Shown here: in pieces, positions 1-57,525 of the stretch
How the letters are laid out: every line of letters starts with the position of its first letter
Position numbering within the stretch: the stretch's first letter is position 1
Origin: Cyanobacteria bacterium REEB459
GTDB lineage: Bacteria > Cyanobacteriota > Cyanobacteriia > Phormidesmidales > Phormidesmidaceae
Direction of reading: 5' to 3'
DNA: 57,525 nucleotides
Assembly (NCBI GenBank): GCA_018970085.1
Contig: JAGWXD010000019.1
Coordinates: 1 to 57,525 of the forward strand
Notes under the pieces: model-generated
What the model was told of the DNA's origin: nothing
Databases searched by the model: none
What the model saw: the letters and a program-made list of their open reading frames with translations, nothing else
Program-made: the position numbers and the translations under genes

Positions 1-602
1 TGGGCACCCCCCAACCCACCTACGACGACATCCTCCGCCTCTTTCAAGAAACCGATCGCAAATTCCAAGAAACCACCCTTCAGTTTAAAGAGACTGATCG
101 TAAATTCCAGGAGACTGATCGCAAAATCCAGGAGGTGATCGAGGAAAACCGTCGCATCAACCGACAAGTGAGCAAGCAAATCAGCGAACTCGGCGGCGCC
201 TGGGGGCGCTTTGTCGAAGACCTGGTCGCCCCCGCCTGCGAACGACTCTTTTTAGAACGGGGCATTCCCGTCGATCAAGTCAGCCAGCGCACCAAACGCC
301 ACCACGCCGGCGACACCCTGGAAGTCGATGTACTGGTGGTCAACCGGGGCCACGTCCTAGCGGTCGAAGTCAAAAGCAGCCTTAGCGTCAACGACGTCAA
401 GGACTTCATCGCCGACCTGGAACGCTTCACCACCTTCTTCCCCGAATACACCGGCATGCAACTCTACGGCGCCGTCGCCGGTATCGGCATCGAATCCGGA
501 GCCGATCGCTACGCCTATCGCCAGGGCCTCTTCGTCATGACCCAATCCGGCGACAGCGTTACCCTGCTTAACGAGTCCGCCTTTGTGCCTAAAGCCTGGT
601 AG
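1..602 (+). CDS. PD-(D/E)XK nuclease-like protein with coiled-coil N-terminus (5' partial)
   Basis: The reading frame (codons from base 3) is open from the left edge, so the true start lies outside the window; a GTG at 135 is only an internal possibility. The first 45 or so codons repeat the heptad ETDRKFQ three to four times, a likely coiled coil. The rest carries LEVDVLVVN followed by VLAVEVKSSL, the D...E-x-K core of restriction-endonuclease-like folds, as in the DUF3782-type proteins common in cyanobacteria. The biological role of that family is unknown; a nuclease function is inferred only from the fold motif. It stands alone, 178 bases before the polysaccharide locus. Confidence 0.75.
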   Translation, partial: GTPQPTYDDILRLFQETDRKFQETTLQFKETDRKFQETDRKIQEVIEENRRINRQVSKQISELGGAWGRFVEDLVAPACERLFLERGIPVDQVSQRTKRHHAGDTLEVDVLVVNRGHVLAVEVKSSLSVNDVKDFIADLERFTTFFPEYTGMQLYGAVAGIGIESGADRYAYRQGLFVMTQSGDSVTLLNESAFVPKAW

Positions 603-707
603 GGGGGAGTAGAGAATGGGGTGTACTTTAATGCTAACCCCCATCCTCAAACTAGCCAATTCCATCTGATCACCCTCCCTAAACGGGTGCAATACCCAAT
701 GATCTTC

Positions 708-749
708 TTGACATTTTTGCAGGCAATCCTTAAGTAGTCTTCCTATAGC
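708..749 (+). promoter_or_regulatory. Possible promoter of the polysaccharide locus
   Basis: A perfect TTGACA lies at 708-713 in an AT-rich stretch before the glycosyltransferase gene. The matching -10 box is poor: TAAGTA at 731 has good spacing, while TATAGC at 744 is a better hexamer but too far away. Only the -35 match is convincing. Confidence 0.3.
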
Positions 750-780
750 CTGAATAATTCCTTAGTTTTGGACTTAAACC

Positions 781-2217
781 ATGAATACAAATTACTTTAT
801 CAATTATTCGCCAATAGGTCAGTTAACAGTGTTTCGAAAGATTTCTCTGCTTCTTTTAGTCATTGACACTGTTGCGTTAACTGCCTGCTTGTATCTATTT
901 CAGGGACTCGTATTTGGCTTTGGTGCAGTACCTACTTTTCTGAGTCTCTACTATTTCTTATTAGTTATTGTCGTTTTATTAAGTCTTTACATAGCAGATA
1001 CCTATCGACCTGATACCCAGATTTATGGTCTAAGAGCTCCCGCTCGTATCATTATTAGTCTTTTGGCTGCCATTGCACTTATTTCGTCGCTACTCTATTT
1101 TCTGAGGAGATGGGGTATTGATGAGTCTCCTTTTTTCCACAAGCTCATTTTATTTCCAGCGCTGGGAACTTTTGCCTTGTTTGCCATTGCCAGTCGCATG
1201 CTTACGGTAAGCCGGTTACGTCAAGTGACTAGCCAAAACCGTTGGTTAGTATTAGGTGCCTCTGAAAACGTCGTTCGACTGGTTGAAGACTTAAAAGGTC
1301 TGAGATTGCTTGGCAAAGCAGTGGTTTTAAATCAAGATCTATCTTCTGCCACTGCAATACAGACTCCACCCGCCGAGAGGTTGTCTCTAAATATTGCGGG
1401 AAGTCTGAGCGAACTATCCACTTGGCTGCATTCCGGTATAACAGGAGTGGTTATCGATCCAATGGTTTCTTTAGACTCCTCACAGATTAGCCAATTGATG
1501 AATTTTAGACTGAATGGAGTGCCGATTTATACCCTGTGTCGTTTTTATGAGTTCTTTTGGTACAAGTTGCCTTCTGTCTTGCTGCAGGATGAATGGTTTG
1601 CCTTAAGTGGTGGCTTCTCGTTGCAAACTAGTCGTCCTGGCCAGCGATTAAAGCGGCTGGGAGATATCGTCTTTTCTAGCCTGTTGCTAATTTTGCTATC
1701 TCCTTTGATGCTGCTGACGGCAGTAGCTATCAAGCTCAATAGCCCTGGTCCGATTTTTTATAGTCAAACTCGCACGGGTCAATATTGCAAGCCCTTTAAG
1801 GTCTACAAATTCCGTTCCATGTATCAGGATGCAGAAAAACGGGGGGCACAGTGGGCAAGTAAACGGGACCCCCGTATTACCAGGGTTGGTTACTGGATTC
1901 GGCTAACTCGAATTGATGAATTACCCCAGTTCTGGAACGTTTTGAAGGGAGATATGAGTATGATTGGCCCACGACCCGAACGTCCGGAATTTGATGTCAA
2001 GCTGGCCCAGGAAATTCCCTATTATCAAACCCGCTACCTGGTTAAACCCGGCATTACGGGCTGGGCCCAGGTGTTTTACCCCTATGGGGCCTCTGTCCAC
2101 GATGCCCGAGAAAAATTGGCCTACGATCTCTACTACCTAAAAAACTTCTCCCTATGGCTTGATGTGGCGATCGTGCTTAAGACACTGCGAGTTGTAATCT
2201 TGGGTAAGGGGCGGTAG
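781..2217 (+). CDS. Exopolysaccharide initiating phosphoglycosyl transferase (WbaP/CpsE type)
   Basis: This 478-residue integral membrane enzyme should move a sugar-1-phosphate from a nucleotide sugar to undecaprenyl phosphate, the first step in building a polysaccharide repeat unit. The N-terminal half has about five hydrophobic segments and a central CoA-binding-like region. Residues 288-478 are a bacterial sugar transferase domain with the diagnostic stretches KRLGDIVFS, LNSPGPIFYSQ, KFRSM, DELPQFWNVLKGDMS, GPRPERPEF and KPGITGWAQV. The sugar is not predictable. It ends one base before galE, so the two are surely co-transcribed. Roughly the first 800 bases are visibly richer in AT than the catalytic half. 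Confidence 0.93.
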   Translation: MNTNYFINYSPIGQLTVFRKISLLLLVIDTVALTACLYLFQGLVFGFGAVPTFLSLYYFLLVIVVLLSLYIADTYRPDTQIYGLRAPARIIISLLAAIALISSLLYFLRRWGIDESPFFHKLILFPALGTFALFAIASRMLTVSRLRQVTSQNRWLVLGASENVVRLVEDLKGLRLLGKAVVLNQDLSSATAIQTPPAERLSLNIAGSLSELSTWLHSGITGVVIDPMVSLDSSQISQLMNFRLNGVPIYTLCRFYEFFWYKLPSVLLQDEWFALSGGFSLQTSRPGQRLKRLGDIVFSSLLLILLSPLMLLTAVAIKLNSPGPIFYSQTRTGQYCKPFKVYKFRSMYQDAEKRGAQWASKRDPRITRVGYWIRLTRIDELPQFWNVLKGDMSMIGPRPERPEFDVKLAQEIPYYQTRYLVKPGITGWAQVFYPYGASVHDAREKLAYDLYYLKNFSLWLDVAIVLKTLRVVILGKGR

Positions 2218-2218
2218 C

Positions 2219-3217
2219 ATGGCGAGCCAACAACCTATTCTAGTAACTGGGGGGGCGGGGTATATTGGCTCCCACGTGGTAAGACAGTTGGGGGAGGCCG
2301 GCTATGCGGTGATCGTTTACGATAATTGCTCCACCGGTTCTATTCGTTCGGTTTTGTGTGGCCGTTTGGTTACAGGCGACCTGGGGGATATAGATCGGCT
2401 TTATCAGCTCTTTGCCCAATATCAGTTTAGGGCGGTGCTGCATTTTGCTGGTAGCCTCATAGTTCCAGAATCGGTTTCCCATCCGCTTGATTACTACACT
2501 AACAACACCCGCAATACCTTAAATTTGCTGCGGTGTTGTAGCGCTTTTGGGGTTAACCAGTTGGTCTTTTCTAGCACGGCGGCTGTGTATGGCGAGCCAC
2601 AGTCAAATCCGGTGACGGAAACAACTCCTACGGACGCAATCAACCCCTATGGTCGCTCTAAATTGATGAGTGAGTGGATGATTCGAGATTATTCTCGTTC
2701 ATCTCCTTTACGCTATGTGATTTTACGCTACTTTAACGTGGCGGGGGCAGATCCCCAGGGCCGATTAGGGCAAATTCAAGAGGCGACCCATCTGATTCGG
2801 GCGGCCTGCGATGCCGCCCTGGGGCGCAAGCCTGCCATTAAAATCTTTGGCACCGATTTTCCCACACCAGATGGCACCGCCATTCGAGACTATATTCATG
2901 TAGAAGACTTGGCGGCAGCCCATCTGGATGGGTTGCGCTATTTAGAGTCGGGAGGAGAGAGTCAAGTTTTGAATTGTGGCTATGGGCAGGGCTACAGTGT
3001 GCGCCAGGTGATTGAGCGGGTGAAGTCTATCGCAGGGGTAGACTTTCCGGTGATTGAGACAGATCGGCGAGCGGGGGACCCAGCCTATGTGGTGTCTAGT
3101 TCTGAGCGGATTCGTCAGATTCTAGGATGGCAGCCCCGCTATGATGACTTAGATGTGATTGTAAAAACAGCTTTTGCCTGGGATCAAGCCCGCCACCTAC
3201 GGCTACAGCAGCAATAG
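2219..3217 (+). CDS. galE: UDP-glucose 4-epimerase
   Basis: The protein has 332 residues, the usual GalE length, and interconverts UDP-glucose and UDP-galactose with NAD. The dinucleotide motif GGAGYIGSH is at residues 11-19. The short-chain dehydrogenase catalytic groups are SSTAAVYG and YGRSK, followed by the GalE-typical YFNVAGADP and RDYIHVEDLA. It follows the phosphoglycosyl transferase with a one-base gap, which suggests it supplies a galactose donor for the same polysaccharide. A run of 621 bases without genes follows. Confidence 0.95.
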   Translation: MASQQPILVTGGAGYIGSHVVRQLGEAGYAVIVYDNCSTGSIRSVLCGRLVTGDLGDIDRLYQLFAQYQFRAVLHFAGSLIVPESVSHPLDYYTNNTRNTLNLLRCCSAFGVNQLVFSSTAAVYGEPQSNPVTETTPTDAINPYGRSKLMSEWMIRDYSRSSPLRYVILRYFNVAGADPQGRLGQIQEATHLIRAACDAALGRKPAIKIFGTDFPTPDGTAIRDYIHVEDLAAAHLDGLRYLESGGESQVLNCGYGQGYSVRQVIERVKSIAGVDFPVIETDRRAGDPAYVVSSSERIRQILGWQPRYDDLDVIVKTAFAWDQARHLRLQQQ

Positions 3218-3344
3218 CCTGCTTGCTATAGCTCGCTAAAATGGCTCGCTAAATAAATACACTTCCCTAAGTTTTTCATACTAACTTCGGGGCCAGAGTA
3301 CCAGACCCCCAGTCACGAAAGGCCCCTCAGGGTAGTGAAACCCT

Positions 3345-3374
3345 CTATAGACCCGGCGACTATAGACCCCGCGA
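3345..3374. repeat. 15-bp tandem repeat, two copies
   Basis: CTATAGACCCGGCGA is followed directly by CTATAGACCCCGCGA, with one mismatch. It lies in the untranslated stretch after galE. Confidence 0.75.
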
Positions 3375-3501
3375 CGGCCTGACCATTGCCCCGCTCAGGT
3401 ATAGTCAGGTTAAACTTACTGTGAAGCTAATTGCAGTTCAAGTCAGAATCGTCCCCGGCAGGATAAGCTATAAGTAAGGCTACTGAATAATCCATGGTCT
3501 T

Positions 3502-3534
3502 GACCAGGGTGAGTTGAATTTACTTAGCCTGGTC
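3502..3534 (+). promoter_or_regulatory. Strong imperfect hairpin in the leader of the OPX gene
   Basis: GACCAGG (3502-3508) pairs with CCTGGTC (3528-3534). After a single G-G mismatch, TGAGT pairs with ACTTA (one G-U), leaving the loop TGAATTT. There is no uridine run, so it is not a typical terminator. Confidence 0.5.
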
Positions 3535-3665
3535 GGCGGGTTGAGCCTCCACCTGCCCATGGCCCTAATTCGCTAGGATGCAACTTTTAACCCATCCTGC
3601 ACTGGGATGCCCGCAACTTACCGTTTAATGGGTATTTGCCTTTTAAGGGTAGATTTCCCTGCGGT

Positions 3666-3714
3666 GCAGAGCAAGGGTATTGCCTCTCTGCCCGCCTCGC
3701 TCAGGGGGGCAGAG
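3666..3714 (+). promoter_or_regulatory. Candidate attenuator with mutually exclusive stems
   Basis: Stem A pairs GCAGA+GCAA (3666-3674) with TTGC and TCTGC (3680-3691, three-base bulge). Stem B pairs CTCTGCCC (3686-3693) with GGGCAGAG (3707-3714), a perfect 8-bp stem. Both need the same central bases and cannot form together. The element ends about 125 bases before the OPX start codon. Regulatory use is inference. Confidence 0.4.
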
Positions 3715-3838
3715 TATTAAATTCAAACAGTCAGGCGCTGGGGGAGTAACATTAAGCAATGGAGTGTTTCGTTTTATCAAAAGTGCTATGTAGAAAATTT
3801 ATGTATCGAGTCCGTTGTTATAGGTTTATTGGTTCGCC

Positions 3839-4951
3839 ATGATTATTCTAACCCTTACTGTTAAGCAGGTTGCCAGGCTGGGGCTAGTTGCCACCATGGC
3901 CTGGTTGCCCCTACAGCCAGCCCTGCTGGCTAGGGATTTGCCCACGGGGGCCGGTTCCCAGGCCCTATTTTCGGCCAAACAGAATGATACAGTTAATTAT
4001 CAAGATTACGTTTTAGGGGCCGGAGACAAGGTCTCAGTAAAGTTTTTCAATGTGCCTGAATATAATGGCGAAGTTCAGGTGCTGGTGGATGGCACATTGA
4101 ATTTACCCCTAGTTGGCAAGGTCAAGGTTGAAGACCTCTCCCTGGAAAAGGCCCGCGATCGCCTGACCACTGCCTACGCTCCCTATTTAAAAAACCCTGG
4201 CATTGACCTCAATATTACCGCCCCTCGCCCCCTCAGCGTGGGGGTTTCTGGGGAAGTACGCCGGCCTGGGTCCTACGCCATTACCCCTAATACTTCCGCC
4301 TATGCCGTTACTCCTGGCTCTACTGGCTCTACTGGCTGGCCCAGTTTAATTAATGCCCTGCAACTCGCCGGCGGAATTACCGAACGGGCCAATATTAAGG
4401 CCATTCAAATTCAGCGTCGCGGCCCCGATAATCGGGTCACAACCCTGAGCCTCGACTTGTCCCAACTGATTCAATCGGGGGACACCAGTCAAAATGTCTC
4501 CCTGCGCGATCGCGATGCCATCTACATTCCCGCCGCCAATAATCTAACGCCGACAGAATTGACCCAACTTTCAGCGGTCAACTTTTCCCCCAATACCATT
4601 CGCATTAATGTTGTTGGCGAAGTACAAAAACCTGGCATGGTTGAGGTGCCCCCTAATACCCCCTTGGCCCAGGCAATTATGGCCGCTGGGGGGTTTAACC
4701 AGTCTCGGGCCAATACCACCACGGTGGATTTGATTCGTCTCAATGCTGATGGTTCCGTAAGCCCCAGGGTCGTATCCTTAGATATCGATCAGGGCATTAA
4801 TGAGGCCACCAACCCGGTCTTGCGTAATAATGACTTGGTGGTGGTGGGGCGGTCTGGGACCGCTACCTTCACTGACTCCTTTGGCGGTATCTTTGGTGCT
4901 CTTTCAACTATTCTCAATCCCCTTTATCTGATTAATAACCTAATTAGATAA
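3839..4951 (+). CDS. Polysaccharide export outer-membrane protein (OPX/Wza-like, SLBB domains)
   Basis: The protein has 370 residues with an N-terminal hydrophobic segment ending near ALLARDL that looks like a signal peptide. Residues 50-130 are the Poly_export domain (YVLGAGDKVSVKFFNVPEYNGEVQVLVDGTLNLPLVG). Two soluble ligand-binding beta-grasp (SLBB) units follow, starting near VGVSGEVRRPGSY and INVVGEVQKPGMVEVP. The family forms the periplasmic and outer-membrane export channel for capsular or released polysaccharide. No lipobox cysteine is visible, unlike E. coli Wza. It is followed after 43 bases by the co-polymerase gene, its usual partner. Confidence 0.92.
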   Translation: MIILTLTVKQVARLGLVATMAWLPLQPALLARDLPTGAGSQALFSAKQNDTVNYQDYVLGAGDKVSVKFFNVPEYNGEVQVLVDGTLNLPLVGKVKVEDLSLEKARDRLTTAYAPYLKNPGIDLNITAPRPLSVGVSGEVRRPGSYAITPNTSAYAVTPGSTGSTGWPSLINALQLAGGITERANIKAIQIQRRGPDNRVTTLSLDLSQLIQSGDTSQNVSLRDRDAIYIPAANNLTPTELTQLSAVNFSPNTIRINVVGEVQKPGMVEVPPNTPLAQAIMAAGGFNQSRANTTTVDLIRLNADGSVSPRVVSLDIDQGINEATNPVLRNNDLVVVGRSGTATFTDSFGGIFGALSTILNPLYLINNLIR

Positions 4952-4994
4952 TTATTATTTATGACTTATCTGTATTTCTGCCTGAGATATTTTT

Positions 4995-7313
4995 ATGCAT
5001 AGTAGTCATCAATCTACCGTTAACTCAACAGTCAATGCCGTAGCCTATCCTCCTGTGACTGCAGAGGTGTTGGTCGCGCCGCCACCCCAAGCCAACCCGG
5101 TGATCGATGAGGATGATATTGATTTAGATCGGCTATGGGCAGCTCTGCGGCGGCGCTGGTTGCCAGCGTTGCTAGTCTTTTCGGCGGTTTCTTCTCTAGT
5201 CACCCTGGCGGGCTTTAAAGAAACTCCTATTTATCAAGCCAAGGGGCAACTACTATTTAAGGCTCGAGATAGAACGGCGGATCTGACTGGTATTGCCGCT
5301 AATAATCCCCTTATATCTTTAACTAATAATTCCAACCCTATTGACACCCAGATAGGGATGCTGCAAACCCAGGTCACTATTGATAGAGTTGTTGAAGCTC
5401 TAAAAAAGGACGATCAAGCCAGTAATCTGACGACGGAACGCTTTCTAAAAAAGCTTAACTTGACCAACGATAAGAAAACAGACATCATAACTCTTACCTA
5501 TCGTTCACCCGATCCCCAACAGGCCAAGAGGGCGATCGATAGCTTAATGAATATCTACGTTAAGCAGCAGCGGCAAGATAACCGGGCTGAAACTACGGCG
5601 GCCCGAGAGTTTTTAGAGCAGCAATTGCCCTTAGCCGAGGCGGAGGCTAATCGGGCAACAGAGGCACTTAAGGACTTTAAACAAAAATATCAACTGCTCG
5701 ATCTAGCCGCAGAAATAGGAGCAACCACTACCAATTTAGAGGCTAATAATCAGCAGATTACCCAGATTAATTCCACCTTGGCCGATACAGAGGCCCGCTT
5801 TAGAATCCTGGCATCCCAGATTGGGCGCGATCCTAAAACCGCCCTCGCCCTTACCGCCTTAAGCCAGGCCGATGGCATTAAGCAGGTGCTGAGTCAGTAT
5901 CAACAGCTGGAAACAACCCTGGCCTCTGAGCGAGTCCGGTTTCAGGACAACCACCCCCGTATTGTTGATTTGAATAACCAACTGGGGAACCTCAGGCGCA
6001 TTCTTAATCAGCGTATTCAGACCATTACCGGCCAAAATAACCTACTCCCCAACGTCAACTTGCAGTTGGGGGATATTGAAACCAAACTGGTGGGTGACTA
6101 CCTGGGCATAAACGCTCAACGCCAGGGCCTGGAACAGCAACTCAAGGTTTTAGTGAAGGCCCAGGTTCTCAAACAAAAGCGAGCCATCACCCTACCCCAG
6201 CTCGAACAGCAGCAGCAGCAGATCAACCGCTGGGTAGAGACCGCCCAGTCTACCTATACCTTGCTGTTGCAGCGCTACCAAGAAGCCCGCATTGCCGAGA
6301 ACCAAAATGTGGGCAACGTTCGCATCATTCAACCGGCTGTGGTTGAGTCTAAGCCCGTATCGCCCCAGAAGACCCGCAAGATGGCCACAGGGGTTGCCGT
6401 GGGTGCCCTACTGGCGGCCCTGACAGTGTTGATTTTAGAGCGTCTGGACCGCACCATCAAGTCCACCAAGGAGGTTGAAGAGGCCTACAGGTTTCCCCTG
6501 GTGGGTACGGTGCCGGTCTATGACAGTGTGCTAGATGCCGACTATAAAAAACGTAGAGGCGCAGTTAACTGGCAACAAGATGACCTGGCTCAAGATGACC
6601 TGGCCAATGGGGCTAAAACCGGCGTGCTGACCCGCCAGTTGGCCCAGTTCCAGTGGGCTGAGTCTTTCCACGCGATTCGCACTAACCTGGCCTATGTGGG
6701 CCTACCCAAGCAGGATGGCATTAAGCTACTGATTACCAGTGCCATGCCCAACGAGGGTAAGTCCACCGTATCGGTTAACCTGGCAACCATCTATGCCAGC
6801 ATGGGCAAGCAGGTACTGGTGGTCGACGCTGATATTCGCCGCCCCAGTCAGCACAAACTTTGGGGTGTAGATAACTATAATGGCCTCACCGATGTGTTAG
6901 CCGGTAATGCATCCCTCCAGGAAGCCATAAAGGAAGTCGCCCCCGGTGTAGACCTGCTAAGTGCCGGCACCATACCCCCCAATCCCCTGGTTTTACTGGA
7001 GGACGGGCAGCTGCCAGCCCTACTCGATCGCCTGGCCAGTCAATACTATATGGTGATTATAGATAGCCCCCCGGTCAACGCGGTGATTGACCCCCTGATT
7101 CTTTACCGCTATGCCGATGGGTTGCTGATGGTGGCCAGGCCCCAGGTGATAACCTTCGAAACCGCATCCCTGGCTCGCGATAAACTCAAACAACTCCACT
7201 GCACGGTGAATGGATTAATTATTAACGGGGTGACCAAATCTGACTCCTACTACTATTACAACTACTACGACTATCGCTACGGCGAGACCAATGGTCAACA
7301 GGACCCTGGCTAG
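4995..7313 (+). CDS. Polysaccharide co-polymerase with C-terminal tyrosine kinase (Wzc-like)
   Basis: This 772-residue inner-membrane protein has an N-terminal Wzz domain flanked by two membrane segments (about residues 50-75 and 455-475) and a long coiled coil between them. The C-terminal BY-kinase has Walker A near 582-590 (SAMPNEGKS), Walker A' VLVVDADIRRP and Walker B MVIIDSPP. It ends in a tyrosine-rich tail with about ten Tyr residues for autophosphorylation. The family controls chain length and export together with an OPX protein, here the preceding gene. Neither a flippase (Wzx) nor a polymerase (Wzy) is nearby, so those functions must be encoded elsewhere. Confidence 0.93.
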   Translation: MHSSHQSTVNSTVNAVAYPPVTAEVLVAPPPQANPVIDEDDIDLDRLWAALRRRWLPALLVFSAVSSLVTLAGFKETPIYQAKGQLLFKARDRTADLTGIAANNPLISLTNNSNPIDTQIGMLQTQVTIDRVVEALKKDDQASNLTTERFLKKLNLTNDKKTDIITLTYRSPDPQQAKRAIDSLMNIYVKQQRQDNRAETTAAREFLEQQLPLAEAEANRATEALKDFKQKYQLLDLAAEIGATTTNLEANNQQITQINSTLADTEARFRILASQIGRDPKTALALTALSQADGIKQVLSQYQQLETTLASERVRFQDNHPRIVDLNNQLGNLRRILNQRIQTITGQNNLLPNVNLQLGDIETKLVGDYLGINAQRQGLEQQLKVLVKAQVLKQKRAITLPQLEQQQQQINRWVETAQSTYTLLLQRYQEARIAENQNVGNVRIIQPAVVESKPVSPQKTRKMATGVAVGALLAALTVLILERLDRTIKSTKEVEEAYRFPLVGTVPVYDSVLDADYKKRRGAVNWQQDDLAQDDLANGAKTGVLTRQLAQFQWAESFHAIRTNLAYVGLPKQDGIKLLITSAMPNEGKSTVSVNLATIYASMGKQVLVVDADIRRPSQHKLWGVDNYNGLTDVLAGNASLQEAIKEVAPGVDLLSAGTIPPNPLVLLEDGQLPALLDRLASQYYMVIIDSPPVNAVIDPLILYRYADGLLMVARPQVITFETASLARDKLKQLHCTVNGLIINGVTKSDSYYYYNYYDYRYGETNGQQDPG

Positions 7314-7393
7314 GGGATCTGTGGCGTAACTACCCGGTTGCGCCCTGCCCTGGACAATTTAGGTTTTTCCTGAAGGGGAAAAGCATCATGACT

Positions 7394-7420
7394 GCCCGCT
7401 ACCTATCTCAGGTGGCGGGC
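7394..7420. terminator. Bidirectional hairpin between convergent genes
   Basis: GCCCGCTACCT (7394-7404) pairs with AGGTGGCGGGC (7410-7420) over 11 bp with one G-U pair and a 5-base loop. It sits midway between the 3' ends of the tyrosine kinase gene and argZ. No long T run follows on either strand, so it may act as a barrier or processing hairpin rather than a classical terminator. Confidence 0.55.
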
Positions 7421-7454
7421 AATATTGTGCTGCCATAAAATATTGTACTGCTAT
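7421..7454. repeat. Short direct repeat in the convergent gap
   Basis: AATATTGTGCTGCCAT at 7421-7436 recurs at 7439-7454 as AATATTGTACTGCTAT, with two differences. It lies next to the 7394-7420 hairpin. No function is evident. Confidence 0.6.
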
Positions 7455-7502
7455 TAAAAACCCAAGGGGTTAGCCAGTCGAGGCCAGGGGATTACCCCGA
7501 CC

Positions 7503-9611
7503 TTAGGACACCACCGTGGGCCGCTGGGTGAGCAAATTTAACTGGTTCACCAGCAGGCTGAGAAACAGCCCCACGTCGGTAACCACCCCCATGGACTCCA
7601 GGGAGCCCCGATCGGCCAGTTTGGTCACCACCGCCGGGTTGATGTCTACGCATACCATTTTGACCCCGGCTGGGGTCATATTGCCGGCACCAATGGCATG
7701 GAGCATGGTGGATAGCATTAAAATCATGTCGCTGCCTTGAATTAGCCGGCTATAGTCGGCCTGTGCCCTCAGTAGGTCCATCTGGGTGTCGGGGAGGGGG
7801 CCGTCGTCGCGAATAGAACCGGCCAGGGCGAAGGGGACGGTGTGGCGTACACATTCGTAGAACACCCCTTTGGTCAGTACCCCCTGGTCCACAGCCTGGG
7901 CAATGCTGCCACAGCGACGAATGGTGTTGATGGCCCGCAGGTGGTGGCGATGGCCTCCCCGTACAGAGGTGCCCTGCTTCATATCGACCCCCAGGGAGGT
8001 GCCCAAGAGGGCCTGTTCAATGTCGTGAACGGCAATGGCGTTACCCCCCAGCAGAGCCTGGACATAACCTTCTCGAATCAAGCGGGCCAAGTGGGCGCCA
8101 CCGCCGGTATGGATGACGACGGGCCCTGCCACCACGGTCACCTTGCCCCCCTGGTCCCGCAGTCGCCTCAGTTCCCAGGCCACCTGTTCCACAATTAGCT
8201 CCACCCGGCGCTCACTGGAAACCCCAGACCCCATGAAACTAAACTCTTCCTGGGGGGCGCGGGAGCGATCAGTGGCGCTGCGTACACTGCGGATGCCATC
8301 GTAGCCCACCACCACCCGATCGCCCAGTTGCAGGTCTCGCAATAACTTGCAATCGGCCACCGCTGCCGAGGCCGCAGGGGATACTACCACCACCCCATCC
8401 ATGCGTTGGTTCTGGACCCGAATCCACTCCCCGGCTACCCTGACCTCGGTGGGATAGATGGTGGAACTATAGAAGTCATCGGGGGCCACCCCCGCCTGGG
8501 TAATGGTAACCAGGCGAGCGTCCTGTTCCTGATCGGGGAGGGCCACTGCCCCCAGGTTAATTAACTGGGCCATGATCTCATCCATCAGCTCCTGGCCCGG
8601 GGCCGAAACCCGAATCTCTGCCGACGAGGTACTCTGGCGTTGCTCCCCCAGGTCGAACTTCAGCACCTGAAAGCTACCGCCCCCCTCCACCACCAGGTCG
8701 AGGGCGCGGTTGACTAGGCCCGAGTCGAGCAGATGGCCTTTCATAGTAATAGTGCGGCTGACAATGCCGCTTTCCCCAGTCGGTTCTGGGTGCAGGGGCT
8801 CGGTGACCCGCAGGGTCAGGCATTTAGCGGCACCCCCGGCCTTGAGAAACTCGGTTAGGGGCGTTTCTACCACCTCAAATCCGACGGCCCTGAGGTGGCC
8901 CTTGAGCCCGTCACTGGCCTGGTTCATAATCACGGTGTGATTAATATTAACGGCGTTACAGGCAAAGGTAACGGCATCTGGTTCGTCGATGGCTATGCGT
9001 TTTTCTGCCGGTACCCGCAACTCAATCAATCGGTTCGAGTAGGCATCAAAGGCGGGTGGATAGTAGAGCAGGTAACCATCGGTGAGGGGGCAAAAACAGG
9101 TATCCAGGTGGTAGAAACGTTCGTCCATCAGGTGTAGGGAAAGGACCTCTATGCCCAACCATTGGGCCACCAGGGCGTGGCTATCGAGCTCGGTACGAAA
9201 CCCATAACCAGCCCAGAGCCAGCGGCCCTCCCGATCGAGCAGGGCGTCTCCAGCCCCTTCGAAGGGTAGATCGGCGGGCAGGGTGTAGACCGTATGGCCC
9301 TGGGCCTCAAACCATTCCTTAAAGAAGGGCTCTTCCCCCTGCCGTTCGGGGTGCAAAAACCGACTCAGCACCACCTGATTGCCTAAAATTAAGCCGGCAT
9401 TGGCGGTAAACACCATATCAGGCCAGCCCGGCTGCGGTTTAACCAGGTCCACCTCCGCTCGACTGGCAATGGTTTCGTAGAGGCCCTGCCATTGTTCCTG
9501 GGCGCGCTCCAGGGAGGAGCGATGAATATTGCCCTCCATCCAGGGATTAATCACGTAGTCCACTTCGTAGTAGTGGGGCGAACACATGAGAAAACGAATG
9601 GAGGAGGTCAT
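7503..9611 (-). CDS. argZ: Bifunctional arginine dihydrolase / ornithine cyclodeaminase (ArgZ/AgrE)
   Basis: The protein has 702 residues, the full length of cyanobacterial ArgZ/AgrE. The N-terminal guanidine-modifying domain should convert arginine to ornithine, CO2 and two ammonia. Residues reported as catalytic in the family fall where expected: Asn71 (TANAG), Glu118 (FEGAGD), His168 (YHLDTC) and the nucleophile Cys264 (GGAAKCLTLR). The C-terminal half (about 280-702) is the TIGR00300/LOR-type region linked to ornithine cyclodeaminase activity that makes proline. In cyanobacteria the enzyme mobilises nitrogen from arginine and cyanophycin. It uses an ATG start and is monocistronic by context. 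A small palindrome lies 23 bases upstream. Confidence 0.95.
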   Translation of the reverse strand: MTSSIRFLMCSPHYYEVDYVINPWMEGNIHRSSLERAQEQWQGLYETIASRAEVDLVKPQPGWPDMVFTANAGLILGNQVVLSRFLHPERQGEEPFFKEWFEAQGHTVYTLPADLPFEGAGDALLDREGRWLWAGYGFRTELDSHALVAQWLGIEVLSLHLMDERFYHLDTCFCPLTDGYLLYYPPAFDAYSNRLIELRVPAEKRIAIDEPDAVTFACNAVNINHTVIMNQASDGLKGHLRAVGFEVVETPLTEFLKAGGAAKCLTLRVTEPLHPEPTGESGIVSRTITMKGHLLDSGLVNRALDLVVEGGGSFQVLKFDLGEQRQSTSSAEIRVSAPGQELMDEIMAQLINLGAVALPDQEQDARLVTITQAGVAPDDFYSSTIYPTEVRVAGEWIRVQNQRMDGVVVVSPAASAAVADCKLLRDLQLGDRVVVGYDGIRSVRSATDRSRAPQEEFSFMGSGVSSERRVELIVEQVAWELRRLRDQGGKVTVVAGPVVIHTGGGAHLARLIREGYVQALLGGNAIAVHDIEQALLGTSLGVDMKQGTSVRGGHRHHLRAINTIRRCGSIAQAVDQGVLTKGVFYECVRHTVPFALAGSIRDDGPLPDTQMDLLRAQADYSRLIQGSDMILMLSTMLHAIGAGNMTPAGVKMVCVDINPAVVTKLADRGSLESMGVVTDVGLFLSLLVNQLNLLTQRPTVVS

Positions 9612-9633
9612 AGGATGGGGGCCGTCAATGGCT

Positions 9634-9652
9634 GGCTAAATAGGAATTAGCC
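9634..9652 (-). promoter_or_regulatory. Palindrome just upstream of argZ
   Basis: GGCTAA (9634-9639) and TTAGCC (9647-9652) form a 6-bp inverted repeat with a 7-base spacer, 23 bases before the argZ start. It could be an operator or a leader hairpin. It does not match the NtcA pattern GTA-N8-TAC. Confidence 0.3.
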
Positions 9653-9813
9653 TTTAATTTTAGCCTTCTCTGGTCCCCCTTCCTATCCCCAAAGGGAGTG
9701 GATGGCCAAGCCCGATCGCCCCTCCAGAAGGCCAGAAATCGGCCCTAACTCCCCTGCGGGGGGCAGTGGGGGTGGGGCCTGAGTCATGGTTTCTTGACTC
9801 AACCAGGCCCCTG

Positions 9814-10254
9814 CTAGGGCTGCAGAAATACCCCATGGGGCACCCCCTTGATGCCGGCGGCCAACCCCAGCCCGATTGCCACCAGGGCCAGCCCTTGCCA
9901 CAGCAGCCGATGCCTTGCCGGTAGGGACTGCACATAATTACCCAGCAGGGCAAACAGGCCCACCCCCGCTGCCCAGAAGGCCATCAGACTGAGGGGCCAG
10001 AAGCCATATTTAAAGTACTCTAACCAGTGGGGGGGAAAGATCTTCAGGCCAACCACCAGACTCACCAAAAAGGTAATCCAAACACTGGCCAGAAACAGCC
10101 CGGCCCGGCCCACCCAAACCACGTAGCCGATAGTCAGGCCCATACCCAGCCAGATGGGCGGCGGGGCGGCCAGACTACTCAAACACCAGCCTAAAACGCC
10201 AAAGCCCAGGGTGAGGGCAAACAACTGCAAGCAAAGATCCGAGAGTGGGGTCAT
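9814..10254 (-). CDS. Small integral membrane protein of unknown function
   Basis: The protein has 146 residues with four to five hydrophobic segments, about 10-28, 33-50, 55-70, 82-105 and 117-135. I do not recognise a characterised family. Charged residues cluster in short loops, as expected for an inner or thylakoid membrane protein. It starts at an ATG and lies upstream of argZ on the same strand with a 202-base gap, so co-transcription is possible but unsupported. The AT-rich block at 10290-10312 between it and ftsH may hold its promoter. Confidence 0.7.
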   Translation of the reverse strand: MTPLSDLCLQLFALTLGFGVLGWCLSSLAAPPPIWLGMGLTIGYVVWVGRAGLFLASVWITFLVSLVVGLKIFPPHWLEYFKYGFWPLSLMAFWAAGVGLFALLGNYVQSLPARHRLLWQGLALVAIGLGLAAGIKGVPHGVFLQP

Positions 10255-10558
10255 CGATGGGGCCAGGCAAAGACTGGGCCGACGGGCCCGGTTATATTCT
10301 CGTTTATATTTTAGCGGGCAGCCGGGGGTCTGGCCTGGTAAAGTTGGCAGGTAGCGATGGGTTTTGAGTCTAGCTCCATGCCTATTGACGGGGGTTAAGT
10401 TAGACTTGAGAAGTTGGCAACGTTGCCTGCCCGCCTGGTTGCCCGTCGGTCTGCTGGGTCAAGGCTGGTTAATTGGGGCCCGCTGCCCTGGTGCGGCATC
10501 GACGGTCTCCCAGGGGTGAAAGAATCATCATGTCGCGTTTTACTGGTTTGGGTAAGCT
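10255..10558. other. Divergent intergenic region before ftsH
   Basis: The 304 bases hold an AT-rich block (10290-10312), a perfect 12-bp palindrome GGCAACGTTGCC (10416-10427) that could bind a dimeric regulator, and a 10-codon upstream frame (10530-10562) described separately. No other gene is seen. Confidence 0.5.
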
Positions 10559-10562
10559 ATGA
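10530..10562 (+). CDS. Possible 10-codon leader peptide overlapping the ftsH start
   Basis: An ATG at 10530 opens the frame [10 protein letters not shown], whose TGA (10560-10562) overlaps the ftsH ATG in the classic ATGA arrangement. An AGGGG lies about 14 bases upstream, rather far for a ribosome binding site. If translated it would couple ribosomes into ftsH. It is too short for coding statistics, so this is a hypothesis only. Confidence 0.3.
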
Positions 10563-12463
10563 CTGTTTCGCTCAGATTCAAGGCCCCTGGGGTTAAGGCC
10601 ACCAGCCTCTTAACCGTGGCCTGGCTGTTACTCCAGAGTCTGGTGCCCCTGGCTCCGGTGCTGGCCCAGAGCAAGGCTGGGGATAGCCTTAGCTATGGTC
10701 AGTTGCTCGAAAAGGTTGACCAGGGTCTGGTGCAAAAGGTCGATTTAGACCAGGCCCGGGGCCTGGCCTTGGTCCGTCTCACCAGCGACAAGAGCGACCA
10801 ACCGCCCCACCAGGTGGTGTTGTTTGCCGGCGATCGCAATTCCGATCTGATTCGTCGCCTGCGCAGTAATCGGGTTGATGTAGAAATTCGCGACTCCACC
10901 AGCCACAGTGCCCTGGTCTGGTTTGCCACTAACGCTCTGCTGGGGTTGATTTTAGTGCTGGGATTGCTGATGCTACTGCGGCGATCGGCGGCGGGAGCCG
11001 GCAGCGCCATGAACTTTGGTCGTTCTAAGGCCCGCTTTCAGATGGAGGCTAAGACCGGAGTAGTCTTTGACGATGTGGCGGGGATCGAAGAGGCCAAGGA
11101 AGAACTCCAGGAGGTCGTCGCCTTTTTGAAAAATCCTGAGAAGTTTACCGCCATTGGGGCTCGCATTCCCCGTGGGGTGCTATTGATTGGCCAACCCGGT
11201 ACCGGTAAGACCCTGCTGGCCAAGGCGATCGCCGGTGAGGCCGGGGTACCCTTCTTTAGCATTTCAGGCTCAGAGTTTGTAGAGATGTTTGTGGGAGTGG
11301 GGGCATCGCGGGTCCGGGATCTATTCCGCAAGGCTAAGGAAAGTGCCCCCTGCATCGTATTTATCGATGAAATCGATGCCGTGGGGCGACAACGGGGGGC
11401 CGGCATCGGCGGCGGCAACGACGAGCGCGAACAAACCCTCAATCAGCTCCTGACTGAAATGGATGGCTTTGAAGGCAATAGCGGCGTTATCGTGATTGCC
11501 GCCACCAACCGGGTAGACGTTCTAGATGCGGCCCTGTTGCGACCCGGGCGTTTCGATCGCCAGGTTGTGGTTGACCTGCCCACCTACAAAGGCCGGCTAT
11601 CGATTTTAGAAGTCCATGCCCGCAACAAGAAAATTGCCCCAGAGGTTTCCCTTGAAGCCATCGCCCGCCGCACCCCGGGTTTTTCTGGGGCGGCCCTGGC
11701 CAACCTCTTAAATGAGTCAGCCATTCTCACCGCCCGACGGCGCAAAGAGGCGGTCACCATGGAAGAAGTCGAAGACGCCATCGATCGCATCACCATTGGT
11801 CTCAGCCTCACCCCCTTGCTCGATAGCAGTCGTAAGCGCATGACCGCTTACCACGAAATTGGTCACGCCCTGCTAGCTACCCTTTTAAAGCACGCCGACG
11901 AGCTCAACAAGGTCACCATTATTCCCCGTTCCGGGGGGGTTGAGGGCTTTACCCAGTTTTTACCCCAAGAAGACATGATTGACAGTGGGCTCTATACCCG
12001 TAACTGGATTCTAGATCGCATTACCGTCGCCCTGGGGGGCCTAGCCGCCGAGGCCGAAGTCTTCGGCGAGGATGAAACCTCCACCGGGGCCACCAATGAT
12101 ATTCAGCAGGTCACCAACCTGGCCCGCCAGATGGTGACCCTTTATGGCATGTCAGAGCTGGGCCCCATGGCCTTAGAAAGCATAGATAACCAGGTCTTTC
12201 TGGGGCGCAATTTGATGCCCCGCAACGAGGTATCAGAGGACATGGCCCATAGAATTGATCTAAAGGTGCGCGAAATCGCCCTTTCTTGCCTCTCCCAGGC
12301 TCGCCTGGTCCTACGGCAAAACCGCCCCCTGATGGACCACCTAGTGGACCTGCTGATAGAACGGGAGACCATGGAGGGGGAAGACTTTCGTCAAATCGTC
12401 AAGCAGTATGTTGATATTCCCGAAAAAACCGCCCCAGCTCCGGTTAGCCTACCCAGTTTGTAG
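10559..12463 (+). CDS. ftsH: ATP-dependent zinc metalloprotease FtsH
   Basis: The protein has 634 residues. A membrane segment at about 15-37 and another at about 119-140 flank the small lumenal or periplasmic domain. The AAA+ module has Walker A GQPGTGKT (211-218), Walker B IVFIDE (266-271) and the second region of homology near [19 protein letters not shown]. The protease has HEIGH (432-436), and the downstream Asp of the zinc site is in STGATNDIQ. FtsH degrades membrane proteins; cyanobacterial paralogues remove damaged D1 from photosystem II or act in acclimation, but which paralogue this is cannot be told by eye. An in-frame stop at 10553 fixes the start at or after 10559. Confidence 0.96.
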
Positions 12464-12510
12464 CTTTTTTGGCCAACCTTAGCCTTACCAGTGGGGGCGA
12501 CAAAACCCAT

Positions 12511-12550
12511 AAAAAACCGACTAACCCCTGAGGAATTAATCGGTAGTTTT
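12511..12550. terminator. Probable ftsH terminator, possibly bidirectional
   Basis: ACCGAcTAA (12516-12524) pairs with TTAaTCGGT (12536-12544) around an 11-base loop. Six A precede the stem on the left and AGTTTT follows on the right. It lies 50 bases after the ftsH stop. Confidence 0.5.
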
Positions 12551-12763
12551 GTGTTCCCTGTAGATAAATAACTAAGATCTCAGAAGTTTGGTAGTAGGGC
12601 AGCAAGGCATCAGCCGCTACCAGACTAGGCAGAACCTAATAACCTCTGACCGAATCAGGTAATGCTGATTACATATCGGAACCAGCCCCCTGACCCTCAA
12701 CCTTTCCTGAGCCTGAGTTACCTTTACTATGCTATTGATAGGGGTAAAGATCTAGAGAATGGC

Positions 12764-12790
12764 TCACACATAAGTGTGATTGCGATCACC
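12764..12790 (+). promoter_or_regulatory. Overlapping palindromes, one CRP-like
   Basis: TCACAC-ATAA-GTGTGA (12764-12779) is a perfect inverted repeat. Sharing its right arm, TGTGA-TTGCGA-TCACC (12775-12790) matches the CRP/SyCRP1 consensus TGTGA-N6-TCACA at nine of ten positions. The centre is about 80 bases before the HMA gene start. Binding is inferred from the pattern alone. Confidence 0.4.
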
Positions 12791-12862
12791 TGCTGATTGT
12801 CCAGGCCAGGGGCTATTTGCCGGCTGGTCTTGTCCCTTGACCCTTTGGAGTCCATATTTGCG

Positions 12863-13063
12863 ATGCCAACGCTGCGTTTTGTTATTCCCGATATGGCCTG
12901 TGGAGCCTGTGCTGAAACCATCACTCAGGCCCTCCGATCGATCGATCCTATCGCTGCAGTCAGCACCGACCTGCAAACCAAACGGATAGAGATTCAGACC
13001 AATCTAGACCAAACCCTGGTGATTGAGGGTATCCAAAGGGCGGGCTACACCGTCGAGCAATAG
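12863..13063 (+). CDS. Heavy-metal-associated (HMA) domain protein, Atx1-like copper chaperone
   Basis: The protein has 66 residues and is a single ferredoxin-like HMA fold. The metal-binding loop is DMACGACAETI near residues 10-20, giving the C-x-x-C pair. In cyanobacteria such free-standing proteins pass Cu(I) to the P1-type ATPases CtaA and PacS. The ATG at 12863 is chosen because the beta-strand of the fold begins right after it; the longer frame from 12797 would add a non-conserved tail. No ATPase gene is next to it. The specific metal is inferred from family behaviour. Confidence 0.88.
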   Translation: MPTLRFVIPDMACGACAETITQALRSIDPIAAVSTDLQTKRIEIQTNLDQTLVIEGIQRAGYTVEQ

Positions 13064-13170
13064 CACCCCGGCGGTGACCCGACTCTTGCCCCTGGCTCTG
13101 GTTCGATGTTGCATCTTGAGCGGGTCTTGGCCTAAGCTAGAAAGGTTCTCAACGCTGCCGGATTATTGCC

Positions 13171-13347
13171 ATGGCCGTTCCTAAGAAGAAAACCTCTAAG
13201 CAAAAGCGAGACCAGCGCCGCGCCAGCTGGAAACGCACAGCCAGTCTTCAGGCTAAGAAAGCCCTATCCCTGGGTAAGTCAGTGCTGACGGGCCGTTCTA
13301 CCAGTTTCCTCTATCCCAGTCAGGAGGAAGACGGGGAAGAGGACTAA
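13171..13347 (+). CDS. rpmF: 50S ribosomal protein L32
   Basis: This 58-residue reading frame begins [20 protein letters not shown], the near-invariant start of bacterial L32. It is strongly basic, then ends in an acidic tail EEDGEED. It lacks the four-cysteine zinc ribbon seen in some L32 proteins, which is usual for cyanobacteria. It follows the HMA gene by 107 bases on the same strand and converges on the repeat lipoprotein gene, with only seven bases between the two stop codons. Confidence 0.95.
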
Positions 13348-13354
13348 GGTGGGT

Positions 13355-14881
13355 TTATATAGTCAACTGTTGAGTCAGGGGTTTACGATCAAACCAGGGA
13401 GTTGGAGTCATCGCTGGATTGGCGGGTGGGCCGAGCTCCCCTGGTAAAGTTCCAGTCGACGGTGAATTAGGAGTGGGGTCGGGGTTGCCCTGGTTCGTTG
13501 GCTCCAAGGGAGAGATTGCCGCCGGGTCTTGTGGCGATCGCTGTTCTAGGGATGATTCCGACTTCACCTCCGGGTTGGGTTGTTTTTCTTCCAAGCTAGG
13601 TTGCTTGGTTTCCAAGCTGTGTTGCTTGGTTTCCAGGCTGGGTTGATTCTCTTCCAGACCGAGTTGTTTTTCCTCCAGGCTGGGTTGATTCTCTTCCAGA
13701 CCGAGTTGTTTTTCCTCCAGGCTGGGTTGCTTGGTTTCCAGGCTGGGTTGATTCTCTTCCAGACCGAGTTGTTTTTCTTCCAGGCTGGGTTGCTTGGCCT
13801 CCAGGCTGGGTTGGTTATCTTCCAGACCGAGTTGTTTTTCTTCCAGGCTGGGTTGCTTGGCCTCCAGGTTGGGTTGGTTAGTTTCTGGACCCTGATCTGG
13901 GGACTCTTGCTCCAGCTCTTCAGGAAGGGCTGGGGGCGGTGGATAGGTCGGGTCAATAATGCCGGCTACCTGTTGCAGGTTCAATTCACCCCGTACCAAT
14001 CTGGAGAGAGTATCTTGCCCCCCTGGTTGGTAGTCAATGGTGCGCACAACATTGTTGAAGCGATTTTCGATGGGGTTGCCAGTGGAGTCAATTAACTCCA
14101 GCTGAATCCAGTTGTTGCCGGGTTTAAATCCCTTCAGGTAGATCGGTTGCCATTGGTCAAATACAAAGCTCTGACCATTGACAGTGCAGCGAATGCGCCA
14201 GTCACGAACCTCCCCGTCTTGGTCTAGCTGGGCGTTGGCGTGTAAAGGAGCATTGCTCAGATAAAAGTCAAGCAGAATGGGCTCCGCGCCGTAGGTCCCC
14301 TGGGGTTGACTGTAGGTTAACAGGGGAATCCGCTCACTGACTTGCTTTTGAGGGGTCTGGGCAAAAATATGGAAGGTCCTTTGATCAAAGGCGCCCTGGT
14401 TTTTAAAACTTTCGTGCCAGGGACGGGCCGCAAACACTCGTAGGGTATGGGTGCCGGGGGCGAGGTTCTCTAGACGAATGGGTTCTGAGAGATCAAAAAT
14501 CTCCTGATAGGGGTGGTCGTCTAGAAACAACTGCAGATGGGGACCCAATTGCCAGGCTGGGTCCTTAAATAGGGGCAGTCCCCTTGCCTGTATGCGCACC
14601 GCTACTGAGGTACTCTCGACAATTTCCCCGGGTCTGGGACTGAGGATTCTCACCTGGGGAGTATAGGCGTCAATGATTTGTTTTAACACCACCAGTGGCT
14701 CCGGTGGTGACACCTCTGCTAACTCGCTGGTGAGGCGGTTGGGGACAACGGCAGGGTCCGACAGTAGGGCCTGGGGTTGGGTGGGCCTGGCGCATCCCCA
14801 GCTGGTCCAGGAGAGTAGTGCGATCGCTAAAACTACCATTAATCGCCGCCCTGCTCGGGCTAACTCCTGTCTGATTCCCAT
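13355..14881 (-). CDS. Putative lipoprotein with 15 tandem heptad repeats
   Basis: The protein has 508 residues from the ATG at 14881; a TTG at 14899 would add six more. A basic N-region, hydrophobic stretch and the motif LSWTSWGC form a probable lipoprotein signal. Residues 50-310 are predicted beta-rich, with phrases such as VRILSPRPGEIVE and APGTHTLRVFAARPWHESFK that suggest immunoglobulin-like folds. Residues 336-440 are 15 consecutive heptads of the form QPSLEEK, QPSLETK or QLGLEEN, followed by a Pro/Ser/Asn-rich tail. I know no function. It follows the SpkB-like kinase by 93 bases on the same strand and may be in its operon. Confidence 0.8.
   Translation of the reverse strand: MGIRQELARAGRRLMVVLAIALLSWTSWGCARPTQPQALLSDPAVVPNRLTSELAEVSPPEPLVVLKQIIDAYTPQVRILSPRPGEIVESTSVAVRIQARGLPLFKDPAWQLGPHLQLFLDDHPYQEIFDLSEPIRLENLAPGTHTLRVFAARPWHESFKNQGAFDQRTFHIFAQTPQKQVSERIPLLTYSQPQGTYGAEPILLDFYLSNAPLHANAQLDQDGEVRDWRIRCTVNGQSFVFDQWQPIYLKGFKPGNNWIQLELIDSTGNPIENRFNNVVRTIDYQPGGQDTLSRLVRGELNLQQVAGIIDPTYPPPPALPEELEQESPDQGPETNQPNLEAKQPSLEEKQLGLEDNQPSLEAKQPSLEEKQLGLEENQPSLETKQPSLEEKQLGLEENQPSLEEKQLGLEENQPSLETKQHSLETKQPSLEEKQPNPEVKSESSLEQRSPQDPAAISPLEPTNQGNPDPTPNSPSTGTLPGELGPPANPAMTPTPWFDRKPLTQQLTI
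13562..13876. repeat. 21-bp minisatellite (15 units) with 63-bp higher-order period
   Basis: Fifteen 21-bp units encode heptads in the lipoprotein. Units alternate so that the triplet QPSLExK / QPSLEEK / QLGLEEN recurs, giving near-identical 63-bp blocks. Because the unit is a multiple of three and free of stops, long spurious frames run through the array in other frames on both strands. Confidence 0.93.
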
Positions 14882-14974
14882 AGCCTTCGGCTCACCCAAA
14901 ACATTGCATTATTACCATAGGGTACTTTTGTCGCTTTACGGTGGCGGCCCAGGCAAATCTGCCAGAGGGCTTGA

Positions 14975-16546
14975 TTAAGCCAGGCCGCGCCGGCCGTCCG
15001 GTAGGATTGTATACCAGTTAACCTCAGCCTTAGCCAATTGCTCGTCGCTAATTTGGGCCCTGGTCAGATTGGCCCCGCACAGATTAGTGCCGTGTAATCG
15101 GGCATTGGATAAACTAGCACCGCTCAGGTTGGCACCCCGCAGGTCGGCTTTCTCCAGATTGGCACCATGGAAATAGGCTGCCGTTAATCTGGCATCTCGC
15201 AAATTAGCAAAACTAAGGTCGCACCAGCCAAAATTGGCCCGACTCAGGTCTGAATTTTGGAAATTAGCCCGGCATAGCTTCGACTGGTGGAAGTTAATGT
15301 CAGGGATCGCGGTATGGGAAACATTCAGACGCTCCAGGGTTTGGCCAGAAAAGTCTTTGCGCCCCTTCAGGTATCGTTGTTTGATCTCATCGCCAGAGAG
15401 GGGAGTCGCCTTAGCCGGGGATGGCTGGGCAGGGCTGGAGGGAACCCCATAACCACTGAGATGGGAGGGGCGAGAGCTGGAGCTGCTGCGTTCCCGTCGA
15501 GCCCGAATGGCCGCCGCCAGACGAGAGGAGGGGGCTCCCCCCCGACTATCGGAATTGGCCGAGGGGGAGGCCGCCGCCCGACCAGCTCCAGTGGACCCCG
15601 GGCTAGGGGGGAGAGACATCGCCATATTTTGAGCCAGACTATCTAGATAGGGTTCTAGATCTAAATCTCGCAGCACACTCTCGGTATTTTCGTAGCGACG
15701 GCTAACGGAAATTTCTAGCATTTTGTGGAGTACGGCGGCAAAGTGGTCACTCACCTGCACCTGATCGCGCCAGATCAAGTTGGCCGTACCCGGGTGATAG
15801 TTTAGGTCCTTAGGGGATTTCGCCGATAACAAATAGATACAGGTTGCCCCCAGGGCGTAGATATCACTGGCATAAACTGGGCGCATAGCCATCTGCTCAG
15901 GTGGTGCATAACCAGGGGTACCAACCGCGTAGGCCGTGAGGGCGGTTTGATCAGAGACAGCAACCTGATAGGGATTGACTTTTTCTTTGACGGCCCCAAA
16001 GTCAATCAGTACCAGTTTTTTATCTTGAACCCTACGAATAATATTGGCTGGTTTAATATCCCGGTGGATAACCTGATGATCGTGGAGATACTGTACGATG
16101 GGCAAGATCTCGCTGAGGAATTGCTTGACGCCTTCTTCAGTAAAGGGACCACCCCGTTTAACCTCTTGTTGTAGGGTCGCTCCGTTGATAAACTCTTGAA
16201 CTAGAAAAAACCCCTGGTCTGTCTCAAAGTAACCCAGTAGGCGAGGCAGCTGGGGATGATCACCGATTTCTCCCAGGATCTTTGCCTCTCGCTCAAATAA
16301 ATTTCGCGCCATATCCAGCATCTGCCCCGCTTCGGCGGAGGGTCGCAGTTGCTTGATCACACAGGGAGGCTTGCCGGGTAGGGTAATATTGCGAGCTAGA
16401 AAAGTTGCCCCAAATCCCCCTTGCCCCAGGGACCGCAGGACGCTGTAGCGGTCTTGCAGCAGTAAGGTGCCACCACAGGACTGACATTGATGGGCAGTGG
16501 TGGCGTTTTTGGGATGGGCACAATTCGGATTGATACAGTAGCTCAT
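14975..16546 (-). CDS. spkB: Serine/threonine protein kinase with zinc-ribbon-like N-terminus and pentapeptide repeats (SpkB-like)
   Basis: The protein has 523 residues. Cys4, Cys9, Cys21 and Cys24 form a zinc-ribbon-like head. The kinase domain has the glycine loop GQGGFG (41-46), Lys65, HRDIKPAN (161-168) and DFG (182-184). A Ser/Pro/Arg-rich linker spans 310-380. Residues about 415-500 are pentapeptide repeats of the A(D/N)LxxA type. This layout matches Synechocystis SpkB, linked to oxidative stress and phosphorylation of the glycyl-tRNA synthetase beta subunit. I chose ATG 16546 because MSYCINPNC begins the conserved head; the upstream start would add 11 unrelated residues. Confidence 0.88.
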   Translation of the reverse strand: MSYCINPNCAHPKNATTAHQCQSCGGTLLLQDRYSVLRSLGQGGFGATFLARNITLPGKPPCVIKQLRPSAEAGQMLDMARNLFEREAKILGEIGDHPQLPRLLGYFETDQGFFLVQEFINGATLQQEVKRGGPFTEEGVKQFLSEILPIVQYLHDHQVIHRDIKPANIIRRVQDKKLVLIDFGAVKEKVNPYQVAVSDQTALTAYAVGTPGYAPPEQMAMRPVYASDIYALGATCIYLLSAKSPKDLNYHPGTANLIWRDQVQVSDHFAAVLHKMLEISVSRRYENTESVLRDLDLEPYLDSLAQNMAMSLPPSPGSTGAGRAAASPSANSDSRGGAPSSRLAAAIRARRERSSSSSRPSHLSGYGVPSSPAQPSPAKATPLSGDEIKQRYLKGRKDFSGQTLERLNVSHTAIPDINFHQSKLCRANFQNSDLSRANFGWCDLSFANLRDARLTAAYFHGANLEKADLRGANLSGASLSNARLHGTNLCGANLTRAQISDEQLAKAEVNWYTILPDGRRGLA

Positions 16547-16789
16547 TCGACCTGGCAAGTATGTATCAAAGCAAAGCAAAAGAAATCACTTTTGGCAAGG
16601 ATGGCAGCAACCCTCAACCAGGGGAAGGGAGTTGACGCCAACATAGGAATGATAAAAGCATCACCTTTAACCAATCCGACTACGTAGTTTAATTATTCCC
16701 TTTTTTCGACGATAAATAAAGGTGCCTGGGTCTTACTTATAGCCCCAGAATCTTAGCCCCAGAAGCCACGGCTGGGGTACTCCCAGGGG

Positions 16790-18127
16790 TCACTCTGGGT
16801 TGGCAACACTGGAGGGGTCTGAAGATCGCTGAATTAGTTGTTTTTCCCACTCCTGATCGAGCTTTTCGCGGTTGGTGGCCTCTTGATCAATCAGGTCAGT
16901 TTCAGTGGTATAGGCCAGATCCTCTGAGGTAACAATGGTTTGGGCGGTGAGGGTGTGGGCAAAGGTAAGCTTTTCTTGCAGAGTATCGTCAATGTGCTCC
17001 AATGCCTGGGCCCGCTGTTGGCGCTGTTGATTACGGCCACTAATCTGATGATTTTGCCGCTGCACCCAAAAATAGCGACCCAGGGGAATGGTGAGAAAGG
17101 CGGCACCGTAGCTGAGTAGCAACCAATAAATAGAGTTGGCCAGGGCTACGATGCCCCCCACCTCCGCCACCAGGCTTTGGTCCTGGAGCAGGTTACCCAG
17201 CACCAAGGCCCCAATCAAATTGACGCTACCCAGGCCAATGGCGATCATGATCTGGCCGGAACTTGCCTGGCTAAATTGGCGTGGTAGCTCCTTCAAAAAT
17301 CGGGGAGGCGACAGACGTTGGCGGGCAGCGGCCGTTACCTGTAGCTCCGGGAAGTGGTAAACAATGCCCCCCTGGGCGGTAACCTGGGGTAGACCATTGA
17401 AGCGGCTCAGGACTGGAATCATAAAATCCTCTAGTTCCCGGTCCCAGCCCTGACCTAAATGGTCGAGAAAGGGAGCAATCTGTTCAGCCACAACCACTCC
17501 GCCCTGGTTCTGGACTACGGTGGCGATCGCTTGCCAGCGTCTGTCTTCTAGATCCTGGTTAGGGTTACCATCGCCAAACAAAAAGGAAAAGACCGCCTCT
17601 AGGAAGTTCATGTCCTGGGAACCAGGGGATGGGGAATGACTCTGGCGGCGATCGTAGTTAAAGTCAAATAACCAGAAAATATCGGGGCCAAACCCGATTC
17701 TGGGTAGAAACACCATACCGCCGCCAAAGCCACCGCCTTCCCGATCGTCTTCCCGACGGGAGGCGGAACTGGCCGCAATCACCAGAGCCACAATGGCCAG
17801 GGTAATCAGTAGCAGTGATAGGATTAAGAGCACCCCGAAGGAAATCCGAATCACATAGAATAGAACTTTCCAGACCCGCTGCCAGATAGCCTGCCAGCGT
17901 CGCCGCCAGGACTTACTGAGTAAAATACCCTGAATATTCTTAGGGAAAAGATAGGCAATCTCACCGCTTTCTGAGACCTGGAGGTGGGCCTGGACTTCGC
18001 TGGCTAAGGCGAGCATTTGGGCCTGGGTGGTCTGGAGAGAAAGGCCCGTTGCCGTGGCTAAATCCCCCGGAGTAACCCGGTAGCTGAGCTGCTCGATTGC
18101 CTTGATTAAGGTAGCTTCATGGGCCAT
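16790..18127 (-). CDS. Conserved membrane protein with N-terminal winged-helix-like segment
   Basis: The protein has 445 residues. The first 70 look like a small helical or winged-helix domain (LIKAIEQLSYRVTPGDLATATGLSLQTTQAQM). Four hydrophobic segments follow: one near 88-118, then three between about 290 and 360. The loop at about 125-170 is Gly- and Arg-rich. The C-terminal 80 residues are polar and helical. It lies upstream of the SpkB-like kinase on the same strand, 243 bases away. I recognise it only as a cyanobacterial conserved protein. No catalytic motif is visible. Confidence 0.8.
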   Translation of the reverse strand: MAHEATLIKAIEQLSYRVTPGDLATATGLSLQTTQAQMLALASEVQAHLQVSESGEIAYLFPKNIQGILLSKSWRRRWQAIWQRVWKVLFYVIRISFGVLLILSLLLITLAIVALVIAASSASRREDDREGGGFGGGMVFLPRIGFGPDIFWLFDFNYDRRQSHSPSPGSQDMNFLEAVFSFLFGDGNPNQDLEDRRWQAIATVVQNQGGVVVAEQIAPFLDHLGQGWDRELEDFMIPVLSRFNGLPQVTAQGGIVYHFPELQVTAAARQRLSPPRFLKELPRQFSQASSGQIMIAIGLGSVNLIGALVLGNLLQDQSLVAEVGGIVALANSIYWLLLSYGAAFLTIPLGRYFWVQRQNHQISGRNQQRQQRAQALEHIDDTLQEKLTFAHTLTAQTIVTSEDLAYTTETDLIDQEATNREKLDQEWEKQLIQRSSDPSSVANPE

Positions 18128-18311
18128 AATGTCGCCTGGGTTCCCCGGTTTTCGCTGTTAGGACCTGTTAACCAGTATAAAAAGCCTTTCCCTGAGATGA
18201 TAGGGGATGGTAACCGAACTTACCGTGGTTATGGTATTAGCGATTATCCTGTTCCCCTAGGATTCCCTTCCCCTAGGCCTAAGACTTCACCCCATACATC
18301 GGCCCTCCGCT

Positions 18312-19565
18312 ATGAACCGCTTCTGGCAACATAAGTCTATTCTGGGCTGGCTGCTCTACGATGTGGCCAGTTCGAGCTACGCTTTGCTGGTTCCGGGGGT
18401 GGCCTATGCGGTTTACTACCGGCAGGTAGTTTGCGGCGGAACTACCCACTGTGATGCCCAGTGGGCCATGCTCACTTCCCTAGCGCTGATCGGATCCGGT
18501 CTTCTAGCCCCCTTTTTAGGGGCGATCGCTGACACTGGTAAGCTGCGCTACCCCCTCTTTGCCCTGGCTACCGGCCTATGTTGCCTGGCTACCAGCCTGC
18601 TCTACTGGGTAGAACCTGGAGGCTTAATGCTGGGCGGAATGGCCTTTGTGGTGGCACAGGTGGGATACATCTGCGCCGCTAGCCTGTATGACTCCTATCT
18701 GCCCCTTCTGGCTCCTAGTCAACGGCTGGGTCAACTATCGGGGTTGGGGTGGGGGTTGGGTTATCTGGGGGGCTTAATCTGTTTTTTTATCGCCTATGGC
18801 TGGATGCAGGGTGGTCTGGTGGCGACCAATTTACCTGTCTATCGCTTAACCTTTTTGCTGGTCAGTGTTTTCTATGGACTCGTTGCGCTGCCGGCTCTGG
18901 TCTGGTTGCCCCGCCAGTCTCCTGGGCCAGTGAACTATAGCTTCAGACGTCTGGTTAAAAGCGCCTATCACCAGGTGTTTAAAACCCTGAAAAACTGGCG
19001 AGAAACCCCCGCAATTTTCCAGTTTCTGATCGGTTACTACCTGATTTCTGACGGCATTGTCACCATTCACAGCTTTATTGCCATTTACCTGAAAACCCAA
19101 TTTGCACTGGAAGTAGGACAGATTTTACAGTTAACCTTACTGTTTAACGCCATCGCCATCCCGATGACGCTAACCGTCGGCTTACTTAGTCGTCGTTGGT
19201 CGGCCCTGACCTTGCTGAAGGCAATTTTAACCCTTTGGGTAGGCCTGCTACTGTTGATCGTCTTCGGTACCCATCCCCTTACTCCCCTGCTGGTGGCGAT
19301 CGGGTTGGGGGTAGTCAGCGGTTCTACCCAATCCCTCTGTCGAGGGCTGTTTGCCCAACTCATTCCCCACAACAAAACCTCTGAATTGTTTGGTTTCCAT
19401 GCCCTGGTGGGGAAAATCTCCGCCACCTTTGGCCCCTTAATCTTCGGTTTTACCAGTGCCCTGAGTGGCAACCAACGCCTGGCTATGTTTTTGCTCCTAC
19501 CGTTTTTCCTGCTGGGGGGATGGGCATTATTGCGTACCCCTATTTCAAAACCACTGTCGCCCTGA
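18312..19565 (+). CDS. MFS transporter, UMF1/Atg22-like
   Basis: The protein has 417 residues with 11-12 membrane segments. The opening WLLYDVASSSYALLVPGVAYAVYY and the SGLGWGLGYLGGL segment are characteristic of the UMF1 (Atg22-like) branch of the major facilitator superfamily. In yeast, Atg22 exports amino acids from the vacuole; substrates in bacteria are unknown. It is transcribed away from the winged-helix membrane protein and its stop is only three bases from the stop of the convergent epimerase gene. Confidence 0.88.
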   Translation: MNRFWQHKSILGWLLYDVASSSYALLVPGVAYAVYYRQVVCGGTTHCDAQWAMLTSLALIGSGLLAPFLGAIADTGKLRYPLFALATGLCCLATSLLYWVEPGGLMLGGMAFVVAQVGYICAASLYDSYLPLLAPSQRLGQLSGLGWGLGYLGGLICFFIAYGWMQGGLVATNLPVYRLTFLLVSVFYGLVALPALVWLPRQSPGPVNYSFRRLVKSAYHQVFKTLKNWRETPAIFQFLIGYYLISDGIVTIHSFIAIYLKTQFALEVGQILQLTLLFNAIAIPMTLTVGLLSRRWSALTLLKAILTLWVGLLLLIVFGTHPLTPLLVAIGLGVVSGSTQSLCRGLFAQLIPHNKTSELFGFHALVGKISATFGPLIFGFTSALSGNQRLAMFLLLPFFLLGGWALLRTPISKPLSP

Positions 19566-19568
19566 TGT

Positions 19569-20561
19569 CTAGCGAGGTTTCTTGATCCCTTCAATGCCAT
19601 GAACCTGTAGGAGGTCCGCCAGGGTTTTACAGTAGGTATTTAATCCAAAACTAGCGGGATTGACAGCCCCAGTATAAACAAACTGGGGGTTGCGCAAACA
19701 AAAGTAATCCCATGGAGCCATCTGGATTCTGAACACCCTAACAATCAGATCAGCTAACCAGAGAGACAGGGGAATGCGAAACCAGATCGGTTTACCCAGG
19801 TAGGCGCAGGTTTGTTCTACCGCCTGGTTGGCAGATAGGGCAGGATTGCCGATGACGTATTCCCGGTAACCGGCGGGGGAGGGATGGTCGATTAAATAAT
19901 TCACAACGGTAGCGATATCTTGGGCATGGGCGAAGTGAAAACCCGCCTCAGCACGAAAGAAACGGATTAACCCAATCCACCGGGTGACATCCCGTATTCC
20001 CGCTGAAATGAAGGAGTAGGGTTTCTGGGAGTCGCCGCCAAATACCAGGGTAGGAAAGACGGTGGTAATTTTGTGATATAGCGCTAACCCAGATAACCGG
20101 CGATGACATTCATATTTACTGCGAATATAGTCAGTGCCGAATTCATAGGCCTCTGGCAGGGGTTGACTCTGGGGGCCTAAAATACTGGCGGTAGAAAAGT
20201 AAATTACCTGCTGACAACGCTGGGGATCAAGCATTTTCATCAAGGACACATTGGCGTTGGTGTTGATGTCCATGACGTAGTCAGGGTCGCCCCCCCAGGC
20301 GGCTGCCGTTAGAATAGCGATGTCTATGGTGCTGAGCAGATCGGCGTACTGTTCGATGTCTGCCAAGCCTGCCTGCAAAATGTGTACCCTGGAATCATCC
20401 TTTAGGGCCAAATGCAACTTATCGGGGTGACGCAGCAGTAAGAACACCTCGTAGCGATCGCGTTGCAGCAATTGTTCCAAAATATAGTGACCAATGCAGC
20501 CACTAGCCCCGGTCATAAAGACCCGTAGGTAGGGGGTGGGGATGGGGGTGAGGGTTTCCAA
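19569..20561 (-). CDS. NAD(P)-dependent epimerase/dehydratase family protein
   Basis: The protein has 330 residues, with an extended SDR fold. The nucleotide-binding motif TGASGCIG lies at residues 17-24, the serine motif is YFSTASILG, and the catalytic pair is in YIRSK (Y-x-x-x-K). The substrate is unknown; relatives act on nucleotide sugars, flavonoids or steroid-like alcohols. The only upstream start in frame is a TTG at 20561. ATG at 20516 (Met16) would cut into the first beta-strand RVFMTGASG, so the TTG is preferred with caution. Confidence 0.85.
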   Translation of the reverse strand: METLTPIPTPYLRVFMTGASGCIGHYILEQLLQRDRYEVFLLLRHPDKLHLALKDDSRVHILQAGLADIEQYADLLSTIDIAILTAAAWGGDPDYVMDINTNANVSLMKMLDPQRCQQVIYFSTASILGPQSQPLPEAYEFGTDYIRSKYECHRRLSGLALYHKITTVFPTLVFGGDSQKPYSFISAGIRDVTRWIGLIRFFRAEAGFHFAHAQDIATVVNYLIDHPSPAGYREYVIGNPALSANQAVEQTCAYLGKPIWFRIPLSLWLADLIVRVFRIQMAPWDYFCLRNPQFVYTGAVNPASFGLNTYCKTLADLLQVHGIEGIKKPR

Positions 20562-20746
20562 GGATTTTAGTTCAAAGGGTTACCAACCTGGTTAGGCCTG
20601 CTTTAGGGGGCTATCCAGGCAATCAGCATTTCCATTTTGCCCTGAGTGGTCGGGGAAGCCAAGCTGTTTAGACAAAAGCCAGAACTACAGGCAAACTTCT
20701 TGAATGGGTGAAATTCTGGTGAAACCAGCGAGATCGCCGTGAACCC

Positions 20747-21349
20747 ATGGCACGACTCTTTGTACAAAGGATACAGCGAGTTGAGTTATCTATGGTTCTC
20801 GGTAATTATTCTGGTTTCAAGACCTTGCCCTGGGCTCGGGGCCGGCACCCGACTTTTTTGGGGCCCAGGGCACCCCAGGGGTTTACCTTAATTGAACTGA
20901 TGGTGGTGATCTTAGTGATTGGCGTCCTGGCCACCATGGTCTGGCCGACGATTTTTCATCAGATTGCCAAGGCCCGCCAGGCAAGGGCTTTAACGGCGAT
21001 AGGGACGATCAATCGGGCCCAGCACGACTTCTTTTACGAACGGGGTAGGTTTTCTAACGACATGGCCGAATTGGGTTTTGCCTACCTAAGCCGGGATGAT
21101 AAACATTACAGTTACGGGCTCGAGGCCGCCGATAGCCAGAATAAAAAAATTAAAGTTAAGGCTCGACCCGCGACCCAGGACGCTCTACGCGGGTATACCG
21201 GGGTTGTATATGTTAATCAAGATAGCCAGGGTAATAGGGTTTTATCGTCTCTGGTGTGTCAGGGCGATGTCAGCCAAGATGCCCCCGATCCTCAGTTTAA
21301 GGAAACTGGCAATGGCGCCGTTGAGGTGCTGGGCTGTGGGTCGCTCTAA
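20747..21349 (+). CDS. Type IV pilin-like protein with unusually long leader
   Basis: The protein has 200 residues. The prepilin signature GFTLIELMVVILVIGVLATMVWP begins with the cleavage glycine near residue 45, so the leader is about 45 residues from ATG 20747 or about 30 from the internal ATG at 20792. Ordinary type IVa leaders are 6-25 residues. The mature part resembles cyanobacterial PilA-type and general-secretion pseudopilins (ALTAIGTINRAQHDFFYERGRF), with a C-terminal Cys pair (SLVCQGD and VLGCGSL) that could form the D-loop disulfide. No PilD or other pilus gene is in the window. Role: a major or minor pilin in surface filaments. Confidence 0.88.
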   Translation: MARLFVQRIQRVELSMVLGNYSGFKTLPWARGRHPTFLGPRAPQGFTLIELMVVILVIGVLATMVWPTIFHQIAKARQARALTAIGTINRAQHDFFYERGRFSNDMAELGFAYLSRDDKHYSYGLEAADSQNKKIKVKARPATQDALRGYTGVVYVNQDSQGNRVLSSLVCQGDVSQDAPDPQFKETGNGAVEVLGCGSL

Positions 21350-21420
21350 GCCTACTGGATTGATAGCGAGTACGGGTTTACTCAAGGCTACTATGGGAAA
21401 ATAATTTAGCTAGTTTAAAT

Positions 21421-21448
21421 TTATAAAAAACTTTTTATAAAAAACTTT
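21421..21448. repeat. 14-bp perfect tandem duplication
   Basis: TTATAAAAAACTTT is repeated exactly at 21421-21434 and 21435-21448, in the gap between the pilin and DUF2939 genes. It is very AT-rich and may overlap promoter elements. Confidence 0.85.
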
Positions 21449-21572
21449 ATAGATAGTGATAATTCTGACCCCTTTAACAGGCATAGAGCGAGCCAAAAAA
21501 TCTGACAGACCCTGCTTGTACCTATTAATCGGCCTTCTATACCTATGGCCCAAGGTCTACACGCTAAACCCT

Positions 21573-21600
21573 ACTACTATGGCTTTACTACTATGGCTTT
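21573..21600. repeat. 14-bp perfect tandem duplication at a start codon
   Basis: ACTACTATGGCTTT is repeated exactly at 21573-21586 and 21587-21600. Each copy carries an ATG, and the second supplies the likely DUF2939 start. Since 14 is not a multiple of three, the duplication changes which upstream ATG is in frame. Confidence 0.88.
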
Positions 21601-22603
21601 AGCATCCTCTACTCACCCTAAGTCACCTATAGGCTGGATGATTCCCGCCGTTGCTCTCACCGTTGGTGCCTACATCGCCTGGCCCTACATCTCGGTGTGG
21701 CAGCTATATTCAGCCCTGCGATCGCAGGATGCCGATGCCCTCACTACGCGCATCGATTTTCCCTCCCTGCGTACATCCCTCAAGGATCAAGTCAATGCCT
21801 TGGTGATGGCAAAGGCGGTAGATAACCAGCAGATGGCGGATAATCCCTGGGCCGGTCTGGCGGTAGCCGTCTTACCCAAGATCGTCGACTCGATGATAGA
21901 TGCCTATGTAACGCCGGCCGGGGTTACCCAGCTATTTGAGGCCAATACCTTCAACGGAACAAGCCCGACTGGGAAACCCCAGACATCGGCCCCGCAACCA
22001 GACCAGTTGAAAGACATCAAGTTTGCCTTTTTCTCCAACCCCAGTCGGTTTCTGCTGAAGACTAAAGAGGGTGATTTTGTCTTCAGGCTGAAGGACTGGA
22101 CATGGAAATTAGCAGAGGTAACATTAACCCCCGCAACGATCCAAAGTATGGAGGCCAGAGTCTCAAAAACTAGCCAGCAAGGATCCGACTACAGTGACCC
22201 CATCCGTCAGGCTTCATCTGCAGATCCCAGGGTTGAGACCGGTGAGGGCCAATCCGCTACAGAAATTGAGTCCCCTACCCAGGAAGAGGCGGCCATATCT
22301 CTGGTGGAAAACTTGTATCATCTGCTTTCCGAAAAACAGTTTGATCAAGCCAGTTCCCTATATACCCCCCAGTTGGCTGATTTCTTTGCCCCTGGTTTTT
22401 TCAACAAGTTTGAACGGGTCACCGTTGCAGACCTAACAATCACCTCGAGAAGCAATGGTATTATTAACCTCTTAGGAGAAAATACCTATGTTTATCGGGA
22501 TGGCTCAACCCAACGAGAAGCTCGTTCCTATACGGTCAGGCCTCTAGATGGGGAACTTAAACTAACTGCCTCAGAGTTTATCAAAGTGACCAAGCCCAGA
22601 TAG
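21593..22603 (+). CDS. DUF2939 family protein, membrane-anchored
   Basis: From the ATG at 21593 the protein has 336 residues. One membrane anchor (IGWMIPAVALTVGAYIAWPY) is followed by a DUF2939 domain with the family phrases SVWQLYSALRSQDADALTTRIDFPSLRTSLKDQV and VTPAGVTQLFE. A polar linker at about 205-250 is followed by an NTF2-like C-terminal region of about 90 residues (LYHLLSEKQFDQASSLYTPQLADFF). Function is unknown. An in-frame ATG at 21545 adds 16 residues but is in frame only because of the 14-bp duplication, so I prefer 21593. Confidence 0.82.
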   Translation: MALASSTHPKSPIGWMIPAVALTVGAYIAWPYISVWQLYSALRSQDADALTTRIDFPSLRTSLKDQVNALVMAKAVDNQQMADNPWAGLAVAVLPKIVDSMIDAYVTPAGVTQLFEANTFNGTSPTGKPQTSAPQPDQLKDIKFAFFSNPSRFLLKTKEGDFVFRLKDWTWKLAEVTLTPATIQSMEARVSKTSQQGSDYSDPIRQASSADPRVETGEGQSATEIESPTQEEAAISLVENLYHLLSEKQFDQASSLYTPQLADFFAPGFFNKFERVTVADLTITSRSNGIINLLGENTYVYRDGSTQREARSYTVRPLDGELKLTASEFIKVTKPR

Positions 22604-22635
22604 TGTCAGGTTAGTTGAGTGCTACAGTAAGGCCG

Positions 22636-22652
22636 ACTCTCGCCAAGAGAGT
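22636..22652 (+). terminator. Small hairpin after the DUF2939 gene
   Basis: ACTCTC (22636-22641) pairs with GAGAGT (22647-22652) around a 5-base loop, 33 bases after the stop codon. There is no T run, so this is weak evidence for a terminator. Confidence 0.25.
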
Positions 22653-22807
22653 ATGCAGTCTCTGGGGTGAATAGGGTAAGCTTGTATCGCTGGCAGCTAG
22701 GCCTTTAGGCCCCATAATTGGATAAACTCCAGTAAAGGCGCGGAAACAATCAAAATAGAGATTAACTATTCCCGTGGACTTTGCCAACCCTTTCCAGGCT
22801 CAAACCG

Positions 22808-23260
22808 ATGGCTGAAACCCCTAATTCCCCCGTTGTCTCCACGGCGGCCCCAACCGTTGATGTACTGTTTGATCAGGCGATCGCGCAGTACAAAGCTGGG
22901 GCTGACCCGGTAGGGTTAGTGCCGGTCTTTAAAGACATTTGCGATCGCGCCCCCCGCAGTAGTGCCGCCTGGGCCTGTCTGGCCTGGCTCTATCTGCTGA
23001 CTGACAAACCCGACAGTGCCCTGAGGGCAGCTCAACGGGCGGTTAAATTAAATCCCCAGGATCCCCAGGGCCGGGTTAACTTGGCCCTGGCCCTGCTGGA
23101 GGCCGGTAAACCTGGAGTGCGCCCCCACATTGAAGTGGCGGGTCAGATGATGGCAGCGGTGGCGGACCTGCGTGCCGAAGTCATGGATAGCATTGCCGAT
23201 GGCCTGGCCCGTAAACCGGGCTGGCCCAGCCTGGAACGGGTAAAGCAGTGGTTAACCTGA
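22808..23260 (+). CDS. Small TPR-repeat protein
   Basis: The protein has 150 residues from ATG 22808; a TTG at 22781 would add nine. Residues 15-110 hold two to three tetratricopeptide units (AWACLAWLYLLTDKPDSALRAAQRAVKLNPQDPQGRVNLALALLEAGKP). The C-terminal 40 residues are helical. Such proteins are scaffolds without enzymatic activity. It is separated from the DUF2939 gene by 204 bases and converges on the hydrolase gene, so it is probably transcribed alone. Its partner is unknown. Confidence 0.85.
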   Translation: MAETPNSPVVSTAAPTVDVLFDQAIAQYKAGADPVGLVPVFKDICDRAPRSSAAWACLAWLYLLTDKPDSALRAAQRAVKLNPQDPQGRVNLALALLEAGKPGVRPHIEVAGQMMAAVADLRAEVMDSIADGLARKPGWPSLERVKQWLT

Positions 23261-23347
23261 AGCCGACGAAAGTCACCCAGCCCTCAGGGCAGCGGCCTGG
23301 TAAGGCTCAAACAGAGTGGTTGGGCTCAATAGCCCTCGCCCCTGGGG

Positions 23348-24262
23348 CTAGTAGCCAGCCCAGTGCCGTACCCACTGATTAAAGCTATCTCCATCTTCAT
23401 CGTATAGACAGTGACCCGCCCCCTTGAGATACTTGAGGGTGAGGTTAGGGCTCAGGTCTTCTAGGGCTGACGCCATCGCCACGGGCAGCACCCGGTCGCG
23501 ATCACCCCACAGCAGCAGGGTGGGCAGGGCCAAATGGCGTAGCATCGCCTGAATGGAGGGACTAAAGTCGGGGTTACAGCGAGACCTGACCAGATAACAC
23601 AGGGCTCTGGCTGCTCCTGGCTGTCGGGGTGGCAGGGCAAATAGACTCAATAATTCATCGTCTACCCGGTCTGCATCGAGATAGACACGACCCAGCACCC
23701 ACCGTAAACATGCCCGTTGCCGCACCAGCTGAAACAGCGGCCGAATCAACAGGGGGGTAGCCACCAAGCGTTCTACGGTAAAGGCGATATGGGCAATCCA
23801 CCCGGCAACTAGATCCTGACGGGCAGCGGCCAGGGGCAGGGTGACTAGAATTAACCGGCTGAGCTGGGCTGGTTGCTGGTGAGCTACGGTTAGAGCCACC
23901 AGGGCCCCCAGGGAATGGCCTACCAGAATTACGGGGCGATTGATGACCGCCGCCATAAAGTCTTGTACCTGAGCGGCCCAGAGCTCGGCGCTGTAGAGGG
24001 TAGGAGGCTTTTCTGTATCGCCAAAACCCAGTAAATCGAGGGCGTATACCGGCGCCACCTGGCTCAAGGGGGCCAAATTCTGACGCCACTGGTTCAGGTT
24101 GGCGCCGAACCCATGAATCAGCAGCAAAGCTGGCTGGTCTGGCCGCCCGGGTCCTGGGTGAAACCAATAACGCACCCGCCAGCCCCGCCAGTACCAGAGG
24201 CGCTGATGGCCTGACTGAGTGAGGGGTAGGTCTAAACTGGCCAGACAAGAATGGCTAGGCAT
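23348..24262 (-). CDS. Alpha/beta hydrolase
   Basis: The protein has 304 residues with a complete triad: the nucleophile elbow GHSLG, the acid in LLWGDRDRVLP and the base in GAGHCLYDE. The oxyanion motif is LLIHGFGANLNQWRQN. Similar cyanobacterial and plant-plastid hydrolases include esterases, haloperoxidase-like enzymes and chlorophyll or pheophytin hydrolases, but the substrate cannot be named. It is the last gene of a minus-strand run, 33 bases after the cNMP-binding protein gene. Confidence 0.9.
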   Translation of the reverse strand: MPSHSCLASLDLPLTQSGHQRLWYWRGWRVRYWFHPGPGRPDQPALLLIHGFGANLNQWRQNLAPLSQVAPVYALDLLGFGDTEKPPTLYSAELWAAQVQDFMAAVINRPVILVGHSLGALVALTVAHQQPAQLSRLILVTLPLAAARQDLVAGWIAHIAFTVERLVATPLLIRPLFQLVRQRACLRWVLGRVYLDADRVDDELLSLFALPPRQPGAARALCYLVRSRCNPDFSPSIQAMLRHLALPTLLLWGDRDRVLPVAMASALEDLSPNLTLKYLKGAGHCLYDEDGDSFNQWVRHWAGY

Positions 24263-24295
24263 GGCTATTTAAAGGTCCTGGGGCTGGGGGGTCTT

Positions 24296-24805
24296 CTAAA
24301 GCGGTTCTGGGGTCGGCAACAGGCCGCTGCTCAGCCTCCCCTCTGGACTGACTGAAGGGTCATGACGACTGGTTTTCAGGTGATTGAGTTCTTGATTAAG
24401 TTCACGGATACGCCGGGACAGGAGGCGAATAATATTCAGGGCAATGCCGGGGGTCTCATCCATCGCCTCATAGAGTTGCTGTTGGGTGAGTACCAAACAC
24501 CAGCAGGGTTCCAGGCTGGTAACCGAGGCCGAACGGGGCTCAGCATCAAACACCGACATCTCTCCAAAGCAGTCACCGGCCTTAAGGTGAGCTACTGACT
24601 GGGCCTGCAGGTGAACCCTGACCTGGCCCGAGACCAAAATATACATGGCCCGACCCTCTTGCCCTTCGGTCAAAATCGTTTCACCAGGGTCAAAATACAC
24701 CTCCTCCATAATGGCAGCCAGGCGCATCAGGAAATCATCCCGCAGTTCTCTGAAAATGGGAACCTGGCGAATGAATAATAGGCGATCGAGGCTACTCAGC
24801 AGCAT
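24296..24805 (-). CDS. Cyclic nucleotide-binding domain protein
   Basis: The protein has 169 residues. Residues 10-125 are a cNMP-binding domain. The phosphate-binding cassette FGEMSVFDAEPRSASV keeps both the Glu and the Arg needed to hold the cyclic phosphate, so true cAMP or cGMP binding is likely. A short helical tail follows, with no DNA-binding helix-turn-helix, so it is not a CRP transcription factor. It starts 29 bases after the transporter-HEAT gene, in a different frame. It is plausibly a regulatory subunit for that membrane protein, possibly fused to it in some relatives (inference). Confidence 0.9.
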   Translation of the reverse strand: MLLSSLDRLLFIRQVPIFRELRDDFLMRLAAIMEEVYFDPGETILTEGQEGRAMYILVSGQVRVHLQAQSVAHLKAGDCFGEMSVFDAEPRSASVTSLEPCWCLVLTQQQLYEAMDETPGIALNIIRLLSRRIRELNQELNHLKTSRHDPSVSPEGRLSSGLLPTPEPL

Positions 24806-24834
24806 GACATCGGCAGCAGGGGGAGGGGGAATCG

Positions 24835-27816
24835 CTATCCCTTCAGATTATAGGTTGCCATCAGGTGGTTAACCTGGGCCACCACCAGGGGATTGGGATC
24901 GGCCTGCATCAGCGGCAAAATCGACTGCAGGGCGCGGGGAGAGGCGGTTGCTACGTAACTGAGTACGGCCTCGCGCACAAACCCGGTGGGATGGTTGAGC
25001 AGGGCCAGGGTAGGCTCGCTAGCCAGGCTCCAGTGGTTGGCCCGGGCAACATGGAAACAGCAGGCCAGGGTCCAATCGCAGAGCAAGTGCCGTAAATCCA
25101 GCAGGCGACGCAGGCGATCTCGGGGGCTGAGGGGGCAGTACTGGTAGAGGTTGGGGCTGGTGAGGCTGAGATATCTGAGTTTTTCCTCCGCAGGGCGGCG
25201 GTCTAGAAGAATTAAGATGGCCTTCTTACTGGCGATTGTCAGGGTATGGTCGAGAATTTCCAGGCCCCTAGCCAGGCGGGAGGCTGAACCAGTCAGGTAG
25301 CCCTGGGCGGCCTGAATGGTTTCCACCGGAGAGACGAGCCGTAACACCATCAATAGGCGATTAGTGGCGTCACTCTTAGCCCCTTCCACCGCCCTGGCCA
25401 GCAGGTCGGCTTCTAGCCCCGCCACCAAGCCTGTCTGTAGATCAACCTGGGCCGCCAGCAACTCCGCCAGTAGGGTCAGTTCGCTATGGATCAACTGTTC
25501 CAGCCCACTACGGCCCAACTCGCGATCCAGAACAGTGTCAATCAAGGGCGATCGTCTGACTCCGGTTTCCTGATAGATTTTTAGCACCACCGCTAGAATT
25601 CGCTGGCGATCGCTGCCCCAGGCTGGGGCTAGGCTTCTCACCAGGGTTTCTAGGGCCGCCAGACTGCCAATTTCCCCCATCAGCTGCCAGGCCTGCTGCC
25701 GCCCGCTATGGGGTTGGAAACTATCTAAGCCCAGGGTTTGCAACAGCGGTAGCACCTCATCTCCCAGGCTGACCAGGGCTCGCCGGGCGGCGCTACGGGT
25801 TGATTTGTAGCGCAGGGCCTGGAACAGGGCCGGGTAATAGCGACTGTACTGGGTGGCGGCGATCGCCCCCAGGATGGCCCGCCGTACCGGCAGGGAGGGG
25901 TCCTGCAAGAGCTTATCAATATAAATACTAAGGGACTCCATATAGGTGGCATCGGTCAGGGCCCGACAGCCCATCACCCGTTCCCGTTCTTGATCGTGAA
26001 CCAGCATTTTACGCAGCGTGGCCATGGCCAGCACCCGCTCCTGACGCTCCCCAAACCGCAGCATCAAGGCGGCCGCCGTACCGCGCACCGCAGCATCTAC
26101 CCGGGGCTGCAGGTAGGGGATCAGCTCTCTGACATCCTGGCTATCTTCCACCAGCCAGAGATAGCGTAGGGCCAGGGCAAAAACGGCGGGGTGCTGGCCC
26201 TGGGTCTGCTGCTTTAAGGCGCGAATCGCCGCCGCAAATTTAGGCTGAGGATGGGCCAGCATGGCCTCTAGGGCCTGGCGCTGGAGCGGAGGCGCCAGGC
26301 TGCTCAGCCGAGGAGCCAGGACCTCTGCCACCTCCGTGGGGGCAATGTGGGACAGCAGCTCAATACAGTATTGCTGGTCCCTAACCGTCTGGGCCCGGGC
26401 CATGGCCTCTGTCAAGGTTTGTCCCATGGCTCGCCGGTCGGCATCGGAAACACTGGCCAGCCCCTGGCCTTCTCCCTGCACCAGTAGATCCAGGTAGCGC
26501 GATCGCAGTTGTCGAGTCAGGCCAACCCACACCAGGGCCAGCAACACCGTACCCAACAAAAAGAACCGGGCCAGGGGCAGGGGGATGGTCAGGCCAGAGC
26601 CGCGGCCAAATTGCAGCACCGCCAAAATTACCGCCCCCGTCATACCCAGGGCCAGGGGTTCGGCAATGCCCCCCACCAGGGACTGAATAGTGGCACGAAT
26701 CTGGCTGGCAATGGGTTGAAACAGCACAGGACGAATGGTGGTGACCAGGGTGTAACGCAACCATTCATCTACAAATTTCAGGCAAATCAACCCCATAAAC
26801 AGGGCGCTTCCCCCCAGAAAAAAGGGAAAACTGGCCATCAGGGTAAGCAGCCCCAGGGTCACCACAGCCAGGGGCAGCAGCAGGGCAGCGTTGAATACCC
26901 CCTCTTTTTCAATCAGGCGGCTGGCACTAAACCATTGGCTAAACAATTCAACCAACCCCAGCAGGCCACTAAAAATTCCCAAAAAAGTGGCGATCTGATT
27001 AACTTCCATGGAGAGTTCCAGCTGGTTAAAAAACTGGAATTCCGTGGAAAACAATAACACCTGGGATAGTACAAAAAAACTAAACAGTAGTCCGACATAG
27101 GCACCGATAGACCCCTGCAAACGAGGGCGCAAGGGATGGTGTTCGAGGTCTTCGGCTTGGTGCCTGGGGGAATCTGGAAAGGCGTGCTCGTAGCTATGGG
27201 TGAGGTAATAGAGCAGGGCTGCACCCACCAGCATTACCCCCAGGGCCAACAACATAACATTGGCTAAACCAATCACCCTGAGTAAAAGGTAAACAGAAAA
27301 GCCGCTGATCATATCGGCAATTTGGGCCCCACTACTAATGATGGGAAAGGCCCGTTTGATCTCCCGAATATTAAACAACTGGTTGGCGGTGACTGACACA
27401 TTCAGGTCATTGAAGCTGTAGACGGCTTCGATCCAAAGGCGCAGGCCAAAAATTGTCATGGCAACAAAATCAGGCTGACTCAAGCCCCAACGGCAGGGAA
27501 TAATCGGCAGGGCCATTAACAGGGCAATTAACACCAGCACCCGCCTCAGGGGCAATAGGCGCTGTAACCACGAGTAAATGGCACTTAAGCCTAGTCCCAC
27601 GACGCCACTGAGGATGTAGATCCAGGGCAGGTTGGCGGCTCCGTACTGACCCAGAAAAAGGGCGGCAGAACTGACATCCAGCCATAGAATGCCCATGGTG
27701 GTAGCGGTGTAAGCGCTGAATAGCAGCAGGGTGCGTTCCTGCTCCTCGGGCCGCAGGTTGATTAGATCCAGCATCCGTTGCTGGATGCCCTGGAAGGGAG
27801 AGACGGGGCTAATCAC
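24835..27816 (-). CDS. ATP/ADP-carrier-like (Npt1/Npt2) membrane protein with C-terminal HEAT repeats
   Basis: The protein has 993 residues. The first 440 have about 11-12 membrane segments and the opening LRPEEQERTLLLFSAYTATTMGILWLDVSSAALFLGQYG, like the nucleotide-transporter-like MFS proteins of free-living bacteria. From about residue 455 to the end run many helical pairs of HEAT type (LLSHIAPTEVAEVLAPRLSSL, VRGTAAALMLRFGER, VRRAILGAIAATQY). Transport of nucleotides is not proven for such fusions. The start is a GTG at 27816; ATG at 27774 (Met15) is the alternative. It follows xseB by 23 bases and precedes the cNMP-binding gene by 29. Confidence 0.85.
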   Translation of the reverse strand: MISPVSPFQGIQQRMLDLINLRPEEQERTLLLFSAYTATTMGILWLDVSSAALFLGQYGAANLPWIYILSGVVGLGLSAIYSWLQRLLPLRRVLVLIALLMALPIIPCRWGLSQPDFVAMTIFGLRLWIEAVYSFNDLNVSVTANQLFNIREIKRAFPIISSGAQIADMISGFSVYLLLRVIGLANVMLLALGVMLVGAALLYYLTHSYEHAFPDSPRHQAEDLEHHPLRPRLQGSIGAYVGLLFSFFVLSQVLLFSTEFQFFNQLELSMEVNQIATFLGIFSGLLGLVELFSQWFSASRLIEKEGVFNAALLLPLAVVTLGLLTLMASFPFFLGGSALFMGLICLKFVDEWLRYTLVTTIRPVLFQPIASQIRATIQSLVGGIAEPLALGMTGAVILAVLQFGRGSGLTIPLPLARFFLLGTVLLALVWVGLTRQLRSRYLDLLVQGEGQGLASVSDADRRAMGQTLTEAMARAQTVRDQQYCIELLSHIAPTEVAEVLAPRLSSLAPPLQRQALEAMLAHPQPKFAAAIRALKQQTQGQHPAVFALALRYLWLVEDSQDVRELIPYLQPRVDAAVRGTAAALMLRFGERQERVLAMATLRKMLVHDQERERVMGCRALTDATYMESLSIYIDKLLQDPSLPVRRAILGAIAATQYSRYYPALFQALRYKSTRSAARRALVSLGDEVLPLLQTLGLDSFQPHSGRQQAWQLMGEIGSLAALETLVRSLAPAWGSDRQRILAVVLKIYQETGVRRSPLIDTVLDRELGRSGLEQLIHSELTLLAELLAAQVDLQTGLVAGLEADLLARAVEGAKSDATNRLLMVLRLVSPVETIQAAQGYLTGSASRLARGLEILDHTLTIASKKAILILLDRRPAEEKLRYLSLTSPNLYQYCPLSPRDRLRRLLDLRHLLCDWTLACCFHVARANHWSLASEPTLALLNHPTGFVREAVLSYVATASPRALQSILPLMQADPNPLVVAQVNHLMATYNLKG

Positions 27817-27839
27817 GGGGATGGGGGCCGGGTGGGTGC

Positions 27840-28058
27840 CTAGGGATCACGCAGAGTTTCAATTAATACATCAACCTGGTGTTGTTTTTCCTGCAGAAAG
27901 GTTTCGCACTGCTGCAAGGCCGTCACCGCCTGCTGAAATTGGCTGAGGGTCTCGGTTAGGGACAATTGCCCCGATTCTAAATGGGCAATGGTGGCTTCTA
28001 GCTGGGCAATGGTGGCTTCGTAGCTCCAGTCGGGGGGAGAGGCGGATCGGCGGGGCAT
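27840..28058 (-). CDS. xseB: Exodeoxyribonuclease VII small subunit
   Basis: The protein has 72 residues. Its two helices (YEATIAQLEATIAHLESGQLSLTETLSQFQQAVTALQQCETFL) are the XseB hallmark. It binds XseA to form exonuclease VII, which degrades single-stranded DNA. AGGAG lies just upstream of the ATG at 28058, which decides that start over a TTG at 28079 that would overlap xseA. It is directly downstream of xseA. Confidence 0.93.
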   Translation of the reverse strand: MPRRSASPPDWSYEATIAQLEATIAHLESGQLSLTETLSQFQQAVTALQQCETFLQEKQHQVDVLIETLRDP

Positions 28059-28072
28059 AGAAATCTCCTGAA

Positions 28073-29329
28073 CTAGCAATCATCGTCGGGTTCCAGGGCA
28101 ATTACCTGGACACTCAGTTGGCCTTTAGCCAGTTGGATGCGCAGAGTTTGCTGGGGAGTCAGGCTGGCGACATCGGTGACCACCTGGCCGCTGAGGGTTT
28201 TGACCAGGGCGTAGCCCCGCTGTAACACCAGGCCAGGCTCAAGGTTGCGCAGACGGCTATCCAGGCTGGCCTGGCGATCGCTGGCCTGCTGCCATTTTAC
28301 CTGTAAGCTCTGGCGCAACCGGGCTTTGATTTGCCCCAGGTAGGCCAGTCGTTGCTGCAGTTGTTGGTCCAGCCGCTGCCGCAACAGCCGTTGCCGCAGT
28401 CCTTCCAGATCCAGGTAGCGATTCTGCAACTGATGCTGTACCACTGTGTGGAGACGATGGCGGCGCTCAGCCTGGGCCACCACTAGATCGGCTAGGGCCG
28501 GTACGGCGGCGATCGCGGCGGCGGTAGGGGTATGGGCACAGACATCGGCGGCCAGATCGGCCAGGGATTCATCCCGTTCGTGGCCGATGCCGGTCACCAC
28601 CGGAATCGGGCAACTGGCCACCGCCCGTACTACCCGTTCATCGTCAAAACACTCTAGATCCTCGCTGGCACCCCCGCCCCGAGCGAGAATCAGCACCTCT
28701 GCTCGGCCATCCATCGCCACCCGATGGATGGCCTGAACGATGGATAGGGGGGCCGTTTCTCCCTGGACCGTGGCGGGGGAAAACAACACCTTTAGGCCGG
28801 GGTGGTGGTGCCGCAGCGATCGCTGAATATCTCCCCAAGCCGCGGCTTGGGGAGAGGAAACTACCGCAATAGCCCGGGGCAGGGGCGGCAGGGGTCGCTT
28901 AGCGGCTGCATCAAACACCCCTTCCATCTGCAGCCGTTGCTTCAGCTGGCGATAGCGCCAGGCCCTGAGCCCATCCCCACTGGGCAAAATTTGCCAGACC
29001 GTGAGCTGGTAGTTGCTACGCTGGGGGTAGACCTTAACCGTACCCAATAAGGTGACCTGGTCTCCTACCCCTGGCTGGGTAGCCAGACGGTTCCACTGGC
29101 TGCGCCAGGCCACACAGCCAATGGTGGCCCTGGTATCGGTATCGGTAAGGTTAAAGAACAGGCCCTTGGGGTGCTGGGTGACACTGGATACCTCCCCTAC
29201 CACCCATACCTGGTGCAGGACAGGGTCATTTTCCAGCACCGCCTGGATGTAATCCACCAGCCCCCCCACGCTCAGAGGAGGGGCGCTCAGAGTTGACTGG
29301 GAAAAGGTCATAGGGACGGAAAAAGCCAT
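28073..29329 (-). CDS. xseA: Exodeoxyribonuclease VII large subunit
   Basis: The protein has 418 residues from ATG 29329 (ATG 29311 is an alternative). An OB-fold occupies residues 10-110 (VWVVGEVSSVTQHPKGLFFNLTD). The catalytic domain follows with ILARGGGASEDLECFDDERVVRAV and PVVTGIGHERDESLADLAADVCAHTPTAAA. A coiled coil and the C-terminal QRGYALV segment complete it. The frame is open to 29572, but that extension has no family similarity. It heads the five-gene minus-strand run and diverges from the DUF3536 gene. Confidence 0.93.
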   Translation of the reverse strand: MAFSVPMTFSQSTLSAPPLSVGGLVDYIQAVLENDPVLHQVWVVGEVSSVTQHPKGLFFNLTDTDTRATIGCVAWRSQWNRLATQPGVGDQVTLLGTVKVYPQRSNYQLTVWQILPSGDGLRAWRYRQLKQRLQMEGVFDAAAKRPLPPLPRAIAVVSSPQAAAWGDIQRSLRHHHPGLKVLFSPATVQGETAPLSIVQAIHRVAMDGRAEVLILARGGGASEDLECFDDERVVRAVASCPIPVVTGIGHERDESLADLAADVCAHTPTAAAIAAVPALADLVVAQAERRHRLHTVVQHQLQNRYLDLEGLRQRLLRQRLDQQLQQRLAYLGQIKARLRQSLQVKWQQASDRQASLDSRLRNLEPGLVLQRGYALVKTLSGQVVTDVASLTPQQTLRIQLAKGQLSVQVIALEPDDDC

Positions 29330-29534
29330 GGGCAAGGGTGGTTTAATCCTACCGCAGTTGACCCAGCCCCGGGCCAATGGCGGCAGGGGTGAGTTTGTAA
29401 ACAGGACCTTAAGATTAGGGCGACCAAGAGCAGGAATCGCTATGGTATGGGGGAGATTAGTCAAGTCAGGGAACCATTCGATTTCAGATTTTGCCCTGTA
29501 CCGATTGAGTTTTTCCAATTTATCTACAGCCTTT

Positions 29535-32162
29535 ATGACAAATTTATCCAGTCCTTCTGCAGGACGCGCCACGGTGGCTGGTGAGGGGTTAGGTGCGGCG
29601 GTAAGTACGGGAGTATTTGTCTGTATTCACGGCCATTTCTATCAGCCCCCCCGAGAGAACCCCTACCTGGATGCGGTGGAACGCCAGCCCAGTGCGGCTC
29701 CCTGGCATGACTGGAATCAGCGCATTCACCATGAGTGCTACCGTCCCAATGCCTACGCCCGCATTCTTAACCACCAGGGCGAGGTGGTTCGCATTGTCAA
29801 TACCTTTGAGTACATCAGCTTCAATGTGGGCCCCACCCTGCTGAGCTGGATGGAGCGCTACGATCTAGAAACCTACCAACGGATTCTGGCCGCCGATCGC
29901 CACAGTTGCGATCGCCTCAATGGCCACGGTAACGCCATTGCCCAGGTCTACAACCATATGATTTTGCCCCTGGCCAATGAGCAGGACAAAATCACCCAGG
30001 TACGCTGGGGTATCGCCGACTTTCGCCGTCGCTTTGGTCGCCATCCCGAAGGTATGTGGCTGGCGGAAACAGCGGTGGACTACCCCACCCTGGCGGTGCT
30101 GGTGGAGGAGGGCATTCGCTTCACCGTGCTGGCCCCATCCCAGGTGCAGCGCTGTCGGCCCCTGGCGGGCCAGGCAGAAGGCCAGCCCTGGCAGGAGGTG
30201 GGGGGTGGACAAATTGATCCGACCCGGCCCTACCGCTGTTTTCTACCCCAGACCGATGGTCGCCCCGATCCAGACCGATTTATTGATGTCTTTTTCTACG
30301 ACGGCCCGATCTCCCGCGATATGGGATTCAACGATGTGCTCAGCGCCTCTGCCCACCTCACCGGGCGCATTGGCCAGGCCATCCACGGCGACCACCGCCC
30401 CTGTCAGATGATCTCGGTAGCCACCGATGGAGAAACCTTTGGTCATCACCGCAGCGGGGCCGAGAAGACCCTGGCCTACGCCCTGACCGAAGAGTTTCCC
30501 CGACAGGGCTGGACGGTCACCAACTATGCCCACTACCTGGCCACCCATCCTCCCACCTGGGAAGCCGAACTGAAACCGGTCACAGCCTGGAGTTGTAACC
30601 ACGGGGTAGACCGCTGGCGAGCCGACTGTGGCTGCGGCGGCGGTGGGGGTTGGCAGCAGGGCTGGCGTCAGCCCCTGCGAGAGGCCCTGGACTGGCTACG
30701 GGATCAACTGGCTCACCGGTTCGACCAGCAGGGGCGGCAGTTCCTGCGCGATCCCTGGGTGGCTCGCAATGCCTACATTGAGGTGATTGGCGATCGCAGC
30801 GAGGCTACCCTACAGCGCTTCTTTGCCGACCATCAGGTCCGGCCGCTATCGGCCAGCGACCGGGTAACCACCCTGCAGTTGCTGGAAATCCAGCGCCATG
30901 CCCTGCTCATGTACACCAGTTGTGGCTGGTTCTTTGAGGAAATCTCTCGACCAGAGGGCACCCAGGTGCTGCGTTACGCCGCCCGGGCCCTGGAACTGGC
31001 CGGAGAAGTGGCTGGGGTAGACCTGGAGGCCGAATTCCTGAAACGCCTGGCCCTGGCCCCCAGTAATATAGCCAGCTTTAAAGACGGGGCCGGTGTCTAC
31101 CGGGCCCTGGTCAAGCCGGCTCGCATCTCTCTAGAACAGGTGGCCGCCCACTACGCCATTGCCTCCCTGTTTAGTGATCACCGCCGCCAGCAGGCAGTGT
31201 ATTGCTATATCGTTGACCAGCAAGACTATCGTCGCCAGCGCCTGGGGCCCATGTCCCTGGCGGTGGGTTGGGTCGAGATCACCTCCACCATTACCCGAGA
31301 GAGCCTAAATTTGGCCTTCACCGTAGTGCACCTGGGGGGATGGGACTTTCACTGCTGTATCCGCAGTTTTCATTCACGTCTGGAGTATATCCAGGCTCGC
31401 CAGGAACTGTTTAACTGTTTAGAGCAGGCCAGTGCGGCCCAAACTATTCTGGCTATGAATCGTAGCTTTGGCCCCCGCAGCTACAGCCTGCAAGACCTGT
31501 TTGCAGAGGAGCGTCACCGCATGATGCAGTTGCTATCTCAAGAGACCCTGCTGCGACTGGATCAACTCTATTCCCAGGTATACCGGGATAACTACGGGGT
31601 TTTAAAAGCCTTCCACCGCGATGGCTTGGCGGTGCCCCAGGAATTGCAGGTGGCGGCTGATATTGCCCTCAGCCAGCGCACCCTGGAGGCGCTGCAGGCC
31701 CTGGAACGAGACATTCACCACGACCATGGCAGTCTCCTGGCCCAGGCAGAGGATGCTCTCCACGACCTGGAGGCGATCGCCACCGAGGTCGGCTATTTCC
31801 ATGCCCGGCTCACCTTACCCAGGGCCAAGGCAATGCTAGAGGGCTTAATCGGGCAATCGGTGGGAAAGATCCTCAGCCAACCAGCCCCTGGGCTGCTGGC
31901 CACCGATGTGACCTGGCTGGGTCGCTTAATCCACCTGGGCCACCAACTGGACCTGGGGCTATCTCTAGAGCGGGCCCAGGAGTTGTACTACCAGTACCTG
32001 CATCACCAGGTATTTGATCAATTGCAGCAGGCGATTCGCCATGGCACAACCCTGGCCCCAGGGCAGCGTAGTCGCCTGCAGGAAATTCTGCGGCTGGGCC
32101 AATACCTATCGATGGATGTGGCTAAGGCCCAGGCCATTCTGGAACGGGTTCAAACCAGTTGA
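29535..32162 (+). CDS. DUF3536 / glycoside hydrolase family 57-like protein
   Basis: From the ATG at 29535 the protein has 875 residues. The first 350 resemble a GH57/polysaccharide deacetylase (NodB-like) barrel, opening with CIHGHFYQPPRENPYLD and including EGMWLAETAVDYPTLAVLVEEGIRFTVLAPSQ and SVATDGETFGHH. A Cys- and Gly-rich loop with SCNHGVDRWRADCGCGGGG follows. The remaining half is the helical DUF3536 region. In bacteria GH57-like proteins act on alpha-glucans such as glycogen; the substrate here is unproven. The frame is open from 29328 but the first 69 codons look non-coding, so the later ATG is chosen. Confidence 0.88.
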   Translation: MTNLSSPSAGRATVAGEGLGAAVSTGVFVCIHGHFYQPPRENPYLDAVERQPSAAPWHDWNQRIHHECYRPNAYARILNHQGEVVRIVNTFEYISFNVGPTLLSWMERYDLETYQRILAADRHSCDRLNGHGNAIAQVYNHMILPLANEQDKITQVRWGIADFRRRFGRHPEGMWLAETAVDYPTLAVLVEEGIRFTVLAPSQVQRCRPLAGQAEGQPWQEVGGGQIDPTRPYRCFLPQTDGRPDPDRFIDVFFYDGPISRDMGFNDVLSASAHLTGRIGQAIHGDHRPCQMISVATDGETFGHHRSGAEKTLAYALTEEFPRQGWTVTNYAHYLATHPPTWEAELKPVTAWSCNHGVDRWRADCGCGGGGGWQQGWRQPLREALDWLRDQLAHRFDQQGRQFLRDPWVARNAYIEVIGDRSEATLQRFFADHQVRPLSASDRVTTLQLLEIQRHALLMYTSCGWFFEEISRPEGTQVLRYAARALELAGEVAGVDLEAEFLKRLALAPSNIASFKDGAGVYRALVKPARISLEQVAAHYAIASLFSDHRRQQAVYCYIVDQQDYRRQRLGPMSLAVGWVEITSTITRESLNLAFTVVHLGGWDFHCCIRSFHSRLEYIQARQELFNCLEQASAAQTILAMNRSFGPRSYSLQDLFAEERHRMMQLLSQETLLRLDQLYSQVYRDNYGVLKAFHRDGLAVPQELQVAADIALSQRTLEALQALERDIHHDHGSLLAQAEDALHDLEAIATEVGYFHARLTLPRAKAMLEGLIGQSVGKILSQPAPGLLATDVTWLGRLIHLGHQLDLGLSLERAQELYYQYLHHQVFDQLQQAIRHGTTLAPGQRSRLQEILRLGQYLSMDVAKAQAILERVQTS

Positions 32163-32189
32163 TGAGCCGGAGGGGATTAGCCCAGGCGC

Positions 32190-32723
32190 TCAACTGGCCT
32201 CTGATGCTGTGGGGGACTGCCGTTCTCCGACAAATTGTTGGTGGGGTAAGGGTTGGGCGGCGGCCAGGGCGGTGAGATTATCTGCCAGGATTGAGCGGGG
32301 CTGTTCGCCAATGGCGTAGCTGAGGGGGTCGCCCTGGCTATTCAAATAAACAAAGTGGGGAATGCCATCGACGTTGTACTCCAGCATCTCGGGTAACCAT
32401 TTGTGGTTATCAACGTTGAGCATGACAAAGTTGACCTGGTTACCATAGGTGGCCCTCAGGCTAGCCATATCGCCAGCCATGGCCTGGCAGGTGGTACACC
32501 AGTCGGCGTAGAACTCCAGCAGGGAGGGCTTACCACTGACCTGGGCCGTCTCGTAGGGAACCGCCTGGGCCGCTAGTTGCTGCAGGGAGGGCCGCTGGGA
32601 TTGCCCCCCAAGGGCCAGAAAAACTGCCACCGTCAGGGCGATCGCCACGGTGGCCACAATTAAATTGCGCAGGGTATGGGGTACACTCCCCCGGGGATTA
32701 GCCATCGTCTTACCATCTGCCAT
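32190..32723 (-). CDS. Membrane-anchored thioredoxin-like protein, HCF164/TxlA type
   Basis: From ATG 32723 the protein has 177 residues (ATG 32705 is the alternative). One membrane anchor (LIVATVAIALTVAVFLALGG) is followed by a thioredoxin fold with FYADWCTTCQAM and the cis-proline loop GIPHFVYLNSQGD. In cyanobacteria and chloroplasts HCF164 faces the thylakoid lumen, receives electrons through CcdA and serves cytochrome b6f assembly. No ccdA is nearby. It is divergent from the RNB gene; its 3' end converges on the DUF3536 gene with 27 bases between. Confidence 0.88.
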   Translation of the reverse strand: MADGKTMANPRGSVPHTLRNLIVATVAIALTVAVFLALGGQSQRPSLQQLAAQAVPYETAQVSGKPSLLEFYADWCTTCQAMAGDMASLRATYGNQVNFVMLNVDNHKWLPEMLEYNVDGIPHFVYLNSQGDPLSYAIGEQPRSILADNLTALAAAQPLPHQQFVGERQSPTASEAS

Positions 32724-32897
32724 CGGGTAACGCTCTAAAAAAAACACCTTGATTACGGCAGTGGGGCCCTTCCCAGCCCTACCACCCCTGTCATAACCCA
32801 TCATAAAATAATCCTTGGGGTTTAGCCTCCCCCTGCGGCCGTGGGGGCTGATAAGCTGGGCTAGGCTAGAAAGGTAAACAGGACAGGGTAGGGTTCG

Positions 32898-34931
32898 GTG
32901 GAGAAGGGCACACTGATTGAATTTAAATACCAGGGGCAGCCCCGTCTGGCCGTGGTGGACCGGCCTGAGGGCAAAAAAAACTGGGTAGTGATTGACCAGC
33001 GCGGCCAGACCCATATCCTCCATCCCCGAGATATTACCTATCAAGTGTCTGGGTCTAGCTTTAGCTACCAGGATATTCTCAGCTTTTTAGAGACCGCCCA
33101 GGCCCATAGTGACCCCTCCAGCCTGGAGGTGGCCTGGGAACTATTGGGGGAAACCGGAGAGTCGGCAGATCCTGCGTCTTTAGCCTTGCTGCTGTTTTCC
33201 GATCAAAGTCCACCCCTGTGTTACGCCGCCCATCGGCTGCTGGTGGAAGACCGAATTTTCTTTAAACAAAAGGGCGATCGCTTCGAACCCCGACCCCCGG
33301 CCCAGGTTGAAGACCTGCTAAGGCAGCTAGAGCGAGAAACCCAGCGCCAACAGGAGTGGACCTCCTTTATGGAGAAAGCCCGGCAAGCCCTGGCGGGGGC
33401 GGGGGTGAGTTGGGACAAGGGCGATCGCCCCAAGTTAGAATATCTAGAGCGCTTTGCCCTGTTGGGGGACGAGTATACCCAGCGTCACCAGGCGGTAGAG
33501 GTATTGGCAGCCCTGGACTATCCCCCCACCGCTGTAGCCGCCTTCGATGCCCTGGTGGCGCTGAGTGTATGGGATATCCATGAAAATTTGGCTTTGCGCC
33601 GCAGCCAAATTCCTCACCAATTTCCTAAGGAGGTGCTTACCGTGGCCCAACATCGGATGCAATCTCCCCCTCCCGATCTCGATATTGAACGACGGGACCT
33701 CACCCATCTCAAGGTGTACACCGTTGACGACGCCAGTACCCAGGAAATTGACGATGGGCTGAGTCTGGAAATTTTGGCTAACCATCGCCATCGCCTCTGG
33801 GTTCACATTGCCGACCCCACCCGCTGGCTGCTACCGGGAGATGATCTCGATCTCGAGGCCCGGCGGCGCTGTACCACGGTCTATCTACCCACGGGCATGA
33901 TTCCCATGTTTCCCTCCGAGTTGGCCACTGGGCCGATGAGCTTAAAGCAGGGAGAGGTTTGCTGCTCCCTTAGCTTTGGCATCACCCTCAGTGCCACCGG
34001 AGAGGTGCAGGACTACAGCATCCATCCTGGTCTGATTAAACCCACCTATCGCCTCACCTACGAAGATGTAGATGAAATGCTGGAGTTGGGCATCACCGCC
34101 GAGTCTGAGTTGCAGCAACTGGCCCACTGGGCCCAGGTGCGTAGCCAGTGGCGGCTTACCCAGGGAGCCATTAGTATTAATATGCCCGAGGCCAGTATTA
34201 AGGTGACGGCCAATCCAGACAATGACATTGTCATAGAGGTACTGGAAGACTCCCCAGCCCGCCAGCTGGTAGCAGAAATGATGATTCTAGCCGGCGAGGT
34301 GGCGGCTCGCTACGGCCAAGACCACGCCTTGGCCATTCCCTTTCGCAGTCAGCCCCAGCCCGAATTGCCCTCCGATCAAGAACTGATGCAGCTACCTACG
34401 GGCTGGGTACGCGACTCCGCCATTCGCCGCTGCATGCCCCGGAGTGAAGTGGGGGTGACCCCCAGCCGTCACGCCACCCTGGGGCTTGACAGCTATAGTC
34501 AGGTGACTTCTCCGATCCGCCGTTATCTTGATCTACTGGTTCATTTTCAGCTCAAAGCCCACCTGCGGGGCGATCCCCTACCGTTTTCCCCCGATCAGGT
34601 AACCGAACTAGCCCAGGGCATCAGTTCGGCCACCTACGAGGCGACCCTGGTAGAACGACAAACCAAGCGCTACTGGGCCCTGGAATACCTGCGCCGCCAT
34701 CAAGAGCAGGTTTGGGAAGTGATGCTGCTGCGCTGGTTGCGGGAGGAGGAGGGCCTGGGACTGATTATGGTAGAGGACCTGGGTCTGGAACTGGGGATGC
34801 GATTTAATCGAGCCGTTACCCTGGGAGAGCGCCTCCAGGTTCGGGTCAGCCATGCCAGTCCCCGCCAAGATATTATTCGCTTTCAAGAGGTCACCCCAGA
34901 GCTGACGGAGGTAGACTCTCCTGCCCTCTAG
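32898..34931 (+). CDS. RNB-domain exoribonuclease (RNase II/R family)
   Basis: The protein has 677 residues starting at GTG 32898. An N-terminal beta-barrel and helical region (1-250) precede the RNB domain. The metal-binding signature is TVDDASTQEIDDGLSLE: Asp277, Asp285 and Asp286 match E. coli RNase II Asp201, Asp209 and Asp210, while Glu283 stands at the place of Asp207. The later signature TSPIRRYLDLLVH is intact. A shortened S1 domain ends the protein. The closest named relative is Synechocystis Zam/RNase II-like. It degrades or trims RNA from the 3' end. Confidence 0.92.
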   Translation: MEKGTLIEFKYQGQPRLAVVDRPEGKKNWVVIDQRGQTHILHPRDITYQVSGSSFSYQDILSFLETAQAHSDPSSLEVAWELLGETGESADPASLALLLFSDQSPPLCYAAHRLLVEDRIFFKQKGDRFEPRPPAQVEDLLRQLERETQRQQEWTSFMEKARQALAGAGVSWDKGDRPKLEYLERFALLGDEYTQRHQAVEVLAALDYPPTAVAAFDALVALSVWDIHENLALRRSQIPHQFPKEVLTVAQHRMQSPPPDLDIERRDLTHLKVYTVDDASTQEIDDGLSLEILANHRHRLWVHIADPTRWLLPGDDLDLEARRRCTTVYLPTGMIPMFPSELATGPMSLKQGEVCCSLSFGITLSATGEVQDYSIHPGLIKPTYRLTYEDVDEMLELGITAESELQQLAHWAQVRSQWRLTQGAISINMPEASIKVTANPDNDIVIEVLEDSPARQLVAEMMILAGEVAARYGQDHALAIPFRSQPQPELPSDQELMQLPTGWVRDSAIRRCMPRSEVGVTPSRHATLGLDSYSQVTSPIRRYLDLLVHFQLKAHLRGDPLPFSPDQVTELAQGISSATYEATLVERQTKRYWALEYLRRHQEQVWEVMLLRWLREEEGLGLIMVEDLGLELGMRFNRAVTLGERLQVRVSHASPRQDIIRFQEVTPELTEVDSPAL

Positions 34932-34996
34932 CCAGGGCGACCGTAGGACCTTGACAGCGGGGCTGGTTTCTGACAAGCTAGAAAAACTACAACCAG

Positions 34997-35022
34997 CTAA
35001 CTTAATAGTTACTATGAGTTAG
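34997..35022. promoter_or_regulatory. Imperfect palindrome before tRNA-Gly
   Basis: CTAACT (34997-35002) and AGTTAG (35017-35022) enclose ATAGT-T-ACTAT. The dyad ends 18 bases before the tRNA and overlaps a possible -10 box TACTAT (35010-35015). It may be an operator or simply part of the tRNA promoter. Confidence 0.35.
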
Positions 35023-35040
35023 TTTAGAGATAGCGATTTT

Positions 35041-35112
35041 GCGGGTATAGCTCAGTGGTAGAGCGTCACCTTGCCAAGGTGAATGTCGCGCGTTCGAATC
35101 GCGTTACCCGCT
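35041..35112 (+). tRNA. trnG: tRNA-Gly (GCC)
   Basis: The 72-base gene folds fully: acceptor GCGGGTA/TACCCGC, D arm GCTC/GAGC, anticodon stem TCACC/GGTGA with loop TTGCCAA (anticodon GCC), and T arm GCGCG/CGCGT around TTCGAAT. The discriminator is T and no CCA is encoded. The last base overlaps the stop codon of the convergent gene. Confidence 0.97.
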
Positions 35113-35903
35113 TATTGGTCAGACCGGTATTGCACTGTCACCCGTCCCGGTTGCATAACTAAAATCTTTCCCCCCAGGGCGGCAATGCGACCGGCAGCCA
35201 GTTTGCGCACTTGGGGGTCTACGGCCAGGTTAATGACCTGGACCCAGGCACTGATCTGAGCCGCCCGACTGGCCGGATTGGTGGCCAGAAAGGTAGCGGT
35301 CTGGCGGCAGGCCTGGGCTACGGTGACCGCGTCTGGCTCCCTTGAGACCGAGGCCCAAGCGGCGGCGGTTTGAAACGACTGGCGGGCTGCCTGGGCGTCT
35401 CCCAAAAATAGCAGTTGATCAAGGCCGCGGTAGCGCCAGAGGCGGTAACCTCCGGTTGGTACGGTCGGCGTCATTACTCGGCTACCTTTAGTCATGAGAG
35501 CGACGGAGCGCTCTGGGGCCCCGGCAAATATGGAGGTGCTGGCGGAAAGAAATAGGTAGGGTGTGACAAACCGGGGGTCTTTTTCTACGATCACCTCAAA
35601 AAACTCAGGGCTAAGCCGGTAGCCTATTTTGTCGCGCCGATCAGTGTCGCCAAAATATTGGAGAAAGCTGAGAAAGGTCCAATCTGCCACCAAGTTGGGA
35701 TTGCCCAGGTCGGGGAGCTGTTGCAAAGCCGATAGGCGCAGGCGATCGCGTTGATCTTGACGGTGCAACTGCAGTAAACTTTGCTGCCCCTGGGGTTGGG
35801 TTTTGAGTATCTGCAACTGCTGCCATTGCAGGGATAGAACCGTGCCTGCCAGGGTCAGACAAGCTAGCAGGGAAACAGGTCGACATAGTGCCCGGGGTCC
35901 CAT
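35112..35903 (-). CDS. Conserved hypothetical protein with N-terminal membrane anchor, TPR-like
   Basis: The protein has 263 residues. A hydrophobic N-terminus (VSLLACLTLAGTVLSL) suggests a signal anchor. The body is helical, with phrases such as DPRFVTPYLFLSAS and GDAQAARQSFQTAAAWA that resemble TPR helices. I do not recognise a characterised family. Its stop codon shares one base with the convergent tRNA-Gly gene. It follows the small Psb35-like gene by 20 bases on the same strand, so the two are likely co-transcribed. Confidence 0.82.
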   Translation of the reverse strand: MGPRALCRPVSLLACLTLAGTVLSLQWQQLQILKTQPQGQQSLLQLHRQDQRDRLRLSALQQLPDLGNPNLVADWTFLSFLQYFGDTDRRDKIGYRLSPEFFEVIVEKDPRFVTPYLFLSASTSIFAGAPERSVALMTKGSRVMTPTVPTGGYRLWRYRGLDQLLFLGDAQAARQSFQTAAAWASVSREPDAVTVAQACRQTATFLATNPASRAAQISAWVQVINLAVDPQVRKLAAGRIAALGGKILVMQPGRVTVQYRSDQ

Positions 35904-35923
35904 GGTCAGATGCCAGTAGGGGG

Positions 35924-36136
35924 TTATTCGCCCTGGTTGGCTGGCCTGTCTTCGTCTTCGGCGGTAACGGTGGGTAAAAAATCGGGCTTTTCCTTATCTT
36001 CCCAGCCGGGAGGACGCTTGGAGTTATACCAGGCCACCGAACCAATCACGACCGCTGCAATAAACCCCACAGCGTATACCAGAATGAAGGGTAGGGGCAA
36101 ACCAGAACTGGTCGTTATAGCAAGGGGGAAGGACAT
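35924..36136 (-). CDS. Small one-helix membrane protein, possibly Psb35-like
   Basis: The protein has 70 residues from ATG 36136; a GTG at 36145 would add three. One membrane helix (ILVYAVGFIAAVVIGSVAWY) is followed by the conserved stretch NSKRPPGWEDKEKPDFLP and an acidic tail. The arrangement recalls Psb35 (Ssl2148), which stabilises the CP47 module and Hlip proteins during photosystem II assembly. That identification is from memory of the motif, so it is tentative. It lies between rimM (114 bases away) and the hypothetical anchor protein on the same strand. Confidence 0.72.
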   Translation of the reverse strand: MSFPLAITTSSGLPLPFILVYAVGFIAAVVIGSVAWYNSKRPPGWEDKEKPDFLPTVTAEDEDRPANQGE

Positions 36137-36249
36137 AGGCGGCACTGGGTTAGGTTAAAACAGAAAAAAGTCTAGATAGGGCTTTTCAAAAAGAGGAAAA
36201 CCTAGTTAATGGTTGAATTATAGCCGATCATGGCAGCCAACCCCGGGAC

Positions 36250-36822
36250 TCATGGGTTCTCTGGTTCACCGATATCTGCTTCACCTAGTAGACCCATGGG
36301 CGGATCAATTGTCAGGTAACCCTGTTGCAGGTTGACCTGGGGCACAATCGCCGGCACGAAGGGAATCAAAACCTGGCGGGCAGTCTGCCCCGGGAAGCCA
36401 TGGAGCCTGACCTCAAGCAGGTCATTACCGGCTGTGTAGAGGTCGGTAACCGCGCCAATCTCTGCCCCGCTGGATTGGAGCAGGACTCGCAAACCAATCA
36501 AATCAGCTACATAAAATTCATCCGCCGCTAGCGTCGGTCGGTCTTGATCAGATACCAGTAGAGTACAACCCCTGAGGGCTTCGGCTTGGTCGCGATCGCC
36601 AATACCTTGGAGACGTAAAATATAGATTTGCCTGCCTTCAAGCAATCGGCCCTGGAGTAGCTGGATAGGCTCGGGAGTAGAGCAATGGGGGCGCCGCAGC
36701 CAGCGCTGACCAGGCTCTAAAAAACGCTCTGGGAAGTCGCTACTGGGGGCAACCCGCACCTCTCCCTGAAGCCCCTGGGGCGCTACAATGCGACCGATTT
36801 CAAGCCAGTGAGAAGCCGACAT
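36250..36822 (-). CDS. rimM: Ribosome maturation factor RimM
   Basis: The protein has 190 residues from ATG 36822. The N-terminal RimM barrel starts LEIGRIVAPQGLQGEVRV and the C-terminal PRC-barrel includes FYVADLIGLRVLLQSSGAEIGAVTDLYTAGNDLLEVR and VLIPFVPAIVPQVNLQQGYLTIDPPMGLL. It assists 16S rRNA processing and 30S assembly through protein S19. The 29-residue upward extension of the frame lacks family similarity. It stands apart from rpsP and trmD, its usual partners in other bacteria. Confidence 0.95.
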   Translation of the reverse strand: MSASHWLEIGRIVAPQGLQGEVRVAPSSDFPERFLEPGQRWLRRPHCSTPEPIQLLQGRLLEGRQIYILRLQGIGDRDQAEALRGCTLLVSDQDRPTLAADEFYVADLIGLRVLLQSSGAEIGAVTDLYTAGNDLLEVRLHGFPGQTARQVLIPFVPAIVPQVNLQQGYLTIDPPMGLLGEADIGEPENP

Positions 36823-37341
36823 AAACGAGTTGCACCCTTGAGCGGGCGGTTGAAAAATCGGATAGTTAGTTAGAGAGCTGCCCTGGGATGGGTTTGGGGT
36901 ACCAATCAACCACTGGGGTGGGAGCTATCAATAAAGCTTACACCAGTGCTTTGATGGGTGGGCTGTAATCGGTTGGTTTGATGCGATCGATCTGATGCTA
37001 GCCAAGGGTGACTGTGGATAGTAGGGGGAGATCGCGCTTCGCCTTGCTCTCAGCCTTTAACCCTGGGTAGAGTGGGGAGACGCTTTCTGTGGTTGGGAAG
37101 GTGCTTACAGCAGACTTCTGACCAAGAGCGATCAGAATTTTGTGTAAGCGGCCTAGAATCCAACCCATAGACTTAAGGAGACCGCTATATGCCCCGACGT
37201 AGAAGAGACGTGACGATTCGCGACGAACTGGTCGATGAGCTTTATAAAATTCAACATTGGAAGGCGGCTGTTTCCCATTTTGCCATCCTGTTTCCAGGAC
37301 GTTTGAATGTCTGACCAATCCCCGTTTACACAAAAATCTGA
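36823..37341. other. Gene-poor stretch between rimM and a TPR relic
   Basis: No confident gene is seen. A short plus-strand frame at 37189-37314 encodes 41 residues (opening MPRRRRDVTIRDELVDEL) and could be the start of a destroyed gene, since a TPR gene relic follows at once. A 111-codon minus-strand frame over 36998-37333 has unnatural composition and no recognisable motif. Confidence 0.4.
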
Positions 37342-37668
37342 ACAGTTCCCGATCTCCATCCTGATGTCGCCACCAGCCTCAACAATCTGGCTGGGCTTTA
37401 CCACCATCAGGGCCGCTACGAGCAGGCGGAACCGCTGTACCAACAGGCCCTAGACCTGAGGCGAGAGCTGTTGGGAAAACGCCATCCCGATGTGGCCCAA
37501 AGCCTGTTTAACCTGGGAGCATTGCGGTACAACCAGGGGCGTTACCCAGAGGCCCTGGATCTATTGCTGGAAGCTGAGGCCATTTACCTCCCCAGCCTGG
37601 GAGCCGATCATCCCACCACCCAGGCGCCCCAGCGTTCGCTAGCGGCTACCCGGGCGGCCCTGGGGTAG
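37342..37668 (+). pseudogene. 3' remnant of a kinesin-light-chain-type TPR gene
   Basis: The frame encodes about 109 residues after an in-frame TGA at 37339. It has clear TPR units with the kinesin-light-chain wording HPDVATSLNNLAGLYHHQGRYEQAEPL and HPDVAQSLFNLGALRYNQGRYPEAL. No start codon or upstream TPR sequence is present, and the repeats begin abruptly. Full-length relatives in filamentous cyanobacteria are long NB-ARC/TPR or CHAT/TPR proteins. It reads as the decayed end of one such gene. A short product from the TTG at 37471 is possible but unlikely. Confidence 0.75.
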
Positions 37669-37871
37669 TTGGGGGCAGGGGTTGATTTACCAGCTGCCTG
37701 GCCCTGGCTTCTACAGCGGTTTTCATATCAGGCCCTAGGGCCTCGGCTGCCCTCACTCAGGCTTCAATCAGGCCTTAACAGGCAATATATAAGCACACCC
37801 ATAAAGCCTGACAACAGCCAAACCTTTTCAGGAAGATCCCTCAAAAGGCTTGAAATCAAAGGGTTTTTAGA

Positions 37872-37944
37872 AGCTGGTGACAGGATTCGAACCTGCGACC
37901 GGCTGATTACAAATCAGCTGCTCTACCAGCTGAGCTACACCAGC
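37872..37944 (-). tRNA. trnT: tRNA-Thr (UGU)
   Basis: The 73-base gene folds as acceptor GCTGGTG/CACCAGC, D arm GCTC/GAGC, anticodon stem GCTGA/TCAGC with loop TTTGTAA (anticodon TGT) and T arm GCAGG/CCTGT around TTCGAAT. No CCA is encoded. It lies 29 bases after the stop of the response regulator on the same strand and may share its transcript. Confidence 0.97.
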
Positions 37945-37973
37945 ATCGATTTTAATACTATAGCAAGGCGGGG

Positions 37974-38621
37974 CTAGGCCTTACTGTTTTCAATAGCCCA
38001 GCGAGCCAGTTCGGTGCGATTGTGCAAACCGGTTTTACCCAGCATATTGCTCACATGGCTTTCAATGGTGCGCTGGCTCACCTGTAGTTCGGTGGCAATT
38101 TCTCGATTAGCCATACCCCGGGCTACAAACTGAACCACCCGCAACTCCGTCGGGGTTAGTTCCACATCGAAGGGCACCTGCAAGCTAGGGCCAGCGGTGG
38201 TTCTAATTTGCTGCTTAATCAACCGAGAGGCCTGGTTGAGGGAAGATTCCACCTGAGCCACCAGTTCCTCTGGCTCAAAGGGCTTGACCATATAGACATC
38301 GGCACCGGTATTTAAGCCCTTGACCCGGTCCTGGCTTTGGCCCTTGGCGGAGAGAAACAAAATTGGAATCCACTCGGTGTTGGGGTTCTCCCGCACCTGT
38401 TTAACAAAGGCGTAGCCATCCATTTCGGGCATCATCACGTCACAGATGATCATGTCGGGGGCTTCCTCTTGCAATAGCACTTGCAGAGCCTCTCGACCAT
38501 TGCCCGCTGTCTTGACTTCGTAGCCCCTGAACTCCAGGTAGTCTTTGACCAATAAAATCAAATTTGGGTCATCGTCAATCAGCAGTAGTTGCTTCTGATC
38601 ACCTTGGTTAGTATCTCTCAT
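37974..38621 (-). CDS. Response regulator, receiver plus LuxR/NarL-type HTH
   Basis: From ATG 38621 the protein has 215 residues. The receiver has the acidic pair IDDDPN, the phospho-acceptor Asp in IICDVMMPEMDG and the Lys in MVKPFEPEEL. The C-terminal HTH is ELTPTELRVVQFVARGMANREIATELQVSQRTIESHVSNMLGKTGLHNRTELARWA, typical of the cyanobacterial/plastid Ycf29-like NarL group. No sensor kinase is adjacent. The 38-residue upstream extension has no receiver similarity and is rejected. Confidence 0.9.
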   Translation of the reverse strand: MRDTNQGDQKQLLLIDDDPNLILLVKDYLEFRGYEVKTAGNGREALQVLLQEEAPDMIICDVMMPEMDGYAFVKQVRENPNTEWIPILFLSAKGQSQDRVKGLNTGADVYMVKPFEPEELVAQVESSLNQASRLIKQQIRTTAGPSLQVPFDVELTPTELRVVQFVARGMANREIATELQVSQRTIESHVSNMLGKTGLHNRTELARWAIENSKA

Positions 38622-39013
38622 AAATAGAAGGGGAACATGGTGGGGAAAATTTATCAAACCTGTAGAGGCCGCCCAGGGTCTTAGCCAGGCACCCAGAAAC
38701 ATCACCCAGAGGTTTTGAATAGCAAGATAGGCCACTGTCTGGCCTTACCTGCCGAAACCGGATATAAGGTTCAAGCACCCCTTACTGCTGATGATACTCC
38801 AACTATAAAATTTCAGGGCGCTGGCGATCGCCGCCGGTGAACCCCAATAAACTACCCCCCAACCTGGGGCCTGGAGTGTTATCCCCTTGACCCTGGTGGG
38901 GCCAACTGTTAACTTTTCTATCCAGTTCTGCCCCGATCTCCCTAGAGTACGTAATAGAACTTGATAATTAACTCAGCATAGCTGCAAAACATTTAGCTTA
39001 CAGGGATAGCTCC
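38622..39013. other. Divergent promoter region
   Basis: This stretch of 392 bases separates the response regulator from the small amphipathic-helix protein. It must hold both promoters. I see no gene, strong hairpin or repeat, only a moderately AT-rich block near 38950-39000. Confidence 0.4.
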
Positions 39014-39379
39014 ATGGGATTTGTTCAATCTATTTTTTCAACTATTGTGGGTGTGGTGAGCGGCATCGTTAAGGCAATTTTAGGCCTGGTGGGCATTGGT
39101 AAGCAGTCGGGCTACTATCTGGAACTGCCCGAGCAGGAGGCCACTGCTGCGCCAGTTACCCCAGCGCCAGCCACTGCTGCGCCAGTCGTCGCCGCTCCCG
39201 TTACCCCGGCGCTAGTCACCCCATCTCTAGCCACGGTCGCGACTCCGGCCACCCCAGCCATTGCCAACTTTGCCACCACCTATTTAATGGCCCCTGGGGC
39301 GGTCCGGCCCTCCCGGCGTCGGCCCGGCCCTAGTTTGTCTGGGTTTCTAGATATGGCCAAACAGGTTAAGGCGAGTTAA
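39014..39379 (+). CDS. Small protein with amphipathic N-terminus and Ala/Pro/Thr-rich region
   Basis: The protein has 121 residues. Residues 1-32 (FVQSIFSTIVGVVSGIVKAILGLVGIG) form a hydrophobic or amphipathic helix, followed by a short YYLELPE motif. Residues 42-90 are a low-complexity run rich in Ala, Pro, Thr and Val with about six TPA or VTPA units. The tail is basic (RPSRRRPGPS) and ends in a short helix. I do not recognise a family. The layout suggests a peripheral membrane protein. The last 14 bases overlap the 3' end of the convergent TPR gene. Confidence 0.75.
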   Translation: MGFVQSIFSTIVGVVSGIVKAILGLVGIGKQSGYYLELPEQEATAAPVTPAPATAAPVVAAPVTPALVTPSLATVATPATPAIANFATTYLMAPGAVRPSRRRPGPSLSGFLDMAKQVKAS

Positions 39380-40445
39380 GGTGCCAAAACCTGAGGGCGC
39401 TGTAGAGGTGCAGGGCGTCATCCCAGGGGCAGGGGGCGGGGCGTGACAGGTCCAGGGCGATCGCCAGGGGGGGTAGCATCGGTATCAACTCCAGGGCACC
39501 CGCCCCAAACCCGCTAAAGTCGGTAATGGCGGCGGTCTGTAGCCGCTGTCGAAAGTAGTCCTTGAGCTGGCTCCAGGCGATCGTCGCCAAGCGACCGGAC
39601 TGGTCTGGGCAATTGGGGGGCGGGCAAGAGTGTTGGTGCCGGTAGGTGCGATCGCAAAACCGCAAAATACAGCCCCGGCCAGGCAGATGCCAGTCAATGA
39701 TTTCAGCGTAGTCCTGGATTGTTTCGCGGCGCTTAAGTTTGCCCCAGGGGGCCAGGTCAACCACCGACTCATAGAGGGGCAGCTGCCCGATCAACCACTG
39801 GCTAACCTCGCCCCAGTCAAGCTTGAGGGGCTGCTCTGGTCCCTCTGGTAACTGTACCAACAGACTAATCTGGGGGGCAAAGGCGAGTATGGCCACCACC
39901 CGCAGTACGGGCACCCCCTTGAGGGTTTCCACCGCCACCCAGCGGCAGGGAACCTGGTGCTGGGTCAGTTGCTCTCCCAGGTATGCCAGCTCTGCCAGCG
40001 GTCCCACCCGGTATAGTCGCCAGTGCTGGCTAGACAGCCGTTGGCGGGCTGTGTAGAGGTCTAGCTGCGTCACCTGGGCCAGGCCCTGGGCTGCCTGGGC
40101 GCGCTGCTCAGCGGCTACCACAGGTAGGGCTAAAATCGCCGCAGTGGCGGCACCGGGCTGTTCTCGGGCCCGTTGCAGAGCTTGCTGATGGTGGTGCCGG
40201 TGCTGCTGTTCGAGCCGCTGCAGTGACCCCCGGGCCTGGGTCAAAATGCGAGGATTGGAGTGGGTCTGCAGCAGACTACGGTAGATCGCCCGAGCCCGGT
40301 CCAGGTCGCCCTGGAGATGCCAGTACTGCCCCAGGGCTAGACCTAACCAGGGGTCAGATGGGGCTTGCTGCCGCCATTGGCGCAGTAGAGTGGCGGCCTG
40401 CTGGAGCTGATCGGTTTGAAGCGCCTCAACCACGCGATCGTACAT
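39366..40445 (-). CDS. TPR-containing conserved hypothetical protein
   Basis: The protein has 359 residues. Residues 1-85 hold two TPR-like units (AATLLRQWRQQAPSDPWLGLALGQYWHLQGDLDRARAIYRSLLQ). A Gln/His/Arg-rich coiled-coil linker follows at about 73-95. The remaining part is a predicted alpha/beta domain with several Cys and His residues (CILRFCDRTYRHQHSCPPPNC) that could bind a metal. The function is unknown. Its start lies 32 bases after the stop of the SbcD-type gene on the same strand, so the pair is likely one transcript. Confidence 0.82.
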   Translation of the reverse strand: MYDRVVEALQTDQLQQAATLLRQWRQQAPSDPWLGLALGQYWHLQGDLDRARAIYRSLLQTHSNPRILTQARGSLQRLEQQHRHHHQQALQRAREQPGAATAAILALPVVAAEQRAQAAQGLAQVTQLDLYTARQRLSSQHWRLYRVGPLAELAYLGEQLTQHQVPCRWVAVETLKGVPVLRVVAILAFAPQISLLVQLPEGPEQPLKLDWGEVSQWLIGQLPLYESVVDLAPWGKLKRRETIQDYAEIIDWHLPGRGCILRFCDRTYRHQHSCPPPNCPDQSGRLATIAWSQLKDYFRQRLQTAAITDFSGFGAGALELIPMLPPLAIALDLSRPAPCPWDDALHLYSALRFWHLNSP

Positions 40446-40477
40446 AGGTTCTGAAGCTCCCTGGCCGCGGCAACGGC

Positions 40478-41779
40478 CTACAGCAATCGTAGTTGTTCCG
40501 CCGCCTCTCCGTCCTCTGGGTCGGGGGCCGGCATATCCACCCTATGTTTAAACACTTCCCCATCGGCCTGGCTCTCTATCAGGGTGGCCGCCGCCGCCAC
40601 CATGGCCGCCGCCAGGGGTGCCAGGTCTTGCCGGTGGGCCAGGTAGGTCTCCAGGGCCCTGATCGGATCGGCCTGGGGATCGCTATCCAGTTCGCTGAGT
40701 CGCCCCTCTCGCCGGGGGGCGGAGAGACGAGCTTGCAAGCTATAGCTATGGGCCCTTTCCAAGGCTGACCCCAGCGCCCCTAGGTCTAATTGCTGCCGTT
40801 GTTCTGGGCGCAATTGGTAGATGCAACGCACCACTGCCCCTTCCACCTCAGCAGCCGCGATCTCTGCCAGTAAGGCCCGTTGGGGATCTGCGGCGGCGCT
40901 CAGATCAACCTCCAGGGTTTTGAAGGGACGCCCCGGCAGGGGGCAAAACTCGGCCCGGGCCTGACCCCGCTCTACCTCTACCAGCAGGTAGCCCTTCTCC
41001 TCCTTTTCTTCACTAAAATCCACCCGCTCGATGCTGCCGGGATAGATCATCAGGGGATGCTGACAAAGCACCTGATGGCGATGGACATGGCCCAGGGCGA
41101 CGTAGTCAAAGCAGGGCCGGGCCAGCAACCCGATGGGAATGGTAAACCCCCGACTAGCGGCCAAAAAGCGCTCTGCTCCGTAAGTGGCCCGATCGACCAT
41201 AGCATGGGCCAGCAAGACGGTGGGCAGGTGGGGCTGGAGCCCACGAATTTCTCCTTCCAGGGCCACTGCTAGCCGGTCTAGCAGCAGGTCGTTAATCTGG
41301 GCCATCGACAGGCCTTCGGTGTCGGGCCGGGTCAGCAGGGTGGAGCGGGTTAGCCAGGGCAGGGTTACCACCTGTAGATCTCCCCCCCGGGTTTCGATGT
41401 GGTGGGTTTCCAGGCGATCGCCCACCACCACGGCGGGTACCCCCAGGGTGCGGTAAATAGATAGACTGGCTCCCCCCTGGCCCTGGGCATGCTGGTCGTG
41501 GTTGCCCACCAGCAAGACGGTGGGAATCTGGGCCGCCGAAAGCCGGCAAAACTGCTGGGCCAGGGCCTGCTGAATAAAGGGCGGCGGGGTGGCATCGGGA
41601 AAGGCATCGCCAGCAAAAAGTACCGCATCTACGGGCTCGGCCAGAGCCCTATCAATACACCGCTGCAGGGCGGTGATAAAGTCTTCCAGTCGGGTGTTCA
41701 GCCCGGTCTCGGGGTTCAGCCGCCCATGGCTGAGCCCACTACCCAGGTGAATATCTGATAAATGCAGAATCTTAACCAT
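40478..41779 (-). CDS. SbcD-type metallophosphoesterase / DNA repair exonuclease
   Basis: From ATG 41779 the protein has 433 residues. The calcineurin-like motifs are ILHLSDIHLGS, LFAGDAF, VLLVGNHDQHA and, later, LLAHAMVD and ALGHVHRHQ, enough for a two-metal site. A capping domain and a C-terminal helical region follow. SbcD/Mre11 proteins trim DNA ends and hairpins with an SMC-like partner (SbcC/Rad50), but no sbcC is in the window. The frame reaches 41818 but the 13 extra codons precede the universal first strand. Confidence 0.9.
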   Translation of the reverse strand: MVKILHLSDIHLGSGLSHGRLNPETGLNTRLEDFITALQRCIDRALAEPVDAVLFAGDAFPDATPPPFIQQALAQQFCRLSAAQIPTVLLVGNHDQHAQGQGGASLSIYRTLGVPAVVVGDRLETHHIETRGGDLQVVTLPWLTRSTLLTRPDTEGLSMAQINDLLLDRLAVALEGEIRGLQPHLPTVLLAHAMVDRATYGAERFLAASRGFTIPIGLLARPCFDYVALGHVHRHQVLCQHPLMIYPGSIERVDFSEEKEEKGYLLVEVERGQARAEFCPLPGRPFKTLEVDLSAAADPQRALLAEIAAAEVEGAVVRCIYQLRPEQRQQLDLGALGSALERAHSYSLQARLSAPRREGRLSELDSDPQADPIRALETYLAHRQDLAPLAAAMVAAAATLIESQADGEVFKHRVDMPAPDPEDGEAAEQLRLL

Positions 41780-41893
41780 CGCTGTCGAGCCCTGCCGCAC
41801 CAATGCCAGATTTATCATAGCGGCTTAAACTTCTGACGCTTCATTGGGTAATTTCACAGGTATGATTCAGGCCAGATAGTTTTAACATCGGCC

Positions 41894-43261
41894 ATGGCAC
41901 AGATTTTTATTTCGGCAGCCCACGGCGGCTATGAGAACGGCGTGATTGACCCAGGGGCGGTGCTGCCCAGCACCACAGAAGCTGCAGAAATGATTCAGGT
42001 GCGTAATTTGGTGGTAGCAGAACTACGATCGCGGGGGCTGGCGGTGCTGTCGGTGCCCGACGAGTTAAGTGCGGCCCAAACCCTAAACTGGATCAACGCC
42101 CGCTGCCGTTTCGATGATGTTGCCCTGGAAATTCGGGCTGGGGCCTACAGTGATCCGGCGGTGCGGGGCTCAGCCGCCTACTACATTGCTCAAAATGAAG
42201 TCCGACGGACCCAGGGCGAGGCTCTGCTGGTGTCCCTGCGGCGACGGGTGCCCCAGTTGCCCAGCCGGGGAGTCAAGCCCGACACCGAATCGGCCATCGG
42301 TCAGTTACCCTTTCTGCGGTTGGTCAATTGTCCGTCCCTGGTGATGGAAATTGGCTATCTCAGCAACCTGCAAGACCTGGCCACGATTCAGGGGCAGCGG
42401 CGCGATGTTGCCCTGGGCATTGCCGATGGGCTGGCGGCCTGGAGTCGCAGCGTGGCCAGCAGCGGCGGCGGCAGCGATGGTGCGATTGGGGGCAACCTGC
42501 CGGAAATTAAGATCAGCATTAACGGCAGCAATTACCCAGAAACCGGCATTGTCATCAACGATAACGCCTACGTACCAATCGATCTGGCGGATATGCTGGG
42601 GGTGAACCTGGCAGGGGCCACCGATGTTACCCAAAAGCGCTACGCCAACGTGGTCTATGTCAGGGCGGTGGACCTACGAAACTACAATATCGCCGTCAAC
42701 TGGAACAGCACTACCCGCACCGTGCTGCTGCGATCTCCCTCGGGTCTGCAACTCTGTCCCGGTTCCATGGACCGGGTCATGGCGGTGGGTAGCACCTCGG
42801 AGGTACAGCTGATGATGTTTCTCAAAAAGGTCAACGAAGGAGCCCTGAATCAGTACCGCGATTTGCCCAAACTCTACCGGGAAGAAGGGGCGATCGAAGG
42901 GGTCAACCACGACCTGGCCTTTTGTCAAATGCTGGTGGAAACCAATAGCCTCACCTTTGGCGGCAGCCTTAAGCCTAGCCAAAATAACTTTGGCGGCATT
43001 GGTTCACCCACCGGTGGCCCTGAGGCCTCTTCCTTTCCCAGCGCCCGGACCGGGGTACGGGCCCAGATTCAGCATTTAAAGGCCTATGGCAGCCTGGAAC
43101 CCCTGATTCAGCAATTGGTGGATCCCCGTTTTTCCTATGTGCGTCGGGGAGTGGCACCTCTAATCGATCAACTCAGTGGTCGATGGAACAATGATAAGGA
43201 CTACAGCCGCAAAATCATTGCCATGATGCGCCGCCTCTACGAATCGGCAGGGCTGCAATAG
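41894..43261 (+). CDS. N-acetylmuramoyl-L-alanine amidase with glucosaminidase-like C-terminus
   Basis: The protein has 455 residues with no signal peptide. Residues 1-180 are an Amidase_3 fold: His10 (SAAHGG), Glu29 (STTEAAE) and the catalytic Glu in SLVMEIGYLSN are present. In the segment LEIRAGAYSDPAVRG, Arg81 stands where the family usually has the zinc-binding His (as in SIHANA-type motifs). The middle resembles a copper-amine-oxidase N-terminal-like substrate domain. Residues 310-450 are like the Flg_GlcNAc/glucosaminidase lysozyme fold (HDLAFCQMLVETNSLTFGG, QNNFGGIG). It probably remodels peptidoglycan; amidase activity is doubtful. Confidence 0.88.
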   Translation: MAQIFISAAHGGYENGVIDPGAVLPSTTEAAEMIQVRNLVVAELRSRGLAVLSVPDELSAAQTLNWINARCRFDDVALEIRAGAYSDPAVRGSAAYYIAQNEVRRTQGEALLVSLRRRVPQLPSRGVKPDTESAIGQLPFLRLVNCPSLVMEIGYLSNLQDLATIQGQRRDVALGIADGLAAWSRSVASSGGGSDGAIGGNLPEIKISINGSNYPETGIVINDNAYVPIDLADMLGVNLAGATDVTQKRYANVVYVRAVDLRNYNIAVNWNSTTRTVLLRSPSGLQLCPGSMDRVMAVGSTSEVQLMMFLKKVNEGALNQYRDLPKLYREEGAIEGVNHDLAFCQMLVETNSLTFGGSLKPSQNNFGGIGSPTGGPEASSFPSARTGVRAQIQHLKAYGSLEPLIQQLVDPRFSYVRRGVAPLIDQLSGRWNNDKDYSRKIIAMMRRLYESAGLQ

Positions 43262-43481
43262 CCCCGTCTGGGCCAGGCTTGCCCCAGGCAACAGCCAACC
43301 TGGACAGCCCTCTAAAGACGTAGTAGTGTAAGGAATAGGTAAATAGACCGAATTCTAACCTCTGCTTTCGTCAAGTATTGCCATTTAGTTGTGGCTACAG
43401 CAAGGTTTGTATTCCACGCCGTTGTTTCGGTTATATATTCTATCAGCAGATAAAAACTAACCCGTCCCTTGAGGTGTCGTC

Positions 43482-43886
43482 ATGGTTCCATCGCCGCCAA
43501 TTTTTTATCAGGTTGCCAACGCCCCGGCCCCTGTTGCTCCCTACAGCCATGCCGTTGAGCAAGGGGGTTGGTTGTTTGTTACCGGCCAGATGCCCTTTAT
43601 CGGCAAAACCCCTGACTCTCCCTATCCAGAGGGGATTGGGGCCCAGACCCACCAGGTCTTTAGCAACCTCAAGGATGTCTTAGACGCTGCCGGCCTGGCG
43701 TTCGCCGATGTGGTCATGGCGCGAGTGTACCTGAGCCACTTTGAGCGTGACTACGATGGGATGAATGGGGTCTACAAAACCTACTTCGCCAGCGATCGCT
43801 ACCCTGCCCGCACCTGCGTTGGGGTCACGGGTCTGGCCCGGGGAGCCCTGGTGGAAATTGATTTAGTTGCCCGCCGATCGACCTGA
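43482..43886 (+). CDS. ridA: RidA family reactive enamine/imine deaminase
   Basis: The protein has 134 residues, the normal RidA size. It has the signature PYSHAVEQGGWLFVTGQMP, the loop SNLKDVLDAAG and the C-terminal YPARTCVGVTGLARGALVEIDLVA with the substrate-holding Arg. It hydrolyses 2-aminoacrylate-type intermediates released by PLP enzymes. A GAGGTG ribosome binding site lies 9 bases before the ATG. It is 130 bases upstream of ffh on the same strand. Confidence 0.95.
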   Translation: MVPSPPIFYQVANAPAPVAPYSHAVEQGGWLFVTGQMPFIGKTPDSPYPEGIGAQTHQVFSNLKDVLDAAGLAFADVVMARVYLSHFERDYDGMNGVYKTYFASDRYPARTCVGVTGLARGALVEIDLVARRST

Positions 43887-44016
43887 AAATGGGCCTGAAG
43901 ATCGGCGGTTTACCCCAAAGGGGCTGCCTACCGTCAGGCAAAAGTGCTTACAATAAAGCCACGGCCCGTTCCCTTAGGATCGAGCCAGTGAGGCCCCTTG
44001 TTTTACCCCTGTGTCT

Positions 44017-45468
44017 ATGTTTGAAGCCCTCTCCGATCGCCTGGAATCTGCCTGGAAAAGCCTGCGCGGCCAGGACAAAATTAGCGAATCTAACATTAAC
44101 GAGGCCCTCCGGGAAGTTCGTCGGGCTCTATTAGAGGCCGATGTTAACCTGCAGGTGATTAAGAATTTTGTTGCCCAGGTGAAGGAGAAGGCCCTGGGGG
44201 CAGAGGTAATTAAGGGGGTTAACCCCGATCAGCAGTTTATTAAAATTGTCCATGACCAGCTGGTGCAGGTGATGGGAGATCAGAACGTACCCCTGGCTCA
44301 GGCCTCCAGTCAGCCCACAGTGGTGCTAATGGCGGGGCTACAGGGTACGGGTAAAACCACTGCCACCGCTAAACTCGCCCTGCACCTGCGTAAGGAAAAC
44401 CGCAGTACCCTGCTGGTGGCCACCGATATCTATCGCCCCGCCGCCATCGACCAGCTAGTTACCCTGGGTAAACAAATTAATGTACCTGTGTTTGAACTGG
44501 GCACCCAGGCTGACCCGGTAGATATCGCTCGTCAGGGGCTAGAGCAGGCCCGTAGCCTGGGGGTGGATACGGTGATTGTAGACACCGCCGGACGGTTGCA
44601 AATTGACCCCAAAATGATGGCAGAACTAGCGGCCATTAAAGCCGCCCTTGAGCCCGACGAGGTGCTGCTAGTGGTGGATGCCATGACCGGCCAGGAAGCC
44701 GCCAACCTGACCCGCAGCTTTCACGAAGAAATCGGCATTACCGGGGCCATTCTCACCAAAATGGATGGTGATGCCCGGGGCGGGGCGGCCCTTTCGGTGC
44801 GACAAATTTCTGGTCAGCCGATTAAGTTTATCGGGGTCGGGGAAAAGGTTGAAGCCCTCCAACCCTTTTACCCCGATCGCATGGCCTCTCGGATTCTCGG
44901 CATGGGGGATATTCTCACCCTGGTGGAAAAGGCTCAGGAAACCGTGGATATTGCCGATGCCGAAAAGCTTCAGCGCAAGATCATGGAGGCCGAGTTTGAC
45001 TTCGACGACTTTTTGAAGCAGATGCGCCTGATGAAAACCATGGGCTCCCTGGGAGGCATCATGAAGTTAATTCCTGGGATGGGTAAGCAAATCTCTGGGG
45101 AAATGCTGGAAAAGGGAGAGGTGCAGCTAAAACGCTGCGAGGCCATGATTAACTCCATGACCAGGGAAGAACGGAAAAACCCCGCCCTGCTGGCGGGCTC
45201 CCCTAGTCGCCGCCGCCGGGTGGCCACGGGATCGGGCCACGGCGAAAAGGAGGTGGGAAAGCTGGTGACAGACTTTACCAAAATGCGATCGCTGATGCAA
45301 CAAATGGGGCGGGGCGGCGGTTTTCCTGGCCTGGGGGGAGGGGTTCCTGGCCTGGGAGCAATGCCCGGCCTGCCGGGTCTCGGGGCCACGGCACCGCCGG
45401 GCGGACGGTTGCCCATGGGTAAAAAACCCAAAAAGCAAAAGAAACGTAAGGGGTTTGGCGACCTCTAG
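44017..45468 (+). CDS. ffh: Signal recognition particle protein Ffh (SRP54)
   Basis: The protein has 483 residues from ATG 44017; a GTG two codons earlier is possible. The N domain opens MFEALSDRLESAWKSLRG. The G domain has GLQGTGKTTATAKLA, DTAGRLQIDPKMMAEL and TKMDGDARGGAALS. The methionine-rich M domain (LKQMRLMKTMGSLGGIMKLIPGMGKQ) binds SRP RNA and signal sequences, and ends in a Gly/Pro/Leu-rich tail with a basic end. It targets membrane proteins to FtsY and the translocon; in cyanobacteria this includes thylakoid proteins. Confidence 0.97.
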   Translation: MFEALSDRLESAWKSLRGQDKISESNINEALREVRRALLEADVNLQVIKNFVAQVKEKALGAEVIKGVNPDQQFIKIVHDQLVQVMGDQNVPLAQASSQPTVVLMAGLQGTGKTTATAKLALHLRKENRSTLLVATDIYRPAAIDQLVTLGKQINVPVFELGTQADPVDIARQGLEQARSLGVDTVIVDTAGRLQIDPKMMAELAAIKAALEPDEVLLVVDAMTGQEAANLTRSFHEEIGITGAILTKMDGDARGGAALSVRQISGQPIKFIGVGEKVEALQPFYPDRMASRILGMGDILTLVEKAQETVDIADAEKLQRKIMEAEFDFDDFLKQMRLMKTMGSLGGIMKLIPGMGKQISGEMLEKGEVQLKRCEAMINSMTREERKNPALLAGSPSRRRRVATGSGHGEKEVGKLVTDFTKMRSLMQQMGRGGGFPGLGGGVPGLGAMPGLPGLGATAPPGGRLPMGKKPKKQKKRKGFGDL

Positions 45469-45522
45469 CCCCTCTCCCCCCTTAGTTACCCTATATCCCT
45501 ACCCTTTACCGGCTCGATACCG

Positions 45523-46731
45523 ATGGATACTAAAGCCTTTAAGCGGTCTTTGCACCACTCCGACAACTACTTTCGTCAAGGCTTTGGCCATGGCGAGGCG
45601 GTGGCTGACCAGATGGAAATAGCCTACAATAGTAGCCTAATTCAGGAAATTCGGGACCGGGCCTACAGCCTCACCCGCGGCGATGTCACCATTAAGTTGG
45701 CGGCAGCCTTTGGCTTTTGCTGGGGGGTAGAGCGGGCGGTGGCGATGGCCTACGAAACCCGCCAACACTTTCCCCACCAGCAAATCTGGATTACCAACGA
45801 GATCATCCACAACCCCGGGGTGAATGAACAGCTGCGTCGTATGCAGGTAGCCTTCATTGAAGTTAAGCAGGGGGAAAAGGATTTCTCTGTGGTCGGCCAG
45901 GGAGATGTGGTGATTCTGCCCGCCTTTGGGGCCAGTGTTCAAGAAATGCAGTTACTTAACGACAAGGGCTGCACCATTGTCGATACCACCTGCCCCTGGG
46001 TCTCTAAGGTATGGAACACGGTAGAAAAGCATAAAAAGAAGGACCACACCTCCATCATCCACGGTAAGTACAATCACGAAGAAACCGTGGCCACCAGTTC
46101 TTTTGCCGGCAAGTACCTGATTGTGTTGAACCTGGAGCAAGCCCGGTACGTGGCCAACTATATTTTGCAGGGGGGCGATCGCCAGGAGTTTCTTAACCGG
46201 TTTAGTCGGGCCTATTCCCCCGGTTTTGACCCCGATATCGACCTGGAGCGTATTGGCATTGCTAACCAGACCACCATGCTGAAGGGAGAAACCGAGCAAA
46301 TTGGCAAGCTGTTTGAGCACACCATGCTGCAAAAGTATGGTCCCCAGGTCCTCAACGATCACTTCCTTAGTTTTAATACCATCTGTGATGCCACCCAGGA
46401 ACGGCAGGACGCCATGTTTAAGCTGGTGGAGGAGCCCCTGGATGTGATGGTGGTGATTGGCGGTTACAATTCCTCCAATACCACCCACCTGCAAGAGATT
46501 GCCGTTGAGCGACGGATTCCCTCCTTCCATGTCGATAGTCCCGATTGTCTGGGCCCTGGTAATCAGATCAGACACAAGCCCCTCCACGGTGAACCCACAA
46601 TCACCCATAACTGGCTGCCCGACGGGGTGATTACCGTTGGGGTGACCTCCGGGGCCTCTACCCCCGATCGGGCGGTGGAAGCTATCATCGAGGGTATTTT
46701 TGCCATCAAAGCCCTCAGGGCTACCCCTTAG
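45523..46731 (+). CDS. ispH: 4-hydroxy-3-methylbut-2-enyl diphosphate reductase
   Basis: The protein has 402 residues, the long cyanobacterial/plant form of IspH. The three cysteine ligands of the iron-sulfur cluster are in [22 protein letters not shown] and [13 protein letters not shown], with the proton-relay segment TSGASTPD near the end. It performs the last step of the MEP pathway, making isopentenyl and dimethylallyl diphosphate for carotenoids, phytol and quinones, using reduced ferredoxin. It follows ffh by 54 bases and precedes a DUF938 gene by five, so those two are co-transcribed. Confidence 0.97.
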
Positions 46732-46736
46732 CCCCT

Positions 46737-47357
46737 ATGGTCCCTACTGACGATCGCCGCTATGCCCCGGCTACTCAACGCAACCGGGAGCCCATTCTGG
46801 GGGTATTGGAGCGGGTTTTACCTCAGGCTGCCGGTAGTATTTTAGAAATCGCCAGCGGCACCGGGGAACACGCCGTATTCTTTGCCCCCCAATTGGCTCC
46901 CCGGCTCTGGTTACCCACCGACCCTGACCCCGCTGCCCGCCAGAGTATTGCCGCCTGGCGACAAAGCCAACCTGCGGCCAACCTCGGCGCGCCCCTGGCG
47001 GTGGATGTTAGTCAACCTGACTGGTGGCTGGCTTTACCCAAGTTTTCCCCCGCCTTGCAGGCGATCGTGGCCATTAACCTGATTCATATCGCCCCCTGGC
47101 AGGCCTGTCTGGGCTTACTGGCCGGAGCCCGGGCTCTGCTTGGCCCTGGTGGCATCCTCTACCTCTATGGTCCTTTTCTACAGGCAGACCGGCCTACAGC
47201 CCCCAGCAACCTGGCCTTTGACGACTATTTAAAAGCCCAAAATCCCCACTGGGGGCTGCGGTCCTTAGAAACCGTGATCACCGCTGCCCAGCCTCTACAG
47301 GTAGTAAAAATCCTAGCAATGCCCGCCAACAACCTGTCGGTAATTTTACAGCTTTAA
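46737..47357 (+). CDS. DUF938 SAM-dependent methyltransferase-like protein
   Basis: The protein has 206 residues. The family opening is RRYAPATQRNREPILGVLERVLP. The class I methyltransferase motif I is ILEIASGTGEHA, and the later IVAINLIHIAPWQACLGLLAGARALLGPGGILYLYGPF matches motifs IV-VI. The substrate is unknown. It starts five bases after the ispH stop codon and is very likely expressed with it, which may hint at a role near isoprenoid metabolism, though the link is only positional. Confidence 0.9.
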   Translation: MVPTDDRRYAPATQRNREPILGVLERVLPQAAGSILEIASGTGEHAVFFAPQLAPRLWLPTDPDPAARQSIAAWRQSQPAANLGAPLAVDVSQPDWWLALPKFSPALQAIVAINLIHIAPWQACLGLLAGARALLGPGGILYLYGPFLQADRPTAPSNLAFDDYLKAQNPHWGLRSLETVITAAQPLQVVKILAMPANNLSVILQL

Positions 47358-47443
47358 TCACCCCAGGCGCTGGGGGACTCCGCCTGCCCTGGACCCAGGG
47401 CCTGATGCTATGGTGTTAGTCCATACCCGATTGAGCTAATCCT

Positions 47444-47647
47444 ATGATCTGGATCAACGAACAAATAGACCCCTCCGGCATTATCTATTCTTGCATCGCC
47501 TGTGTAGATGAATCCCAGGCCCAGGCTTGCCACCAATCCTTTCAAGCCAACCTGAGTGAAGAGCAGCGGCAATCTGGTTGGGTGGCTCGTCTGCGCACCG
47601 TCACCTCGTGGGATGAGGTCCCAGTCAATGCCCTTAAACTCAATTAG
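47444..47647 (+). CDS. Small conserved hypothetical protein
   Basis: The protein has 67 residues. It includes a Cys pair (SCIACVDESQAQACHQ) and the phrases EEQRQSGWVARLRTVTSWDEVPVNALKLN, which look like a genuine folded small protein. I know no function. It stands alone, 86 bases after the methyltransferase gene. A 100-codon frame on the opposite strand covers the same DNA and is less convincing. Confidence 0.65.
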   Translation: MIWINEQIDPSGIIYSCIACVDESQAQACHQSFQANLSEEQRQSGWVARLRTVTSWDEVPVNALKLN

Positions 47648-47730
47648 GCCCCAGCCTTGAGCCAAGGCCCAATCCAAGACGGGTAGAGGGATGACTCCTT
47701 TGCCCGTCAATCAATGCCCGTCAACCAACC

Positions 47731-48063
47731 CTAGGGCCGTCGCCAGTGCTGGTCTAAGTCTAATAGGGTTTTACTCAGCACCCTGATCGGTTCGCGGGTT
47801 TCTCCAGAGAATAGGGCAAAATCCACAAGTCCACAGATTTGTTCAGCAGCTTCGGCTATCTCCAGTAGGTCAGGGTCCTTCAGGCTAATCCGATGGCCCA
47901 GCCGCAGGGTAAATAGGGGCAAGCCCCGGTGGCCGCCGCCAGAGATCAACCCCCAATCATAGTGGTCAAGAATGGTCTGTAGAGAAGAACCCGAAGCATC
48001 ACGGAAGGCCTGCAACTGCAGCTGCTTCTGCCTTAGTTCTTGCAGCAGTTGGTCATTGCTCAT
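47731..48063 (-). CDS. Hypothetical protein
   Basis: The protein has 110 residues from an ATG. The N-terminal 20 residues form a Gln/Leu-rich helix (LLQELRQKQLQLQAF); the remainder is mixed alpha/beta with no recognisable motif or membrane segment. It is divergent from the S4-domain gene (129 bases between starts). Coding status is supported by a single uninterrupted frame with normal composition, not by a known family. Confidence 0.62.
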   Translation of the reverse strand: MSNDQLLQELRQKQLQLQAFRDASGSSLQTILDHYDWGLISGGGHRGLPLFTLRLGHRISLKDPDLLEIAEAAEQICGLVDFALFSGETREPIRVLSKTLLDLDQHWRRP

Positions 48064-48192
48064 ATCACGCCCTTCTCCACTTTAAAAAGTAAAGGGAAAA
48101 CAGTTGAAATGGAACCTTAGCTATGAGTTTAGATGCCCTGGGTCAATCTAGAGCTAAAGATTTTCTATCGCTATTTACCTGGAGTCTCACCG

Positions 48193-48384
48193 ATGGTTGC
48201 CCTCGATTACATTAAGCTCGATCAGTTTCTAAAGCAGCAGGGTATAGTGGCCACTGGTGGCCAGGCTAAGCAGATCATCCAGGCGGGAGAGGTGAGGGTT
48301 AACGGTGCCGTCGAAACCCGCCGCGGTCGCAAGTTAATCAAGGGAGACCGGGTGGAGATAGAGGGCCATGATCTAGTGGTTTAG
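48193..48384 (+). CDS. S4-domain RNA-binding protein (YbcJ/YaaA type)
   Basis: From ATG 48193 the protein has 63 residues, a single S4 fold: IKLDQFLKQQGIVATGGQAKQIIQAGEVRVNGAVETRRGRKLIKGDRVEIEG. The free-standing S4 proteins of this size bind structured RNA, probably ribosomal or tRNA; the E. coli relative is YbcJ. The frame extends back to 48133, but those 20 residues precede the universal first helix and are rejected. Confidence 0.92.
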   Translation: MVALDYIKLDQFLKQQGIVATGGQAKQIIQAGEVRVNGAVETRRGRKLIKGDRVEIEGHDLVV

Positions 48385-48533
48385 ACCTGCTGCGAGGATG
48401 CCAATGGGGTAGGAAAGGGATACATTAGAAAGGGCATCTGGGGAGCTATTCCCTTAGCCAATGCCGTGGCTGTAACCAGGCAAAGGCCTTTTAACCTGCG
48501 GCAAAACCTGTTTTCTAACCCATCGATAGTTCC

Positions 48534-49499
48534 ATGGACGGCCCTAGCGATCCCCTCTCCCCGGAGATTACCCCTGAGGAAACCTTTCTTAACCGGCGCT
48601 TCTTTTTGAAGGCGGGGATTTGGGCAGGGTCTACCCTGGCCACCGCTGGCCTCTACCAAACCTTCAAGCCGGCTCCAGCGGTTAAAAATACAGGCAGAGA
48701 GATTGGGACGGTGGCTGAGCCCCCCTTACCAGGGGCGATCGCTGTAGGGGAAACCCCTAACCGATTTGAAGACATTGCCGGCTACAACAACTTCTATGAG
48801 TTTTCCACCAACAAATCTGCCGTTGCCAGCCGGGCCCAATCCTTGCAGACAACCCCCTGGACCCTGCAGGTGGGCGGGCTGGTAGAACACCCCCTCAGCC
48901 TCAGTTTGGAGGATATTCTGGGCTTTGAGGCGGTGCAGCGCATCTATCGATTTCGTTGTGTGGAAGGCTGGTCTATGGTGATTCCCTGGGTAGGATTTCC
49001 CCTGGCAAAGCTCCTAAGTCTGGCGGTACCCACAGACCAGGCTACCCATGTAGCCTTTGAGAGCTACTACGATCGCCAGCAAATGCCCCATTCCCTCTTT
49101 GCCGGGATCGCCTTTCCCTACCTGGAGGGGCTGCGGCTGGATGAAGCCCTCCACCCCCTCACCCTGATGGCCACCGGTCTTTATGGCAAAACCCTACCAA
49201 ACCAAAACGGGGCACCGGTGCGGCTGGTTGTACCCTGGAAATACGGCTTTAAAAGTATCAAGTCTGTGGTTAAGATTACCCTCACTGACCACCAGCCAAC
49301 CACCACCTGGAACCGCGCCAATGCCCGGGAATACGGCTTTTATTCCAATGTTAATCCCACCGTTAACCATCCTCGCTGGTCCCAGGCCTACGAACGTCGT
49401 ATTGGTGAAACCGACCTGCGCCCCACCCTGATGTTTAATGGCTATGCAGACCAGGTCGCCCACCTGTACACCGGTATGAACCTACGCCAGAACTTTTGA
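48534..49499 (+). CDS. msrP: Protein-methionine-sulfoxide reductase, catalytic subunit MsrP (YedY)
   Basis: The protein has 321 residues. A twin-arginine signal is visible: Arg21-Arg22 in NRRFFLKA, followed by a short hydrophobic stretch, so it is exported folded with its molybdopterin cofactor. The molybdenum ligand is Cys142 in YRFRCVEGWSMVIPW. The later phrases GFPLAKLL, GKTLPNQNGAPVRLVVPWKYGFKSIKS and the C-terminal MFNGYADQVAHLYTGMNLRQNF match the family. It repairs oxidised methionines of periplasmic proteins with electrons from MsrQ, encoded three bases downstream. Confidence 0.96.
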   Translation: MDGPSDPLSPEITPEETFLNRRFFLKAGIWAGSTLATAGLYQTFKPAPAVKNTGREIGTVAEPPLPGAIAVGETPNRFEDIAGYNNFYEFSTNKSAVASRAQSLQTTPWTLQVGGLVEHPLSLSLEDILGFEAVQRIYRFRCVEGWSMVIPWVGFPLAKLLSLAVPTDQATHVAFESYYDRQQMPHSLFAGIAFPYLEGLRLDEALHPLTLMATGLYGKTLPNQNGAPVRLVVPWKYGFKSIKSVVKITLTDHQPTTTWNRANAREYGFYSNVNPTVNHPRWSQAYERRIGETDLRPTLMFNGYADQVAHLYTGMNLRQNF

Positions 49500-49502
49500 G
49501 CG

Positions 49503-50099
49503 ATGAACACCCTCAGTGCCGATAGCCAATTCCATCGCCAGTTGATTCTAGTCAACGGTTTACTGCCCGCCGCCCTGCTGGTCTTTGATGGCTGGCGAGG
49601 CAGTCTGGGGGCAAATCCGGTAGAGTTTGTCACCCGCACCACCGGGGTAGTGGCTCTGTTTTTTTTGCTGTTGGCCCTGGCGGTTACCCCCCTGCGTCAA
49701 CTCTACGGCTGGACCTGGCTGCTGAAGCAGCGGCGGCTCTTGGGGCTCTATGCCTTTTTCTATGCCCTGGCCCATCTATGGACCTATATCCTTGGCGATC
49801 GGGGCGGACAACTATCGACCATTGCTGCCGACATCGCCCGACGGCCCTTCATCACCCTAGGTATGCTTAGCTTTGCCTGCATGGTGCCCCTGGCTTTGAC
49901 CTCCAGCCAGGCTATGATCAAGCAGTTGGGGCCTAAACGATGGCGTCAGCTCCATCGGCTCACCTACGTTGTGGCCATCGGTGGGGTGATTCACTATGCC
50001 ATGATTGTCAAATCAGACCTCACCTATCCTGCCCTATTTGCGATGGTCCTGACCCTGCTGCTAGGCTACCGGCTGCGGCAGGTCTGGCAGCGAGGATAG
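49503..50099 (+). CDS. msrQ: Heme-binding membrane subunit MsrQ (YedZ)
   Basis: The protein has 198 residues with six membrane segments of the ferric-reductase-like family. Candidate heme ligands are the histidines in FYALAHLWTYI, RWRQLHRLTYV and GGVIHYAM. It transfers electrons from the quinone pool or reduced flavin to MsrP. The three-base gap after msrP makes a two-gene operon certain. Confidence 0.95.
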   Translation: MNTLSADSQFHRQLILVNGLLPAALLVFDGWRGSLGANPVEFVTRTTGVVALFFLLLALAVTPLRQLYGWTWLLKQRRLLGLYAFFYALAHLWTYILGDRGGQLSTIAADIARRPFITLGMLSFACMVPLALTSSQAMIKQLGPKRWRQLHRLTYVVAIGGVIHYAMIVKSDLTYPALFAMVLTLLLGYRLRQVWQRG

Positions 50100-50135
50100 A
50101 CCCGATAGTAGCCCCATTAGCCCACCAGGAGTCCC

Positions 50136-51128
50136 ATGTCCATCGCCGCGTCCCCTTCCAGTCCTCTCTCCCTACCCCCCATGGGATGCGGCACCTGGGC
50201 CTGGGGTAATCGTCTACTGTGGAACTACGATCCGGCCATGGATGGGGAATTGCAGCAGGTGTTTAACCATTGCCTGAACCAGGGAGTTACGCTTTTTGAC
50301 ACCGGGGATTCCTACGGTACGGGGCGTCTAAATGGCCGCAGCGAAACCCTGTTGGGCCGGTTTGCCCAGGTCTACCAAGGGCCAAACCAGGACCGCATCT
50401 GCCTGGCCACCAAGCTGGCGGTTTATCCCTGGCGATGGACGGCAGCGGCCGTAGAAAAAGCTGCTCAGGCCTCTGCCCAGCGTCTCCAGCGCCCCATCGA
50501 TCTGGCTCAGATGCACTGGTCTACGGCCAACTATGCCCCCTGGCAGGAGGATCCTTTTTTGACGGGTTTGATGAATCTCTACCGTCAGGGGCAGATTCGC
50601 GGGGTGGGACTGTCTAATTTTGGTCCCCAGCGGCTCAAACGAGCCCATCAGCGCTGCCAGGAACGGGGCATCCCCATTACCAGTTTGCAGGTGCAGTATT
50701 CCCTGCTGTCTACCTACCCAATTACCCACCTGGGGCTGAAGGACCTCTGTGACCAGCTCGGTATTCAGCTGATTGCCTACAGCCCTCTGGCCCTGGGTTT
50801 ACTCACAGGCAAGTATGGCGGAGCGACATCCCTGCCCCGGGGGGTGAGGGGTCTGCTATTTCGCCAGTTGCTGCCAGCTATTCAGCCCTTGCTGGCCACC
50901 CTGGCCGCGATCGCCGCCAGCCGCAATAAAACCTCCGCCCAGGTTGCCCTCAACTGGTGTCTGGGTAAGGGGGTTATTCCCATTCCGGGGGCGAAAACTC
51001 TGGCCCAGGCCAAGCAAAATCTAGGGGCCTTGGGCTGGCACCTGGATAGGGGCGAAATGGAGGATCTAGACCGGGCCAGTAGCCGGTGCGATCGCCAGAT
51101 GGTGCAGAATATCTTTCAGTCTCGTTAA
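50136..51128 (+). CDS. Aldo/keto reductase
   Basis: The protein has 330 residues with the barrel motifs MGCGTWAWGNR, TLFDTGDSYGTGRLNGRSE (catalytic Asp and Tyr), CLATKLAVYPW (Lys) and DLAQMHWSTANY (His), then VGLSNFG, YSPLALGLLTGKY and the NADPH-binding IPIPGAKTLAQAKQNLGALGW. It resembles cyanobacterial and plant plastid enzymes that detoxify aldehydes or reduce pyridoxal-like compounds; the substrate is unknown. AGGAG lies four bases before the ATG. It follows msrQ by 36 bases, perhaps as part of one oxidative-stress transcript. Confidence 0.93.
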   Translation: MSIAASPSSPLSLPPMGCGTWAWGNRLLWNYDPAMDGELQQVFNHCLNQGVTLFDTGDSYGTGRLNGRSETLLGRFAQVYQGPNQDRICLATKLAVYPWRWTAAAVEKAAQASAQRLQRPIDLAQMHWSTANYAPWQEDPFLTGLMNLYRQGQIRGVGLSNFGPQRLKRAHQRCQERGIPITSLQVQYSLLSTYPITHLGLKDLCDQLGIQLIAYSPLALGLLTGKYGGATSLPRGVRGLLFRQLLPAIQPLLATLAAIAASRNKTSAQVALNWCLGKGVIPIPGAKTLAQAKQNLGALGWHLDRGEMEDLDRASSRCDRQMVQNIFQSR

Positions 51129-51181
51129 CAGACCCCAGGGTTACCCCCTGACCGCCGTTGTTTATTACCAGTGGCCCAGCC

Positions 51182-52324
51182 ATGACCAGGACCCTATCAC
51201 CACCAGCCCCCCCCGTACTCCGCCTGGAATCCCTCACCAGGCGTTACGGTCCTGGCCTGGTAGCGGTAGATGACATTAGCCTCAGCCTGGCCCAGGGGCA
51301 GATCCTGGCCCTGTTGGGGCCCTCAGGGTGTGGTAAAACCACCCTGCTACGTTTGATTGCCGGGTTTGAAGTACCCGATCAGGGGGACCTTTACCTGGCC
51401 CATCGGGGGGCCGCCGGAGTCAGAACCCTGCCCCCTGAGGACCGCGATGTGGGGGTGGTTTTTCAAGACTATGCCCTGTTTCCCCACCTCACCGTAGCCC
51501 AAAACATTGCCTTTGGCCTGGAGGCCCGCCGCCGTCGCGGTCGCCTATCGGCAGCGGCGGTACAGGAACAAACCGCTGAGGCCTTGGCCCTGGTCGGTCT
51601 AGCCGGTCTGGACCGGCGGTTTCCCCATCAATTGTCTGGGGGGCAGCAACAGCGGGTAGCTCTAGCCAGGGCCCTGGCCCCCCGACCCCGGCTGATTTTA
51701 ATGGACGAACCCTTTAGTAACCTAGATACCCAGGTGAGGGTTTATCTGCGCCAGGAGGTGCGATCGATTTTGCACCAGGTCCAGGCCGCCGGTATTTTTG
51801 TTACCCACGACCAGGAAGAAGCCCTGGCCATGGCTGACCAGTTGGCGGTGATGCGCCAGGGTCGCCTGGAGCAATGGGGTAGCCCTGAGACCGTGTACCG
51901 TGACCCGATCTCCCGATTTACCGCAGAGTTTCTCACCCAGGCTAATTTTTTGCCTGCGGAGTTAGGGGCAGCTGGCTGGCAAACAGACATTGGCTGTTTG
52001 CCTCAGGATCTAATTACCTGGGTGGGGCTGGAGCCAGCCCGGGGGGGTAGCCGGGCTGAAGCAATGATTCGCCAGGAGGACCTGGACCTGGTAGCCGACC
52101 ACCAGGGTGCCTTAACGGTGCGAGATCGCCAGTTCTTGGGGCGGGAATACCGATACTATCTCACCACTGCCTCGGGCCAGGGGCTCTATGCCCGTTTACC
52201 CGTCGATCGCAGTCTTACCATCGGTGATCGGGTCAAGCCCCTGGTGGTGCCCCAGCAGGTGCGGATGTACCCCCTGGGCCATAGCTCAACCCACCAGGTG
52301 GTGGCTGAGGGCAAAGCGCAGTAG
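51182..52324 (+). CDS. ABC transporter ATP-binding protein (iron(III)/FbpC-FutC type)
   Basis: From ATG 51182 the protein has 380 residues. Walker A is GPSGCGKTT (46-54), the signature LSGGQQQRVALARAL, Walker B LILMDEPFSNLD, and the switch FVTHDQEEALAMADQ. The C-terminal 130 residues form the TOBE-type regulatory region of importers for ferric iron, sulfate, molybdate or polyamines; overall it is closest to FbpC/FutC in arrangement. No permease or binding protein is near, so the partners are elsewhere. Its last 39 bases overlap the convergent response regulator gene. Confidence 0.9.
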   Translation: MTRTLSPPAPPVLRLESLTRRYGPGLVAVDDISLSLAQGQILALLGPSGCGKTTLLRLIAGFEVPDQGDLYLAHRGAAGVRTLPPEDRDVGVVFQDYALFPHLTVAQNIAFGLEARRRRGRLSAAAVQEQTAEALALVGLAGLDRRFPHQLSGGQQQRVALARALAPRPRLILMDEPFSNLDTQVRVYLRQEVRSILHQVQAAGIFVTHDQEEALAMADQLAVMRQGRLEQWGSPETVYRDPISRFTAEFLTQANFLPAELGAAGWQTDIGCLPQDLITWVGLEPARGGSRAEAMIRQEDLDLVADHQGALTVRDRQFLGREYRYYLTTASGQGLYARLPVDRSLTIGDRVKPLVVPQQVRMYPLGHSSTHQVVAEGKAQ

Positions 52325-52978
52325 TTCTGAGCGGTTGTTGGTATCAGTCTTGCGCAGTAAGCTGCTGACGTACTTCTCTACAGTGCGAGGGCTGAGAAAC
52401 AGGCGATCGCCAATTTGAGCGTTGGAAAGCCCATTGGAGAGCAGCATTAGCACATCTTGTTCGCGAGCCGTTAGGGCTGACCCTAAGGCAGCGACATTGC
52501 TCCCAGAGGAGCCAGGAGCCGTCTGGGGCAGTCGATGTTCCCCCTCCAGGGCAAGTTGTTGAGCGGTATGGAGAGCAACCTGCTGGATCCAGGTAGCTTG
52601 CATAATCTGCGATCGCTCCAGCAAACTGCGGGCAATTACCCCCAGTTCCTCCAGTTCGAAGGGCTTGGGCAGATAGACATCGCCGCCCGCCTGGTAGCCC
52701 TTAATTCGATCTTGAGTTTGATTGTGGGCAGTCAAAAAAATCACCGGCAGCAGCCGGAAAAGAGGGTACTGGCGCACCCTTTGTACCAGACCATAGCCAT
52801 CCAGCCGGGGCATCGCGATGTCAGTGATAATTAACTGAGGCTGATGCTCAAAGATGCACTGCAACGCCAGCTCTCCGTCGTAGGCAACCACAACCTCGTA
52901 CCCCTCCAAAGACAGGTAATCAGAAATAGATAGGCAGGTGGCCTCGTCATCTTCCGCCAGTAAAATGGTGAGGGGCAT
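52286..52978 (-). CDS. Response regulator, Rre1-like (NarL/LuxR HTH)
   Basis: From ATG 52978 the protein has 230 residues. The receiver has LLAEDDEATCLSISDYLSLEGYEVV, the phospho-acceptor Asp in LIITDIAMPRLDG and the Lys in YLPKPFELEEL. A linker leads to the HTH LTAREQDVLMLLSNGLSNAQIGDRLFLSPRTVEKYVSSLLRKTDTNNRSELLRFALSHHLV, whose wording matches cyanobacterial Rre1, a stress and retrograde-type regulator often paired with Hik2 or Hik34. No kinase is adjacent. It follows the OmpR-type regulator gene by 45 bases on the same strand. Confidence 0.9.
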   Translation of the reverse strand: MPLTILLAEDDEATCLSISDYLSLEGYEVVVAYDGELALQCIFEHQPQLIITDIAMPRLDGYGLVQRVRQYPLFRLLPVIFLTAHNQTQDRIKGYQAGGDVYLPKPFELEELGVIARSLLERSQIMQATWIQQVALHTAQQLALEGEHRLPQTAPGSSGSNVAALGSALTAREQDVLMLLSNGLSNAQIGDRLFLSPRTVEKYVSSLLRKTDTNNRSELLRFALSHHLVG

Positions 52979-53023
52979 AGGCAATAGGGCTAATCAGCGT
53001 TAATTCAAACTGGTCAGACTGAC

Positions 53024-53785
53024 CTAACCCAGTCGATAGCCAAAGCCCCGGACAGTTTTTAGGTAGGTGGGGTGACTGGGGTCGATTTCTAGTTTTTCCC
53101 GAATCCAACGAATATGGACATCGACAGTTTTATTGTCTCCCATAAAATCATGGCCCCAGATCTGGTCAATAATCTGATCGCGAGACCAGACCCGGCGGGG
53201 TTGTTCCATGAATAGCTCGAGAATGCGAAACTCCTTGGGAGAAAGACTAACCTCCTCACCCCTGAGAAAAACTCGGCACTCTTCAGGGTGGAGAGTGATG
53301 TCCTCAAATTGCAAGACCTTTTCCTCTGGAGTGGAGGTTTTGGCCTGCTGTCGCCGGAGTAAGGCCCGGCAGCGGGCCGTCAACTCTCGCATGCCAAAGG
53401 GCTTGGTGAGATAGTCGTCGGCACCGGTTTCAAGCCCCAATACCCGGTCGGCTTCCGTACCCTTGGCGCTTAAAATTAAAATTGGGGTATTAATAGATTG
53501 GTGGCGTAGCAGACGGCACAAATCTAAGCCGTTCATACCGGGTAGCATTAAGTCAAGAATAACAAGATCAATGTCAGGCCGCGCGGTACGACTGGCGGTG
53601 GCAGTGCCCCCTAGCATATCCAGGGCCGTTAAACCATCTTCGGCAACCAACATGTCAAAGCCCTCCTCCGCCAGACCCAGGGCGATAGATTCCCGAATCA
53701 GGACCTCGTCTTCCACTAGCAAGATGCGTCCTAGTCTAACTCGAATGTCAGATTGAGGCTGGGGTAAAAGCGCTAGGGAACTCAT
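53024..53785 (-). CDS. OmpR/PhoB-family response regulator (SphR/NblR-like)
   Basis: The protein has 253 residues. The receiver shows ILLVEDEVLIRESIALGLAEEGF, Asp in LVILDLMLPGMNG and Lys in DDYLTKPFGMRELTARCRALLRRQ. The C-terminal winged helix contains LSPKEFRILELFMEQPRRVWSRDQIIDQIWGHDFMGDNKTVDVHIRWIREKLEIDPSHPTYLKTVRGFGYRLG, the wording of PhoB-type activators; the nearest cyanobacterial names are SphR (phosphate) and NblR (phycobilisome degradation), which I cannot separate. A histidine kinase is missing. The Rre1-like regulator lies downstream, probably in the same transcript. Confidence 0.9.
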   Translation of the reverse strand: MSSLALLPQPQSDIRVRLGRILLVEDEVLIRESIALGLAEEGFDMLVAEDGLTALDMLGGTATASRTARPDIDLVILDLMLPGMNGLDLCRLLRHQSINTPILILSAKGTEADRVLGLETGADDYLTKPFGMRELTARCRALLRRQQAKTSTPEEKVLQFEDITLHPEECRVFLRGEEVSLSPKEFRILELFMEQPRRVWSRDQIIDQIWGHDFMGDNKTVDVHIRWIREKLEIDPSHPTYLKTVRGFGYRLG

Positions 53786-53944
53786 AAAAAGGGTAGCAAA
53801 TTCTTCGGACTTATCATATCAGCTCCAGACAGCCTAACCCCTGGAACGCAGTTGAAGACTTAATAAAAACTTTACCTTTCGTCCCAATCTAGGGGTCGAG
53901 GGCTCCAACTCTAAACCCTGGCTTAACCAGGTCTTTATCTAGAG

Positions 53945-56512
53945 TTAATCGGATACCACAAAGTTCACCAGCTTACCCGGCACCACAATTACCTTTTTAA
54001 CTACCTTGCCCGCCAGGTAGCGCTGGGCGATCTCCGAGTCCCGGGCGTACTGCTCCAGGGCGTTGCGATCGGAGTCGGCGGGCACGGTCAGGGTGCCGCG
54101 GGTTTTGCCCATCACCTGAATCACCAGGGTGATCTCATCGGCCACCATCGCTGTCGGGTCATAGCGGGGCCAAGGGGCCTGGTGTACCGACCCGGGTTGG
54201 CCCAGGTGGTGCCAGAGCTCCTCCGCCAGGTGGGGGGCGAAGGGGGCCAGCAGCAACACCAGGGTGTGGATGCCTTCGCCGTAGACCGGGGAGGTTTTGC
54301 AGGGGGCATCCCCTAGGGCATTGCTTAGCTTCATCAGCTCGGAGACAGCTGTGTTGAACTGGTAGTCGCCGTCGATGTCTTCGGTGACCGCCTGGATGGC
54401 GGTGTGGATAGCCCGTCGCAGGGTTTTCTCCTCCCGGCTGAGGGGGGCGGTAGGGGCGCTGGAGCCCTTCCTAAACTCCCCCACCAGCCGCCATACCCGG
54501 TTTAGAAAGCGAAACTGCCCCTCCACATCGGCATCGTCCCATTCCAGGTCCTTTTCCGGCGGGGCCTTAAAGAGAATGAACATGCGGGCGGTGTCGGCAC
54601 CGTAGCGGGCCAGAACCGTCTGGGGGTCGACGCCATTGTACTTGGACTTGGACATTTTTTCGTAGAACCCCTCCAGCCGATCACCGGTCTCCGGGTCCGT
54701 GGGCTGGCTGGGGTCAGCGATCGCCGCCGCCGGCACGTACCTGCCGGTCTTGGGGTTCTTGTAGGTGAGGTTCTGCACCATCCCCTGGGTGAGCAACCGC
54801 TGAAAGGGTTCGTCGCAGGTGAGCAGTTGGCGATCGCGCAGCACCTTAGTTAAAAACCGGGAATAGAGCAGGTGCAGGATGGCATGCTCAATCCCCCCCA
54901 CGTACTGGTCCACCGGCATCCAGCCATTGACCCGATCGGCGGCAAAGGGTTGGTCGGCATTTTGGGCATCGGTGTAGCGTAAAAAGTACCAGGAGGAATC
55001 AATAAAGGTATCCATGGTGTCGGTTTCCCGGCGGGCCGGGGTGCCACAGGTGGGGCAGGGCACCTGCACCCAGCTCTCTAACTGGGCCAGGGGAGAGGCT
55101 CCCCGCCCGGAAAACTCCACATCTTCCGGCAGGGTCACCGGCAGGTCGGCCTCCGGCACCGGCACCACCCCACAGGCGGGGCAGTGGATCACCGGAATCG
55201 GCACCCCCCAGTAGCGCTGGCGGGAAATCAACCAATCCCGCAGGCGATAGTTGGCCTCCCCCTGGCCCTGGCCCTGCTGCTCAAGCCACTGAATCGCCAC
55301 CGCCACGCTCTGACCGGGCCCCTTGCCGGCGGGTAACCCATCCAGGGGGCCGGAATTCACCATCACCCCCTCGCCGGGCCAGGCGGCGGTGAGGCTATCT
55401 CCCCCCAGGGTTTCCCCGGGGGGCTGCACCACCAGCCGCACCGGCAACTCAAAGCGGCGGGCAAACTCAAAGTCGCGCTGGTCGTGGGCGGGCACCGCCA
55501 TAATGGCGCCGGTGCCGTAGCCCATCAGCACGTAGTCCGCCAACCAGATGGGCAGGGCCTCGCCGTTCACCGGGTTAAGGCCGTAGCTACCGGTCCACAC
55601 CCCGGTTTTTTCCCGGCCCTCGGCGGTGCGGTCCTGATCGCTCTGGGCCGCCGCCCGCTGGCAGTAGTCCCTCACCCCGGCGCGGCGATCAGGGGTGGTG
55701 AGGGACTCCACCAGGGGATGCTCCGGTGAAAGTACTAAAAAGGTGGCCCCCCAGAGGGTATCGGGGCGGGTGGTAAACACCGGCAGCTCCTCACCCTGGG
55801 CAGTTTTAAACACCACTCGGGCCCCGGTAGATTTTCCAATCCAGTTGGCCTGCATCAGTTTGACCCGCTCTGGCCAACCGGTTAGCTGATCCAGGGAGGT
55901 GAGCAATTCCTCGGCGTAGGCGGTGATTTTGAGAAACCATTGGCGCAGCAGCTTTTTCTCCACCAGCGCCCCCGATCTCCAGGACCGACCCTCACTATCC
56001 ACCTGCTCATTGGCCAGCACGGTTTGGTCCACCGGGTCCCAATTCACCGCCGCCTCCCGCTGGTAGGCTAGCCCCATAGCCAGCAGCTGCAGAAAGATCC
56101 ACTGGGTCCAGCGATAGTAGTCGGGGGCACAGGTGGTCACCTCCCGGCTCCAGTCGTAGGACAACCCCAGTTGCTGCAACTGCTGCTTCATCTGGGCAAT
56201 GTTCTGCTGGGTCCACTGGGCGGGGTGGATGCCGCGATCGATGGCGGCATTTTCCGCCGGCAGGCCGAAGGCATCCCATCCCATGGGGTGCAGTACCCGG
56301 TAGCCCTGCATCCGGCGCACTCGGGCTACCACATCAGTGATAGTGTAGTTGCGCACATGACCCATGTGGAGATTACCGGAGGGGTAGGGAAACATGGAAA
56401 GGGCGTAGAACTTAGGCTGATTGGCCCCTTCCTGGGCTTGATCCAGACCTTTATCAGCCCAGATCCGCTGCCACTTGGGCTCAATTTCCCCGGGGGTATA
56501 CTTGGACTCCAC
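53945..56512 (-). CDS. leuS: Leucyl-tRNA synthetase
   Basis: The protein has 855 residues from a GTG at 56512. GGAG lies nine bases before that GTG, and the family start ([17 protein letters not shown]) follows at once, so it is favoured over ATG 56545. The class I signatures are [16 protein letters not shown] (HIGH type) and [10 protein letters not shown] (KMSKS type). The CP1 editing domain ([22 protein letters not shown]) and a zinc-binding Cys cluster ([18 protein letters not shown]) are intact, as is the C-terminal VMGKTRG tail. It charges tRNA-Leu. Confidence 0.97.
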
Positions 56513-56662
56513 GGCCCTAGCTCCTATGATTGCGATCGTGAACATAAAACGAAGGACACTCTAGCCCATCCTACCGAAAAAGACTGGCTGAGCTGAGATC
56601 AACGGCCTTGCTGCTGGTCTCAGATAGACTGGTTGATCGAACCCGCCGATGAGAGCCCAATT

Positions 56663-57253
56663 TTACACCTGCACCTCGTCGGCAAAGCTAACCCGGCGCT
56701 GAAATTGGAAAGGTCCCGCCAGTGCTCCCCAAATGTGCTCGTGGGTAATCGGATCCCGGCCGCGGTCCCAACTAATAAATTGGTTTTGATCAATTTCAAA
56801 CTGACTATCCAGGTAGGTGAGACGGCCATTACGCTCTACCATGCAGGCCTGACCGGGCTCCACTGATCCCTTGAAGCTGTGACCGGTCCAATGCACAATC
56901 ATGTCGCATCCAGGGGTTTTCTCGAATTGGTCCGGGGTTAGTTGGGCCAGGCGATCGCGATCGCGGGCAGCTCCATAAAAAAACTCCCCATCCCTGAGGG
57001 TATAGTTCTCGATCCGAATGCGGTCGCCCTGGTCCAGTAGCCGCATCCCCCGAGACCGATAGGGTCGATGCAATTGAAAATCATAGGCCTGCTCTAAGTA
57101 AAACCCTACCCCCGCCAGCAGATCTACCGGTAAAGGTCGCATACACACCCGAATATGGGCAAATAGAGGAGGATTTTCAAAGGCCTGCTGCTGATTACTA
57201 AAGTCGGCCGCCATCCAGGTCGCCAGGGTAGCAATATCAGGAGAATAAGCCAT
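56663..57253 (-). CDS. cpcT: Phycobiliprotein lyase, CpcT/CpeT family
   Basis: The protein has 196 residues, the family size. Typical wording is FENPPLFAHIRVCMRPLP, FYLEQAYDFQLHRPYRSRGMRL, IRIENYTLRDGEFFYGAA and GCDMIVHWTGHSFKGSVEPGQACMVERNGRLTYLDSQFEI. CpcT attaches phycocyanobilin to Cys-153 of the phycocyanin beta subunit; CpeT acts similarly on phycoerythrin. No phycobiliprotein genes are in the window, so the choice between the two is open. The gene implies functional phycobilisomes. It lies upstream of leuS on the same strand with about 150 bases between. Confidence 0.92.
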   Translation of the reverse strand: MAYSPDIATLATWMAADFSNQQQAFENPPLFAHIRVCMRPLPVDLLAGVGFYLEQAYDFQLHRPYRSRGMRLLDQGDRIRIENYTLRDGEFFYGAARDRDRLAQLTPDQFEKTPGCDMIVHWTGHSFKGSVEPGQACMVERNGRLTYLDSQFEIDQNQFISWDRGRDPITHEHIWGALAGPFQFQRRVSFADEVQV

Positions 57254-57419
57254 GAACTAAGGTCAAGAAATAAACTGCTAGCGTAGATAAAATAAACAAT
57301 AAGCCCTACCTTCAGCTTCCTAATTATAGCCCTGGGCAGAAGGTCAACCACCGGATTAATCAGCTAAAACCCTAGCATCTGGCCATTTGGGGAGTGGAGC
57401 GATTATCACCATAAGGAGA

Positions 57420-57447
57420 GCCCCCCAAGAGACGAGTCAAGGGGGGC
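57420..57447. terminator. GC-rich hairpin near the right edge
   Basis: GCCCCCC (57420-57426) pairs with GGGGGGC (57441-57447) with a 14-base loop. There is no T run on either side. It could terminate a gene that lies just beyond the right edge. The rest of 57254-57525 shows no gene and should hold the lyase promoter. Confidence 0.35.
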
Positions 57448-57525
57448 GGCAAAGATATTCTGGCATCGAGCTATTTTGACAAGGGGCTACCCCCTCACTA
57501 TTTTCGCCGCAGATACGTTTAACGC

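Follow-up and report, generated by a model that had tools for sequence, protein, structure and literature searches.

Introduction

Membrane proteins in which an NTT (ATP/ADP translocator) domain precedes HEAT repeats in a single chain were described by Major, Embley and Williams in 2017, who found cyclic nucleotide-binding domains (cNBDs) encoded adjacent to or fused with them, suggested that cAMP could tune their activity, and reported NTT-HEAT proteins in Chlamydia and oomycetes (PMC5381601). The sections of that article available to us speak of ATP uptake, contain neither "residue" nor "K155", and give no count of co-losses. Four charged residues are important for ATP/ADP transport, these being K155, E245, E385 and K527 in the AtNTT1 numbering used throughout; the available portion of the mutant study describes K155E and K155R as lacking ADP binding, and K527E as lacking ATP binding (PMC3306366). 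In the open-licence literature, we found neither experimental work on any NTT-HEAT protein from cyanobacteria, nor a report of the cargo or ligand of such a carrier and cNBD pair. The glutamate and arginine of the cNBD phosphate cassette have recognised roles in CRP-type regulators and in protein kinases A and G, and some cNBD folds function without any ligand.

The window analysed here, a 57,525-nucleotide stretch of DNA from Cyanobacteria bacterium REEB459, encodes a further example of this pairing, as both the association and the idea of cAMP tuning were already published in 2017. It shares the domain order, adjacent cNBD gene and cyanobacterial distribution set out in PMC5381601: the NTT and HEAT parts follow one another in one chain, and the cNBD gene lies downstream on the same strand. 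What is added here is a set of co-retention counts, a structural model with AtNTT1 as its best match, and a mapping of the nucleotide-binding residues.

Results

Gene layout

The region was initially described as five consecutive minus-strand genes separated by short gaps, an arrangement confirmed by the open reading frame (ORF) coordinates and Pfam matches (Table 1). From the hydrolase to xseA, the gaps are 33, 29, 23 and 14 bases, using ATG starts for xseB and xseA; longer ORFs are also possible for both, beginning with TTG at 28079 in the case of xseB, and with GTG in the case of xseA. A consensus scan of the region found two terminator-like sites, relative to a chance expectation of 6.2, and four promoter-like sites, relative to 2.8. 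Hence a single transcript spanning the five genes is possible.

Table 1. Genes of the region, with positions in the window and the evidence for each assignment
Feature	Positions	Strand	Evidence
Alpha/beta hydrolase, 304 aa	23348-24262	minus	ORF list; Pfam Abhydrolase_1 9.2e-28
Free-standing cNMP-binding protein, 169 aa	24296-24805	minus	ORF list; Pfam cNMP_binding 3e-22
Carrier, NTT-fold + HEAT, 993 aa, GTG start	24835-27816	minus	HEAT_2 8.3e-10; PDB profile search; predicted model
xseB, exonuclease VII small subunit, from ATG	27840-28058	minus	Exonuc_VII_S 2.8e-13
xseA, exonuclease VII large subunit, from ATG	28073-29329	minus	Exonuc_VII_L 1e-80

Predicted fold of the carrier

According to its predicted model, the carrier is an NTT-fold membrane domain of twelve helices (residues 23-449) fused to a solenoid of HEAT-type helices (approximately 458-988). 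At about 530 residues in the model, with a HEAT_2 match, this solenoid agrees with the fusion to some 500 residues of HEAT repeats originally proposed. The accompanying label of an Npt-type carrier needed further evidence, as the window protein scores only 12.5 bits (E 0.064) against TLC (PF03219), below the Pfam cut-off of 21; a profile search of its own genome returned no PF03219 match, but control genomes were equally silent, which makes this result uninformative. That evidence came from three sources. Firstly, two orthologues (G307 and G095) exceed the TLC cut-off, with 33.3 and 30.5 bits. Secondly, the only PDB entry matched with E below 1 in a profile search was 9j3j (E 5.8e-7). Thirdly, the five top Foldseek matches of the model were all NTT1 chains, and VIA aligned it to AtNTT1 (9j3l) over 414 residues, with a Z of 35.1 and an rmsd of 2.9. 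Across the plastid and chlamydial NTT1 structures (9j3j, 9j3l, 9j3m, 9j3n and 9j3o), the VIA Z ranged from 31.6 to 35.1, compared to 26.5 for the next family; other rows, such as OCT1 and LacY, are read as general MFS matches. The predicted membrane fold is therefore common to the carrier and NTT1, whereas the aligned part is only 13-17% identical, and the HEAT residues are an addition.

Nucleotide-binding residues

One possible function for a protein of this fold would be the exchange of ATP and ADP, or of other nucleotides, tuned by cAMP in the manner suggested by Major et al. In favour of such an exchanger, besides the fold itself, the carrier has the fifth-helix motif ANQ...E.KR.(Y/F)P in common with AtNTT1, and the positions aligned to E245 and E385 remain acidic across 86 carrier rows (position 137 in 83/86, position 259 in 86/86). 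However, only this acidic pair is kept in kind among the four charged residues, as both lysines are replaced. K155 aligns with Tyr67, a tyrosine in 85 of the 86 rows, and columns 63-80 contain no lysine or arginine in any row; the same pairing recurred in a further alignment, and in both hhalign modes covering the site. K527 aligns with Leu390 using hhalign, or Met392 using HMMER, at which basic residues occur in 1/86 and 0/86 rows respectively. The 80 rows distinct at the 99% level gave the same result. Given that mutating these lysines in AtNTT1 is reported to abolish the binding of ADP or ATP (PMC3306366), the replacements speak against canonical ATP/ADP exchange, although not against the NTT fold. 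Hence ordinary exchange by the carrier is doubtful on this alignment, as is the ATP uptake discussed in PMC5381601, and a cAMP-tuned nucleotide exchanger appears improbable.

The cNMP-binding protein

The 169-residue protein scores 78.8 bits against cNMP_binding (PF00027), for which the cut-off is 27.5, and Pfam identified no output domain within it, as the preliminary description had anticipated. Its phosphate cassette, FGEMSVFDAEPRSAS, contains Glu82 and Arg91, which proved to be not only intact, as claimed, but invariant in 19/19 aligned sequences, the window's own included. These residues lie nine apart, as in CRP-type regulators and the domains of protein kinases A and G; unlike those proteins, this one is a bare domain with a variable tail, lacking a DNA-binding, kinase or channel part. 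Two nucleotide cyclase matches (PF00211) over the cut-off were found in the same genome.

Alternatively, the protein might serve the carrier as a subunit for structure or assembly, unresponsive to cyclic nucleotides, as other cNBD folds function without ligand. Conservation is strong over the entire 140-residue core (residues 2-141, mean column identity 86%), extending beyond the cassette, which would suit such a role. Yet a ligand-free subunit would need neither Glu82 nor Arg91, and their invariance makes a purely structural function rather implausible. Within the carrier, conservation is no lower in the HEAT columns (0.72) than in the membrane domain (0.65), with conserved HEAT segments at 561-700 and 901-960; like the conservation of the cNMP core, this would be expected of a partner surface.

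Linkage and co-retention of the pair

Across cyanobacteria, a cNMP gene lies directly downstream of the carrier on the same strand in 64/80 relatives, or 53/63 of those whose downstream DNA extends for 1 kb or more. In a second set of 40 relatives, which overlaps the first in genomes, the two genes adjoin in 29 (15/20 and 14/20), one of these (L070) having a broken cNMP frame. Among 388 genomes of the class, 192 have both genes, 179 neither, 11 only the carrier and six only the cNMP gene; the Fisher value for this co-occurrence ignores relatedness, and the sample is also rich in the window's own family. The few cases of joint loss, as judged from these searches, are G062 and G147, in which carrier remnants of just 74 and 63 positions survive without a cNMP orthologue, and one genus (g10), whose seven genomes have neither a cNMP orthologue nor, by profile, a carrier. 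Three carrier-bearing genomes, G088, G113 and G264, gave no cNMP match by profile, although their assemblies comprise 500 to 1230 contigs each. Conversely, six genomes of one genus encode a more distant cNMP relative where no carrier was found, implying such domains also serve other partners.

The preliminary description's link between the lone cNMP protein and the HEAT-fused carrier is thus upheld by adjacency, co-occurrence and gene fusion. The search it proposed for fused proteins yielded one accepted case besides the published fusions, a distant cyanobacterial protein (L197) in which TLC, HEAT_2 and cNMP_binding each exceed the Pfam cut-off in one chain. A 1132-residue single frame in G283 (L192) was set aside as evidence of fusion: in the closely related G253, the carrier and cNMP genes are in separate, overlapping frames, and a run of T is five bases long in one of the two DNAs and six in the other, meaning the G283 fusion may be a sequencing error.

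Co-occurrence is expected of genes in one operon regardless of function, which counts against reading them as two subunits. The genes could merely be co-transcribed, and physically uncoupled, in an old neighbourhood with ilvH and infC: where 3.3 kb or more of upstream DNA is available, infC lies upstream in 36/58 relatives, and ilvH in 21/58. However, the nearest relatives (e.g. L109, L112-L124) keep the following cNMP gene without an upstream infC. In some genomes the cNMP gene is no longer beside the carrier, which again counts against the two-subunit reading: it lies within 7 kb in L127, L130 and L186, and on another contig or at a far position in G002, G003, G046, G064, G067, G070 and G178. 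Yet its retention when located elsewhere, as in G002, G003 and G046, together with the fused L197, leaves mere co-transcription highly unlikely.

Other genes of the region

The exonuclease VII genes, originally presented as the operon containing the carrier, lie close to it in this genome. Using tblastn (E 0.01), neither xseA nor xseB was found near the carrier at 80 + 40 relative loci, 63 of the 80 holding at least 1.8 kb upstream, and 17 being unable to show xseA fully; the same search detects both genes in the window. They were therefore rejected as part of the system, and on these comparisons are mere neighbours.

Similarly, of the three downstream genes for which conserved linkage was sought, the carrier and cNMP pair is kept, but the hydrolase is not. 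Orthologues of the window hydrolase occur in all six same-genus genomes tested, and never adjoin the carrier: these closest relatives (60-63%) are approximately 30 kb away (G039), separated by at least 1 Mb, or located on another contig. Of 55 relatives with enough DNA, just one has a same-strand hydrolase directly downstream, and it is a different one. The hydrolase was accordingly rejected as a conserved third part, and these comparisons place it outside the system. There is an older arrangement, in which a divergently oriented hydrolase, 37-39% like the window's, stands upstream of both infC and the carrier (7/40 relatives, with an orthologue in 15/58); its best match in the window genome is the window hydrolase (224 bits, the next being 185), and the best match of the window hydrolase in G286 adjoins the carrier. 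Nevertheless, with no upstream hydrolase found in 43/58 relatives, a different orientation and side in the window, and the closest relatives dispersed in 6/6 genomes, a three-part module in which the hydrolase processes the cargo can be dismissed as extremely improbable.

Discussion

As the carrier and cNMP genes are present or absent together in most sampled cyanobacteria, these genomic patterns suggest that the two probably make up a transporter under signal control. The more specific proposal, that the two proteins are subunits of one signal-controlled transport system, we consider to have an even chance of being correct. Around the observed fold, gene linkage, co-retention with few joint losses, conserved cassette and lysine replacements, we infer docking, ligand, gating and cargo as follows. 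The N-terminal domain would act as an NTT-fold secondary transporter, with the HEAT solenoid serving in the cytoplasm as a scaffold to which the small cNMP protein may dock; a cyclic nucleotide, most likely cAMP, bound by the latter would then alter transport through the solenoid. As both nucleotide-binding lysines are gone, the cargo is probably not that of canonical ATP/ADP exchange, and another phosphorylated or charged metabolite would be likelier.

A broader version is tentative, and on balance somewhat unlikely: a cyclic-nucleotide-gated NTT-fold carrier, no longer handling ATP/ADP, would be regulated in trans by a separable cNBD that has no other output and docks onto the HEAT tail, with such cNBDs serving as general plug-in regulators of transporters. 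This last suggestion arises because a related cNBD gene overlaps that of a cation-efflux transporter in genomes without a detected carrier.

Roughly every second cyanobacterial genome in the sample keeps the pair (192/388), and the lost lysines predict that its carrier does not perform canonical ATP/ADP exchange. Were it truly a second-messenger-gated transporter, the lone cNBD would gain a job, photosynthetic bacteria would have a link between cAMP and membrane traffic, and the finding would bear on the NTT-HEAT proteins of Chlamydia and oomycetes.

Results

The carrier is an NTT-fold protein. Its sequence passes only the HEAT_2 cut-off in Pfam, scoring 12.5 bits against PF03219 (TLC; cut-off 21) and 15.7 bits against the NCBIfam NTP/NDP exchanger model (cut-off 387). 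Searched with a profile built from the membrane domains of ten carriers, PDB yielded a single significant sequence, the plastid ATP/ADP translocator AtNTT1 (9j3j; E 5.8e-7). In a phylum search, some carrier orthologues exceeded the PF03219 cut-off (for example, 33.3 bits in G307 and 30.5 bits in G095), as did proteins in 18 of 386 genomes overall, part of these being other NTT-like proteins. The AlphaFold2 model, built from 46 sequences (mean pLDDT 84.5, pTM 0.56), has by our reading twelve membrane helices in residues 23-449, followed by a helical solenoid at approximately 458-988. Five NTT1 chains took the top Foldseek ranks (E 2.0e-8 to 2.7e-5). In the VIA comparison, ATP-bound AtNTT1 aligned over 414 residues with Z 35.1, the chlamydial carrier scored 31.6, and the highest-scoring other MFS transporter reached 26.5.

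The five genes previously described as consecutive were found (Table), with gaps of 14, 23, 29 and 33 bases given the starts chosen, and Pfam and NCBIfam clearly identified xseA, xseB, the cNMP-binding domain and the alpha/beta hydrolase. A DUF2939-domain protein is encoded near the cluster, with a small TPR protein after it; the earliest possible start of a 944-residue open reading frame overlaps the chosen xseA start by 2 bases, and its true start may be more downstream.

Table. Coordinates of features in the window and in two genomes with carrier remnants
Feature	Sequence	Position	Strand
Gene resembled by the neighbour of hydrolase orthologues	window	14975-16579	
DUF2939-domain protein	window	21545-22603	+
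Small TPR protein	window	22781-23260	
Alpha/beta hydrolase	window	23348-24262	-
cNMP protein	window	24296-24805	-
Carrier	window	24835-27816	-
xseB	window	27840-28058	-
xseA	window	28073-29329	-
944-residue open reading frame	window	29328-32162	+
tRNA gene	window	35041-35112	+
tRNA gene	window	37872-37944	-
Carrier remnant	G062 C21	17753-17974	
Carrier remnant	G147 C1	3554161-3554349	

The pairing of carrier and cNMP protein is widespread. The carrier profile gave 398 confirmed relatives, of which the best 80 were used, a choice that favours close relatives; in 64 of these 80, the cNMP gene comes after the carrier on its strand. Loci with 1 kb or more of DNA downstream numbered 63, and 53 of them show this order; in three more (loci L127, L130 and L186) the cNMP gene lies within 7 kb. 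A second set of 40 relatives, many from the same genomes, gave adjacency in 29 by our count. Across 388 genomes of the class, the carrier was found in 203 (E <= 1e-5) and a cNMP orthologue in 198 (E <= 1e-35), with both in 192, the carrier only in 11, the cNMP protein only in six, and neither in 179 (Fisher p 1e-87, which ignores relatedness and serves as description only).

The exceptions on the carrier-only list took several forms. G057 had no carrier-profile match at 1e-6. G062 and G147 retain short carrier remnants and have no cNMP orthologue at 1e-35, so in these two genomes the cNMP gene is missing where only a carrier remnant is left; one of the remnants contains two in-frame stops. The cNMP genes of G059, G199 and G299 are partial or broken, that of G199 starting 27 bases past the carrier match before being cut by the contig end, and G088, G113 and G264 had no cNMP match at 1e-20. 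G072 and G344 encode distant carrier relatives, the G344 protein (L197) carrying its own cNBD at its end. With TLC (27.8 bits), HEAT_2 (52.0 bits) and cNMP_binding (65.8 bits) each over the Pfam cut-off, it supplies in one chain the cyanobacterial carrier-HEAT-cNMP fusion that the preliminary description had proposed seeking. Elsewhere, the seven genomes of genus g10 had neither a cNMP orthologue nor a carrier by profile.

The cNMP-only genomes are six members of a single genus and hold a more distant cNMP relative. Four of their loci were inspected: L235 and L237, from genomes in which the search detected no carrier, each have a related lone cNMP gene that shares 11 bases with a transporter gene, and in L238 and L240 a similar transporter adjoins the matched cNMP region. 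The L235 transporter is a cation-efflux protein (PF01545, 4.2e-43), the others being judged by eye. The two overlaps suggest lone cNBDs also pair with other transporters. Separately, the carrier and cNMP genes overlap in L191 (G253) and occupy one frame in L192 (G283); the two DNAs are one base apart in the length of a T run, so the difference marks either an error of sequencing or a genuine fusion or frameshift site.

The cNMP protein has a 140-residue core with a mean column identity of 86%, and a tail with 36% (19 sequences). The cassette, FGEM[SA][VL]FD[AS][EQ]PRSAS, is intact as first described, Gly81, Glu82 and Arg91 being invariant in the aligned sequences. Among PDB sequences, the cNMP protein is matched best by regulatory domains of kinases G and A and by CRP-type regulators. 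The host genome has two PF00211 cyclase matches above cut-off, and therefore can probably make a cyclic nucleotide.

According to two studies, AtNTT1 requires K155, E245, E385 and K527 (PMC10654386, PMC3306366); the second reports that K155E and K155R abolish ADP binding and K527E abolishes ATP binding, and assigns E245 a translocation role. A single offset of 84 puts all four residues on the 9j3j chain. Profile alignment placed them at Tyr67, Asp137, Glu259 and Leu390 of the carrier, respectively, the hhalign probability being 97.4 when two NTTs were used and global mode was forced; against AtNTT1 alone this was 79 to 87, the strictest of three modes omitting K155, and HMMER placed K527 at Met392 instead of Leu390. 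Among 86 carrier rows, some genomes being represented twice, position 67 is Tyr in 85, positions 137 and 259 are acidic in 83 and 86, and a basic residue occurs at 390 in one and at 392 in none; the corresponding counts for the 80 rows distinct at the 99% level are 79, 77, 80, one and none. Lys or Arg was absent from columns 63-80 in all 86 rows. Nine rows, made up of three closer, two distant and four phylum-level sequences, were excluded before counting. Each of them carries Tyr or Phe at 67 and an acid at 259, and none has a basic residue at 390 or 392; only two have an acid at 137. As aligned, carrier orthologues have lost both binding lysines and largely kept the acidic pair.

The proposed exonuclease VII setting was not recovered, as neither xse subunit was found in the 80 + 40 carrier loci of relatives. 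One order often seen elsewhere in cyanobacteria is an opposite-strand ilvH, at times joined by a hydrolase also on that strand, then infC, carrier and cNMP gene. Of the relatives' loci, 58 extend 3.3 kb or more upstream of the carrier; among these, infC lay upstream in 36, ilvH in 21 and the hydrolase in 15 (names assigned from Pfam). Nor was the window's hydrolase a conserved third component, as had been suggested. All six same-genus genomes tested have a 60-63% orthologue, none beside the carrier: the distance is approximately 30 kb in G039 and 1 to 4 Mb in G022, G023 and G043, and in G034 and G042 the two genes are on separate contigs. Its neighbour resembles a second window gene in five of the six. 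On the other hand, no protein of its genome matches the upstream hydrolase better than the window hydrolase does (37%, 224 bits; three further matches, 36-40%, 175-185 bits), and its best match in G286 is the hydrolase adjoining the carrier. The window and upstream hydrolases may therefore be orthologous, but the order seen in the window is not the older arrangement. A different alpha/beta hydrolase is directly downstream of the carrier in L039, L040 and L132; the genomes of the first two have their cNMP gene elsewhere.

Discussion

The window pair is a member of a system already known. Major, Embley and Williams 2017 (PMC5381601) described NTT-HEAT fusions whose cNBD is encoded next to them or forms part of the same chain, noted two cyanobacterial clades, and proposed that ATP uptake might be tuned by cAMP; their work is cited by Gruber and Haferkamp 2019 (PMC6995639). 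By architecture, the window protein belongs to this family.

The system combines an NTT fold, HEAT fusion, gene linkage, co-retention with a few joint losses, a cNMP cassette and lost lysines. Mechanistically, the cNMP protein would dock on the carrier's HEAT solenoid, for which our best guess from conservation is blocks 561-700 and 901-960, the most conserved of thirteen measured (0.78 to 0.82; first half of the membrane domain, 0.73). Its ligand would be a cyclic nucleotide, the binding of which would gate a carrier whose cargo is probably other than ATP/ADP. To this the present analysis adds counts of how often the two genes occur together, the structural resemblance to NTT1, the finding that neither the hydrolase nor exonuclease VII is a conserved companion of the pair, and the loss of the lysines, which represents one useful new constraint on the cargo.
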